Part shown: positions 1 to 64,000 of the stretch, piece by piece | Position numbering within the stretch: position 1 is the stretch's first letter | How the letters are laid out: each line of letters starts with the position of its first letter | Origin: Onthophagus taurus | Lineage: Eukaryota; Arthropoda; Insecta; Coleoptera; Scarabaeidae | Length of the DNA: 64,000 nucleotides | Direction of reading: 5' to 3' | Assembly (NCBI RefSeq): GCF_036711975.1 | Contig: NC_091966.1 | Span: 6,455,501-6,519,500 of the forward strand | Notes under the pieces: model-generated | What the model was told of the DNA's origin: nothing | Database searches by the model: none | What the model saw: the letters and a program-made list of their open reading frames with translations, nothing else | Made by a program: the position numbers and the translations under genes

Positions 1-223
1 GAGTTATAATTGAGTTAATTTTCGAAAATCAACAATTTTGATGTTTAATCGGTTTAGAGCTTATCAAAAAGAAATGGTAATAATTGGGTTCAATTTTTTT
101 ATGGATCTAGTCTTTATGGTCCAATATTAAGGTTTTATGTTTAAAAAATATTTCCCCATCGCCTTTAGTTTTTGAGTTATGATTGAGTTAATTTTCGAAA
201 ATCAACAATTTTGACATTTAATC
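1..223. repeat. Direct repeat of about 50 bp, 173 bp apart
   Basis: A segment beginning GAGTTATAATTGAGTTAATT at 1-51 recurs almost unchanged at 174-223. The intervening DNA is AT-rich with no coding signal. It is probably a small tandem duplication or the edge of a repeat that begins outside the window. Confidence 0.6.
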
Positions 224-780
224 ATATAATGGTGTCCACTCGAAGGGTGGACCACTTTTTGATGTTGCCAAGAACTGAGTACATCTCGTCAAGGTAGAGC
301 AGAGTTTTCTTTGCAAAGACACCTACTGCAGTCTCATCCCATCTATCGCAAAAAGCTCGATGGGAGATGGAGTTGCTCAGCTTTGATGCTGTATTAAAAG
401 TTAGAAGTACAAACGGTTCAGGGGAGACCGGTGACTTTTTAGCCGCCCATTTCGCCAACCTGTCCGCATGATCGTGTCCCTTATTTCCGATATGTCCTGT
501 CAGCCACTTTATTGTGACGTTGTTATAAACGTTAGCCTCCTCACTTCACTAACGATAATGTAGTTCGATGCCTACTAACCGCCAGCATAGCCTGTCTGCT
601 ATTAGTGCAGATTATAACGTTTCTGCCAACTTTTTTGGAATAGATGGTCATATTTTCTGCTATATCTATAGCAGTTATTTCAGCCTGAGCAGTCGTGCAG
701 TACGACCCTAGCGAAGTGGAAAGGTGCAGCTTATTTAGTTCTACTCAGTTTAGTTTTCCCTCCAAAGCCATCAGGTCAAT
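222..780 (-). pseudogene. Non-LTR retrotransposon RNase H domain, degraded
   Basis: Read on the minus strand, this stretch encodes pieces of a LINE-type RNase H domain. A segment near 540-720 reads NVIICTNSRQAMLAV, which matches the central Asp/Ser part of the fold with the Asp apparently changed to Asn. Near 430-520 it reads WLTGHIGNKGHDHADRLAKW, the C-terminal H/D block seen in Jockey- and R1-like elements. Stop codons and frame changes separate the pieces, so it is dead. The right end runs into the LTR of the endogenous retrovirus, which inserted next to or into it. The clade is not resolved. Confidence 0.6.
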
Positions 781-880
781 CGGAACGGTATTCGTACTAG
801 ATGTGGCTCTGAACCAGACATGGTACTATCACCAGCGTTCAACAATGCTTGTTTTAGCCTGATCTGTTTGCATATGCATT

Positions 881-1418
881 TGTTACCACCCCCGAGCGTG
901 AGGTGGTAAGAGGCCCCCGAGTATATTCTCGGAGAAGGGTATTCTCCTCGGGTCCACTCTTTATAGGAGCCTCGTAACGTGGTTAAGTGTGTCAAAAGAC
1001 AATGGGGAAAGGATCAAGCGGCGGATGTCAATAAACAAAATACAAAAGATCAATAAAAACTTTGAATTAATTAATGAGATACTTTAATTTAATTTCTTTT
1101 AAACGCAAATAAAATAAACAAAAAAAAAAAAAACAGTAATTATTTCTATCTCGTACTCACATAATGGTTTTTGGGTTGATTGACACCTTTTTCTTCTCTA
1201 CTTTCTTCTCTTATTTTTCTCTTTTAATTTCTTTTAGTCTTTTTCCACTTTTCATTCCCACACTTTACCCATGCCTCTACTCTAACTCTCGACCACACTC
1301 TCTCTAACTTCTCCTGTCTGCCTGCTCTTTTCGCGAGTCCCTCATCCGTTGTCCCCACTCCCAAAATATTTCTGTACTTCCCCGAATTAAATATAGATAT
1401 CTTTTCTGACTTGTTACA
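881..1418 (-). repeat. 3' LTR of the endogenous retrovirus
   Basis: 538 bp, beginning TGTTACCACC and ending GACTTGTTACA on the plus strand. On the transcribed (minus) strand a TATA box CTATAAAG lies at about 958-965, close to the downstream end, so U3 is long and R-U5 is short (roughly 60-80 bp). It matches the other LTR base for base as far as I can see. Confidence 0.95.
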
Positions 1419-1420
1419 TT

Positions 1421-1432
1421 ACTCCCCCCTTT
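1421..1432 (-). other. Polypurine tract
   Basis: The minus strand reads AAAGGGGGGAGT two bases before the 3' LTR. This is the expected primer site for plus-strand DNA synthesis. Confidence 0.8.
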
Positions 1433-1440
1433 AATTAAGA

Positions 1441-2356
1441 TGTTGGTTACGCATTACCAACAACTTATTTAAAAAGAAAACAGAAATATTTTGTATAATC
1501 CAAGTGTCAATCAACAATTTTATCAAAAATCCAATACATAATTAAACATCAAAGTAAACTTAACTCTATTACAAAAAGAAATTGAAATATTTTTTTTTTT
1601 TCTTATAAAGTACATATATGTTTATAAAACTAATGCCTTAAATACTCATCAACATGGTCATCAACATGTTATCAATACTCGTTTACGTTTTTACCCAAAC
1701 AATATATCTATTCAAGATTTTTTTTTTTTCTTCATTGTAGAGCATCATCGTTACTATTAGTGTTAACTGGCTGTGTCAACTACAGTTGTAACTTAATTTT
1801 CGCTTTTCTTCATAACATATACATATATATTGTTTTGTTTGTTTTTTCTTTCTTTTCTTTACTTTTTAATATATATGTATTTTTTTCTTTCTTTCGAAGT
1901 TTTGTGGTAATTTTTTTTTTCTTTTCCTGTCTTTACTTTTTCTGTATCGTTTTCCATACGACATGCCCGATAACTAACAGCTTCATCCTTCGTAGTTGTT
2001 TTTTTTTTAATCCATTCTAAGGAAAGGAAGGCGTTTCCTTTTCATTTCCCAGCATTTTTTTTTTCTTTTTCGGAGAATTATTTTGATAAGATATATTGCG
2101 TTATTCAATATGCAAACCTTTGTTTAAATCAAAACTTTTCATTCATAAATTTAAAAAATTTTTAACAACTCAAAAAAAAAAAACTATTCGAAACTTATTA
2201 CCTCCACATGGTGATGAGTATCAAACTTTCTTAACTTTCTCTTAATGAATTATTATTTTTTTTTTCCTTTTTCATAACAATAACTTCTTAACCTAATTAC
2301 AGACAATAAGAGTGTCTTTGTGTTACAAACACGTAACGACATATTTAATCGAAAAT
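1441..2356 (-). other. Noncoding 3' region of the endogenous retrovirus
   Basis: About 0.9 kb between the env stop and the polypurine tract. It is extremely A-rich on the sense strand (runs of T on the plus strand, for example near 1588, 1719 and 1910). I see no coding potential; the 86-codon plus-strand open frame at 1760-2020 is low-complexity. Confidence 0.7.
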
Positions 2357-4336
2357 TCATGGCGTCTCTTGTACAATATGGATTTCCGGATACATCACTT
2401 TACTGCTATGGGGTGCTGTAGGTTGAACAGAATGACCATCTTGTACTCGTGCAAAATCTTCCTGGTTCTCTGGATCTGATACTTTGTGATTATAACTTCG
2501 ATGTAAAAACCATGAAGTTAAAGTCGTCCAAAAACTGGCAATAATCGAAAATCCGCATCCCAGAGCCTGGTATAAAACAAAACCATTTAAAATTACTGAA
2601 CAAATATATTTTAGGATGATAAATGCTATGTATATTCCCATAAATCCTGACATAAAAATCCCAATATCGGTAAACCAACCCCAAGCATAACTTAGTGTCG
2701 ACTTAGCGATTCGTTTAATTTCTTTTGAACTAAATAATTTTGTTGTGTCGTACTGGTTTGAATCATCAGTTCTACCTGCAACCCGATTGACTAAAAATGA
2801 GGTAATTGCATCACGCTCGGATCCAAACAGAAAATTATGTTGAATCTTATCAATTTCATTTTGAGTATACAATCCTCCACTTCCCAAATTTCGAATAGGA
2901 CTAAATTTTATATTATTTTCATCGTTAATTTCTAAAGAAGCTGGAGAATTATACACTGTGGGATATGGACTAAATCCTACCCATCGGTTCTCTATGTAAA
3001 ATAGTGAAGGAGCTACCGGAGAGCACATTATCTCTTCGGCATGCTCTTGCACTACATGTGTGATTGGAGCCATAAATAATGACTCATTGTTATTAACCAG
3101 TATCGGCAATTCATTATAGCATTTATCAACCCTTCGCACTTCTGCGATTTTTGGTTCACATTTAATGATGTATAAAACTTCCCCTAAAACCCTTCCCATA
3201 TACCCCAGAGAAGTCTTGAAAATACTGGCAATAGCATTTGTATTTAAAGGTGCCATCAACAATCTATTTCTCAATACTTCTCTCTTTATTAAACATCTTC
3301 GATATACTGCTTGAACATGTAACTCTCTAAACAATAATTTTGACGAAATTTCAATATACATAAATTTTGAATTAACATATGTCAACAGATTTATATTATT
3401 GACGTCATGAGTTTTAGAATTTAAATGATAAAAAGCATTTTTAGATTTTGTTACTAGTAATCGAGGATGTTCGGTAACCCAAACCTCATAGTTACATACA
3501 ATACCCTTCCTTAGTAGATTCAATGCAAAGATGTATTCGTCTTGCTCAACAACCAAATAATTTTCAACTGTATCCTGACTACTTACTGAAACTTCTGTTC
3601 CAATACCTTCATAAATAATTGAATATTGCCGTTTCTTACAAGCTCCTTGTTCTATTTCATCCCAAATAGTTTCACCTGCTTCAACATCCATACAGTATCC
3701 ATCTACAAATGGACATGTAACTCCTCCCATCAATGATATTTCATTAGAATCCAAAGCGATAGTGGCATAATATTCTTTTAACATAAATGTAACAGCTGCA
3801 GTAACAACTACCCTAGACCATGTCTGACCATTTTCTGTATAAACTGTTCCTTCACAATCTCCGTTCATAGATAACTTCCCAGCAACGGTAATTGATGCAG
3901 ATGTTGTGGCATTTACTTTTATATTAGAAATAACATTCCCTGAATATCCTATATAAGTACCAGTATTATGAAGTTTTCGACACTCATCTCGTCCAATTGG
4001 CCTGATGGTTTTCATCAACCCTTGGTGGACATCACTAACATGACTATTCATACCACAATATCTTATCAACCGTGTTACTTCTATAAGACAAGTTTTTACT
4101 TTTATTTTGGAATAGTCATTTTTCTGAATCACTCGGACATTTATTTTCTTCTCGGTGTAGTTTGTTTGCGGAGATGGACAGGGTGCCACATCGTGAAGCG
4201 ACACTGCTGTAATGTTGGTAGATGGTCCCCGACAATCGTATACAATTAAACCCTTTATATACATCCCCGTAAAAATCAGTAGCCAACTAGTTAAATAGAA
4301 CCTGAAAATATATATTTTATTAATGTATTCAAACAA
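2357..4336 (-). CDS. env: Env-like glycoprotein, expressed by splicing
   Basis: Open frame of 659 codons after pol. It opens with TTG after a stop codon, and the first ATG is codon 25, inside the hydrophobic leader. A splice acceptor at 4302-4303 lies in frame before the leader, so the first true exon codon is probably about residue 12. Visible features are a signal-like hydrophobic stretch about 13-33, a Cys-rich ectodomain with N-glycosylation sequons (N41, N59, N142, N417), hydrophobic membrane segments about 556-611, and a cytoplasmic tail with PTAP at 639-642. There is no furin-type RxxR followed by a fusion peptide as in baculovirus-F/errantivirus Env. The N-terminal motif pattern around YDC...NIT...SLHDV resembles chuvirus-type glycoproteins, a family call from memory. 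The stop at 2357 leaves a long A-rich 3' region. Confidence 0.8.
   Translation of the reverse strand: MFEYINKIYIFRFYLTSWLLIFTGMYIKGLIVYDCRGPSTNITAVSLHDVAPCPSPQTNYTEKKINVRVIQKNDYSKIKVKTCLIEVTRLIRYCGMNSHVSDVHQGLMKTIRPIGRDECRKLHNTGTYIGYSGNVISNIKVNATTSASITVAGKLSMNGDCEGTVYTENGQTWSRVVVTAAVTFMLKEYYATIALDSNEISLMGGVTCPFVDGYCMDVEAGETIWDEIEQGACKKRQYSIIYEGIGTEVSVSSQDTVENYLVVEQDEYIFALNLLRKGIVCNYEVWVTEHPRLLVTKSKNAFYHLNSKTHDVNNINLLTYVNSKFMYIEISSKLLFRELHVQAVYRRCLIKREVLRNRLLMAPLNTNAIASIFKTSLGYMGRVLGEVLYIIKCEPKIAEVRRVDKCYNELPILVNNNESLFMAPITHVVQEHAEEIMCSPVAPSLFYIENRWVGFSPYPTVYNSPASLEINDENNIKFSPIRNLGSGGLYTQNEIDKIQHNFLFGSERDAITSFLVNRVAGRTDDSNQYDTTKLFSSKEIKRIAKSTLSYAWGWFTDIGIFMSGFMGIYIAFIILKYICSVILNGFVLYQALGCGFSIIASFWTTLTSWFLHRSYNHKVSDPENQEDFARVQDGHSVQPTAPHSSKVMYPEIHIVQETP
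4301..4315 (-). promoter_or_regulatory. Splice acceptor for env mRNA
   Basis: The minus strand reads ATATATATTTTCAG followed by GTTCTATTTA. The junction is just before position 4301. The acceptor interrupts the env frame after the second base of a codon, so a donor exon ending in that phase and carrying an ATG is needed. The matching donor was not identified. Confidence 0.65.
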
Positions 4337-4487
4337 TTATACTCCTATAAATCTATAAATCCCAAGAAAACGTATTATATCTATGTATTAATATTCGAAG
4401 CCTTAACAATATACTATGTCTAGATAGATAAAACCTTATTAATAATAATCAATGAAAACAACCAACAAAATGTATACATAAAAATTA

Positions 4488-7400
4488 TTAAATTCTTTTC
4501 GGTAATACCCATGGCAATTCTGGTACATCACCTCTACTTCTGGTAAGATATGAATGCCCAGTGTTTTCTTCTCTTTGAACCGTTGTATCATTCCCTGGTT
4601 CAGTTGTTTCGAGGTTAGTATCTTCTATATTTTCTTCTGGAACGTATTCCACTATACTCTGAGCTGTCTGTTCTTCTAACAGATCTTCCCCTCCGTCTTC
4701 GTTATTTTGGTCCGGAAATACTTTCCAATCATACCACATAGGTTCTTCTATATCAAAACTCAATTTGTTGTTCTCTAGGTCTTTAGTATCTGACTCTTTC
4801 TTTCTCTTTTCTTCAACATCTCCCTTATAGAGTTTTATACGATTCGAATGTACTAATTCGACTTTTGAACCATTAATTTCCTTTATTTTAAAGTTTACTG
4901 GACCTGTTTGTCCTATTATTCGGTATGGTCCTACCCATGGTTTACTTAACTTTAAATTTACTCCAGTTTTGATCCCTGGATTATATAATAATACTTTGTC
5001 ACCTAGTTCCAGATTTTTCTCTTTAGCCCTTTTATTAAATTGAACTAATTGTTTATTTTTAGCTTTGACCTCATGACTTCTCACAAACTGATACGATTGA
5101 TGTAATCGTTCCAGCAGTTCGGATACGTAATTGTCGTCATAATCATATCGATAACGATCTGGTTTGGTATAAAGTTCGTAGGGTAGATTCATATCCCTTC
5201 CGTGAAGTAAAAAGTATGGAGACTCTCCGGTAGTAGAATGTACGTTGTTTCGGTAAGCCATCATTACATATGGCAACCAATCGTCCCAATCTTTTTGTTT
5301 ATCATCTACCACATGAGATAGTAAGTCCTTTAAAACTCGATGCATTCTCTCAATCATGCCATTCGTTTGTGGATGATATGGAGTAGTGCGAATCTTTTTG
5401 ATTTGTAGTAATTTACATACTTCGTCCATTAATTTCGACATGAAATTTGTGCCTTGATCGGTAAGTAATACCTTTGGAGTCCCATGCCGCGTAATCACAT
5501 GCACCACAAAAGCTTTCGCCACTGTCTCAGCCTTCTGATTTTGCAATGGGATCGCTTCGGTGTATCTCGTAAAATAATCTTGAACCGTGAGTATATATTT
5601 ATTTCCATTGTAGGTGATCGGCAATGGTCCTACGATATCCATTGATACCCTTTCAAATGGTTCCTGTGCTGGCGTAAATAATTGTAATGGAGCTGGTTTT
5701 AAATGTGACGAACTTTTCCGTTTGTTACAGGCTAAACATTTGTCACAGTAGCTTTTTATATCGTCGCCCATATTTTTCCAATAGTACTTTTGCTTCACCT
5801 GAGACTTGGTTTTATCGACTCCAAAATGTCCAGCATACGGCAAGTCATGACATTGATACATAATTTCTTTTCTTAATTCCGTTGGTACTACTAATCTATG
5901 GTATCTTTCATTCTGTTGTTTTGTTTTATATAGTATCCCCTCTTCGTCAATAAAGAAATCTAAATACTTTGGATCGTTTTCAATTCTTGCAATAATAGTT
6001 TTAGCAAAACAATCCTCCTTCTGTTTATCTGCTATTGTTTTTATCTCTTCGGTGGTTAAAGAATTTACTCCTGCCTCTATTTGCACTCTGGATAACGCAT
6101 CAGCGTTTCCGTGTAATCGTCCTGGTCGATGTGTTATTTCAAAGTCGTATTCTGCTAGCGTTAATGCCCATCGGGCTAAACGTGAGCTTGGATCTTTGAT
6201 TGACAATAACCATTTTAATGGTCGATGATCTGTTATGATTTTAAAATGTTTTCCAAACAAATATACCCGATAATGTTTAACGCCCCATATCACCGCCAAG
6301 CATTCTCTTTCTGTAGTGGAGTAATTCATTTCTGCTTTTTGTAGTTGCCTACTGGCATATGCCACAGGTTTTTCATGTCCTCCAACTTTTTGACTTAGTA
6401 TAGCTCCTATTGCTATTCCCGAAGCATCCGTGGTTAGATAAAAAGGTTGTGTGAAATCAGGATAGTGTAAAACAGGTTTATCACACAAAGATTTCCGAAG
6501 TAAAGTAAATGATTTTTCCTGTTCTTCTCCCCAAATAAAAGGTTGATCCTTTTTTGTTAATGCCGTTAAAGGTTTAGCAATTGCTGAATAACTTTCAATA
6601 AACCGCCTATAAAATCCTGCTAATCCTAAAAATGCCCGAATATCTTTTACAGTTTTTGGTTTAGGATAATTAAGTACAGCTTGAACTTTTTCTGCATCTG
6701 GTTTGATTCCTTCGTTTGAAATAACGTGACCCAAATATTTGGTTTCGGATAGTAAAAACTTGCATTTACTTGGTTTTAATCTCAAATTTGCCCTTCTAAT
6801 TCTTTCAAACACTTCTTTCAGTCTGTTTAGATGTTCAATTATTTCGTTCCCACTGAATACTATAACGTCGTCTAAATAAACTAAACACTTACTCCCCGTT
6901 AATCCCGATAAATTGGTATTCATTAACCGTTGAAAGGTACTGGGCGCATTGACCAGACCAAATGGCATCTTTTTACAATGATAGTGCCCTTCTGGCGTAC
7001 TAAATCCGGTTTTTTCTTGATCTTCTTCTTCTATTTCCACTTGCCAATACCCAGAAGCAAGGTCTAGTGTTGTAAATATGGTAGAACTTCCCAATCTATC
7101 TATTGTTTCGTTCAGGTTAGGTAACGGATAGAAATCCCTCTTAGTGACTGAATTTAACCCTCGGTAGTCAATACATACTCGAACTTCTTGTTTTCCATTA
7201 TCAGACTTTTTCGGTACCATAACAACAGGTGCTGACCAAGGTGATTGCGACTCTTCAATCACTCCTTCGTCAAGCATTTTGCTTATTTCTTTATTTAAAA
7301 TTTCCCTTTGACTATGTGGTACTCGGTATGGTGGTTTTGCAATTGGATGACAAGCCTCTGTAACAATTCTATGTTTCACGCCATTAGCAGTTCCCAATTT

Positions 7401-9251
7401 ATTATTTCCAAATAAAAAGATATCTTTGTACTCAATTAACAATTTTAATAATAACCGTTTATCTTCACCTTTCAAATGATTTAAATCAAATAACTTTTGT
7501 ATGTCATCCTCCGCGTTTTCAATTCCAGTATCTATTACACGAACTGAATAAGGGTTCACATCCCTATCCAATCCATTAAGATGATAAATTCTCACCCAAA
7601 TATTTGATCCTTTAAATATCCATCTGATCATATTGATAACTCTGTCCCACTTTAACCCATCTAACCCACAAGCAATCTTTGGTAGGGCTAATTTATGAAT
7701 ATTATTTTTCTCACAAAATTCCCTTAATTTTCCCAAGGTATAAAACAAATCTTCGTAAGTTGGTTTATAAAAATATTTTCTTTTAGTAATAAGGTACAAA
7801 ATATACCTTCCATCTCGTCTTAAATACAAAACATCTCTCACTTTTGGATTCTGTTTATTTAATTCTTTTATTCCCATAAATTTCTCTTTGACTTCAGCAG
7901 CGATTCCTGCTCCCATTTTCAAATCTTCACTCACACAATGTGCCAAGCTATAATCCCTCGGCGCATCAAATAAATTACCCTTATCTTCAAGAATATCCCA
8001 ATTTTCTACAATATTTTTCGATATTTTCTCTTCGTATTCCCTGTAATTTCCATACATTTTCTCCCTTTTATGAGTAGTGCTATTTACACCATTTACATTT
8101 TCAAGTTGAGGTACCTCTTCCCAAATCCCAGCTGATGAATTCTCATCTCCTTTGTGTTCAATATCAATTTTATTTACGCGCGTAATAATTCCAACACTTG
8201 TTCCCTTATTCAACATTAATGGTTTCTCGGTGACGTTGATCAGGCGCACCGGAACCCGTTGATTTTTATTTACCCTTGTTACAACTCTTGCTGACATTGA
8301 CCCATAAACACCCGTATCAATTGGTTCAATGATAACTTCTTCATCTTTTTCCCATTGGTTTTGTAAAGCTTCACAAACAACCTCACATCGTCCCGGAATT
8401 TCTAAAGCCTCCATCAACAGAGCCGAACAGGGACCAACTGTTCGTTCTGTATCACCAATCATCTTTGGTCCAGATGACGATGATCTCTCCGTGTCCTTTT
8501 CTTTCTCTCGATGATCCTTCGTTTGTGTTTGCATTACTCCAACCTTTTCCATATTTTCTTTATTCGCTATCTTTTGTTTATCGCCCCCATTTGACAAACC
8601 AAAACCCAATTCCGAAGATTTATCGGAAAATAATAGTTCTTCATTTTTCGATGTTAACACCTTAAATGGGAAACTTTTAGTTAAAACTGGAGAGGGAGTT
8701 TTCATAATTTGTGTTTGGCAGTTGCTTTTCTCGCTCATATTCATGTCATTTTGTAAACAGTTCCCATGCGCAGTAGAAGATTTTTGTCTTTTTGATGATG
8801 TCATGATCAATTTCAAGTGAATATGTCCTAACTTCAAAATTCCCTGATTATAATCAAGAATAGCTTGATTGCTAATTAGGAAGTCGCATCCGATTATCCC
8901 ATCGGTTTCAATGGCAATATTTTTACAAATCACACAATTAATATTAAATTTCTTGTTTTTCACCCTAAAATCTAACAAAGAAAATCCTACTCCTTCTACT
9001 TCATTTCCCGTGATACCTTTTAAAGTTATATGTTGTTGCAAATCTAATTGGTAATTAATTTTTGTCCGGAGTAAACTCTCCTCCTTCAATAACGATACTG
9101 CTGAACCCGAATCAATCAAAAATGATAATTTTGTACACCCCATTGTTAAAAAAATTATGGATTTGTCTGCCTCTGAATTTATAGCACTGCTAACTGATTT
9201 TACTATTGCGTTTTTATTTGTAATCTGATCATTTACCCCTGGATTTAACAT
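4488..9251 (-). CDS. pol: Pol polyprotein: protease, macro domain, RT, RNase H, integrase
   Basis: 1587 aa, no stops. Order by residue: retropepsin-like protease about 30-145 (DSG at 47-49, flap-distal GIIGCDF at 118-124); variable linker about 150-280; small beta-rich domain beginning IPGR (about 285-358), common in animal Gypsy elements; macro domain 418-558; reverse transcriptase about 600-850 (YLDD at 792-795); RNase H about 935-1055 (TDAS at 941-944); integrase zinc finger about 1135-1175 (HHCC) and catalytic core with D1205, D1265, E1301 (35-residue spacing); C-terminal tail to 1587. All catalytic signatures are present, so the enzyme set looks functional. It is probably made by -1 frameshifting from gag. 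The macro domain is the unusual part and has its own entry. Confidence 0.95.
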   Translation of the reverse strand: MLNPGVNDQITNKNAIVKSVSSAINSEADKSIIFLTMGCTKLSFLIDSGSAVSLLKEESLLRTKINYQLDLQQHITLKGITGNEVEGVGFSLLDFRVKNKKFNINCVICKNIAIETDGIIGCDFLISNQAILDYNQGILKLGHIHLKLIMTSSKRQKSSTAHGNCLQNDMNMSEKSNCQTQIMKTPSPVLTKSFPFKVLTSKNEELLFSDKSSELGFGLSNGGDKQKIANKENMEKVGVMQTQTKDHREKEKDTERSSSSGPKMIGDTERTVGPCSALLMEALEIPGRCEVVCEALQNQWEKDEEVIIEPIDTGVYGSMSARVVTRVNKNQRVPVRLINVTEKPLMLNKGTSVGIITRVNKIDIEHKGDENSSAGIWEEVPQLENVNGVNSTTHKREKMYGNYREYEEKISKNIVENWDILEDKGNLFDAPRDYSLAHCVSEDLKMGAGIAAEVKEKFMGIKELNKQNPKVRDVLYLRRDGRYILYLITKRKYFYKPTYEDLFYTLGKLREFCEKNNIHKLALPKIACGLDGLKWDRVINMIRWIFKGSNIWVRIYHLNGLDRDVNPYSVRVIDTGIENAEDDIQKLFDLNHLKGEDKRLLLKLLIEYKDIFLFGNNKLGTANGVKHRIVTEACHPIAKPPYRVPHSQREILNKEISKMLDEGVIEESQSPWSAPVVMVPKKSDNGKQEVRVCIDYRGLNSVTKRDFYPLPNLNETIDRLGSSTIFTTLDLASGYWQVEIEEEDQEKTGFSTPEGHYHCKKMPFGLVNAPSTFQRLMNTNLSGLTGSKCLVYLDDVIVFSGNEIIEHLNRLKEVFERIRRANLRLKPSKCKFLLSETKYLGHVISNEGIKPDAEKVQAVLNYPKPKTVKDIRAFLGLAGFYRRFIESYSAIAKPLTALTKKDQPFIWGEEQEKSFTLLRKSLCDKPVLHYPDFTQPFYLTTDASGIAIGAILSQKVGGHEKPVAYASRQLQKAEMNYSTTERECLAVIWGVKHYRVYLFGKHFKIITDHRPLKWLLSIKDPSSRLARWALTLAEYDFEITHRPGRLHGNADALSRVQIEAGVNSLTTEEIKTIADKQKEDCFAKTIIARIENDPKYLDFFIDEEGILYKTKQQNERYHRLVVPTELRKEIMYQCHDLPYAGHFGVDKTKSQVKQKYYWKNMGDDIKSYCDKCLACNKRKSSSHLKPAPLQLFTPAQEPFERVSMDIVGPLPITYNGNKYILTVQDYFTRYTEAIPLQNQKAETVAKAFVVHVITRHGTPKVLLTDQGTNFMSKLMDEVCKLLQIKKIRTTPYHPQTNGMIERMHRVLKDLLSHVVDDKQKDWDDWLPYVMMAYRNNVHSTTGESPYFLLHGRDMNLPYELYTKPDRYRYDYDDNYVSELLERLHQSYQFVRSHEVKAKNKQLVQFNKRAKEKNLELGDKVLLYNPGIKTGVNLKLSKPWVGPYRIIGQTGPVNFKIKEINGSKVELVHSNRIKLYKGDVEEKRKKESDTKDLENNKLSFDIEEPMWYDWKVFPDQNNEDGGEDLLEEQTAQSIVEYVPEENIEDTNLETTEPGNDTTVQREENTGHSYLTRSRGDVPELPWVLPKRI
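7578..8000 (-). other. Macro domain (TARG1/OARD1 type) inside pol
   Basis: Pol residues about 418-558 form a complete macro domain and are most like TARG1/OARD1, the cellular ADP-ribose glutamate hydrolase. Visible hallmarks are GNLFDAPRDYSLAHCVSEDL at 425-444, the ligand loop KMGAGIA at 445-451, the DGRYILYLITK strand ending at Lys490, KPTYEDL at 496-502, and KIACGLDGLKW with Asp531. Lys490 and Asp531 correspond to the catalytic Lys84 and Asp125 of human TARG1, with the same 41-residue spacing. The domain is bounded by low-complexity linker on one side and RT on the other, as expected for a captured module. ADP-ribose binding or removal is inferred from the family; no function has been shown here. 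Confidence 0.88.
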
Positions 9252-10411
9252 TTTCCCTCGGATTGGGGTACATACGAGGTGGCATTTAGGTTTAAATGAC
9301 TGGTTCCCGTTCTTATAAAATTTTGTGTTTCATTTGGGTTGCGTGATTCATTTCTTATATTTCCATTTTGATGGTTAAACTGAGTATGGGATCGAGTAGT
9401 ATGGTTACTCGTACCGGCTTGTCCCCTTGATTGGTTATTCTTTTTCCAACACTTAACTTCTACGTGACCCGTTTTTTTACAAAATCTACAAACAACCTCA
9501 TTCCGACAATTCCCAGAAAAATGTCCCGGTTGATAACATTTGTAACACACATTATTTGATTTTTGATTATATTTAAAATCAGGTTTTGTTGAGTTAGATT
9601 CGAAAGGTTTAGAAAATGATGAATGATATGAAATGGATGGGCGATTCTTTTTATTGAATTGCTGTGGTTTAAAATTTGGTTTATTAAAACTAACCCGTGG
9701 TGCAGTTGAATGAGGCTGAGATTTAGAAACACCTTCTTGAGAGAAATTACAAGCATATTCAGAATAATAACTATGTGAACAGTAGTTAATTGTATTTTCC
9801 GTCATCATCTGGTTCAATTCTTCTTGACTCGCTATTTCTGCGGCTTTATCGAGTGTTAAATCACTCTCTCGCATCAGCAAAACTCCAATAATCTTAGAAA
9901 TTTCCCGTTTTATTCCCATTCTAAATTGCGTCAATAGAATATTGTTATGTTTTTTAATTATACCCTCCCGTTCCGCCTGTGAAGCGTCAATTAAATCCTC
10001 TTCTAATACCTCCTGTCCAATTAATTTTAGTCGCGTGAGAAATTGACTGATAGTTTCGTTACGGCCCTGTATACATCTTGACAAAATTAGTTGAGCCTGA
10101 CCTGGTATTTTCAATTTCGAAAATTTTGTAATAAATTTTTGTTTGAATTGCTTATATGTTATTTCATTTGTTGATAAATTTGATTCGCTTTTATAGTAAC
10201 TGAATGCGTCTCCCGTTAGTCTACATCGCACGATTTTAATTAAGTCTTCGTCTCCAATGTTATCTAAACTTGCTCTCTGTTCTACTCGTTCAAAAAAATG
10301 TTTAACGTTCTCTTTACCAGTAAAATTTTCAATTGAATTTAAAATAGATGCTAATGATGGTTTAGGCATTTCAACTTTTACGATAGGTTTTTCATCTGTA
10401 TTTGTAGCCAT
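9245..10411 (-). CDS. gag: Gag polyprotein with two zinc knuckles
   Basis: 388-aa structural protein. Residues about 20-200 have the helical, charged composition of Gypsy capsid regions, including the ATP-independent retrotransposon-gag type segment around residues 85-135. The C-terminal third is basic and Asn/Gln-rich and carries two CCHC zinc knuckles: C289-C292-H297-C302 and C308-C311-H316-C321, for RNA binding and packaging. The start is a genuine ATG at 10409-10411, the first after the leader in this frame. The stop at 9245-9247 overlaps the first Met codon of pol. I found no PTAP, PPxY or YPxL late motif in this Gag, which is notable given the PTAP in the Env tail. Confidence 0.9.
   Translation of the reverse strand: MATNTDEKPIVKVEMPKPSLASILNSIENFTGKENVKHFFERVEQRASLDNIGDEDLIKIVRCRLTGDAFSYYKSESNLSTNEITYKQFKQKFITKFSKLKIPGQAQLILSRCIQGRNETISQFLTRLKLIGQEVLEEDLIDASQAEREGIIKKHNNILLTQFRMGIKREISKIIGVLLMRESDLTLDKAAEIASQEELNQMMTENTINYCSHSYYSEYACNFSQEGVSKSQPHSTAPRVSFNKPNFKPQQFNKKNRPSISYHSSFSKPFESNSTKPDFKYNQKSNNVCYKCYQPGHFSGNCRNEVVCRFCKKTGHVEVKCWKKNNQSRGQAGTSNHTTRSHTQFNHQNGNIRNESRNPNETQNFIRTGTSHLNLNATSYVPQSEGKC
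9251..9257 (-). promoter_or_regulatory. Candidate -1 ribosomal frameshift site (gag-pol)
   Basis: The minus strand reads GGGAAAA, split G-GGA-AAA in the gag frame, a canonical X-XXY-YYZ slippery heptamer. It stands two codons before the gag stop. Slipping one base back puts ribosomes directly into the pol frame, whose first codon after the heptamer's GGG-AAA is ATG. I do not see a strong stem-loop or pseudoknot downstream by eye. Stop-start reinitiation at the ATGTTAA overlap is an alternative. Confidence 0.6.
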
Positions 10412-10844
10412 TATTTTGGTTTTTAGTTCGAATAAAACTTAAATAAAATGTAAGTATATGGTATTTGCAAAATAAAAATTTTATAAAGGGGTCCGTTATC
10501 AAGAGTAATTCGCAACTTGATGATTTCGCGATTTCTAAAGTGCGATACGCTGGAACAGCTCAGACCGTCTGGATCTCAGTTTATAATATGATAAATTTGT
10601 TTTAGCAAAAATACTACCTTTCTCTCTCTATCTCATTAAAAAAAAGATTTGAAGCTCTATTTTAACTCAAATGACCGACACAAAATAACAATGAAAATAA
10701 TTTCGATTTTTACATAACCAAATCTATGTTGTTGGGATTAATTTTAATTTGAATAAAGGGGAATTTCTCATATTTTTACATACATCTCACCGTTAACACG
10801 TCTCCACCCGTCTTCAACACACATCCCACACCGCTTCAACACAC
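10412..10844 (-). other. 5' leader of the endogenous retrovirus
   Basis: Untranslated leader between the primer-binding site and the gag ATG. It starts with two imperfect copies of a TGGGATGTGTGTTGAAG-type unit (about 10805-10850), so several short upstream ATGs exist. A donor-like GGTGAG lies just after them. It may contain the splice donor for env and the packaging signal, but I cannot place either firmly. Confidence 0.5.
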
Positions 10845-10862
10845 ATCCCACCGCTGCCACCA
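10845..10862 (-). other. Primer-binding site, tRNA-Leu
   Basis: Four bases inside the 5' LTR, the minus strand reads TGGTGGCAGCGGTGGGAT. This is the exact 18-nt complement of the 3' end of the eukaryotic tRNA-Leu whose acceptor stem pairs GGTAGCG with CGCTGCC, plus CCA. It marks the start site of minus-strand DNA synthesis and confirms element orientation. Confidence 0.85.
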
Positions 10863-10866
10863 AATA

Positions 10867-11404
10867 TGTTACCACCCCCGAGCGTGAGGTGGTAAGAGGC
10901 CCCCGAGTATATTCTCGGAGAAGGGTATTCTCCTCGGGTCCACTCTTTATAGGAGCCTCGTAACGTGGTTAAGTGTGTCAAAAGACAATGGGGAAAGGAT
11001 CAAGCGGCGGATGTCAATAAACAAAATACAAAAGATCAATAAAAACTTTGAATTAATTAATGAGATACTTTAATTTAATTTCTTTTAAACGCAAATAAAA
11101 TAAACAAAAAAAAAAAAAACAGTAATTATTTCTATCTCGTACTCACATAATGGTTTTTGGGTTGATTGACACCTTTTTCTTCTCTACTTTCTTCTCTTAT
11201 TTTTCTCTTTTAATTTCTTTTAGTCTTTTTCCACTTTTCATTCCCACACTTTACCCATGCCTCTACTCTAACTCTCGACCACACTCTCTCTAACTTCTCC
11301 TGTCTGCCTGCTCTTTTCGCGAGTCCCTCATCCGTTGTCCCCACTCCCAAAATATTTCTGTACTTCCCCGAATTAAATATAGATATCTTTTCTGACTTGT
11401 TACA
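10867..11404 (-). repeat. 5' LTR of the endogenous retrovirus
   Basis: Same 538-bp sequence as the copy at 881-1418, followed by the target duplication CATT at 11405-11408. It should drive the proviral transcript: the TATA box (minus strand) is at about 10944-10951, predicting a start near 10915-10922. The downstream R-U5 holds three small inverted repeats that can fold into consecutive stem-loops. Confidence 0.95.
10944..10951 (-). promoter_or_regulatory. TATA box in 5' LTR
   Basis: Plus-strand CTTTATAG, read as CTATAAAG on the minus strand. It is the only good TATA element in the LTR in the right orientation, about 80 bp before the LTR/internal boundary. Confidence 0.55.
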
Positions 11405-11408
11405 CATT

Positions 11409-12260
11409 GTCTAAGTTAGTATTAATATTGTATCAATTACAGCGTTTTAGCTGCAAGCGATTTCAGCTTAATCAAGAAATTGATTCATTTCTGGTTTTGA
11501 CGTCAGCCAAGATGACCTGCAGCCGAGGTGCTGCAGGAATTAATTTTAACGTATCGATCATATACAACCTCGGCTTAATCAGCCAAATTCATGCAATTCT
11601 AGAATAATCAGACGTAGTCATTGAGGTGTTCACCAGTTTTAGATCGATATGATAGTAACTGCAGCGCCCGGTTGCAAGCGATCTCGGTTTAGTCAGGCAA
11701 AATCTTACAATTTCTGTTCTGATTTTGCCAAGATGATGATATAGCAGAGATGTAATGTATGTTGATACGTATTAGGTGAATATGGAATTAATTGTAAAGT
11801 CTTGGCCGCAAGCGACCTCGGCTTAATCAATCAATTTCATACATTTCCACAACAATCAGACGAACTCATAGATATACCTCAGTTTAATCTATCAAAATCA
11901 CACATTCTCTACCATAATTTTAGTCAAACTTATTTCAGTCAAAGGTGTTACAATGTATGTGGTTTCATTTAGTATGAGTGTTGCATCAATTGTAGATAGA
12001 GATGAGTGTTGTCTTCCTCTACAACTTCTTTGAATCATGACATTTCTTTCAACAACCTCCTGTTCCAATTCTTCGATATTTCCTTTTTCTACTAATACTT
12101 CATTTAATATCAGCAGGGTTTTCAGTGTTTTCTGCTTTATAACATTCTTTTCAAAATCTAACACACTGCTAAATAATATCTTGATGTATGAAGATGGCAG
12201 CACCAACTTTAAGATGTAGTCACTGTCACAACAAACTCAAAAAAAATGGAAATAAAAATA
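11409..12260. repeat. Degenerate tandem repeats between retrovirus and DMC1
   Basis: A unit of the form GCAAGCGAYCTCGGCTTAATC followed by CAAATTCATACAATT recurs with drift near 11453, 11565, 11673, 11808 and 11875, spaced about 70-135 bp. The units look like an old minisatellite. A 102-codon minus-strand frame (11898-12206) overlaps the end; I do not recognise its product and it is probably fortuitous. Confidence 0.5.
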
Positions 12261-12429
12261 AACAATTTATTGTACAAACTTAATATTAACAGTATCGTAC
12301 ACTTCTCGTAATACAATCAACATCATATATTCATCTCAATTAAACATTTCTTCTTAACCATAAAAATTATTTAAAACATTTGCTGCTTACTACGCATATC
12401 AAAAAAAATAAAAATATACACATATTATT

Positions 12430-14236
12430 TCAGATGTTTATGTTTTTCTTGTGAGGTTCCACGTCATCAATCCCACCGGAGGTAATACGAAATCGCACTT
12501 CTGCTTCTTCCATGTCGGGACTATCAAAAACTCTTGCAATTCGAACAGATCCCTCAGCATTGCTAAGCGAAATTCTCGAGGTGGAAGCATGAGCAAGAAT
12601 ATTCCCTCCAGTTGGCTTAGTAGTAGCCAATTGATCTTTAGAAAAATTAGAACTGATCTGATTCGTAATCAAAACGGCAATATTAAACTCTTCGCTCATT
12701 TTTTGAAGTTTCGACATCATCTGGGCCAGCTTGTGTTGCCTTTCGAAAATTTCCGCGCGTCCACTATAATCAACTCGAAAAGTCGCCATAATTGAGTCGA
12801 TAATCAATAGTTTGAAAACACCAGCCTCTTCGTGTAATTTTAAACTGACTTGATCTAATAACTCTGATTGATGCTCGGAATTGTATGCACGTGCGTACAA
12901 AATATTGTCTAAAACTGTTTCTTGGTTCAAATCGAATCGTTCGGCTATTGAACGTAATCGATTCGGGCGACTATAAAAAGTTAAGGAGAAATTTGATACC
13001 GAAGAGAGAAAGGGAAAAAATAAATTTGACTTACACCATTGTAATAAAGTTAAGCGCGTCTCGAGATTTCATGAGGAAAGTATTAACATAATAGTACAAA
13101 AAATTCTAAAATAGCCAAATACATTTTAAAACAGAAAATAAGGAAACACCAAGCTAAATAGAACATTATAATTGGAAACCACTCAATATTCAATACATAG
13201 TATGTATTGTACATACCACAAATCCGACGAAATTGAAAACACACAGGGAAATCTACTGGAATTAGTAGGGAGGTATGAAATCAACAATCACCCAAACTGA
13301 CGTGTTTGAATTAGCAGGTAAATGAACAAGAGTGTCTAATAATAAATATCCTCTCTTCCTCGCTTTGGTTTCTTAAATACTGTCAACCTCAAACCCTGTC
13401 ACATAAAAAATATTATAAGACTTATTTCCAAAAAACCCAAAGATGTATGAGGTACAACAATGGTTACAAGTTAAACTTTGCAATATTCTAGTTCCCTGGT
13501 TGTCCCTCCTAACTAAAACAAGCCTAACTTACGTTAACAAGAACTTTCATGAAAATAAAATATTTAAACAAAACATAAATTCGAATTTTAAAGGATACAA
13601 AGTATGTTCTGTGTCTATAAAAATAACTTTTCCACCAATATATCCATTAGGACCAGGCATTTGGGTTGTGACACATAATGTATGAGACAATTGAGTTTTT
13701 CCTGTACGAAATTCACCAAAAACTTCTGTTATAGACATAGCTTCTATACCACCTCCAATCAGTTTACTGAAAAAAAGATAAAAACTTTTTATTGAATCAC
13801 TCTAGTTATAAAAATGCACCCCTCTTTTACTATTCTAAGAATTAATCCATATGATAAATTAAACTTACTCAAAAGCTATACTCCCTGTACTCAATTTAAA
13901 AACTTGTTTCCTTTGAAATGAAACTTCATTCGCGGTCATAAAACTATTGGAAACCGAAATTTTACAAACGACGCCCTTAATTTCTTTAATTTTCGCCTCA
14001 TTAAACCCAGGAATTGTTAGTAATTTCTTCATAAGAGTCATTTGCATCCCTTTTATGGTATTTATTCCGTGTTGTTTTAATTTATCAATGTCTTCCTTTT
14101 TAACACCATGTTCCGCGAGCATTTCGATGTCTTGAAAGTATACATCCTCCTCTTCCTCTTCATTTTGCTCTATTACGGTGCTTACTTCCGTATTTTCGGC
14201 AACAACCTCAGGTAATTGTAGCACATTTTGGCTCAT
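12430..14236 (-). CDS. DMC1: Meiotic recombinase DMC1
   Basis: RecA/RAD51-family strand-exchange ATPase specific to meiosis, acting on single-stranded DNA at double-strand breaks. Three exons: 14236-13869, 13766-13599, 12970-12430, all GT/AG with continuous phase, giving 358 aa (DMC1 is usually about 340). The N-terminal helix-hairpin-helix region follows an acidic leader. Walker A GEFRTGKT is at about 140-147 and Walker B LLIID at about 233-237. The [17 protein letters not shown] block and [10 protein letters not shown] favour DMC1 over RAD51. The L2 loop region is shorter and more divergent than in vertebrates. A poly(A) signal lies near 12263-12268 (minus). The gene is divergent from importin-7. 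It appears intact. Confidence 0.92.
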
Positions 14237-14841
14237 TTTGATGAGATTTTTATTTTATTTTTTGACAAAACAGAAATTTTGGTGCAAAACCTTCATAAAC
14301 TATGTCAAATTTGAAACAAAAAACTTTTACACCGTGAAGTTAGTTATTAATGAAAAAAAATAAATTAATTTAATTAAAATAACTTAATTAATTAAGTTAC
14401 ATTTTCGTTATATCTTAATTAATGAAATTGTGTTAAAAATGTTTTAAAATTATAAAATGTTATAAATTAATTTTTGCATTGAAATATTTTTGTTAAACTA
14501 ACAGTTGGCATCACTGATTCGTTTTGATTTATCAACGGCTTTTTTTTAGATAATTAAATCTTTTGACAGATAAATTATCAGTTAAAATATAAATTACCGG
14601 TTCGGTTATAATTAGGTTGTGAGTATAAATCGAATAAACATTATAATTTTATTAATTAAAGTAAATTCGGTACGTGGCGATTTCATTTTTGGCGCCCAAT
14701 CGAGTTGGCCATGCGTTAGTCACGTGACAAAATTTGACAAATGTAACGTGAATCGCGACTGGTCTCATGTTCATGGACGGTAATCGTGCTGTTAGATTGT
14801 TGTAAATTAAAGTGAAAAGAACGTTAAGGTAGTCATTCGAA
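14237..14841. promoter_or_regulatory. Divergent promoter region between DMC1 and importin-7
   Basis: 605 bp separate the two start codons. The DMC1 half is very AT-rich with repeated TTAATTAA; the importin half is GC-richer with CACGTGAC near 14719. No TATA box stands out for importin-7, as usual for a housekeeping gene. Transcription starts cannot be fixed from sequence. Confidence 0.5.
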
Positions 14842-17800
14842 ATGGAACCGAGGAAGCTGATCGAACTGCTGAGGGCGACCATCGACCCCAATCAAAGGCA
14901 ACAGGCGGAGGAACAGCTCGGACAAGTAACCAAGACCATGTGCTCACCTATTTTTTTGACATATTCACATGCCGCTTTTTTTCTAAATGTGTTTTCAGAT
15001 ACATAAAATCATCGGATTTGCACCGTCGTTATTACAAGTGGTTATGATGAATGGGTGCGATATGCCCATTAAACAAGCCGGGGCCATTTACCTTAAAAAT
15101 CTAATATCACAAAGCTGGCAAGATCGCGAATCGGCAGAACCAGGAGAACCTTTACCTTTTTCTATTCATGAACAAGATCGGAGTCTTATTAGAGAAAGTA
15201 TAGTAGATGCTGTAGTGCATGCTCCAGAACTTATTCGTCTACAATTATGTACTTGTGTTCATGTTATGGTTAAACACGATTTTCCGGGACGGTGGACCCA
15301 AATCGTTGACAAAGTAAGTTAGTTTTAAGGTTAATCTTTTGATAAAAAAGGAATTTATGTTATGAAGATTATTTTATCTACACATATTTTTACTTTGTTA
15401 ATTTTAATTAATATACGATTTCCGTTAATAAGACTTAAAATTCTTGTATAAGTTTTTATTTAGATTTTAATAACAAAAAAGTATAGAATTATCAAAGGTT
15501 AAAGTATTTTAAAACAATTTAATTTTACTTTAAGAGAAATTTTTTTAGCACTTTACAATCCATTTGCCTAAACATAGACCGAAACCCCTCTCAAGTTTAT
15601 TCTTGATGGGGCGAGAAAAATAAATATTTAACTGGATCCATGAGACCTTGTAAATACTTGGATATATTTAGACTATAACACTCTCTTTCTCTCTTTATCT
15701 ATCCTATTACTCAGTTTGGTGTGTAAGAATTTAGCGCATTAGAATCCATACATTTTCAAACCTCATGATTCATATAATTAAAATTGGTGTAATTTTTTTG
15801 AATCATCTCAAAAAGAATTTCAATTCAAGGTCAATAACTTCTATAACCTTTTCTTTTGTACATGGTAAATTAAAAGCAAGTGACAATCGATAGAAGAGTT
15901 ATTTATACAACAATAATTTTTTTTCAATTAGCACTAAGTTGTTGAGATATTCAACTTTAAATTTTGATGATTGTAAGAGGTGGAAATTTTATTTTAAGAA
16001 AGTCTATTTATTTTTTAGTTGATAATTAATGTTTTTTGATTTTCTTTATAGGAAGTATTCCATTATAACCAATATAATTATCACAAATTAATATATATTA
16101 TTTTTTTTGGGTATATTAATATAATAATATTAATTGTACACTGGGGTCTGTCGCACCTCATTGTTTAAAGGCGTATAAATGTTAAAATGTGAATTTGTTT
16201 ATACTGGGTGAGGCATTTAAATTGAGACAATTTCAAAATATAATGGAGAAAAGTATTCTGTATTGCTTTTATTGTATTTTAGATGAGCCATTATTGTCTT
16301 TTAACTGTTAAGTAAGTTTTTTAAATGAAAACATATATTTTTTTGATAAGTATGCTCTCCTCCATGCTAAAATAAACAACTTTTATTTAAATTTTTTTTT
16401 ATTTAGTATGATAAAAATGTCAAATAATTCAAACAAACAGAACATAATGAGCTACAATAAAACTGAATAAAATAACGTATCTCAACGTAATAAGTGCTCA
16501 AAGTCCGTTTGATTTGATGCACATATTTAGATGATAAATAAGATTCAAGTGCTTGTTGTAACATTTCTGGACTTACTTCTGGACATTTTTACCTCATATT
16601 TTCCAATGTTGTTTGCACTTCTTGGTAGACTCTGTCTTTAATGTAACCAAACCACAGAAAAAAAAACAAGGGATGTTAGAGCAGGAGACCTAGCAGGCCA
16701 ATTAATGGAACCACCCCTAATCCACTTATTTCGATAATTCCTATTTGGTGCTTACTTTACTGGTAATTCGTGAATCGGATAATTTGTAAATTTCTCTTCC
16801 TTCATATAATAAAAGTTTTATCTGAAACTTTTTTTTGATAAAATTGATGGTTAATGAATGAGTTATTAGGTTGATTCGATTTAAATGCCTAACCTTGTAT
16901 ATTTATTCTAAATATGTTTATTCTGCAAAAATTTCTAAAGCTATCTAAAATGTAATCATAGAATACAGTAATATAGAACATTATATGTCTTGGTTTCTTG
17001 TAATACCGCCGAAAGACTCCTACTAATTTAATATTTTACTCATAACTTGCTCATTAAAAAGTTTTTATTTTAACTTTTAAGATTCTTGTGTGTAATTTTA
17101 TAACGCAAATGACATTTGTTGATTATTTTAGTTTATTGTCTATCAATCTTCGAGCGGGCGCGCTCGTTTTTATAACATCAGTGGGCGCATGTCATAAATT
17201 TTATGCATTAACTTTTTTAAATTTTCAAGCTGTCGAATCCCTGTTTATAGTAGAGGCCAGACCTGGCGTCTTTTTTGCAGCGGATATTGTATATTTTAAT
17301 ATGAATTAAATTCATTTTCGCATTCTAAACAAATCACATTTACTACAGAATGTTTCTTGCAAGTAAATGATAGACATTTTGAACACTTTATTTTCGCTGA
17401 GGATTTTTCGGTGGTATCCTTTTCTGCTATCGAATGTGAGTAATTGCATTTTAAAATGCTACTATATCCGTTGGTACTCCCTTATTGGTTGTTCTATCAT
17501 GTAAATGAGGTTTAATCAAACTAAAGGATAGATTTTTTTTAATTGTGTGGTAGTTTGCTACATTTGTTCGTGAAAACGAATGTAAAACATACGCATTTAT
17601 AGAACCAATATTTAACAAGTTAATAAAGATCACACATAGCCACGTTTTAGTAATGTGAGTAATATGTAAGTGGCACACAATTTATCCACTATGTCAACAC
17701 ACATTTTGTCGAATTATAATTTATTATTATTTCTGGCAAATAACATAAGAAATCAACATTTTATTTGTTTGTAATCCAAATAATGTCAAATGAACGACTC

Positions 17801-20800
17801 GACTTTTATTTGGTAAGAATTCTTATGTGATTTTTCGCTTGTTCTTTTATGTTGTTCCAGTCAGTATTATTTCCTTTTGTAGTAGATAAGCTACTAGAGC
17901 AACGCTAATATAGTAGTTGTCCGTTTCTGTTAGAATTCTCTAATAATTAGTTCAAATAATCTCTTTACAAAATCCATCGCTTTGTTAGATACCATATATG
18001 GACCATCTAGTTGCTTACCACAATAAATTTCTAAATTGAATCATGTTCAAAATACATAGTTACACGAATACCTTGGCGTTAAATCCTTTCAAATACATAA
18101 CAATATATAATTTAATAATAATTGTTATAAACTTTATGACAGCGCGCACGCTCGAAGGTTAACAACTACTTTGGTGGGCATAGGGCAATTTCTACAAAGA
18201 AGACATTTTTAGACTTATTAGTATGGATTTTTTCCAAACTTCTAGATTCTCCTTACCATTGTCGAAATACAACCGCTCTGTAACCTTATAGGGATACCTG
18301 TTATATTTTATTATGTTTTTTACGTTAATTTTGTCCATCGCAGTTATCATTGAAGGCATCAATCATAAAATGGGGCAAGATTGATAATTTCATGAAATAT
18401 TACTTTTCCACTGTCGCTGTTATTAACTTTATATTCTCTAACTTATGCCTCAGCACTTCATTTTTCCTACATTAACACCTCTCCCGTTAGTTCAGTTAAA
18501 GTACAGTTAATTCCCAGTCTTAATTGGGATCATGTTGATTATTTGGTATTTTTCCAAGAACGTTGAGGCGGTTTAAAGAACAACTTTCTATTTTAAAATA
18601 TTCATTAATCAAAATTTGTTTTATCCTACTTTTCTCACACGCCGGATTTTCTTCATGAATGTTGTCTACAATATCCATTTACTTAAGAGCACCTTTAAAC
18701 AAAACTGGAAACGTTTATTTAGCAACCAGAAACCTTGTTTTGGCATCAACGGACTTGAAATCGTTTGAAATACGACACTTCTAAGGTTAATTCTTAATGG
18801 TTCTTTTCTTACCATCTAATTATCTTACATGAGGTAAAATGGTTGTCACAAACCAACATTTCCTACAATTTGTTGAGGTAGTGTTCACTTTTATAGGTAA
18901 TGTATACCCTACATCTTTCTTTTTTCATTCTCAGCCCGTTTCTATCTACACTGTTTAAAACCATTTGTTGCCAATTTTCTGATATTCGCATTGCTTTTGC
19001 TCTACTTTTCTCAAAGTAAGGTGTGCATAAACTATTTATCAGTTTGCCCTCTTTGACTTAGCGTCGATACTAATTTTTGCCAGTATCAGGCTAGTATTAA
19101 ATCGGTTGAGGACATTGACATCCGTGTAAATCTCTTTGCTATTGATAAGGAGGTAGTCGATCTCATTTTTCACCTTGTTGTTTGGGCTTTTCCATGTCCA
19201 CTTCCTTTGGGGTGGTTTCTTTAAGTGAGTGTTCACACAGAATAGACCTGAGCTCAAGTAATCCAATAGGATTAACTTATTTTTATAAAATGTTCGATTA
19301 TTACAAACAACAAGATACTCTTATGTTTAGATTATTTTACAACATTAAATCAATATAAATCTAATTTTTTGTTTTTGTTTTTTTATTTATTAGATCAGCA
19401 TATATCTTTCAAATCCGGAAGCAACAGGATGGCATGGTGCAATTCTTTGCCTTTATCAATTAGTAAAATATTTTGAATACAAAAAAGTGGAAGATCGCGG
19501 TCCATTACACGAAGCAATGAACCTCCTTTTACCCCAACTTTATCAATTGGTAGTTGGCCTTTTACCAGATCCTTCAGAACAAGCAGTTCTTCTTCAAAAA
19601 GAAACTTTGAAAGTCTATTTCGCCCTTACGCAATACATCCTTCCTCTTGATCTGATCACTCGCGATGCTTTCACGCAATGGATGGAAGTGTGCAGGCAAA
19701 TTGTCGAAAGACCCGTACCTCCAGTAGCACTTCAACCAGATGAGGACGATCGTCCTGATTTACCATGGTGGAAATGTAAAAAATGGGCTTTGCATATTTT
19801 GTATAGGCTTTTTGAGCGATATGGTTCACCAGGAAATGTTACTAAGGAATATACTGAATTTGCTGATTGGTATTTGCAAACATTTAGCAGCGGAATTTTA
19901 GAAGTCTTATTAAGGTAACTTTTACAACATAAAATTTGACAAATATAAAATTTTTTTCATAAAACTGTTGATATACAAATAAGTTTTTCTTTTTAGATTA
20001 TTAGACGCTTATCGTGGTGGATCTTGGTTACCACCAAGGGTACTTCAACAGTCGTTAAATTACGTTAATCAAGCGGTTTCACACGCACATACATGGCGCT
20101 TATTAAAACCTCATATGGGTGCGATTATTCAAGACGTACTTTTCCCACTGTTATGTTACTCTCAGGAAGATGAAGAATTGTGGTCAGTGGACCCTCACGA
20201 GTATATTAGAGTGAAATTTGATGTGTTTGAAGATTTCGTATCGCCTGTAACCGCCGCCCAAACACTTTTGCATTCAGCGTGTAAAAAACGGAAAGATATG
20301 TTGCAGAAAACTATGCAATTTTTGACTGAGGTAAAATATTGGTATATAAATATTGCAAGATATGAAATGATTTGGGATTTATTTAGGTATTGAATTATCC
20401 AAATACAGAACCATCTAAAAAAGATGGTGCTCTTCATATGGTTGGATCCTTGGCTGATGTATTGTTGAAAAAGAAAATTTATCGTGATCAATTGGATCAT
20501 TTGTTCCTAAAGTACGTTTTTCCGGAATTCCAAAGTGCGCGCGGTCATTTGCGGGCACGCGCTTGTTGGGTGCTTCACTTCTTCAGCGAGTTTTCCTTCA
20601 ATCAAGAACAGGTTTTGGCTGAAGCAGTCCGTCTCACCGTTACCGCCTTACTTCAAGACAAAGAGTTACCAGTCCGCGTCGAAGCGGCAATATCTTTACA
20701 ATCATTACTTAATTATCAAGAAAGATCACATAAATACGTCGAACCTCAAGTAAAACAAATCGCCTTGGAATTGTTAACCATTATTAGAGAAACTGAAAAT

Positions 20801-22538
20801 GAAGATGTTACAGGTAACTTGGTTTAAAAAGAAATTTATAAAAATTATTTTCTTTTTTTTTGTTTGTTTAGGTGTTATGCAAAAATTAGTTTGTGTTTTC
20901 ACAATGCAATTGGCGCCAATTGCAGTAGAAATCTGTCAACACTTGGCAGCCACTTTTAGCCAAGTTCTAGATACGGATGAAGGATCTGATGAAAAGGCGA
21001 TAACGGCTATGGGATTATTAAACACAATCGAAACTCTCTTAACAGTAATGGAAGAACAACCGGAAGTTCTTCGAATGTTAGAACCAACCGTTTTACAAGT
21101 AATCGTCCACGTTTTGCAAAACGAAGTCCAGGAATTTTACGAAGAAATTTTATCACTTATTTACGACTGCACCAGCAAATACATTTCAGCCGATATGTGG
21201 CGCGTTTTAGAATTGCTTTATCAGGTTTTCATGAAAAGCGGTGCTGATCATTTTACTGATATGATGCCTTCTTTACACAATTATATCACCGTTGATACAG
21301 ACGCTTTCCTATCTGACGAACAACGTTTATTAGCTATTTATAATATTTGCAAGGAAGTTCTTTCAAGAGATTTAGGGGAAGATCCTGAAGCACATGCTGC
21401 TAAATTATTAGAAGTGGTGTTGTTGCAGTGTAGAGGTAGAATAGATGGAGCGGCACCTTTACTTATTGAATTAGCTGCAGGAAGGTTGTTAAGAAAAGTT
21501 AAAACATCAGAATTACGTACCATGCTACTTCAGGTTAGCAAAAAGAATACTTAATAACTTTACTATTTGATGATGTTGACTTAAAAACTTTTGTTTCAGG
21601 TTCTTATAGCAGCTCTTTACTACAACCCACCACTTCTATTTGGTGTTTTAGAAAAAATGCCTGATTTTTCAAATAATTTTATAAAACAATGGATACACGA
21701 CGTCGATTGTTTCCTAGGTGTACATGATCGAAAATTATGCGTCCTCGGTCTTTGCACTCTCATAAGTTTGCCTCAGAAGCCACCGGTACTTGTTGAAGTA
21801 TCTGCGAAAGTAATGCCCGCTGTCGTGATGCTTTTCGATGGTTTGAAAAGAGCGTATGCGGCTCGAGCTCAAGAAATCGACGAAGAAGAAGAAAGCGAAG
21901 CAGAAGACGACGATAATGATATTGAGGAAGTACTCAGTTCGGACGAAGACGAGATCGACGAGCAGGGACAGGAATATCTGGAGAGTTTGTCACGTCGGGC
22001 GCTAAACGCTGGAGACGCAGCAGGTATGCCTGTGTCTGCTACAATTCAAGACGTAGATCTCGGTTCGGACGATTCCGATACTGACTATGAGGGTGACGAA
22101 GAGATGGCGTTGGAGACATACACGACGCCTATTGATGAAGAATCTTGCGATGTGGATGAGTATGTTGTTTTTAAGGAGGTAATGACTCGATTGGAAAGCA
22201 CAGAAGGTGACTGGTATAAAGCGCTTACTGGAACACTTACTGACGATCAAAGGAAATCATTGATGGAAATTAGTGTTTTGGCAGATCAAAGAAAGGCAGC
22301 AAAAGAAAGTAAAAGAATAGAAAAACAAGGAGGTAAATTAAATATTCTACATGGTTTCTTAAATAAAGCCTGGAGCTTATTAAATTAGACTTTATTGTAG
22401 TAATAACATATTTTTAATATTAAATGTATCAATAAAAATTGATGTTATATAATTTTTTTTTCTGTTATAGGTTATAATTTCACTAATCAACAAGTACCAA
22501 CGTCCTTTAATTTTGGAAATGCTTCTCTGGGTTCCTGA
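14842..22538 (+). CDS. Ipo7: Importin-7 (nuclear import receptor, beta-karyopherin)
   Basis: Carries histones, ribosomal proteins and signalling proteins through nuclear pores in a Ran-dependent way (moleskin in Drosophila). Eight exons: 14842-14925, 14999-15313, 19394-19914, 19997-20330, 20387-20813, 20872-21533, 21600-22332, 22471-22538. All use GT/AG and keep phase, giving 1047 aa (about 1040 in animals). The N-terminal importin-beta domain is in exons 1-2, then HEAT repeats. An acidic Asp/Glu tract (about residues 874-910) precedes the conserved ADQR and EKQGG segment. The last exon restores the family C-terminus ([15 protein letters not shown]); without that splice, exon 7 would read into a spurious stop at 22386. 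Nothing looks broken. Confidence 0.95.
16500..16740 (-). pseudogene. Mariner-family transposase C-terminal fragment
   Basis: The minus strand encodes [15 protein letters not shown] followed by a VWLH...[14 protein letters not shown] stretch, close to the WPARSPDLTPLDFF block around the third catalytic Asp of Tc1/mariner transposases. The Asp is replaced and a stop follows, so it is inactive. No terminal repeats are evident. Confidence 0.6.
17320..18060 (-). pseudogene. piggyBac-like transposase remnant
   Basis: Minus-strand pieces in order: [20 protein letters not shown] (about 17980-18040), then [20 protein letters not shown] (within 17451-17678), then a C-terminal Cys-rich finger with CNYSH, CSKC, TCKKH and CLEC at about 17330-17450. 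That order and the Cys-rich tail are typical of piggyBac transposases. Frames are interrupted, so it is dead. Confidence 0.65.
19039..19266 (-). pseudogene. RTE-type LINE endonuclease fragment
   Basis: An open 75-codon stretch reading [20 protein letters not shown] and then VLNRFNTS. This matches the WTW-SP-NEIDYI-FNTGSDHR block of the apurinic endonuclease domain of RTE-clade non-LTR elements. The catalytic SDHR is lost. It is a fragment inside importin-7 intron 2. Confidence 0.65.
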
Positions 22539-24580
22539 GCCCCCATTTCATTAGCTACACATAAACACTCATAAAAATATATGTTAATTAAAAATATATA
22601 TATAATATAAATATTACTATATACAGCGACTGAAATTAATTGTTCAAGTGACGTGATCTTCTACATGGTTTATTGTACAGTGGAAAACACTTGGTGTAGC
22701 CTATTTGTGTACGATTGCAATAGTTGTTTTTTTTTCTCTTCAAATTGTTTCTTTTATTTGTAAGTGATTATATTATGTAAGTGCCTTTTTTAATTCGACG
22801 ATTCTAATACTTTTTAAATCACCGCAGTAAGGTTGACAACGCAAAACATGTTAAAAACGCTCCCCTTTCTTTGTCCTTTTTACAAGAAAACGAATAATAA
22901 AATGAATTGTTTAAAATTGTTAGTGATATATTTTTTTTTGATAACCTTTTCTTTATATATTTAGTTATTATATCTAATCAAAGTGAAAAACATATTCTAA
23001 TTTATTTACAGATAAATAAAATAATAAAAATTAATAAAATTTTATTTATATTCATTAATTTGTAATTGTTTAATTAATTTGATTATATCTAATCAAAGTG
23101 AAAAACATATTCTAATTTATTTACAGATAAATAAAATAATATTTTATTCATATTCTTTAATTTGTAATTGTTTAATTAATTTAAATGTCTGAATTATAAA
23201 AGAAATTTTCAGGAAGAAGTTCCAAGTGTTGAAAATGTATAACAACTTGTTCGCTAAACAACAATAACTAGAATTAACTCTGTCAGAAGACCTAGAATAA
23301 GAAGGTCTAGTTTTAGTTCAATAAAAATGTACAACAATCCAGCTCTGAATACTAGAACTAACACTAGACCTAGTGTCAAAAGTGTTTACACAAAGCTAGA
23401 TTATCCTTGTGGACTTGTAGTCTTTGTGGAAAAAAATGAGTTCTTACCACTGAAAGACTACTGCCTCTATGTGACTGTAGGTAGACCTATAATCAGTAAA
23501 CTTGGCAATCCAGATTGGCAATCTCTAGTGTGATAAACAGAACGCCAACTGTAGCCTATATGGATGTTCCCGCCCAAAACTATCATTTACAGGTTGAAGC
23601 AATATGCCCAAAACTGATCCGACATATCCTACCAATAGGCTGCAGAAGACACTATAAGCATTGATATTGTGCTAACAATGCCGTCAGATTTGACGGGATC
23701 ACTACCACTGATTAATGCTCGATACCAGATTGTACTGCCTGAACGGCAGTCATGAATCGAAAACGAAAATTCTCTGGTTCAAGCAGATATTTGCATGATC
23801 ACATATGGATTAAAAATGCCGGAAGGGGTCGGATTAAGCAAGCTTACAACCCGCAAAAACTATCAAACAAAATCTATTAAACAAAATTTACCAACTGAGA
23901 CATACCAAACAAAATAGAACCTAAGCAATTAGTACAATTATTACATGAAATTACTCATAAAGGGTTACAACTCTCATCGTTGCAACGGGTTTTTTTTCAA
24001 CCAACGATTCTACTTCTCCCTCATCTTGATTTCGAATCTTTGTGACTGAACCTTTCCACTGGAATCCACGCTAGGAACTCTTACTCTGAACGACCCAACT
24101 CTCTTCTGGACCTACAACTCTTCTTTGTTTCTCTCCTCCACTGGATCTGAGAGCTTTCAACTTCTTTAACTCACTTCTTCTCCAAAAACCAACTTCAAAT
24201 CGACTCGAAACCAACTCGAACTCTTTTTTGTTTCTCTCATCAACAAAAATCCATAACTAAAAACTTCTTTCTGAACTCTCCAAGGAACTCCTCAAAAAAA
24301 TTCTCTTGATTTTCTTCCCTTCTGAGATTTTAAACCCTTTCGTTTCAATCGCTCTTAACATAAACAATCGTTTCTATTGGCCGAAAAACTCGGACAGTCG
24401 GAAACGTTCCACACTAAACTGAAGTAAGGGCGAAATCATACAGAAAACCTTTTTTTTTAAATAATAGAACAAAAATTGGAAATCAAAGACAAAAATCAAT
24501 CACTAAATTTTCACCGAACCCGCGGTTCGCTACAGAAATAGCAATCTTGAACACAGTCAAGCCGGTCTCCAGGCGCTGCA
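22539..24580. other. Intergenic region downstream of importin-7
   Basis: Very AT-rich. It includes the importin-7 3' UTR and a 115-bp tandem duplication (separate entry). A 68-codon frame at 23327-23533 has no recognisable product. The stretch 23990-24550 is C/T-rich and could be part of an LTR, but I found no matching second copy or clear ends. Confidence 0.5.
22967..23187. repeat. Tandem duplication, unit about 115 bp
   Basis: ATTATATCTAATCAAAGTGA starts at 22967 and again at 23082. The rest of the unit is repeated with a small deletion of ATTAATAAA-like sequence in the second copy. Confidence 0.8.
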
Positions 24581-24589
24581 GGATGTAAA

Positions 24590-25260
24590 ATTGGTGCCGG
24601 CTCTGGTTAATGGCTGTAAAAGAACTTTAAACACACTGAGTTGTGATAACTGAGTTTTTATGATCTGGGTCCCAATTCATTCTGAGGTTGCTGGCATTGA
24701 AGCGGCTGATGAGCTAGTACGAGAGGAAAGCGTTTGTGTGGCCAGAGCCAACAGTTGGCTGAAGAGAGAGTTCGTCTATTGCGGATCAGTTCTCCTGGAA
24801 TGAGACACTCTAAGTTGTTTATCAACATTGCCACTGTCAAACCTAGGAATATTTTAGGACTTGCTCGTAGCAGCATTAATATTCTAATTCCCCGGCTAAA
24901 TCCCAAAGCACAACGCCAACTCTAGTAATGGATGTTCTGCTTGGCCTATCTCCTTTGCAGTTGCATATAGAGAAAGTGGCTAGAACTACCATTTACAGGT
25001 TTTAGCAATATGCTCAAAACTGCTCCGACAAGCCGCTCTCGAATCGCTACAGGCCGTGAAAACGGTGTTGGCTCTGGTTAATAACTGTAACAGAACTTTA
25101 AACACCCGTTACTTGTGACAACAGCAGTTTCTCTGATCTGGGTTCCAGATCATTTTGAGGTTGCTGGCAATGAAGCGGCTGATGAGCTAGCACGAGAGGG
25201 CAGCGCTAAAGCGTTTGTGGGGCCAGAGCCAGCAGTTGGTATATCATTTGCGATGGTCAA
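24590..25260 (+). pseudogene. Two adjacent LINE RNase H fragments
   Basis: The plus strand reads LIWVPIHSEVAGIEAADELV around 24655-24725 and again LIWVPDHFEVAGNEAADELA around 25135-25195. Both are the C-terminal RNase H block (GNEAADELA) of Jockey/R1-like elements. The surrounding sequence (GGCTCTGGTTAAT, AACTTTAAACAC) is also repeated, so the two are diverged copies about 480 bp apart. Both are truncated. Confidence 0.65.
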
Positions 25261-25599
25261 ACATAGGAATGGAATAATTCCATCAGCTTAAGTGAAGACG
25301 CTGGGACCTGAAATTCTAAGAAAAGTTATGGAAAATGTTCAGTCAGGTCGAAGCAAACAATGGGCACCATTTGAAAGATATTATCTTCAAAACATAATGT
25401 TAATTTAAAACATAATTTAATTTTAATAAATGCCAACATTAAATAAAATCAGAAAGAAAAAAGTTATTCATTAAATAAATCATAACCACATCATAACGTT
25501 ACTTATGCGCCACTCTATACAACGAGGTAAAGTAACAGTTTATATTTTCTAATTTTATCTTTAATTTAATTGTATTTTGAGAAAGTTTAAAACCTTATA

Positions 25600-25637
25600 G
25601 ACTCCTGACGATGGTCTAGGCCGAAACCGGTAGAGTT
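25600..25637 (+). ncRNA. Hammerhead-ribozyme-like motif
   Basis: The order is helix GACTC, core CTGACGA (25605-25611), a short helix GGTC/GGCC, core GAAA (25623-25626), the self-complementary CCGG, then TA and GAGTT, which closes with GACTC. This fits a minimal type I hammerhead with a tiny stem III, as described for Penelope-like elements and related retrozymes. Catalysis is untested. Confidence 0.5.
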
Positions 25638-25942
25638 AATAAATTTATAAAATATATTGGAGTATAAACATTGTTTATTTTTAAAAACACATAAAACTAT
25701 TAACTTATTTAATTATAATTTTTTTTTAATTATTATTATTTCAACATATTTCTATATATTCATAAATTAAATTGTACATAATTTATTATATATTTTAAAT
25801 TTGGAATTAATTAAAATTATTAAACAAATTTAATCAATACAAACACGTGTGATATTTTAAAATTCCCGCGTTTTAATAAAATGTCCTGATTGGTCGAGTT
25901 CAAGTTAGTTTCGAATCCATCTGTTAGAGCGCGCATCTGTCG

Positions 25943-25954
25943 CTCTTCCTTTTC
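25943..25954 (+). promoter_or_regulatory. TOP-like pyrimidine tract of eL18
   Basis: CTCTTCCTTTTC stands about 20-30 bp before the eL18 ATG. Ribosomal protein mRNAs start with such a 5' terminal oligopyrimidine tract, which couples their translation to TOR signalling. The exact start is inferred. Confidence 0.6.
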
Positions 25955-25971
25955 GTTTCCCGTCATCAAAC

Positions 25972-27397
25972 ATGGTAAGTATTAAAAATATCTTATTTAA
26001 TTTCACGATATATCACTCATCCGTACTTAAAAATGGTATTATTCAATTAAATTATTTACATATCATCTTTACCGTTACGTATTTGTAATCAAGTAATACA
26101 TATTTTTGTTTTCAGGGTATCGACATTAACCATAAACATGACCGCAAGGTTAGGCGCACAGAACCTAAAAGCCAAGATGTTTATTTGCGCCTTTTAGTGA
26201 AGGTATGTACAATTTTATTTATATGTTATAACATTTAAATCAAACTAAACTTTATTTAAGTAAATTTAAACTATATTGTTTTTAGCTGTATAGATATTTG
26301 GCTCGTCGTACAAACTCAAAGTTTAACAGGATCATTTTGAAGCGTTTGTTTATGAGTAAAATCAACAAACCACCAATTTCCTTAGCTAGAATTGTACGTT
26401 TTATGAAAAAACCAGGCCGAGAAGGTATGACTGCAGTTGTTGTAGGCACAGTAACCGATGATGCCAGAATTTGGGATGTACCTAATTTGACAGTGTGTGC
26501 TCTTCGTGTAACGGAAAAAGCACGTGCTAGAATTTTAAAAGCAGGTATTTATATTCAAAAACAGTTTACACATACATATTTTTTATTATTAATAGTGGTG
26601 GAAAGGATATCTGGCAACTTCTTTAAAATCTGGCCAGATTCTAGATAGTTACCAATAAAAACCTATTAGTACTCCACCATTCACAGGGATTAGTATCTTT
26701 TTTAGTTGTTAGACATTGCAGATAATAGTCAAGTTCAACCCCAATAGCACTTTTTTCATTTAATTACAGGTTTTTCATTAGCAACCTCATGGTAACAATC
26801 CCAAAAGATATATGAATTAAATCTCTTGTTGCAGTTCCTTGTAGTTTTTTTCTCTTCACTTATAATTCATCATCACTTTCAATTTGTGATGCAAGTCTTT
26901 CCAATAAAGCATATAAAAGCAATAGCATATATAAAAGCCATCTTCAAGCTTTGTTTGTTAAATCTGCATCAAAAAAGTTCATTTTGTATCTTGGATTCAA
27001 ATAAGTGACATAATTGTTCAAATATCACAATAATGTAGCAATGTAGGGTATCACTTTAAAAATGCATGAAAAATTATGGCCAGATAAATATGCTGGATAT
27101 CCAGTATCCAGCTTTTTGCAAAATCACTATTTATTAGTAGTTTATTGATATTAGATATTAATTGTAATAATTATTTTAGGTGGAGAAATTTTAACATTTG
27201 ACCAATTGGCATTACGAGCCCCTACTGGTGCAAAAACTGTCTTAATGCAAGGAAGGAGAAACGCTCGCGAAGCTGTGAAACATTTTGGTCCAGCTCCTGG
27301 TGTTCCACACTCACACAGCAAACCATTTGTACGATCCAAGGGACGCAAATTCGAGAGGGCACGTGGTCGCAGGCGTTCGTGCGGTTACAAGAAATAG
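25972..27397 (+). CDS. RpL18: 60S ribosomal protein eL18
   Basis: Large-subunit ribosomal protein of the cytoplasm. Exons: 25972-25974 (the ATG alone), 26116-26202, 26286-26544, 27180-27397, giving 188 aa, the usual eukaryotic length. The start [15 protein letters not shown], the central [18 protein letters not shown]-like block and the basic end RRRSCGYKK are diagnostic. An AATAAA lies at about 27452. The tiny first exon with the intron right after the ATG is normal for such genes. Intron 3 (26545-27179) was checked for a box C/D or H/ACA snoRNA; only an inverted repeat around 26595 and 26680 was seen, without clear boxes. Confidence 0.97.
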
Positions 27398-28255
27398 ATT
27401 ATTGTTTTTGTAATTTAATGTGCAAGCTGTATGTTTACTGATTTTTATGGTAAATAAAGATTGTAAGGTACAGTTAATATTTAGTTTTATTTAATGCTTA
27501 ACCTGTTATGAATTCAATTTTATAGAAATAATTCTTGAGACTGCTTTATATTAAATACTACAGATTGTTTAAATTTTCAAGACACTGATGAGAAAATGTT
27601 TATTTGGACTAATTGACTAAAATACCCTGCCCTATAAATTATTTGGAAGAGTTATGAGAAATGGATTATATAATACAAGAATTTTAAGCATTTTTGTTTT
27701 TGAGGATCTTCACCTTAAATTTATGTTTTGATATGTATTTTAATTAATTTGTTTTATATCTCTTCTCAAATTTACAGGTGGAAAATCGTGACAATTTTTA
27801 AATTAAAACTTGAAAGTCTTTTTGCGCCTAAGTATTATCTAAAGTTATAATGATTAACTTATGAATTAATTTACTTTCCTACATATTTTTATTTTTAGAA
27901 TTACAAAGAAATTAACACAATTCAGAAAAACGTAATTTATTAAGGTAAACGCAACCATGCCTATTATTTGTGGAAACGCACTATACCTACCTTGAATATT
28001 GTTTTATTGCTGTTTTTGAAGTAGAGATCCTAAGGACATAACTATAATGCAGTATATGGGGTGGTGGTAAAAGTTACGTTGTTATTAGCATGTTCTTTTT
28101 TACTGCACTTATAAAGGGAGTTATCAAGGCAAGACAACAGGGCAGTTGTTATATCTCGACTTGTGCATGACCACAAAATAAATAGTATCATATTCGTTCG
28201 AATCTAAGGCTAACCTATTTCTTTGAAAAATATCAAAAAAATTTGTTATAGTGTA
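27398..28255. other. Intergenic, no gene seen
   Basis: Contains the eL18 3' end (AATAAA near 27452) and then AT-rich DNA. I see nothing else I can support. Confidence 0.6.
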
Positions 28256-29653
28256 CAGGTTGGTTCAAATTCGATGTCCGAATAGGCTAACTCGGAAACT
28301 ATAAGAGTTAGAAAAAAAGTAGCTTACATGTCATGATCTCGTTTTTCGAGAAACTGCTAATGCCGAAAACCTCATAGCGCTATCGTCTTTTATTTTTCCC
28401 TTAGAGGCCAAAATTGAAAATATCGTAAAACCAGCAAGTGCAATTATCTTCGTTATTATTCTAGGTGGAGTATTATAACTTAGACATTATATGGACACTT
28501 TTTTACAGAGAATTTGATGATGTAGTCAAAAGAATTTTTTCTGTTTTAGATTTTGAGATATCATGACAATTTTCATTTTTTTAAATGGAAACAACCACTG
28601 ATTATTCGCTTATTAAATTCGGTATTTTTTTTCTGATTACAAAAATATAGGGTTCGACAGGTCTATTTCTTATTGTTTTAGAATAAAGCTAAAAATAAAC
28701 TTTTTTTTTGGGTCGTCAAAGAAATTAAATTTACAGTTTCCTGTAAATTACAACTAAAAATTAAAAAAACATATTTCTGATATTTGAAACAAATACATTT
28801 GTTGAACTATTTAATTTATATTTGTTTTACACAAAAGTTGGAATAGATTGCATTATTTCACATTTTTTATTAATATTAAATTTAATATTATTATTAAATG
28901 ACTTATTAAATTATTGATAGATGGCGATCATATATATTTTTTTATTATATTTTTTTAATTCAAATAAACATAGCAACATTTGTTTGTATTGGTTTGTATT
29001 CAAAAATTTTCTGAAGTGTCAAATTAAAAATCCTGTTTTTTAAGATAGATTTGGATAGATTACAATAGATTACGAAAATTACGAAAAGTTTGACATGTTA
29101 GAATGTTACATATTAGAAAATAAAGTAAATTTGGATTAAATTTTTAGTAGAATAATTTTTAGGAATTTATTTAGGAAACTGTAAATTTAATTTTTTTGCC
29201 GACACTAAAAAAAGTTTATTTTAGCTTTATTCTAAAACAATAAGAAATAGATCTATCTAACCCCATATTTTTTTTTTGTAATCAGAAAAAATAACGAATT
29301 TATTAAGCGAATAATCAGTGGTTGTTTCCATTTAAGAAAACGAAAATTGTTACAATATTTCAAAATCTAAAACCAAACAATTTTTCTTGACTACGTCATC
29401 AAATTCTATGTAAAAAAGTGTCCATATAATGTCTTAGTTATAATACTCCACCTTTAATAATAACCAAAATAATTGCACTTGCTGGTTTTACGATATTTTC
29501 AATTTTGGCCTCTAGGGTAAAAACAAAAGACGATAGCACTTTGAGGTTTTTTGCATTAGCAGTTTCTCGAAAAACGAGATCATGACATGTAAGCTACTTT
29601 TTCTCTAACTATTATAGTTTCCGAGATTCGGACATCGAATTTGAACCACCCTG
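28256..29653. mobile_element. Foldback element with about 490-bp inverted arms
   Basis: Left arm (28256 to about 28743) starts CAGGTTGGTTCAAATTCGAT; right arm (about 29171 to 29653) is its reverse complement, ending ATCGAATTTGAACCACCCTG. The arms agree at roughly nine bases in ten, with small gaps. TA flanks both ends, so it is probably a nonautonomous Tc1/mariner-class element. The roughly 430-bp centre is AT-rich and noncoding. A transcript across it would form a very long hairpin. Confidence 0.85.
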
Positions 29654-29951
29654 TACAGGTGTCCCAAAATTGAGATACCATATTATGTTGACATTTTAAA
29701 ATAGGAACCCCCATTTTTTTGTTGCATTTATGGATTCTAAGTAACTTCTGAGTATTTTTCATGTAGCTGTCTGCGAAAAAATAGCACTTAAAAATACTAT
29801 TACTATTTTATTTGCAATAATAGAGTAAACTACGCTATGCTCTGTTTCTGTATTAATTTGTGACAAATGTTTAATAATGTTATGATAACTATAAATAATG
29901 TTTTCCCCATAAGCAAATTTAGTATTTTAACATACTGTTTTAAAATTTTTT

Positions 29952-30266
29952 TTATACAATTTCAATATTAGTTGCAATTGACGATAAAAAATTATTTCTT
30001 TCTTCATCATTTTCAAAGCAGAGAAGACTTATAAGTTCTTCAGAAAAATCTGTATTATTCCGTGATTTCCGGTTATGAAATGATGTTATAATTGGGTCTG
30101 AAGATATTAATAATCTGTTTAAAATGTCTCTATTATTGTGTATTCTTGACATTTTTTTGGAAATGTTCTCTCTATACCTTCTAAGGTCTTTATTCCGAGT
30201 TTCTTGTGCATCTTCTGAAAGCAGGCCAATCTGGATACTTAATGATTTTATTATTAAGTGGCACAA
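29952..30266 (-). pseudogene. Transposase C-terminal fragment (Transib-like?)
   Basis: Open frame of 104 codons with LLSEDAQETRNKDLRRYREN, then KKMSRIHNNRDILNRLLIS and SDPIITS. This combination, ending the protein, is familiar from the C-terminus of insect DNA-transposon proteins, possibly Transib/RAG1-like. No upstream catalytic part is visible. The family call is tentative. Confidence 0.4.
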
Positions 30267-30989
30267 GAATTTTATGCACTGCTACAGGCATATAATACCA
30301 ATTATTGATTGTATAATAGAATTGTGTCGTTTGTAAAATTTTTAAATGCAGCAGTGTTCATTTCTTGATAATAATTTTTGTGAAACAGGCTCAAGAATTA
30401 TTAAAAGTTTTTTATTACTGTGTGTTGGATAGGTGTATTTTTTAACTAAAAAATACTTCGCACTTTTTTGGAAAGAAGGTTACAACATGATATCAGAATC
30501 CTGACTCTTTTTTAAAGACGCACGGTTAAGCCCGAAAGCTTCTAGTTCTAGATCTAATAATAGAATTAGTACTAATATTAATTCATAAAAAATAGTTATT
30601 CTGAAAAATTGTAAACGATTGATAGTTTCAAAACTAACGTTCAGTATTCATTGTCGAATATCCGTAGACACCACCCTGTATATTCGCAATTTTATTGAAA
30701 ATGCGCAAATATGCGCAATTTATTTGTTTAGGAACGGAAAGTATAGGCTTGAAACTACATAAAAAAACAAATTTCAACCTGGGATCTTGTGGGACTTTTT
30801 TTGTAGTTTAAATTAAAGTTCATACAGTTCTGGTCCTGTCGTACTCACAAGGAGCTGTAGAGCCAAGCATGATGGATAACATTATAGAGCTGGTGTTTGG
30901 TGTATTCATTGATACATGGTTTATTTTTTAATGGCACTGTCACTTCTTAGGAAATCGGATTGAGACTATATTTCATCATCACTCATCCC

Positions 30990-32320
30990 TCTGAGTCGCC
31001 TATTTCTTCCTGTCCTGTGCTGCCTGCATCCAGTTATTAGCTAATCTCTTGATGTCATCCATCCGTCGAGTTGGTGGCTTTCCTCTACTCCATTTGTCAG
31101 CTCGAGGTCTTTATTCCAACAGCTTTTTCGTCCATCTTTCATCTGTCCTTCGGGCTATGTGTTTAGCCCAGTTCCATTTGAGTCTGGCGATGTGAAAAAT
31201 GAGGTCTGTAACGCCGGTTCTTCGGCGCAAGTCCTCATTTCTAACGGGATCTGTTAGCTGTGTTGTTCTAACCCTGTTAACAGATGTTATGATCAAAGTC
31301 AGTGTTTCTGCCCCATAGGTCATGATCGGTAGCGCGCACCGATGGAACACTTTTCTTTTTAGACATATTGGTAGCTTGCTCTTAAACACATCTTTGAGTT
31401 TACCATATGCTGATCATGAGATGATTATTCTCCTCCTTAGTTCGCAGGTTTGGTTGTCTCTTATGATTTTAAATTCATCACCAAGATAAGTGTACTTATC
31501 CACTAGTTCAATTCCGTTTCTTTCCATTACAATGTTTTCGCTGGGAACCAGATTGATCATAAATTTTGATTTAGAGATAAACACGACGAGCCTTCGATCA
31601 TCAATGTTTATGCCTTTATTCTCCTAGTTCAGCTTCTTAAATAAAGGACTGTGATAAATAGCTAAGGAGACATCGTGTTACTCTGCTTTACTCCTCTACC
31701 AATTGGGATATGTTCAGTCCTATCACGATCAACACTCGGAAAACCTGAAGTTGATCGTTGGTTCCAAATCCGATACAAAAGCCCGCCTGTTCGGGTGGCT
31801 GGTAGTGTTCTAATTTATTTTCAAGTCTGGTGATCAGAATTCTTGAGAAAAGTTTGTAGAGGTGATTCAGAAGGCTTATTGGTTTATAGTTATCCAATTG
31901 GGATGTGTCTCCTTTTTTGTGAAACAGTATTGCCATAGCGGTATGCTATTTACTCAGTATTGTGCTGCTAAATAGGCAGGGGTTATATAGGACCCTTATT
32001 TTCTGGAGCAAACACCGATTTTTATTGCATCCGTAGCCACAGAATCTTCTCCCGGTGCTTTATTATTTCTGGTCTTTCTTAGAACAAATTCAATCTCTTC
32101 CAGCGAAATATCTGGCATTTCTTCAGATGCTTGGCTTGTTCCGCATTTAACTTTATATTCTTATCCCACCGACTTTTATACAACAGCTGGTAAAAATCCT
32201 CCACAGCTCTCAGTATTTCTTCCCTATTCGTTATTATTCTTCCTTGTTTGTTTCTAATTTTGATTATTTCTCTTTTCCCAATATCCAGTTTCCTGCGCAA
32301 GACCTTTAAGCTTTAGTTGT
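30990..32320 (-). pseudogene. RTE-clade LINE reverse transcriptase remnant
   Basis: Minus-strand pieces in order. The N-terminal RT region is at 32079-32300 (NKQGRIITNREEILRAVEDF). RT fingers are at 31688-31936 (ILFHKKGDTSQLDNYKPISL, then LENKLEHYQPPEQAGF). The C-terminal part is at 31111-31389 (LPIMTYGAETLTL, RRTGVTDLIFHIARLKWNWA). The palm with the YADD box is degraded and stops separate the pieces. The element is inactive. Confidence 0.8.
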
Positions 32321-33700
32321 TCTGTATAGTTTGTTCGATCTTCTCTTTATTATAAGTTCTAATATCTTTCTTTATGACCCTCGACACCTGCTTATTAATC
32401 TTTTTTATTTCTACAATGGAATTTTTGACTTCTCATCTCTGACTTTTCCACTCTGCTTATTTTTTGGCAGTCACTTTTTTGACTGTAGTATGATACTATA
32501 TTTAGGAATATGTAAATAAAATCACAATTTTACAGTTGAATAAGTTTTATCTTATGGATTCTTCAAAAATATTTAAAAAATTTAAAGTAATTGGCTACGA
32601 AAACAATTTAAACATCTTCACAGTACATCTAATTAAAATGTTCCATAAAAGACAATATGATGTAAATTACCTCGCCTTTTAAATCGATTTCCCCTGAACT
32701 AAATACCTCTTGGACAAATCCGGTTATTTTTTACGCTACTTATTTCAACATTACCAATTAAACACATCACTTTGTGTAATAACATCAATAACATTTTTAA
32801 TCTATTTATGCTAATAAAAATTAATTTTGGCGTTGTTACGTCCTAATATTTGGCGTATTCTGTAAATTGCTTTGCCATCTGAATTACAACAATTCAATCC
32901 AACTGAAATGCATACTAATTATCGCTGACACTGACTCCGTGACACATTTATGAGGGCAATTCGGAGGTTCTTCGACGCATTATCACACGTCGATAAGAAT
33001 AAAATGCATAATTATTGCAATAATTGATTGCTAAGGTCAATATAAGTTCTGTGTGGTTGAATAACTACCGTTATTAATATTTATTTATGCCGAAAAAATA
33101 AAAAAAACTTATATATGGTGTTATCATTGAGGGCTCAGGATAATGCAAAGTAGGAATATACGAAAATAGAAATGGTTGTAAATTATTATCGTGAAATTAT
33201 TATTTAAAACTGTGTCAATTTCTTAATAAGGTTTAAGGCCCCATTAAAATATAACAACAAACTTAACTTTTAACAATTTTCGATAAGCTAGTTCTGTTCC
33301 ATATTAATAAAAATAATTATAAGATTAAAAAGGTGTTCTATAATGTTATATTCGAAGAAATGAAAACCACAATGTGGCTTATTACAAGGTTTAACTTTTT
33401 AAATTTCGAATTCGATAATCTTTCAATGAAACTTTTCATCTTTCATTGTAACGGCATTCAATTTCAAGTTCATCATTGCACATGGAAACCTTGCGGCATA
33501 CCGTGCTGGTCATTAAAAAATATAAAAAGATTCCTACTAATATTGACAAAAGTTATCTTCCCGGTCTACACAATAGCGACCTCCAACAACGCGCAAGGTT
33601 CAGCCTACATAATCATGAATGTTAATGAACAAATTCTGATATTCTACCCTTGACTATCATAATACGATTAAAAGTGGGGGCAGATCCCGCCCATTTTTGG
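32321..33700. other. Intergenic, no gene seen
   Basis: AT-rich DNA between the RTE remnant and the protease promoter. The open frames here (for example 33333-33653) have no recognisable motif and low-complexity composition. Confidence 0.55.
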
Positions 33701-33713
33701 TTTTACTTTTGGG

Positions 33714-33721
33714 TATAAATA
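33714..33721 (+). promoter_or_regulatory. TATA box of the serine protease gene
   Basis: TATAAATA about 112 bp before the ATG. It predicts transcription starting near 33745 and an A-rich 5' UTR of about 80 nt. Confidence 0.5.
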
Positions 33722-33825
33722 CATATAGGTATTTAAAATGTTCAAAGTTAAGTAACTTGAATACCACAAGAGTCATCATATAAAAAATACAAAAAAAAAA
33801 ATAAAAAGATTTAAAAATAAAAAAA

Positions 33826-36800
33826 ATGTTAGTATTAAGCACTGTAATTTTAACATTATTCAGCTTTTCAGGAGCTGTAATAAACTGTAAGTATTAATTA
33901 TTTATTTTATATAAAAATATAAATTAAAAAAAATTAATTAATTTTTTTTTAGTTTCTGATGTCTCTTGTGGTAAACAAACGTTAAGATTTGGAAAAATTG
34001 TTGGTGGCCGAGACGCCCAAAAACATGAATTTCCATGGATGGTTTCCATAACTCGTAGAGGAGGTCATTTTTGCGGTGGAACTTTAATTACCAACCAACA
34101 TGTATTAACCGCAGCTCATTGCCTTTGCACGTAATAATTTTAAATAAATAAAATAAACTAAAATAAATACCATTTCATAAATTAATAGCGGAATCGGCGA
34201 AGACACCATGCTTCCAGCAACTATTAAAGCAACAATATCTCAGCACGATTTAACCACCAGCGATACCGCAGCATATGAAGTCGGCGTAAACAGCATTTCC
34301 GTTCATCCCCAATATTCTTGTAAGAAAGCCCGAAATGATATAGCAATCATTGAATTAGCTTCGAAAGTTCAATGGAGCGATTCAGCAAATCCTGCTTGTT
34401 TACCTTCGTTTGAATCATCGAGGTTACAAGAAACTATCGCTACGGTTGCCGGATGGGGTTGGACGAAAGAACATGGTAAATTAATATTTATATTATTAAT
34501 TTTAAAATATAAATATGTTTTTTTATGTTAGGGCGTAAAGCGACTACTCTTCAAAAAGCTAACGTCAACATCGTAGATAAAGAAACTTGCCAATCTTGGT
34601 ATGCTTCTCAAGGAAAGAAAACTAAAATTCAAAGTGGACAAATTTGTGCTGGGTATGAACAAGGAGGAATTGATTCATGTTGGGTAAGAAATGAATTGTG
34701 TTTTTTATTCTTAATTAATCCACAATTAATGATGATCATAAAGGTAATAATTCAGGTAGATGTTTATTTTGAGATTCATCTGAATTATCCAAGTTGAAAT
34801 CCTTTTTTAACGTATGTAATGTAAACAAATTGAAACAGAACCAATATCGCTGCCTCTTATGGGATAGGATTAACTGATAATTACCCGGTGATAAATTTAA
34901 TACAACTCTTTTCAGAATAAAGATCAAGAAATAACATTAGAAACGAATTGGCACAGAATAGACATATTAGCGACCTCTGAAAAATAGTAAAATAGTACCG
35001 TCAGGGATTGTGACCATAAAAAATTCAAAACTAGAATCAACAACATAAATAACATCAATGACAGACTCCTGCAGGCATTGGTCTGTTTCCAAGAAAGTAA
35101 AACAATACATCTTATCAGTATTTATGTGGCAGATATCAATTAATCAAAGGAAAAGATGGACACATTCTAATACTAACTGTACTGAATGGCACAATGACGC
35201 AGAAAAAAGCACAAAAAATAGCATGGATGACTTATCTGGAAAAGATGCAGGGATACAGAGGAGTGAAGGTTGTAGAATGGACATCCGAAGGACAGACCGG
35301 TAGAAGAAGACTAAAGAAACGATGGAAGAATTACGTCATACTCACTACAGTATTGGAAACAGAAGACATAAAAGCAGTTCTTGTTGACACATTTAGACAT
35401 AAATCCTAAACCCAAAAGTAAGAGTGCTAAAAGAGACCTTACATCTCAGTTGTTACCCGATATTCGGTATTATGCACCATGATTTGATAATCTTTGATAT
35501 GTTAGATGTATTATGTCCTGTATTATGTATTGTGTCCGTTCCAAAAGCAACTCTCTCTTCTCAAGCGACTTATCCTCATGTTTAATAAATGGATATATAT
35601 AAATTGAATTATATACATAAGGATTTCTTCTTTTTTCTGAGGATCTTACGTTCTCCACTCCGTATGTAAGGACCGGCCTTGTATATTGGTATCTTTGTCC
35701 TGCGGGTGAGGGCTTGTTGGAAGAAGTGTCTCTGAAAGCCATGAAGACACCTGCGTCGTCTGATTTCGTCCCGTCGTCGTAATGTTCAGAAGAGATCCAA
35801 GATACACAAAACTATAATCTTGTTCGAAAAAGTATTCAATAAACTAAATTGTAGGCAAAGGGTTGGGTTGGGTTAGGTTTTTGTCTCTTCCTGGCTAACA
35901 GTCACGCCGACTTTCTTTGAAGTTTATTCCAGTGCGATGACGTATTTCTTCCACGTTTCTTTTACTGCGATATCAATATCACCGGCGTATCCCAGCAGTT
36001 GTTTTGATTTTTAAAATATCGTGTCGCCAGTGTTGATGTTGATGTGGTGTTTCTATCATCTCTTAATTGTTGTTAAGTGTCTTCTCAAAGTTTTGTGCCC
36101 ATCTATTCAAAATTGATATTTCATTCTTTGTCTCTACAGTTTTTAATTCTGGATTTAAATTCTTTCTGAGATTTTCATTGAGTTGTTTAAAGAACTTCCT
36201 CGTTTCATGTTGGTTGTTCAGTGCCTTTATGTTCTCCATCTGTTCCTTGTGTCTTCTATCTCCAACGTATTTTCTTTTCCTTCTTTCTTAGGGAGCCGTG
36301 TATTCTTTTTTGACTCACCTAATGCACCTGGTATGGATTATTTTTAAATAAACCTCATTTTTTCTTTTTGTTGCTGCCTGGCATTCCTTATAAAACTAGT
36401 TATCTTTTTTGCCTCTCTTGATTACTCCTAGCACCTCTGTTGCATGTGTTTAGATCTTTGCATCTTGCCCACAGTTCGCTAATAACTTTTAGATATCTTC
36501 AGATTCTCCATATTCTCTTTTATCAGTGGAGTCTCCATTTGAATCCAATATTGCTCCGACTTATATTCGTCTTTTAAAACCTCAATGGTACGTTCTTTGC
36601 GGTGGATATTCTGTCTCTAATTTTTGCCATTACTAGTTTTGCTATACAGTGTGTTTGTAAAGTAACGGATATAGGCGATAAAATCATTATAAACAGCTTA
36701 TGGAAAAATCCCTGAAACGGGTCTAAAGATTTAAATTTGTTGCAATTCTTTTTTGAACGAGTTATGACGCCACCGATATTTTTTTCAAATGACAATCCTC

Positions 36801-38658
36801 CATTTTTATTACGGAATATGAAAGAATATCTTTTTCTGAATCTAGTACACTCAATATTAATATTGGTTACATAAGAAAATTTTCGAGAAATATTACTTTA
36901 AAGATTAACTTCTTCAAATTTGCTTAATATGATAAAAATAGCAGTAGTCATGAGTAACTATGGTAACCAATTATTTTAAACAATTTCCTAAGTGTCAAAA
37001 AGTGATTTAGTAAGCTTGTTGAAGTGTGGTGGTGCGCCACCTTGTTGGAATAGCTACCATTGAAATTCAGGTGGGACAACATTATGATATCGTTTTGAAA
37101 AAACCTAAACATCTCCCTCCAGCTAAGGTTTCCTCACAAAGTAAGAATTCAGGATAGTATCCCATACTATTTCGTAGTATATATACTATCTCGTCGAAAA
37201 AACATGTTTTTGACAAAATCTTCGTCATCGTAGCAAAATTGTTGTTGGAAAAACTACTCTCGACTCACGACTCATTAATCATGAATGAAGTTTACTTTAT
37301 AGGAATAATATTTTGCAGTATTTAAATTTTTTTAAATTTAAATGTCCAAATTCTACCCTTCACCCCTGACAGTAACATAAGTGATTCCTTGCCCAGCCAA
37401 AACCACTTTTTGTTGAACCTCCCTTAAAACATTTGGTTAAGTTAGTCACAGCTAGGCTTACCAACTAATGAGCTAAGCAGCTTTCGATCAGAAATGTTGC
37501 CTTAAGGAGGTCAACTAGTTACTAAATCATTTTTTGACACTTAGAAACTAGTTTAAAATAGTTGGTTACCATAGTTACTCATGGCTAATGCTATTTTCTT
37601 CATTTTTCTTGAAAATTTTCTGATGTAACCAATATTAATATTGACTGTACTATATTCAAAAAACATCGTCTTTCATATTCCGTAATAAAAATGGGGAATT
37701 GCCATTTGAAAAAAATGTCGATGATGTCATAACTCGTTCAAAATCTCCACCAACAAATTGCAAACAATTTAAATTTTTAGACTCGTTTCAGGGATTTTTC
37801 CATACACCGTTTATAATGATTCTATTGCCTATATCCGCTACTTTACGGACACACTGTATATATTTGGGCTGCAGCGGCTTCGTGGTTAATCTACTTAACA
37901 CTGCCATTGCCGGGGGATATTTTGAAAATGTAACTGGTTATAATTGGTGGTAGCAGTATCGTGATAACATTTTTGAAATGATCTGAGTCAAAAATCCTAA
38001 ATTACTCAATTTTGTATTTACTTAATCTTCCTCATTATAAATATTGTAAACTTCTTCGTCTTGTTTACTTTATCTTGGATACAAAAAACTACTATGATAC
38101 TACCAAAAACACCTAATATATTAATTGCAATATATTAACACACCTCTTTAGACACTCTTTGTTTATGCCTAGAAGCACAACTCTCGTTAAAAGAGATTGC
38201 GTGATTTTAATGATGTTATTTCAAAAAGTTTCAAAGTTATTTAATGTTAATAATAGACCGTCGGCGAAATAGTATTATTATAACAGTATTTCAAGAACAA
38301 TATATACCTTCGTTTATGATCTCCTTTCAATTTCCTTTTTCAGAAATACCGAATAATTTTTACATAAAAGTCCTTACTAAGTACTCCTAAAAATATAATG
38401 ACCGAATAAACACTTTCATTTAAAGTTATATTAAGATTAATAAATGATTACAAATCGTTTTATTTCTTGAATTTTTTATATTGTTTGTATTTATTATTTC
38501 AGGCTGATAGCGGTGGTCCTTTAATGGTTCATTCCGAGGGAAGAGTGGTAGTTGTTGGAGTTGTATCAACAGGAATCGGATGTGCAAGACCTTTTCTCCC
38601 CGGATTATACACCAACGTAGCTGATTATGTCGATTGGATAAAAACAACTATTCATTAA
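33826..38658 (+). CDS. Secreted trypsin-like serine protease (S1)
   Basis: Extracellular endopeptidase, 277 aa. Five exons: 33826-33886, 33953-34130, 34189-34475, 34532-34683, 38503-38658; all GT/AG, phase continuous. Signal peptide [20 protein letters not shown], a short propeptide with one Cys, then cleavage before IVGG. Triad: His in TAAHC, Asp in RNDIAI, Ser in DSGGP. Asp six residues before the catalytic Ser predicts trypsin-like cutting after Lys/Arg. No clip domain, so it is more likely digestive or a simple extracellular protease. The usual CQGDSGGP reads CWADSGGP across the exon 4/5 junction, changing Gln192 and the oxyanion Gly193 (to Ala). Intron 4 is 3.8 kb and full of transposons. 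Confidence 0.88.
35190..36500. pseudogene. RTE-like LINE fragments in protease intron 4
   Basis: On the minus strand, 35970-36010 reads LLGYAGDI, a mutated form of the LLGYADDI active-site box of RTE reverse transcriptase. Near 35640-35680, VLTYGVENV matches the VLTYGCE block further along. On the plus strand, 35194-35409 reads [20 protein letters not shown], possibly another LINE C-terminus in opposite orientation. All are broken. Confidence 0.55.
36647..37856. mobile_element. Long-TIR mariner-like element in protease intron 4
   Basis: About 1.2 kb, flanked by TA, starting CAGTGTGTTTGTAAAGTAAC and ending with the inverted form ACTTTACGGACACACTG. The inverted arms run about 350 bp on each side. 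The centre contains a trace of transposase read on the minus strand ([10 protein letters not shown] around 37035-37065), similar to the second element at 56143. It is inactive. Confidence 0.75.
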
Positions 38659-41600
38659 AAAACAAATTCATTTACAACCAAATATTTAAATATCGATTAT
38701 GATGTGTGTTGTTAACTATTTTTTAAGGGCCATATTTATTATATTTATTGCTTCATTCGTTCATCCTTTCAAAAAGATTTAAAGATCCCATAAAAACCGT
38801 TTAGATAGGAAGACATTTGTGATTTATAGTCAGTAAAGATAATAACAATGTGACCTACGTCCTGCTTGCGCTTGTTAAATATGTATGAGTACGGACGACC
38901 TTGCTATATAACTCATTGTAATACGTCCATAAAACATCGACATTGATTTTTTTTTGTAAAAAATAACTTTATAGTTCCTCCGTGTTATTAAATCAAACTT
39001 AATGTTATATTGAAAGTAATTGTTTTAAATTTATTTATTGTTTGTTTTGAATAAAGGAAACCATTTAAACACTTTGTTTACGTTTTGTTGTAAAAAATAC
39101 GAAAAGTATGTCAAAAAGAACATTAATGATCTATTATGGGCGTTCTAATAGAAAAAAAATAGTGCTTGAACTACGACACAAATGGATTTCAACAATCTTG
39201 GTTAAAACGCATTATTTGTGGATCGAGGCCGGTCGCTTTTCTCAATGAATACGTCTCTTTGCTTCTTTTCGCGATCATTTTCGTACTTACTCGATTGCGG
39301 TTATATACATTACATTAATTATGTAATTTGCGTTTAAATTGATGGTATTAGCACAAATTTTCTTAATTAATTGATTTGGTAGATAATTAATTATTGGATT
39401 TCATTTATTTTTTTCTTAATTAATTGTAGATTCTTTTTGGTCACATCTAATTAAAGTTTAACCTTAATATAATTAATCATAACGCGGAATAGAACTTAAT
39501 TTAAAACGTGTCAGTTATAGATTACAATTAAAAGATAAAACCGTGCTTCGATCTTTAATTACATAATAACGATATTGCAATATTATAATTATTATTCGTT
39601 CATTGCAGCTGAAACGAAAAGAGAACTGTGTTTAGTCATTACATTTTACACTTGTCGAAACGTCACAAAGTTTATCACCTCGTTTCATGTTGAAAGTGAA
39701 CGGCATCAGTAGACGCAATTACTTAGGGACTTCTTCGTTGGGAAAATTGTCCGACCTCTTGCTACTGGTAACAAGCTGAAATTCAGAGCGCATCGAATCT
39801 TGTTGAATTGTTACGACACATTGCCAGAACTTCTATCGTTAGAGAACATCGATATCGTCTTATCCTTTCACACACGCTTTCTTATATTAGTAACATAGGT
39901 AGTCAGTTGGAAACGTGTCGATGTCTACGTGTAGGAAAGGTATTTAATTACTGGTACGTGGAAAAAATATTGATGAAGTATCTTCGTACAAATTAGTAAA
40001 TCTTTTAGAATAGAAATCTCATGGTTTGTCATGACGTAAGATAATAAATACGGTTTCATTTGGAGACTATTCAATTCAAAGTAAGGTTTAGATGTAGACT
40101 GAAATCGATATCTGAGACTGATTTATATTAACTGAAAGATTACGTATGTGAGTATCCTTAAGATGAATCTATAGGATTTATTCTTTGTTTCGTGGGTATT
40201 TATTGACTCCCAACAAAGCCACAGTACCATTAAGGGATACGTTTCTCAACATTTTCTGCAGGATTTATTTTTGATTTTCTTTATATGAATTTTTTTTAAC
40301 TTTCTTTTTGATATTGAATTTATTTCAGAAAAAATCTTTGTCTTTAATTACTCTTAATTAAACGATTACGTAAAGCTTGTTTTCCTAGTTTAAGTTACTT
40401 ATTTATCTATTACATCTAATAACTCTATTAAGCGATCAATTTCTTCATATACCCGCGATCTCATCGAACACGTAATTTTCTAAATGAGACCGTCGATATC
40501 TATATGGCGATAAATGATGCGTCGGTTAACACCGAAGACTATAAACACGTTCTACTTTTACTTCTACTGTAACATCTGAATCTCTAGAAAAGTGATCCAC
40601 AACTCATTTCATCGGCATCGAACCATAAACTGATTGCAATCAATCAAGTTAACACTTTATTAACCGGTCGACGAAGTAGGTGTTATGTTAATTGTTAACT
40701 TGTTAAAGAATAACGTGTTATAAATTTGTTAATGATAATTATGAGAATGGTTTAAATAAGTTCGTAGATTCAAATTTATTTATGTTTGGTTGATTTGTGC
40801 AATCATCAAAACAATCTTTTAAAACCGCAAAAGATTTTCGTTTAATAATTAAAAAATTATTGCTGAAATTTAATAAAAAAATTATAGGTGCCTTTTAAAA
40901 GGTTTTTTTTTTTGCAATTGTAACTTACGAAATAGTTTTTGCGAAACAAATCCATTTTTAATCAATTATATATAGAAAAAAATAAAATTAACTTGGGCCA
41001 TTGAGGTCTTGTGACGCTTAAGCTATAAACACTGCATTTTAAGATCCTTTCTTCTTTTTGATTACTTCTAGATTGTCACCGTTTTCTTTAAATTTTGTTT
41101 TAACTGTGTTGTGCTCAAGCTTGAATTCTCCATCATCCTGGACATCGTCGTTGTTGGGAATGATTTCGCTTTAGTGTAGGTAATTTTGAAAAGAAATTTA
41201 AGGCAACAACATCTGGAAGTTAAGTTGCTCGGCGAGCTTAATTGAGCCACAAGAAACATACAGCAACGTCCAAATAATAGAAACCGTGCTGGCAACAACA
41301 TATAATAGGTACAGTAATTAGATACAGTACAAAAATAGTAGGAAATATATGATGAGAAATTACAGTTGATGATGTTTGTGTCCAGCCCGTGTCGTTCCAA
41401 TGATTAAAGCAGCAACTTTGATTTGATTCTCCAAGTATCGCTGTATCTAAGAATTTTGCCAAATACTATTTCGCCATACTCTTGTTAAAAGAAGCGTTTG
41501 GGCCAATAAATCTGAATTAGGTATGACATAAACCTTACACCTATATGTCGTTAGTTGGTGCCTCTTTGCCACTAAAGATCGTCAAAGTCCAGAGTCGTTA

Positions 41601-42600
41601 TTGGTCTTCGAGATTGTGCAGAAGTATACCGAAAAATCTGTTACCTCTTTAATATAGTAGTATCATCTTTCAATACTTGAATATTTAATGAACAAAACGC
41701 AATACATTAAATATTTAGGAAAGAATGATATTAGAACTAGAAGTTTTTTAAAATTGTAATTGTACTGGTGAAAATAAAAATAAATAATCATATAAAATAA
41801 TAATTACGACGTTTTATTTCTTTAATCAACCACATTAAAAATTTATTAATAATAACCGATAAAAATAATTATTCTGTCGGTGTACATTACGCTGACCAAT
41901 AATTGTAGCTATTATTAACACATCACGGTTATTATTAATATTAACCACATTTATTGCTTTGGCCATAACACATATCCATACTCGGTTTTATAAACAATAT
42001 TTATCATAAAAATTAATTTTACTTAGAAAATTGTAACAATAACAAAATCGCGCAAATTCATGGCATCGCAATAAAATTATATAATATATATATAGATAAT
42101 AAATAAATTATTATAATTTTCTGCTGAAATACCATTTTCACAAGCTTACATAGTTTTGGATATTTCTTTTATTTGATATCAATTCGAATTTCTATCTTAA
42201 CCCGGACCAATACAGATAGCGCACGTTTGATATTGTATAAGCACAGCGTCTTTGACTGCAGTTTTTAGAGGAATAAGGTTGTGTTAATTGATTCATCACA
42301 GCATCAATTATTTGAACCAACCATCGCAGATGGATCAAACACTACCCAAAAGTTATGTTAAAATAAACAAGAAAAATATAGATAATAACTACCACAAAAG
42401 GATCAGCTTTTACAACTTTTGACTGGCAGTGTCTCATCTTCTGAATATGGATATTTCGGTATTCGAAAACTCGGCATTCTTTTAGAAACACTTTTTTATC
42501 TGAAGACAAGTATTGCAGTTTGGATCTTTCTTCAAAATATATTCTTTTATATTTTTGAGGACCATCAATATGCGCTGCATTGTTTAAAATCTGATTTTTT
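38659..42600. other. Intergenic, no gene seen
   Basis: Follows the protease gene 3' end. The DNA is AT-rich with only short chance open frames (for example 41068-41400 minus). I found no family I could name. Confidence 0.5.
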
Positions 42601-42601
42601 A

Positions 42602-42940
42602 TTATTTTTTATTAGTTGAAAGAATATTATTGACAAAGACACATTTCGTTTTATAAACACCATCTTTATTGGCATTATAGTCCAAAATTATCGACGGCTT
42701 CTTGCTTTCAGTATCAACATGTATCGTAGGATGCAATAGTAGCGGTTTGGTATCCAACACTTGAAGAAATAACCTTTCGTGTTTTATTTGGTAAAAACTG
42801 TGATGGAAGTTCATTATTATTTTCCGTTATTGTTCCAGCCATAATTGTATTTTCTTTTAATAAACCAATTGCTAGCAAATAACATTGGTTGATCTGTATG
42901 GATCTTTAGGTTGTTGACCACAATAACACTCGACTTTGCC
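42602..42940 (-). pseudogene. piggyBac-like transposase fragment
   Basis: The minus-strand frame at 42602-42814 reads KPSIILDYNANKDGVYKT, matching the K-P-x-I-I-x-D/F-Y-N-x-T-K-G-G-V-D block of piggyBac transposases, with the catalytic-region Asp after GV changed. The flanking sequence shows no further clear motif. Confidence 0.5.
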
Positions 42941-45900
42941 GTCACATTAGTATCAAGATAGTAATGCTGTTTACAATTTTATATAAACTGATCGAAGGTA
43001 AACCAAATACCAAATATCTCGGTTATTCCTTTGGGATCTAGAAGTTTTATGGTCAAATCTTAATTCTGGAACTCACTTCTGGAAGCAACTTCCGCAGGAA
43101 AACTTGGTAGTGGACACACGGCTTTATAGCAGCTAGCAAAAAATAATAGCCTTGTTCCATCGGTTGTTCACAATTCTATAAAATTCATGTGATTTTGATT
43201 TAGCTCTAGCTAAAAGAAGTAATCCTATAATAGTCTATAATAGTGTTGTCTTGAAAAGTTTGTACTCATTCTCTCAATTTTCATAGTTGTGCCATAATAT
43301 TGTATATAATGTTATCAAAGATTTCAAGCGCACTTCTTTCATCTGCGATATCTCATGATTTGGATTTTTTAATTTTGTCTAAAAAATGTTTTAGTGTTTT
43401 TTCTTCAACTTTTCTTGTGCTTTCAACTCTGAATTTTGCTCACTAAACCCTATTACTTCATATTCTGATTGCCTGGCTCTTTTCCAATTTCCTCTTTAGA
43501 TTCCTCATCTAGTATAGCTTGTGGCATAGCTTCAAATTCACTTTGGCTAAGTTACTTTGGATCTATAACAGTTACACAATCCCTAAAAATAGATAATAAT
43601 TATGAAATACGCCAAAATTACCAAATATATTTCTAATGTAAATTTTTTTCACCAAATACCTTGGTTAGTGGCAAATAAATTGGACTGCATTGATCAAACT
43701 GAACTTGGCGGTTATAACACAAACATCAAACTTGTTTATTTTCAATTACAAATAATTGAGTAATCTTTTGTGTAAAATCAAGCTGAACCAAGTTTCTTCA
43801 ACATGCATATTGGATTGACTTTTCAACTCCTTGTGCACTTCTGCTCACCCAATTCGTATCCAACTCACCATAAACAGAGTATGACATAATAAAGAATGCG
43901 ATAGGTGTTTGCAGACTTTAAGGTTAGCTGAGCATCAATAGATTATACTCCACATACTCTATCCTATTTACTAAGGATAATAAAGAATAGAGATAAGTGA
44001 TGGAGTATGTAGATACTTTCTTGTTCCTTGATTTTATATTGATTACTCGCTTTATCCAACACAAAGTAGGATGTATAATAAAAGTTGTTTAATCAAATTT
44101 GTTATTAACAATTATGGCATATTTTTTTCTCTGTAGTCACGTGTTAATTACACTAAGGTCTACTTTTCCAACTTTTCAGATAAGGTATCTAGGGGATTAT
44201 TACCATGATTACAACGCATTCTTATTGGCTAAGAGCTTGGTTTATGTACCGAATAAATTTATCACGGGATAGCAAAAGTTGCAATCGGTTGTTGGAGATT
44301 TTTTTAATAATTTAGATGATTTTTGATTACTTGCAACTTAGATCTGATACTTAATTGCAATCAATTAAAAATTACACTGAAAGGCGAAGCTTAAAGTATT
44401 ACAGAAAACAGGTGTCAGAAGTTAGTACCTCATTTGCCATTCTTGGTGCTTCCACTTGAGCTGCAGGGGAATACCCACAAACGAGAATATTGTCAATTTG
44501 TGAATAGCTTGCCAAAAATAAATTCAAAGCAAAGATTAGCACCATCAGCAGCATGGAGACGGCTTATTTAAAGGAGAGTCGTGCTACAAATGTTTTTGTA
44601 TAACTTTTGCAAGAGTTTGTAATTGGGACGTTGATTCATGTCAATATTGATTTTTTTTACAATAAACTGATTTTAAATAATTTTTTATTTCATTATGAAC
44701 AATTACTTCTTCTCCATTCATTTCAGTTTTTGAGTTACAACCAATTTGTTAAATATGACATATTTAACAAACTGGTTTTATGATATCTATTAAGTCAATA
44801 CAAAGTTCATCAAACAATTCATCCTAAATTAACTCAATCAACAAAATTTTAATTAATTTTGTTTTACTTTCGATTGGTTCGACTGAAAATCCTTATCTAT
44901 CTCTTACATAGTACCTAATTTACGATTTCAGAAAAAAGTTGCACAACATGACCACTAATTAAATCAAACATTCGTAAAACAACTTTAGCATTTACTACCA
45001 GGATACATACATAACTATTATAGATTATGTAAATTTATAGATATCGTCTTATCCTTAAAACTAGGTTCAAAAGTGAAATACTGATCGGTTACATCTCTAA
45101 AACTCGCTTTCGAGCACGAATTGTTTCGCGCATCTATCTTATAAAGGGGCAATGATACAGATCATCGTCTCACTATTTTGCAAACGAGATTTCGTTCCGT
45201 TCGTAAATTCATCTTCTTCCTTTGCGCAATCGGTACAATTGCGCCCGTCTTATCGTTCGCATTGATGCCGTTTCGACAGCCTTGAAATAGGGAGTCGTTA
45301 ACCTGTTTGTCACAACTTACCTTTGATGATCATAAATTCTTTGTACTTCTTGGTTAAACTTACTACCGTCGAGATATTATTTCAATATTGAGTAACGTGT
45401 CATCATGAGGTCATCAAGGATTCGTGTTGACAGAAAGAACCACTCTACTTTCATGATTCAATAATTCTCGATTTGACCTCGCTACTATTTCCTCCGTTAT
45501 TTATAACGATTATTGATTACCTTACTATTGAATTAATGATAATATGGAGATTTTTGTTGACAATTTTTTTAATCTTTTTACGTCGTTTGGTGAAGGATGA
45601 TGTTAGAGATCGTTAGAAAACGAAGATGGCAGGATTTACGGCGACAATTACACTTAAAAATGCTCTTCGTTATTGGGTTAACGGTCAATCCCCTTCGATT
45701 GAGTTCCATCTAATGGCCATCAATTAAGATTCTTTCAGCTCTGCGCCGGGATGGCAAAAAGCGCTGCGGTTACGTGGAGGACACACACATGTCGTTTCAT
45801 TGAAGATTCTAAACACCACAATCACTTTTTCATTAGGGCCCACTTTCAGATGGGATCGTCGTCGTCGACACTCGAGATGTATCTCCAGAGGGGCAATTGT

Positions 45901-47433
45901 TATGATGGACCGTCGAGGACAATCCATTTCTCAGAGAGCTTTTCCTTTTCTTTTTCTTTTGCGCTGCCTCTCGTCGGATCTCTTGCGACAACTCGTCGAC
46001 TATAAATATATAAAAGCTAAAACCGTTCGTAATTCTTTTGAGGAGAAATATTAGTCACGAAACTCTTTTACGTTAGATTGATTTATTGGTTTTGATAAAT
46101 TTTTATGTGTTCTTTATTCTGTATATTAATAACCTAATTTCTACGTTTAATTTAATGGTTACCATGATCTTTAGATGATATTTCGCAACCTTTAATTTCA
46201 ATGCTTGATCGCATACAAACAAATTATAAATTACTTTGATAGCACTGCGGTAGGGCATCAAGATTAATAATAAAAGATGTTCGCAGATACCCTAGAAAAC
46301 TACTCACAAATTTGATTTGTGGGCACGGTTGATTACTTCGGATAATTGGATAATCTAGTAACTCATAAACGGCAACATTCCAAATAAAGTAGGAAACGAG
46401 AGAGGCTTTAAAACTCGTACACTTAGACGACCGTAATGCCCAAGAGTGTTAATTTAATAATTGCTACAAATGCTGGAAATGTTAATTACGTCGTGGTGTA
46501 AAATACCAAAACGCTTAGTTGATTCGCTTCCTATCAATCCATTTAATTTGCAATTTCGTATAACGACTTGATTTGATTTTAACTTACCCATGTAATAATG
46601 GGCGTTAGATAATCGATCCTATATATTCTAAAGAAAACGAAACTCCTACGACAGATGTACACCAACGTATGACAGTATTGAGCCAATGAGGAAGATGTGT
46701 GTGTGTGATGATATAATTTCGATGTTCGTACACCAGCATTTTCACTTTTGTTCTACTTAATCTTCGATTTTTTGCTGCCTCAATTAAGCTCGTGTTATTA
46801 AAGACAGATGAATAGGATGGGCGTTAAGCAACGATTAATTAAATAGTTTGTTGTTTAAATTTGTTGTTAATATTATATCATTATGTTTTCAAAATTTCAA
46901 TTATTAATTTGATTTGATAGATCACTGTTTATTTTGCAAAAACAATTAGTGTTTAAGTCACGAATGTTTTTAATTTAAAATTGAAAAAGCGACGATCTGA
47001 AAGGCTTATATAAATCGGCAACTTTTTATGTTTAAATAATTATAGAGCGTTTATGGAATAAATTGTGCTTTATGATAGCATTAAAATTTACTACATTGTT
47101 ACAAAATGATATGTTAATACAATATTTACGTTACATATCAAGACCTCATTTAATTTTTTTGTTTATTGATAAGTGCCTTATTACATCATTTTTTCTTGTA
47201 TCCCATTACAAAGTAATATTAAAAATTTAGTAACTATTAGAGATATTAAATCCAGTTTAGCATTGCTATTTTATAACCATTTTATCTCCAAAACAAAAGC
47301 TAGAATACAATTATGTATATTTCCAACAAGGAAGTTCCCAAAATGTTGAAATTCACTCAATAATTGTTCAAACGAGTTCTCCAGTGCACCACGTCATATA
47401 TATTATGAGGTTGTGCTTTTTCATAAGCTCCTA
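42941..47433. other. Intergenic, no gene seen
   Basis: AT-rich. There is a locally GC-richer stretch around 45700-46060 with several overlapping chance frames and a TATAAATATATAAAAG sequence near 46002. No coding pattern or splice structure supports a gene there. Confidence 0.45.
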
Positions 47434-49080
47434 TCAGGGTACATTGGAAGGTATAATAAGTTTTCGTTGGTAGCAAGACTTCTTTTTCCAACTATATAGC
47501 AATTGCTCATGAGTTTACTATTTGAGAATAAGAGTATAGATGACTGTAGAATAGGTTTTTTTTTAATGGAAAAAAACAAATAAAAAATTTAAGTCATTAG
47601 AACGTTAAACACAGAAAAAGAAGAAAGATCCACTCCAATGACGAAAGAAGAAACGACGGTGTTAGGCCAGAAAAGGAGTCGAAACAGAGAATAGGTATAA
47701 AGACAGATATTTGCAAGAAAAGCAGAAAAAGCTGAAGACATTCGCCAAAATGTCGCAAGGATGTTAAAAAACAGCTAAACTATCAAAATCTGACTTAACA
47801 GTTGGTAAAAGCAAAGCTTTACGAAGTATATTAAAGAGAACTAACATAGTTGTCCTACACGCAGACAAAGATAATACCACTGTGACATTATCTGCAGTGG
47901 CCAAAAATTGTAACACAGCAAACAGAAGCTTGAGGATTTCTTAAGCCATTTAAACTCACAGCACCCAATGATAAAATTCACCATGGCGGAAGAGAGAACA
48001 ACCAGCTACCATTTGAAGATGCATCTATTTCCAGCACAAACAATGGACAACTCAAGTAATACGCACACGAACAGTACCTACAAGCTGTATCACACCACCA
48101 CCTACAACAGAAGATGTCTGCAATTCGCATGTTTTTTCAAAGAGCCAGGAGACTGCGACGGGGATAGTTTGGGGAGCGAGGAACGACTTTAATAAACTAC
48201 AAATTTTTGCCACAAGAACCGATACCATAATATACATTTCGATGATATTTGTCATTTGCTATTAGGGTACATTAGAAGGTATAGTAAGTTTTCGTTGGTA
48301 TTGCGGCAATTGGTATTCGCAGCAATTGCTCGGCAGTTTAATATTTGAGAATAAGTGTATAGATGATCGTAGAATAGGTTCTTTTGAATGGAAAAATACA
48401 AATAAAGAAATTTAAGTCATTAGAGCGTTGAACACAGAAAAAGAAGAAATATGCACTCCAATGCCGAAAGAAGAAACGACTGTATTAGGCAAGAAAACGA
48501 GTCTGAATACAAGAGAATATGTGTAGAGACAGATATTTGCAAGATACTAGCGGAAAAAGCTGAAAACATTCGCTAAAATGCCGCAAGGATGTTAAAAAAC
48601 AGCTAAGCTATCAAAATCTATCTTAATAGTTGGTGAAAGAAAGCTTTACGAAATATATTAAAGAGAACTGACATAGTTGTCCTACCTGCAGGCAAAGATA
48701 ATGCCACCATGGCATTATGTGCAGTGGCCAAAAGTTGTAACACAACAAACAGAACCTTGAGGATTTCTTGAGCCATTTAACTTCACAGCATCCAATGATA
48801 AAGTCCATCATGGCGGAAGAAAGAACAACTAGCTACCATTTGTAGATGCATCTATTTCCAACACAAACAATGGATAACTTAAGTAATACACACACGAACA
48901 GTACCTACAAGCTGTATGATAACACCACCTACAATAGAAGATTCGCACGTTTTTTCAAAGAGCCAGGAGACTGCGACGGAGATAGTTTGGGGAGCGAGGA
49001 ACGATTTTAATAAACTACAAACTTTTATCACAAGAGCCGATACCATAATATACATTTCGATGATATTTGTCAAGACCAAC
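47434..49080 (+). repeat. Tandemly duplicated Penelope-like fragment
   Basis: A unit of about 825 bp starting AGGGTACATTRGAAGGTAT occurs at 47434-48259 and 48260-49080, the copies being clearly diverged. Each contains a plus-strand frame, KALRSILKRTNIVVLHADKD at 47813 and the more consensus-like RTDIVVLPAGKDNATMAL near 48665. These match the N-terminal RT segment (IVVLPADKGN) of Penelope-like elements. Stops follow, so both are dead. Confidence 0.6.
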
Positions 49081-49739
49081 TACTACATTAGAAACGCCAC
49101 AGTAATTTATTGTCATAAGAATAACATTAATAGAGTTTAGTTTTATTTTCAATATGATGAATATTTTGAATAATTGTTTTCTTGTCTCTCAAATTATTTC
49201 CCTAAGTGATTCCTAATTAATCCAATTAATTTTATTAATGGCACATTAATTTTTAACGAGGACGTTATTGTTGACATTTAAAATTGGTGCGATTAACTTT
49301 GACGAAATCAGTATCGAAATGTGTTGACTTTTTATTGTCCAATTAATTTACCGCAATGTATGATATAATCAAGTTTTGTTTTGATTTCTCAGTAATTACC
49401 AAATATCGTTAGAGTTACACCTTAATTTGTAATGCTCATTACATAAGGGAGTGTAATAGCTTCTCATATTTGGAGATTACTGACAAAATTCAACAGTTCT
49501 TGATTTTTGTAAAGCCTTTGTTGTTTAATTTTAATTTTTAGACGAAGCTATGCTGTTATTAGGTAATCAAGCAACCTGTATAATATATTTTGACATTGTG
49601 ATTTTGATTTTAGAATATCTTATGCAATGTGGGAGACCTAGAACTTAATAGTATTCGCTTCGTATACCTATAGACTGTACTGTTAGAAAGACACATATTG
49701 AACAGAAAATTGTTCTGTAAATTGTTCTTAGGGTGGCAT

Positions 49740-50060
49740 GCACCACCAATTTTAATTACGTCATCTTCAACACTACTTATCTTCTCCAAGCGATTTGTTG
49801 TCCTTAGTTTTCATTAGGGCTAAAATTATTACATCAATTGTGATATCTGGCAGTGTTTCAGATCCTTGGTTGGCAATATTCTTTCTGCGAGTAAGTATTT
49901 CTGGCTCCTCTTCTCCTATGATGTTTTCTTCATTTTGTCTTGTGAACAGCAGTTTGTAGAGGACTTCAAGTACCTTGAGGATTTCATCTTTTCTTGTTGT
50001 TAACTGTCCATTCTTTCTACCGTTTTCTAATTTCCTTCATACATTTATTTTCGAATGATT
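49740..50060 (-). pseudogene. RTE-like LINE fragment
   Basis: The minus strand reads NGQLTTRKDEILKVLEVLYK and then PDITIDVIILALMKTKDNKS, matching the region just before the RT palm in RTE elements and the fragment at 32079-32300. It is truncated on both sides. Confidence 0.55.
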
Positions 50061-52138
50061 TGCTTATTTATTTCTCGCATTTCTCAAAGTTTTTCATTTT
50101 TACGAGATTTTCGACAAAATCTTATCATTCAAGTCATTAATGTTATCTTCAATCTTCGGTTCATGTAGACATAGACTATCAAATTGAGACAATATCCACA
50201 GTCTTTGTCAAAACTACAATTTTGGAAACCCCCCATCAACAACCTCAACATTTACTGGATTCTGCCACATTCTGTCCTCGTTATTTCTTCTTATTAATCT
50301 GTATTTATTTCTCTTTCGATTTATTTGTTATTTTCTCGTACCATTCTGGTACGGTGGCGAACTTATTTAATACCGTGATATCCTTAACTATGTGGCAGTT
50401 ATTATAAAATCTATTTCCTTCTTTGTATTACCACCAGAAATATGTTTATATACAACCGAAGTATTCGATTTGTTATTGAGGAGTTGTAGGAGCACACATT
50501 CTTCTAAATTTGACTTGGTGCAGTTCTCAATTAACACTCAAATATCATTATTCTGAAGTTAAAAGAATAGCAATTAGACAAACTATTATTACGGATAAAA
50601 AGCTTAAGTCGAGGTCGATTGCGGCCCAGGCTCACTGATTAATATTATGTCAACTTGAAACTGGGAATCAAATTGTGATGCCTCAGCCTTGGCTTTGTCA
50701 GGTAGTGTAGAAGATCACACTACCTGACAAACACTATCTGTGGGTTGATACTGTGTTTTGGCGATTTAGAATTGTTTTCTTGTGCTATTATGGTGGTACC
50801 AAGAAGTATAATCTCTTAATTATAGATACGTGACACTGCCAAACGCTAAAGTGTTGTTCATTGATCAAAGATCAGAAGATGCTCGTTACTGAATGCGAAT
50901 CAACATCAGAGTTATGTTTTCATGAATTAATGAATTAATAATAAATTTTAAAGTCAATTTATATTCAAACCCATAAATACATCAATTATCTATAAAATTT
51001 AAGACATTGCTTATCAAACCAAAAAGTAAATTCAGATTTAAACGATGCCATCAGCGTTGTCTAAAGGTGTTTGTACTTCATGTCTGGATGTGGCTCTATC
51101 AATAGTCAATACGTAAAATAAAAAACTTTAAACAATTTAAGAATCACATAGTAAATCTTTATAATTGTAAAATATTCCTTCTAGTTCTCGTCGAAGGATG
51201 TCATTAAAAAAAATTTACATACAATTTCATCACGTTTGATTTACAGAAAATCGCCATATCCTTAATGATTTACATAAAGCGCAGGGTAACAAACAATAAG
51301 TCGTTTCGCCATATCAACTCTCTAAATATTTCAAGTATTGAAGGCATTATATCGCGTGCAAAGATCTTTCTAAGGAACATTACGTTCTCAATGCGTCGGG
51401 ATGCGTCTTACACATAAATTACACCTTTTGCTTTTGCGCGAAAGTAACACCAGCAATTATCTACAATCAATTAGAACGTATTATAATATCGTTGACATTG
51501 TTTGTTCTTTACGATCAAGTCGGTTGCACAAGGTGGTATAAGATTTTTTTATGTAGCAGGCGTATCATGAAAGCTCGCCTCTGCAAAGGAAATGGTAATT
51601 GATGTTTAATGATCGTCGTAATAATGAAGAATATAAGACAGCGATGTCGGTGTTATATTCGTGTGCTTCGCCTACACAAATAAAAATTAATTTTGAAGAA
51701 TTTCTTTAGGATTAGGAGAAGAAAATTAAATGGAAATAAGAACAGTGTTGACCAGACCTTGCTCCGAATCGATTGCTCTTGTAAATGAGGGATTTTTGCA
51801 AAAGTGACTGTCGCAGTTTCCCAATTGGAAGACTTCGATCCTCTTCTTACGCCCGGTGGCAACGTAATGCGCGATGCCCATATACCGTAAGTTGCTGCCC
51901 ATCTCCAAGAAGAAGATACACTTTTAAAAGCACCTAAATAAATAAAGCGATTGCCCGTACGTTCTAAGAATCAACTTTCGAGCGTTTGCCGACGTTATGC
52001 GAAGGTTATTTCAGAGGATTCCTCGCGTACAAAAGTTTATACCCTCCCTAGTCACGGGAGCCACAACAGAAAAAAATTTGAAAAATAACACTTTACGGGG
52101 CTGTACTAAATACATGAAACAGAATCACGATTCAATAC
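50061..52138. other. Intergenic upstream of resilin
   Basis: AT-rich with one perfect 13-bp inverted repeat (separate finding). The last few hundred bases are less AT-rich and probably hold resilin cis-regulatory DNA. No gene seen. Confidence 0.5.
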
Positions 52139-52139
52139 G

Positions 52140-52147
52140 TATATAAA
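52140..52147 (+). promoter_or_regulatory. TATA box of resilin
   Basis: TATATAAA, with an initiator-like ATTCAGCA 31-38 bp downstream (52171-52178), the expected spacing. This predicts a 5' UTR of about 88 nt before the ATG at 52263. Confidence 0.65.
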
Positions 52148-52262
52148 CGATCGACCCCCGTTGGAGATTCATTCAGCAATCATCCCAGCTCCGGCTTGGA
52201 ACCAACTAGTCATAGTTATATAAGTTTAGTGTAGTTTTCAGATTACCAACTAGTTACTCATC

Positions 52263-54591
52263 ATGTTGAAGGTAAGTAAATAAATAAATTTTTTTAATCT
52301 TATAATGTTTGTTTAAATTATTATTAATTTTCTAATAAAACCATTAAGTTTTCGTACATTATTGCAAATTAATAAATTTCTTACTCATTTAGTCTTTTTA
52401 ATAATAAAAGAATTATTTTTAATATCACACTATTAAATGAAACAAATACTTAAATTATTATTTAATCTGCTAAAAATATAACTTAATATTTTAGTGTTTG
52501 TTATTGGCGGCATTATTCGCCGTAACCATCGTGCACAGTGAACCTCCAGTTTACCTTCCACCAAATGGTAAGTAATCGTCGATGGTCTCCTCAAAAAGGA
52601 AAATGTTAACTAATTTCACCAGCAATCTCTTCACACAACCACTTTGCTAACACATCTATGTTTTTCTCTTCCGTTTTCCTTTCCGCCTAATGTCCAATCT
52701 ACAGACGGCCCAAGCACCTCATACGGCCCGCCTGGGTTTCAACCGGGAACGCCTTTAGGACCCGGTGGTGGTAATAACGGCTTTGGTTCAAATGGTAGAC
52801 CAGGTGCAACTTACGGAGCACCCGGCAATGGTAACGGTAACGGACATAATGGAAATGGATATAGTAACGGAAGACCATCGTCAATGTATGGAGCACCGCA
52901 AAATGGAAATGGTAAACCAAGTTCTACTTATGGTGCACCAAATGGAAGACCTAGTTCGACTTATGGAGCTCCCGGCAACGGGAACGGAAATGGACATAGG
53001 AATGGTAATGGTCATTCAAACGGAAATGGGCACTCAAATGGAAATGGACACTCAAACGGTAATGGAAACGGAAATGGGAGACCAAGTTCAACATATGGCG
53101 CACCTGGACAAAACGGTTATAGTAATGGAAAACCTAGTTCTACTTATGGCGCACCTGGTCAGAACGGTAACGGTTTCGGTAGTCCAAACTCTAACTATGG
53201 CCCCCCAAGTTCAACTTATGGGAGTCCTAATCTAGGAGGTTACCGCACTCCAGACAGTGACCAAACCCCTGGATCTAGCTATCTTCCACCTGGTAATAGA
53301 TATTCTATTCATGTTCTTCCAAACTAAAGCTTAATTTTTGGTAACAATTTCTCAGCTTACCAAATACCAACATATTCGAACTATTTTACTTTTGATCCCG
53401 TTTCGAAAGTATTAGATTAACTAATTTTATTATTTAGGTAACGGAAATGGGAACGGTAATGGACATGGAAATGGTAACGGAAACGGTCATGGTAATGGAA
53501 ATGGTAACGGATACGGTAACGGAAATGGTAACGGCAATGGCAGAACATACTTAGCACCAAATGGTAACGGAAACGGCAATGGAAATGGCAACGGTAATGG
53601 AAATGGTCATGGCAACGGTAATGGCAACGGAAACGGAAACGGAAACGGAAATGGCAACGGTTATCCAAGTACAACATATGGAGCACCAAATGGTAACGGA
53701 AATGGTTATCCTCGTCCTGTTTACGGAGCACCAAATGGTAATGGTAACGGAAATGGCAACGGTAATGGCAATGGTCACGGAAATGGCAACGGAAATGGTA
53801 ACGGAAATGGTAACGGACACGGTAATGGAAATGGTAACGGACACGGTAATGGAAATGGTAACGGACACGGTAACGGAAACGGACACGGAAACGGAAATGG
53901 AAACGGAAACGGTTATCCTCGTCCAACTTATGGTGCTCCAAATGGAAACGGTAATGGAAATGGTCACGGAAACGGTAATGGAAATGGTCACGGAAACGGT
54001 AATGGAAATGGTTACAGAAACGGTAATGGTCACAATAATGGAAATGGCAACGGAAACGGTAACGGAAATGGTTATCCAAGTAACACCTATGGCGCACCCA
54101 ACGGAAACGGTAATGGAGTTGCACCAGTATACGGTGTCCCCAATGGAAACGGAAATGGCGATGAAGATAATGGAGTAAGCATTCATTCATCATTATCAAT
54201 AAATTAACTAATTAATAAAACTAACTCTAAATAATCTTTAATATTTTAACATTAGGTAGCAAGTTATTCTTTTGAATACCAAGTAGAAGATGCTGATGCT
54301 GGATTAGATTTTGGACATAAAGAAGAAAGAGAAGGTGATGTTGCCACTGGGGAATACAACGTACTTCTTCCTGATGGTAGAAAACAAATTGTTACATACG
54401 TCGCTGATACTGAAGGATATAAACCTGAAGTCAACTATGAAGGTAGTAATTTAAATTGTTTTTCGCAATCTTCTTTACACTTTTAACATAATTTCCTCTT
54501 TTTAACTGCTATAATTTCTTGTTATACAGAGGGTGCAGGGGGATACCCAGATGGAAATGGCAATGGTTACCCATCCGGCGGTCCCTATTAA
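52263..54591 (+). CDS. resilin: Pro-resilin, elastic cuticle protein
   Basis: Rubber-like matrix protein of wing hinges, tendons and jumping cuticle, cross-linked by di-tyrosine and bound to chitin. Six exons: 52263-52271, 52495-52567, 52705-53292, 53438-54174, 54256-54442, 54530-54591; phases match, 551 aa. Signal peptide MLKCLLLAALFAVTIVHSEP. Exon 3 encodes elastic repeats of GRPSSTYGAP type separated by Asn-Gly runs. Exon 4 is dominated by (Asn-Gly)n with a few YGAP units. Exon 5 is the chitin-binding Rebers-Riddiford domain of resilin form (YSFEYQVEDADAGLDFGHKE, LLPDGRKQIVTYVAD). Exon 6 ends the protein. If the intron after 53292 is retained, translation stops at 53327, giving an isoform without the chitin-binding domain. 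Confidence 0.92.
53438..54150 (+). repeat. Coding minisatellite for (Asn-Gly)n in resilin exon 4
   Basis: Imperfect hexamers AAYGGN repeat over about 700 bp, interrupted by His-Gly and YGAP-type units. Larger blocks such as GGTAATGGAAATGGTAACGG recur several times around 53815-53880 and 53945-54010, suggesting recent slippage or unequal exchange. The long minus-strand open frames over this region are artefacts of the repeat. Confidence 0.9.
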
Positions 54592-56142
54592 TTGCATACC
54601 GTTTAGATTGTTTAGCAGTACAATTTTATCTATACTCGCATCGCAGTACCCGTGTTAGAAACCGTTTCTCATCAAAGCTCTTTCGTGGCCATTTACTTAT
54701 TGTTCACGACATGTTCGAGACTATGTACTAAAATTACTGCCACTCTATAATCGATTTCATATCTCATTCACTTATTTACATTATTACCAAATCCACCAAA
54801 TGTGTAGTTCACGCTCAAATTTGTATGTTGTATATACAAACCGTTACATCATTACATACCATTATTATAGTGAAACGAGTACAGTAGCAGTAGTTTTATA
54901 TATCATAAAAGACGCTTCATTAAGTATTAATTAGATTAGTTGGTATGATTTTTTGTTGACGACTATTGGCACAGTAAATACGGTTACGATTCATCCGGTA
55001 AAATATGTAATTGGTTAGGAATAGTTCTTATTTATTCTATTACGTATTTTATATTTATTATTAATTCTTTGTTTTCAATATAAAAATAAGTCTATATATT
55101 TATATATTTTATAGCCATATGCATGTTTTATATGTGTATATTTATGTGAATATAATTGTACATATAATATTCTATTTTTCTTTTAAACAAACCTTTCAAA
55201 ACATTTAAATTTGTATTAAATAGCATACATAAACTAAAACAAATACAACAAAGAAAACTAGTAACTTCCGAGTTTACTTGTTCAGCTATTAAAATAGTGT
55301 TTCCACTAAATATTTTCTGCAGAAATAAGTTAAAGAAATGAAAAACAAATTGAAAGTTACCAACCCTTCGTGCTGTTTTAGTTAATCCTTCAACCAGTTT
55401 AGTAACATATTCTATGTTCAGCTTCATTCAACTTTCTAGCTAATACTCTAATCTTGTTAACCTTTATTTTGCGATGACGTTCTGCATGGTAATTCTCTGT
55501 GATTGCTGATTGCTAGGTTTTTCTCTATTTGATATCCTTGTAATATTTTATACATAACAGTTGGCTGGTAAAATGCTGGTAAACAATAGTAGATTGAGAG
55601 CTGACAGGTTTTCTAGCTACTGTATCCGTTACTTCGATGAGTAACCATTGAATTAGTCTATCTGGATTCCTTGTGGTCCTTAATTTTCTTCCATTTATAT
55701 TAAATCCAAGTTTTTTATTATTGCATGCAATGTTTCTTCGAAATTTCATGTTTCGTATTTACTTTTTCTGGTATCTCTTCTTCGTTGATTCTTCATCTTC
55801 CTTGCTACCCTATTGAAAAATTACTGTATATACACTTGCTATTTTCATTAAGATGTCTTGTCAATTTATTTCCTCATTGGCTTCGATGAAAGCATGTTAC
55901 TAGTATGCAATGTTAGTAACCGTAACGATGTTTCATCAAACATTAGACCAATATCTCGTTTATTAGACCAATTTTAACAATATCTTTGAGAATACTGAGT
56001 TGAGGTCTAGTTGCTATGTACACTAATTACATATTAAGGTTACTTATTCAATGATTAAGCTGCTACCTAAAGCACTTCTTTAACTGCAGTCTTAGCCGGA
56101 CCTCGGCGTTATCGTTACAAGATCTCCAACATCTTTAATATA
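54592..56142. other. Resilin 3' region and intergenic DNA
   Basis: The resilin 3' UTR probably ends near 55080-55100, where ATATAAAAATAAG-like sequence lies; no perfect AATAAA follows the stop closely. The remainder is AT-rich with no recognised gene; the open frame at 55128-55427 is fortuitous as far as I can tell. Confidence 0.45.
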
Positions 56143-57409
56143 CAGGGTTTCCCAAATCCCCCGGGACGGAGCTATTAATTTTAAACGAGTGAAGAACAAA
56201 ATTTGAAAATTTGGGAATCACTAAAGAGTCATAAAAGCTATATTTTTAGATAGTTTAGAATTTCCATGCAATGTGGAGTTTTTTTAGGGGATGACCACCC
56301 CTAGATTTTTAAATAGGTAATAAAGAAAGAAACACGACTCCATAAACCAAAATCCGATATCTTAATTCTTTCAAGAATTATGAAGGGTTGACTACCAAAT
56401 GGGAAAATAAAATATTTTCATGGTTTTTTGCACTTTTATTACGATTTTTATAACAAATGTTCAAATTGTCAACCTTTTTCTATAACCCAAACGCTCATAG
56501 ATAGAATTTTGACCCATCAGGAGTATATCCCAAGTGATATTGGTGGTTCTTCAAGTATGCGATTTTCCAAATCATTGATTGATTCTGGTTTTGTTGCATA
56601 CACTCTACTTTTCAGAAATTCCCTAAAGAAAAAATCGAGTGGTGTCAGATCAGGAGATCGTGGTGGCCAGTCAATGTCACGCCTGCTGCCAATCCAACGG
56701 TTTGGAAACGTACGGCTTAAAAAATCTCGGACTGCGCGACTAAAATGTGGAGGACTACCATCTTGTTGGAACACTTATTGTCAATACCATTAGGGTCACG
56801 TACACTTGGAACCACTTGATTTTCTAACAGATGCTGATATCTGTCTCCGTCTAAATTTCCATTAATAAAAAATTGACCAATTACATTCTTTCCCATAATA
56901 CCAGCCCATACATTAATTTTCTGCAGTCTCTGAGTATGACCTTCTCTTATTAAACGTGCATTTTCGTCACTCCAATAACGACAATTGTGCCTATTAACCT
57001 CACCATTCAAGTAGAAAGTAGCCTCATCAGAGAAAATTTCTGTCAACATCACATTTTTCACGTACTATTTCCCAGAATTAAAACCTTCTTTAGAAGTCAC
57101 CTTCGTCAATTCCCATTTTCCCATTTGATAGTCATCCAGTCATAATTCTTGAAAGAATTATGATATCGGGTTTTGGTTTATGGGGTTGCGTTTCTTTTTC
57201 CATTACCTTTAAAATAAGGTAAAACTCGATAGGGGTTGCTATTTAAAAATGTAGGGGTGGTCATCCCCTAAAAAACTCTACATTGAATGGAAGTTCTAAA
57301 CTATCTAAAAATGTAGTTTTAATGATTCTTTAGTGATCCCTAAATTTTCAAATTTTTTTCTTCACTCGTTCAAAACATAGCTCTGTCCAGGGAGTTTTGG
57401 GAAACCCTG
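56143..57409 (-). mobile_element. Mariner-like DNA transposon with long TIRs, decayed
   Basis: 1267 bp flanked by TA (56141-56142, 57410-57411). It starts CAGGGTTTCCCAAA and ends TTTTGGGAAACCCTG; the inverted arms extend about 170-230 bp. The minus strand encodes a transposase in two overlapping frames: 57061-56717 (FSDEATFYLNGEVNRHNCRY, second catalytic Asp) and 56774-56517 (QQDGSPPHF, then WPPRSPDLTPLDFFF, third catalytic Asp). A frame break lies around 56750-56775 and the N-terminal part is missing, so it is inactive, though recognisable enough to be fairly young. Confidence 0.85.
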
Positions 57410-57420
57410 TATATTATAAA

Positions 57421-57465
57421 GGTTTGACGTTTCGGATGCCATGTTGCAACCTTCTTCAGAAACTG
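57421..57465 (-). ncRNA. Hammerhead-ribozyme-like motif
   Basis: On the minus strand: GTTT, core CTGAAGA (57453-57459), a helix GGTTGC/GCATCC with one mismatch, core GAAA (57430-57433), self-complementary ACGT, cleavage triplet GTC, then AAAC closing with GTTT. This is the same architecture as the motif at 25600. It is the first of several related copies. Confidence 0.5.
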
Positions 57466-57670
57466 GTTCGAAGTTCGAACAAGAAGGTTGCAACATGACA
57501 TCCGAAACGTCAAACCTTTTCTTAAAAGACGCACGGCAAAACCCGAAAGTTTCTAGTGTTAGTTCAAACTTCGAACCAGTTTCTGAAGAAGATTGCAACA
57601 TGGCATCCGAAATGTCAAACCTTTTCTTAAAAGACGCACGGCAAAACCCGAAAGTTTCTAGTGTTGGTTC
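57466..57670 (+). repeat. Repeated hammerhead-bearing unit
   Basis: A unit of CATCCGAAAYGTCAAACC, TTTTCTTAAAAGACGCACGG and CCCGAAAGTTTCTAGTGTT occurs twice in direct order (about 57500-57565 and 57605-57670). The second copy is preceded by CTGAAGA (57583-57589) and GAAA (57609-57612). The first copy has lost its CTGA. The downstream part also occurs, diverged, at about 30515-30555. Confidence 0.6.
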
Positions 57671-57952
57671 TAATTTTATTTCAATCTTTAATATAATCAG
57701 AATGGTTCCTTTATATTATTCATCCCTGGAGACAAATTTATGTTACCCTTTTATTTTTATCTTTGTAATAATTTTGTGGTGGATATTGATGAAATGGCGT
57801 TCAGTCTTCTATGAAGTACAGAATTGCATTTGATCCAGATTTATATCAGAAGAGTTCCAAGATGAAATGAACCCATTTCAATTAGGTTTTGCACAACACT
57901 CAAGATTAATAATGAAAAATCAAAAATAACCTCTTACTTGCTATTTATTATA

Positions 57953-58002
57953 TGCTTCGATACTACATAGTTTCGAGGTATTACCTCATCTTCAGTCGAA
58001 AA
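57953..58002 (-). ncRNA. Hammerhead-ribozyme-like motif
   Basis: Minus strand: TTTTCGA, core CTGAAGA (57989-57995), helix GAGGT/ACCTC with a 3-nt loop, core GAAA (57971-57974), short helix CTA/TAG, then TA and TCGAAGC, which closes with TTTTCGA. Stem II is perfect over 5 bp and stem I pairs over 5-6 bp. Of the three motifs this is the best paired. Confidence 0.55.
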
Positions 58003-61000
58003 CTACAAGAATTTTTATAATTAGGAAAAATAAAATATGTTAAAACATAAAACTTACAGTCAAAAATTAATGATGTTCACAATTGAGAAAAACATTACCA
58101 AAATATTATCAAAAAATTTGTAAACATGTTGAAAACGGAGAAAATTTTAGTGCGCAGTAAAAATAATTTGAAGGTCAAAAAGGTAAAACGTGGTTGAAGA
58201 CCAAAAAATCTATTTATAAGAGGTTAAATCTAAAATATAAAGCGGTTAACAATAAAAACAAAATAAAAATATAAAAAAACTTACGAAAAGGCGAAGATAA
58301 CAGAATTAGCATAGGCTGCGAGACTTTCAACGTAAAAAGGCCGAAAAACGTTAGAAAAATTTTAAAATATGTTAGAAGTCCCACAGCGATGCGTAGGAGG
58401 ATCGAGAAGAGAAGAGACTAAAACGACTAACGGAAAAAGAACTGCAGGTCGGGAAAATTACAACATTAAACTCAAGATTAAGATTAAAATCTCAAGTATA
58501 TTTTTCACGTTGTTTACATACTCCATAGAAATAGAAATGAAATATTGCGGGTAATGGTGAATATTTAGGTTGATCCCAAAACTGAGATTGTGTATAAATT
58601 GTAGAAATATGGACAGATAGAGACATACGATGGAGTTACAAGCGATGTTAGAATTGAGTTGGTTTGAATCTAAGATTGAGTTTGGAATCAATTCATAAAT
58701 ACACAGTGGGGAATGTTGTGGATAAATGAAGATATGACAAGTATTAAGTTGGTATTATAAATACTACTAGAAGAAAGTGAAAATGTGCTCAAGCAAATTA
58801 AAGAATATAGATAATAGATAGTAATAATAATAATAACTTTTTTTTGAATACAATGAAAAGAAAAAACAATGTGTACTGTATACATAGCAAAAGCTAATAG
58901 GGATCAACTCAGGCAATATCGATATGCAGCCTGTTCTACCGCTGCATATGTTTGAAGAGTTTAAATTTAGATTCTAGATTATATTAGACACATTTATAAC
59001 GAGTGTTATATGGTGGCAGAGCATTGCGTGAGCGTATTTCAATAAGCCAAACCAAATATGCAGTATCAAAGAAAATGTTCATCGATGCAGATAAGACATT
59101 AACTCAAAATGATTTAGTTGAGTAGTCAGTGGTTTCAAAACAAAAATTTTAAGTCTTAACCTGGTGTTTGACATCTCGATGATGCCAGAATGGAACGTCG
59201 TTCTTATACTACATTGAAGAATGACTCAGATATAATCTTACCAGCTGGAGAAGCAGTATATCGTACACTATAAAATTACTGGCTCAGACTTAATCGCTAT
59301 TTTGCTCAGATAATGATGTTAAGATAAAAAAAAAATATTTATTTTGGAAATTCCGTGAATTATTTCCACTAGATATCGTCCAACGAAATTATTATTTGGA
59401 AGAGAAATATTTGCTTTATCAAACGAAAATGTTTCAAATATGTTGAGGGAAATAATTAAATTAGTTCTGATAAATTCTTAATGCATGGCAAAAGTGATAT
59501 TTTAGTAATACCAGAACTCCGTGTGACACTGGTAGACAGAAAGTCTAATTTGTAATATTTGCAACTGATAAATCAGCTCTCACAAGAATCACGGCTTATC
59601 TATTCTACATACTTATAGAGTCTGTTTTAAATGTTTTACTGTTCGTTGTTTAGCGACTAGCTGTTCAAAATTAACACATTAAAACATTAAAAAAGCAGAT
59701 AGTATTAAACGGAATTAATACGGAAAAAATCGATTTGTGATGGTCCAAAACGAGAAATTGCGGAAACATTTTGTTGTTATCCTAACATTAAAATGAAGTA
59801 AAAATCTCAGATTTATGCCTAAGTCATGGCGTAGAAAAAGCGAATGACGCTTTTTTGTAAGTATGACTTCCATCACATCAGATCCGGTAACAACAAGTTT
59901 GAAGAAAAAGTTTATGAAGAAGTTCTGCCTTCTTCATATTACATATAATAAGTCTTATAAGACTTTTGATCCTCCATATATGCACCATATGTAGGTTTTC
60001 GTATATTACATAAGGAAATTTCAATTGCAAATCTTACTTACCAAGACTCCGTGTTTCTATTTTTCAAATTGAGTTTAGTCAACAAAATGTTATGTTACTA
60101 TTTTCCTATAAAAAACTATTTTTCATGTGGATCATAACGAATTCTTGCTATTGCAGAACTTTTGTTATAAAACGTTTTTTTTTCCAAGTTCTGTGTGGTT
60201 CTTCTTCGTTCTGATAATAAGAAGGATTCGCCATTGCTAAATATCCAGAAATCTAGGGAAACACTGTTAACTAATTAACACTTAGAATAACTTAGAATAC
60301 GTTAAAAATAAATAATTTTCAAATATTCAATTTCATACTTTGAACACTTTTAATTTATTATTATAACTGATTGTGAGAGCATTATAATTCTTTCAAAACG
60401 TTCTTATGAAAGGTTAGATAGTTTATTGGTCATAGGTGATCGTTTGGTTGCCAACACATGAAGAGAAAATTTCAATTTGCTGAGCTAACAATCCGCTAAT
60501 AATAGAGATGAAATTATTTTTTTTAACATATGCTATTAATTAATCATTGAGGGTTTTCTGAGTCATAAAAATTACGAAATTTCTGAAATAGAGAGAGCAG
60601 ACTTTAAAATTAACGATGGTTAAGGTTAAAGATAATTTTTTTATTAAAGACAACTTATAATTTGTATAATTTTTACTAACCTGTATCTATTTAGTCAACA
60701 ACTAATACTTCTTTGTAAATAGATTCAGATTTGTCTCAATTCCTTTACAACAATTACATCTATTATCTATTCCGAAAGCTTTTTCTTTAGAAGTCGTTGA
60801 AGTATTTATTATTGTTACATACCCACTTCGACTCGAAAATCATTGATTTTGGCAGAACTTTAAATACATATTTTACATTACATACTTTTTTGATTTATCT
60901 AGGTTGGTGATTTACCAGAGAATGAATGCAAAAAGTAATCAAGACAATATATGGATTTTTCCTGGCCAATTCATTGGAAGTATTAGTGGAACTATTGAAG

Positions 61001-61269
61001 TAATTACATTCCAAAGTAATGAAAACTCGCTAATTATGCAGGCTGAATCAAAGAGCTGAAGAAACGTATAACAATATGTAGAAGGCTTATAGACGATGCG
61101 ATGTGAGAAACGTTAGCACAACATTTGGAAAGCATGTTGCTATGTACTGGTTACCTATGATATGTATGGTTCTAATCAACATTCTTTCCGAAAAGAAGCT
61201 TCTTCATCTCCACTTACAAACAATAACGGTATTGGATCAAGGATAATATATTATCCTTGATTCAGTAAC
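58003..61269. other. Intergenic, no gene seen
   Basis: AT-rich, with scattered short open frames lacking motifs. The stretch 59030-59330 has a less biased composition and could be old transposon DNA, but I cannot name a family. Confidence 0.4.
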
Positions 61270-61914
61270 TAATGAGTTAAATTATCACTATAGTGAGGTG
61301 ATAATTTAGTGATAATTTAACTCATTAGCTTAGTAATTACGATGTATACCTTTTTGTGGGTTATAATGCAACTCTTTGGAGCTTTTATAATTTTTTGACA
61401 TACTTGATGAGCTATTGAAAATACTATTTGTTTGAAAACTTTGAAGATTTGAAAGGCTACAAATCTATGAATCCCCAAAAAGTAGAAATGTCGCATCACT
61501 AATCTCTTTTATTCTTCAATAGCTTCACATTAATCCGTGCTTTATTTAGATATTTTGATCCAGCTGTATTCAGTCAAATCATTGGATCATCAGATCATTG
61601 TTATCTATATCAAGGCGTGCGTTTTGTCTCAGTCTGTCTAAATTTCATAATTGTATACAGGCTAGGTTAAGTAGGTTGGGCTCCTTTATTACGCCTTACC
61701 TGATTCTTAGTGACGAGATGCATTATTACAGTTTCTTTGAACCATTCCAACGCATGGTCAACATTACAAATCAACTTTTACACAAACATCTTTGATTATT
61801 GTATCAAGGACATATATTTTGCTATATGAACTCAAATTCATTCTTTAGGATAGGAGTCCCATTTTCGCTAAATCTTCAACTTTTTATACTGAAGCCCTTT
61901 GATATCGCGATTAA

Positions 61915-62450
61915 TTATAATAATAATAATAATAATAATAATAATGTTTATTAATCGGATAAGATATAATATATGTACAAATAGAAAAAATTATAAAAAG
62001 GCAGTTCCGATTAAAGAGGGTCATGTCAGGTCGACCAAGTGACCAAGGCCCCTTTGTCGCACTGTTTTTCAATGACCCTCAGCAAAATAATAAGACAAAA
62101 ATTGAAAAATAAAATTTAAATGAAGTCAAGCCGATTATAAGCGCAAAAAAAAATTAACAAACTTAAAATACCCAATAAGAAGCATACTTACATATAACAA
62201 GCATACATATATAAATCTCAATCTCTGTCAGCCCCCAATCCTCCCCCCGGCTATGAAACCATTTCAAAATAAACAAAGAAGAAGAGTGCTCAGTCAACTT
62301 GCCGCTCACTTAAATAAGCCCTAACCCTTGCCTTAAAGGAAATCAGAGAAAGACTCTTGAAGGAATCAGGCAGCCAATTGTATAAGTTAGGCATACAATA
62401 CGTAAAGCTGCGTTTGAAAATTTCTAAGCGGCGTTTGAAAATTTCTAAAA
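61915..62450. repeat. (TAA)n microsatellite and possible LINE UTR fragment
   Basis: About ten TAA units at 61915-61944 are followed by TGTTTATTAATCGG and a moderately GC-rich, noncoding stretch (CAGCCAATTGTATAAGTTAG near 62371). Simple trinucleotide repeats of this kind often mark the end of a non-LTR element, but no coding part is present. Tentative. Confidence 0.4.
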
Positions 62451-62726
62451 TTTCTATTGAAGTTTACTTGAAGTTGACGAAGCTTCTCTTATCGATATAG
62501 CTTTAATTTCAGCTGGGTTGTAAACTGATGAAAAAGAATTCATTGTTACTATACGAAAAAAATTGTTAACATATTTTGTATACCCCAATCGTTATAAAAA
62601 CGATCTGTATAATAATTAATTATTAGAGTTATTATTAGAAAATTAAAATCTAAAATAAATTACTTTATACACTCGACGGATTAATTATTAATTAGAGTTC
62701 GGTTTAATTCTGATGGAGAAACAATT

Positions 62727-62732
62727 TTATTA
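62727..62732 (-). terminator. Poly(A) signal for the terminal exon at 62762-62936
   Basis: AATAAA on the minus strand, 30 bp beyond the stop codon. It supports this exon being real and last. Confidence 0.5.
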
Positions 62733-62761
62733 CTTAACCAATAGAGCATTTGCCGCTTCCT

Positions 62762-62936
62762 TTAAACAAGACGTTGATGAGATGAGACGGTAGACGAATT
62801 AGACTTTGCTAAAAATAACAATTTACCGGCATCGCCTAATTCTTGACGTCCTTCGAGTTGATGAATCGTACTTTTACCAATTCTGGGAACGGTTAAATTA
62901 ATCCTTTCCAACCAATTTGTGTTGTAGTACCAATTG
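62762..62936 (-). CDS. Terminal exon of a gene, ETH-like neuropeptide precursor?
   Basis: The minus strand has a splice acceptor (TTTTGTGTAG just before 62936), 57 codons, a stop at 62762 and an AATAAA about 30 nt later (62727-62732), all as expected for a last coding exon. It encodes NTNWLERINLTVPRIGKST. The core WLERINLTVPRIGK lines up with ecdysis-triggering hormones, which end PR[IL]G-amide before Lys/Arg (the FFLK...VPRLGK type). The Gly-Lys would give an amidated peptide. Upstream exons (signal peptide, first ETH) must lie further right; I found none before 64000. The exon is well supported, its identity only moderately. Confidence 0.45.
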
Positions 62937-62939
62937 CTA

Positions 62940-64000
62940 CACAAAATTTAACATTAAATTAAATTAACATTAAATGAATTTACTGAAAGTTATCTAAAGA
63001 AATTCTTTGGCATCCAAGAGGCAAGTTTCTAAATACGTAAACGGGTCTTTAAGATAAACGATTTCAAACCAGGTCTAGTTGCGGACGCTTTGTAAGCCTG
63101 AAAATGTACAGTGTCGCCGCAATTTGCATACTTTAAGGACATTTAGATTGTCGCATCAATCTAAAGTGTCGTATACTTAACTACTTATTCGGTTGCACAA
63201 TTTTGTTATTGTCTTTGTCACCAAAATCAAAATAAAATCTTCTATTTAATTAATATAATTTGATTGAAAAAGCTTAGTTTACAAAAAATTGAGAGACCAT
63301 GTGTTATTTATACTTGGATGTAATAATTAGCGATGATTAAATGTAATATTCTACATAAAAGGTAACAATAATTCAATGCTTATTAAATACAGAACAAACC
63401 GTAAAAACCGCAAAAACCACTAATAACCTAGTTATTACATAACTATCGCAAAAGATCGTAACATCACGCCCTACGATACTCCATTAGAAAGCACAAAAAA
63501 TGATCTACATCTACATTTCGAAACTTATTACGTAAACTAATCAAAACGTCATATCCTTAAGCATCTCATCATTGAGAAATTACTGCGATTATTTTAACCC
63601 ATAAAACTAAACCATTAACATCTCATATTCACATAGAATTTTTCGTATTTAAGCGGATCAAAATAAAATGTTAATTTGGTTTGATAAATGAGAAAACCTT
63701 GAAACTTAAATGTTACTCATCCATTACAACGATATCTCATAAAGTGTATCAAAGAAGCAATTTGCGATATCCGCATTTGAAAACACGGTATTCTTATGTA
63801 TCTATCACATCTCGTATTAGGTAGGTACTAGGTGGCGTGTAGCCACTTTCACGGTAACAATACTTCGTCTATGTAACGACAACTGGGTCATCATTTCACT
63901 AGATGCTCTAAAACATGGTCGAGATTACGATAGTTTTCGTTTTACTATTACGACTTCGGTGTGTTATTTTTGGTCAATTATCAATTATCATTAAACAATA
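62940..64000. other. Right edge, presumed intron; no exon seen
   Basis: AT-rich DNA. On the minus strand a TTTTCAG acceptor near 63100 is followed by a short open stretch ending in a stop (...GLKSFILKTRLRI). It lacks a donor in a useful frame, so I do not call it an exon. Confidence 0.4.

What the first reader, a model, noticed from the sequence alone, without database searches (positions are those of the whole stretch)
7578..8000. TARG1/OARD1-type macro domain captured inside a Gypsy retrovirus pol
Pol residues 418-558, between the protease-side region and RT, form a complete macro domain. The catalytic pair of TARG1 (Lys84, Asp125) is matched by Lys490 and Asp531 with the same 41-residue spacing, and the GAG-containing ligand loop is intact. 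Macro domains in several RNA viruses remove host ADP-ribose marks and blunt antiviral defence. A retroelement carrying one could counter PARP-type or other ADP-ribosylation-based restriction, or protect its own proteins. I do not know this domain as a standard part of Gypsy pol, so it may define an undescribed lineage.
Basis: partly seen in the sequence, partly recalled or inferred. Interest (0 to 1): 0.95.

Follow-up and report, generated by a model that had tools for sequence, protein, structure and literature searches.

The report
ADP-ribose eraser inside Gypsy retrovirus pol
A young, virus-like Gypsy retroelement in this animal genome carries, inside its replication polyprotein, a complete TARG1-type enzyme domain of the kind that removes ADP-ribose marks, and related elements in the same genome carry intact or decayed versions of the same domain, which suggests that it is an old and recurrent part of such elements.

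Summary
Window 7581-7997 (minus strand) encodes a full TARG1/OARD1-type macro domain between protease and reverse transcriptase of an intact 1613-aa Gypsy pol: E 4.5e-39 to human TARG1, catalytic Lys and Asp kept. The element is young: identical 538-bp LTRs, CATT duplication, tRNA-Leu primer site, -1 frameshift, chuvirus-like env. Seven places encode the identical domain.

By my grouping about eight Gypsy families here carry a catalytic-type macro, six of the other seven beside RNase H or integrase, and about ten carry a decayed one. Profiles of decayed copies alone find TARG1 in the PDB (6.7e-20, 1.2e-8). Elements elsewhere carry it after integrase. On the RT tree the RNase H-integrase macro needs 4 changes against a shuffled mean of 9.2. 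Several other spacers show no macro signal.

Most likely a Gag-Pol-delivered ADP-ribose hydrolase of the particle or integration complex; catalysis and counter-defence are inferred, and catalysis is lost in many families. My library searches found no paper on it; the closest work could not be read.

The parts
7581..7997 (-). TARG1/OARD1-type macro domain in pol (between protease and RT)
   Evidence: phmmer to PDB TARG1, E 4.5e-39; profile A4, which begins with it, to TARG1 3.1e-53
   Evidence: alignments
   Evidence: alignments
4488..9329 (-). pol open frame, 1613 aa stop to stop
8877..9131 (-). aspartic protease (DSG)
   Evidence: Pfam PF13975 E 0.0012, below its cut-off; sequence
6720..7217 (-). 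reverse transcriptase
   Evidence: Pfam RVT_1 E 3.3e-35
6204..6533 (-). RNase H
   Evidence: Pfam RT_RNaseH_2 E 3.6e-38, RT_RNaseH E 3.8e-35
5370..5888 (-). integrase: H2C2 zinc domain and core
   Evidence: Pfam PF17921 E 3.1e-23, rve E 2.1e-15
9245..10438 (-). gag open frame, 397 aa; gag domain and weak CCHC knuckle match
   Evidence: zf-CCHC E 0.0011, below cut-off
9290..9296 (-). TTTAAAC slippery heptamer in the right phase for -1 frameshift gag to pol (a second, AAATTTT, at 9317-9323)
   Evidence: consensus match only, frameshifting not shown
2357..4336 (-). env: class III fusion glycoprotein of Monjiviricetes (chuvirus-like) type, 659 aa
   Evidence: Pfam PF24664 E 5.5e-182
10867..11404 (-). 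5' LTR, 538 bp
   Evidence: identical to the other LTR
881..1418 (-). 3' LTR, 538 bp
10845..10862 (-). primer binding site complementary to the 3' end of tRNA-Leu(AAG) plus CCA
1422..1432 (-). polypurine tract AAAGGGGGGAG
877..880 (.). target-site duplication CATT (left copy)
11405..11408 (.). target-site duplication CATT (right copy)

Best explanation
The segment is a true TARG1/OARD1-type macro domain in the Gag-Pol polyprotein of a recently mobile, env-bearing Gypsy (Metaviridae, errantivirus-like) element. It is made by -1 frameshift as part of Gag-Pol, so it enters the particle with protease, RT and integrase, and there or in the integration complex it removes ADP-ribose (from Gag, Pol or host proteins on acidic residues, or from viral RNA or cDNA), undoing a host ADP-ribosylation step that would slow the element. 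Shown: presence, architecture, intact catalytic pair, youth of the element, recurrence in many families, mostly silent change between families. Inferred: frameshift use, packaging, catalysis, the substrate, and the benefit to the element.
For: Full-length match to TARG1. Lys and Asp both present in all 14 catalytic-type rows other than cellular OARD1: 11 with pol or Gypsy context (window, L023, L013, P0019, L014, L012, L017, L019, L021, P0020, P0011) and 3 of unclear context (P0004, P0010, P0009); one row per family, not all copies, and chosen because they are recognisable. Identity to the window's domain is 38-65% in seven of them. Between families change is mostly silent where dS can be read: dN 0.22 against dS 2.56 (E, F), 0.32 against 1.26 (D, L012). 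A slippery heptamer in phase would put the domain in Gag-Pol. Family E: 16 of 22 near-full matches lie in an open 1692-aa pol frame, while 11 of these 16 have an env fragment with a stop beside them and a twelfth shows the fragment; the other four were not looked at. The one place read further has no long env frame. So the domain is kept where env is broken, which points to a task inside the cell.
Against: About ten related families keep the domain but have lost catalytic residues or the ligand loop, so activity is not needed in general. Within-family omega is uninformative and in part near or above 1 (0.26 to 1.39; few changes, decayed copies included). No expression, protein or activity data. 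No structure could be predicted.
Confidence: 0.55

Rival explanations
1. The domain serves mainly as a structural or binding module of pol (spacer or tether between RNase H and integrase or protease and RT, or an ADP-ribose or nucleic-acid reader); catalysis is inherited and not what selection keeps.
For: Decayed versions persist at the same sites in about ten families: the profile A5 of decayed RNase H-integrase copies finds TARG1 at 6.7e-20 though the Lys is lost in three of its five rows (kept as a letter in L026 and L048) and the GAG loop in all five; decayed versions ahead of RT in L027 and L028. H family (decayed) pooled omega 0.39.
Against: In the window family and its nearest RT relatives the catalytic pair and ligand loop persist at 38-65% identity; drift of a mere spacer would be expected to break them.
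Confidence: 0.25
2. The substrate is nucleic acid: the macro strips ADP-ribose from viral RNA, cDNA or integration ends, as DarG and TARG1 do in their systems.
For: Sequence match to DarG (NCBIfam E 4.9e-11; PDB 5m31 3.2e-9 with profile A4, whose record name is Appr-1-p processing domain protein; that it is a DarG is recalled); position beside RT, RNase H and integrase. That TARG1 and DarG act on ADP-ribosylated DNA is recalled.
Against: Position gives no substrate; no DNA-ADP-ribosylating enzyme was sought in this host.
Confidence: 0.2
3. The window family captured the domain from its own host's OARD1 gene recently.
For: The host has an OARD1-like gene with a short intron (L009, 45% identical to the window domain); a tree with host gene and window type as one clade is not rejected (AU p 0.087).
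Against: Macro tree puts the window type with L023, P0004, L013 and P0019 (94/87, not starred); identity to the host gene (45%) is no higher than to OARD1 of vertebrates, mussel or coral (43-48%).
Confidence: 0.07
4. Chance similarity, assembly error or a fused host gene.
For: None found.
Against: Seven places with the identical domain, all in a 1613-aa frame, on six contigs, and three more at 98-99%; E 4.5e-39.
Confidence: 0.01

Closest known systems
TARG1/OARD1/C6orf130 (cellular macro domain ADP-ribosyl hydrolase; PDB 2lgr, 4j5q-4j5s)
   Same: Whole domain aligns without gaps; catalytic Lys and Asp and GAG loop kept
   Different: Here it is an internal domain of a retroelement polyprotein, not a free-standing cellular enzyme
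DarG macro domain (antitoxin of DarTG)
   Same: Detectable kinship by profile
   Different: Far below the DarG equivalog cut-off (42.5 of 250 bits); much nearer TARG1
Macro domains of epsilon-like endogenous retroviruses of ray-finned fish (Basta et al. 2009, as cited in PMC4977317; that passage read; original not held)
   Same: A macro domain carried by a retrovirus-like element
   Different: Described there as additional open reading frames of fish Retroviridae-like elements; here inside pol of Gypsy. Which macro branch the fish ones belong to I could not check
Macro domains of coronaviruses, alphaviruses and hepatitis E virus (recalled, not compared here)
   Same: Viral ADP-ribose hydrolase in a replication polyprotein
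   Different: RNA viruses without DNA stage; another macro branch (recalled)
Envelope-carrying Gypsy elements with class III fusion glycoprotein (PMC13172572, passages read)
   Same: Gypsy gag-pol plus env of chuvirus-like type
   Different: The words 'macro' and 'adp-ribos' do not occur in the main text
TARG1-type macro domains of phages
   Same: 28 phage records match; 35 viral-contig loci match the profile
   Different: None of the 35 loci has a match (E <= 1e-3) to the window's gag, protease, RT, integrase or env pieces

Membership tests
TARG1/OARD1-type macro domain | Full-length sequence homology to TARG1 and nearer to it than to other macro structures | tested here: met
   4.5e-39, and only TARG1 entries at E<=0.01; profile A4 3.1e-53 to TARG1 against 3.2e-9 to the next
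TARG1/OARD1-type macro domain | Catalytic Lys84 and Asp125 | tested here: met
TARG1/OARD1-type macro domain | Macro fold | not testable with these tools
   Structure prediction switched off
TARG1/OARD1-type macro domain | ADP-ribosyl-Glu hydrolase activity | not testable with these tools
   needs an assay
Pfam Macro PF01661 | Score above Pfam's gathering cut-off | tested here: not met
   19 bits against 22 in the window; P0019 passes with 23.8
Ty3/Gypsy (Metaviridae), env-bearing | Order PR-RT-RH-IN, LTRs, PBS, PPT, short target duplication, env | tested here: met
   no named reference element was in the RT tree, so the name errantivirus-like is by features and recall
DarTG antitoxin DarG | NCBIfam equivalog cut-off | tested here: not met
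   42.5 of 250 bits

The most novel reading that the evidence does not exclude
The domain between RNase H and integrase in a large, old group of animal env-bearing Gypsy elements is by descent a TARG1 macro domain: an ancestral retrovirus-like lineage replicated with a built-in ADP-ribose hydrolase, which was later moved (to protease-RT in the window family, or taken up there again) and silenced many times, leaving pseudo-macro domains that today pass for an anonymous pol spacer.
Probability: 0.4. Interest if true: 0.87.

Novelty: new variant of a known kind. Interest (0 to 1): 0.72.

Why it matters
It would give animal LTR retroelements outside Retroviridae a built-in ADP-ribose eraser, and so point to ADP-ribosylation as a restriction step against retroelements in invertebrates. 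The series from catalytic to dead domains in one genome makes that directly testable: families with and without an active domain share a cell. It also gives the unnamed RNase H-integrase spacer of several Gypsy families an origin.

Tried and rejected
Chance or artefact: rejected. Pfam alone as test: weak. A macro in every RNase H-integrase spacer: not shown. L086 and six spacers of one derived RT subclade (L067, L073, L078, L079, L083, L084) score like shuffles (8 to 94 of 100 shuffles reach the observed score); a profile of five of these six (A9) finds no macro in the PDB and no match to A5 or A8; L070 has no spacer; L077 and L082 of the same subclade are broken and were not tested. Profiles A7 and A8 alone find nothing in the PDB at E up to 10 and reach the macro only through A5 (98.1 and 97.5%). 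Reversed controls of the mixed profiles give 0.2%. Macro tree as arbiter of one or several captures: unresolved; one clade for all retroelement-type macros is not rejected (p 0.29), nor without the after-integrase ones (p 0.19), nor a clade that mirrors RT (p 0.154) (L109 left out). In RT, a clade of the window family with L013 and P0019 is rejected (p 2.9e-6), and so is one clade of it with L014, L016, L017, L019, L013 and P0019 (p 0.011), so the macro grouping and the RT grouping disagree in their point estimates. Placing the window family outside both RT clades is not rejected (p 0.134). Within-family selection: too few changes. Viral contigs: one-sequence scan none; profile scan gave only contigs without a match to the other pieces. 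Telomere patterns to place the host: TCAGG none, TTAGG one array; the host is not identified, and 'insect' is not shown.

Full report
Observation. The window holds, on its minus strand, a Gypsy provirus with all expected parts: LTRs of 538 bp at 881-1418 and 10867-11404 without a difference, flanked by the duplication CATT; a primer site complementary to tRNA-Leu(AAG), which ARAGORN finds at both places fetched of the seven where the tRNA 3' end occurs in this genome; a polypurine tract; gag, pol and env open frames. Gag and pol overlap in the -1 frame with a TTTAAAC heptamer in the right phase. Env is of the Monjiviricetes (chuvirus-like) class III type. Between protease and RT, window 7581-7997 encodes a domain that aligns without gaps to human TARG1 (E 4.5e-39), with the Lys/Asp pair at spacing 41 and the GAG loop.

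Copies. In the host genome (290.8 Mb, 33 contigs; host not named) tblastn lists 82 matches to the domain with its flanks, a lower bound by the tool's own words; 7 are identical in amino acids to the window (the window included), 3 more are 98-99% identical; 8 of these 10 lie in an open 1613-aa frame. I fetched only part of the 82. In those 10 copies both catalytic residues are kept (L001-L008, L029, L030). Of three broken copies, L032 keeps both, L031 has Lys to Asn and L033 breaks off near the Lys. The other matches belong to other families and to cellular genes. L009 is a host OARD1-like gene with an intron, and L010 a partial second copy with it.

Where the domain sits elsewhere. Mapping the window's own pieces (GAG, PR, MACRO, RT, IN, ENV) on the fetched loci shows the macro between RNase H and integrase in L013, L014, L015, L016, L017, L018, L019, L020 and L022; in L012 right after RNase H (a fragment, integrase match only E 0.036) and in L021 before integrase with RT not seen. 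L023, a broken relative with 58% identical macro, has it between a gag knuckle and RT like the window. Proteins from elsewhere: P0019 has PR-RT-RH-macro-IN; P0020 and P0011 have the macro after integrase, followed by a weak CCCH zinc-finger match below cut-off. By my grouping there are about eight families here of catalytic type (window, L023, C = L014-L016, D = L017 and kin, L012, L013, E = L019 and kin, F = L021). All 14 catalytic-type rows other than cellular OARD1 have Lys and Asp; three of them (P0004, P0010, P0009) are of unclear context. L016, a decayed C copy not in that alignment, has Asp to Asn.

Decayed versions. About ten further families hold a recognisable but decayed macro. At RNase H-integrase: L089 and kin (Lys to Gly), L026/L053, L048, L068, L071/L076, L072/L081, L065/L066, L075; between protease and RT in a distant RT lineage: L027 (protease, decayed macro, RT in that order) and, ahead of RT with protease not matched, L028; L057, L059 and L060 resemble L028, but their place was not tested. 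Against a profile of catalytic macros the nine tested (L089, L026, L068, L071, L081, L065, L075, L027, L028) each beat 100 of 100 shuffles, with hhalign probabilities from 98.6 down to 28.5; seven other spacers (L086, L067, L073, L078, L079, L083, L084) do not. Independent of that profile, an HMM of decayed copies alone (A5: L089, L044, L026, L068, L048) searched against the PDB returns the five TARG1 sequences at 6.7e-20 to 1.3e-19 and one other macro chain at 0.12; the profile A6 (L027, L028, L057) returns TARG1 at 1.2e-8 and nothing else below 0.7. Both also match A3, an alignment of the window domain, cellular OARD1 and others, at 99.5 and 98.2%. A7 (L071, L081) and A8 (L065, L075) match A5 over most of their length (98.1 and 97.5%). 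Of the nine decayed rows only L026 has Lys and Asp letters at both aligned places; L048 has both; in both the GAG loop is gone.

History. The RT tree has 27 rows; 11 near-identical rows, L089, L087 and all loci whose best aligned stretch is under 190 residues were left out. It gives a clade of the window family with L014/L016, L017 and L019 (90/89) and a second clade of 19 rows (100/99) with catalytic L013 and P0019, the decayed families, L070 without spacer, L086, and eight rows whose spacers look different. Presence of a macro or its remnant between RNase H and integrase needs 4 changes on this tree; 500 label shuffles need 9.2 on average and one reaches 4. In that count L077 and L082 were set to absent without a test, and L072 to present by its near-identical L081. 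This fits one old acquisition at that site with few losses. The catalytic state needs at least 5 changes among 17 macro bearers, with L026 set to dead for its lost loop and L016 for its Asp to Asn in one decayed copy. The window family lacks the macro at that site cleanly and has it before RT. Its macro groups with L023, P0004, L013 and P0019 (94/87), not with its RT relatives, so transfer between elements by recombination is a fair guess; but the macro alignment is short and alternatives are not rejected.

Selection. Between families change is mostly silent where dS can be read (E against F: dN 0.22, dS 2.56; D against L012: 0.32 and 1.26; many other dS values are saturated). Within families there are few changes (pooled omega 0.26 window, 0.66 D, 1.39 E, 0.68 C, 0.39 H, on 3 to 7 fetched copies each), which says little.

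How it likely works. The domain is read as part of Gag-Pol, so it should be packaged and cut out or kept in fusion with RT. The nearest characterised enzymes remove ADP-ribose from acidic residues and from nucleic acid (recalled). Family E has 22 near-full macro matches, 16 of them in a 1692-aa frame without a stop; the env search lists 16 places with an env fragment of this family, each with a stop, 11 of them beside one of the 16 open pol frames, and one search shows a twelfth; four were not looked at, and that search scored only part of its candidates. At the one place read further no long env frame is left. An element that spreads without an intact env yet keeps the macro points to a task inside the cell: protecting Gag, Pol, RNA or cDNA from host ADP-ribosylation, or quieting PARP signalling at integration gaps. 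Env supplied by another element would weaken this argument. Against a general need stands the repeated loss of catalysis, so in many families the domain either became a structural piece or the host pressure went away.

Literature. Searches for macro domain or macrodomain with retrotransposon and Gypsy and ADP-ribose, with LTR retrotransposon, with endogenous retrovirus and foamy, and with gypsy (listings) gave one relevant paper, PMC4977317, one passage of which cites macro domain proteins in fish epsilon-like retroviruses. A search with OARD1 listed 20 of 5,263 papers, none of which holds OARD1. PMC12440569, PMC13172572, PMC12992720, PMC5408684 and PMC6431247 were searched for the words and have no mention of a macro domain (passages only). 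The most relevant work on env-bearing Gypsy elements (eLife 108449) is not held, so prior notice there cannot be excluded.

Noticed in passing
window 2357-4336: The env of this Gypsy element is a Monjiviricetes/chuvirus-type class III fusion glycoprotein (E 5.5e-182); seven places in the genome have it as an open 659-aa frame at 99-100% identity.
   Followed up: partly
L019, L020, L125, L126 and kin (family E): A family with 16 open 1692-aa pol frames with the macro, and env fragments with a stop beside at least 11 of them.
   Followed up: partly
P0011, P0020, P0009: In P0011 and P0020 the macro lies at the pol C-terminus and is followed by a weak CCCH zinc-finger match; P0009 of the beetle Brassicogethes aeneus has the same macro and finger without pol in the record.
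   Followed up: partly
L009, L010: Host OARD1-like gene with a short intron and an Arg/Ser/Asn-rich stretch before the macro; 462 bp of it occur at 96% identity on another contig.
   Followed up: partly
L027, L028 (and L057, L059, L060): Decayed macro ahead of RT in a Gypsy lineage far from the window's by RT, the same site as in the window family.
   Followed up: yes
window 53443-54072: Tandem array of 12/24/48-base units with long open frames on both strands; those ORFs are likely an effect of the repeat.
   Followed up: no
window 12430-13068: Rad51-type gene piece about 1 kb beyond the 5' LTR.
   Followed up: no
phage records H1-H12: Phages carry TARG1-type macro domains 34-39% identical to the retroelement domain.
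   Followed up: no
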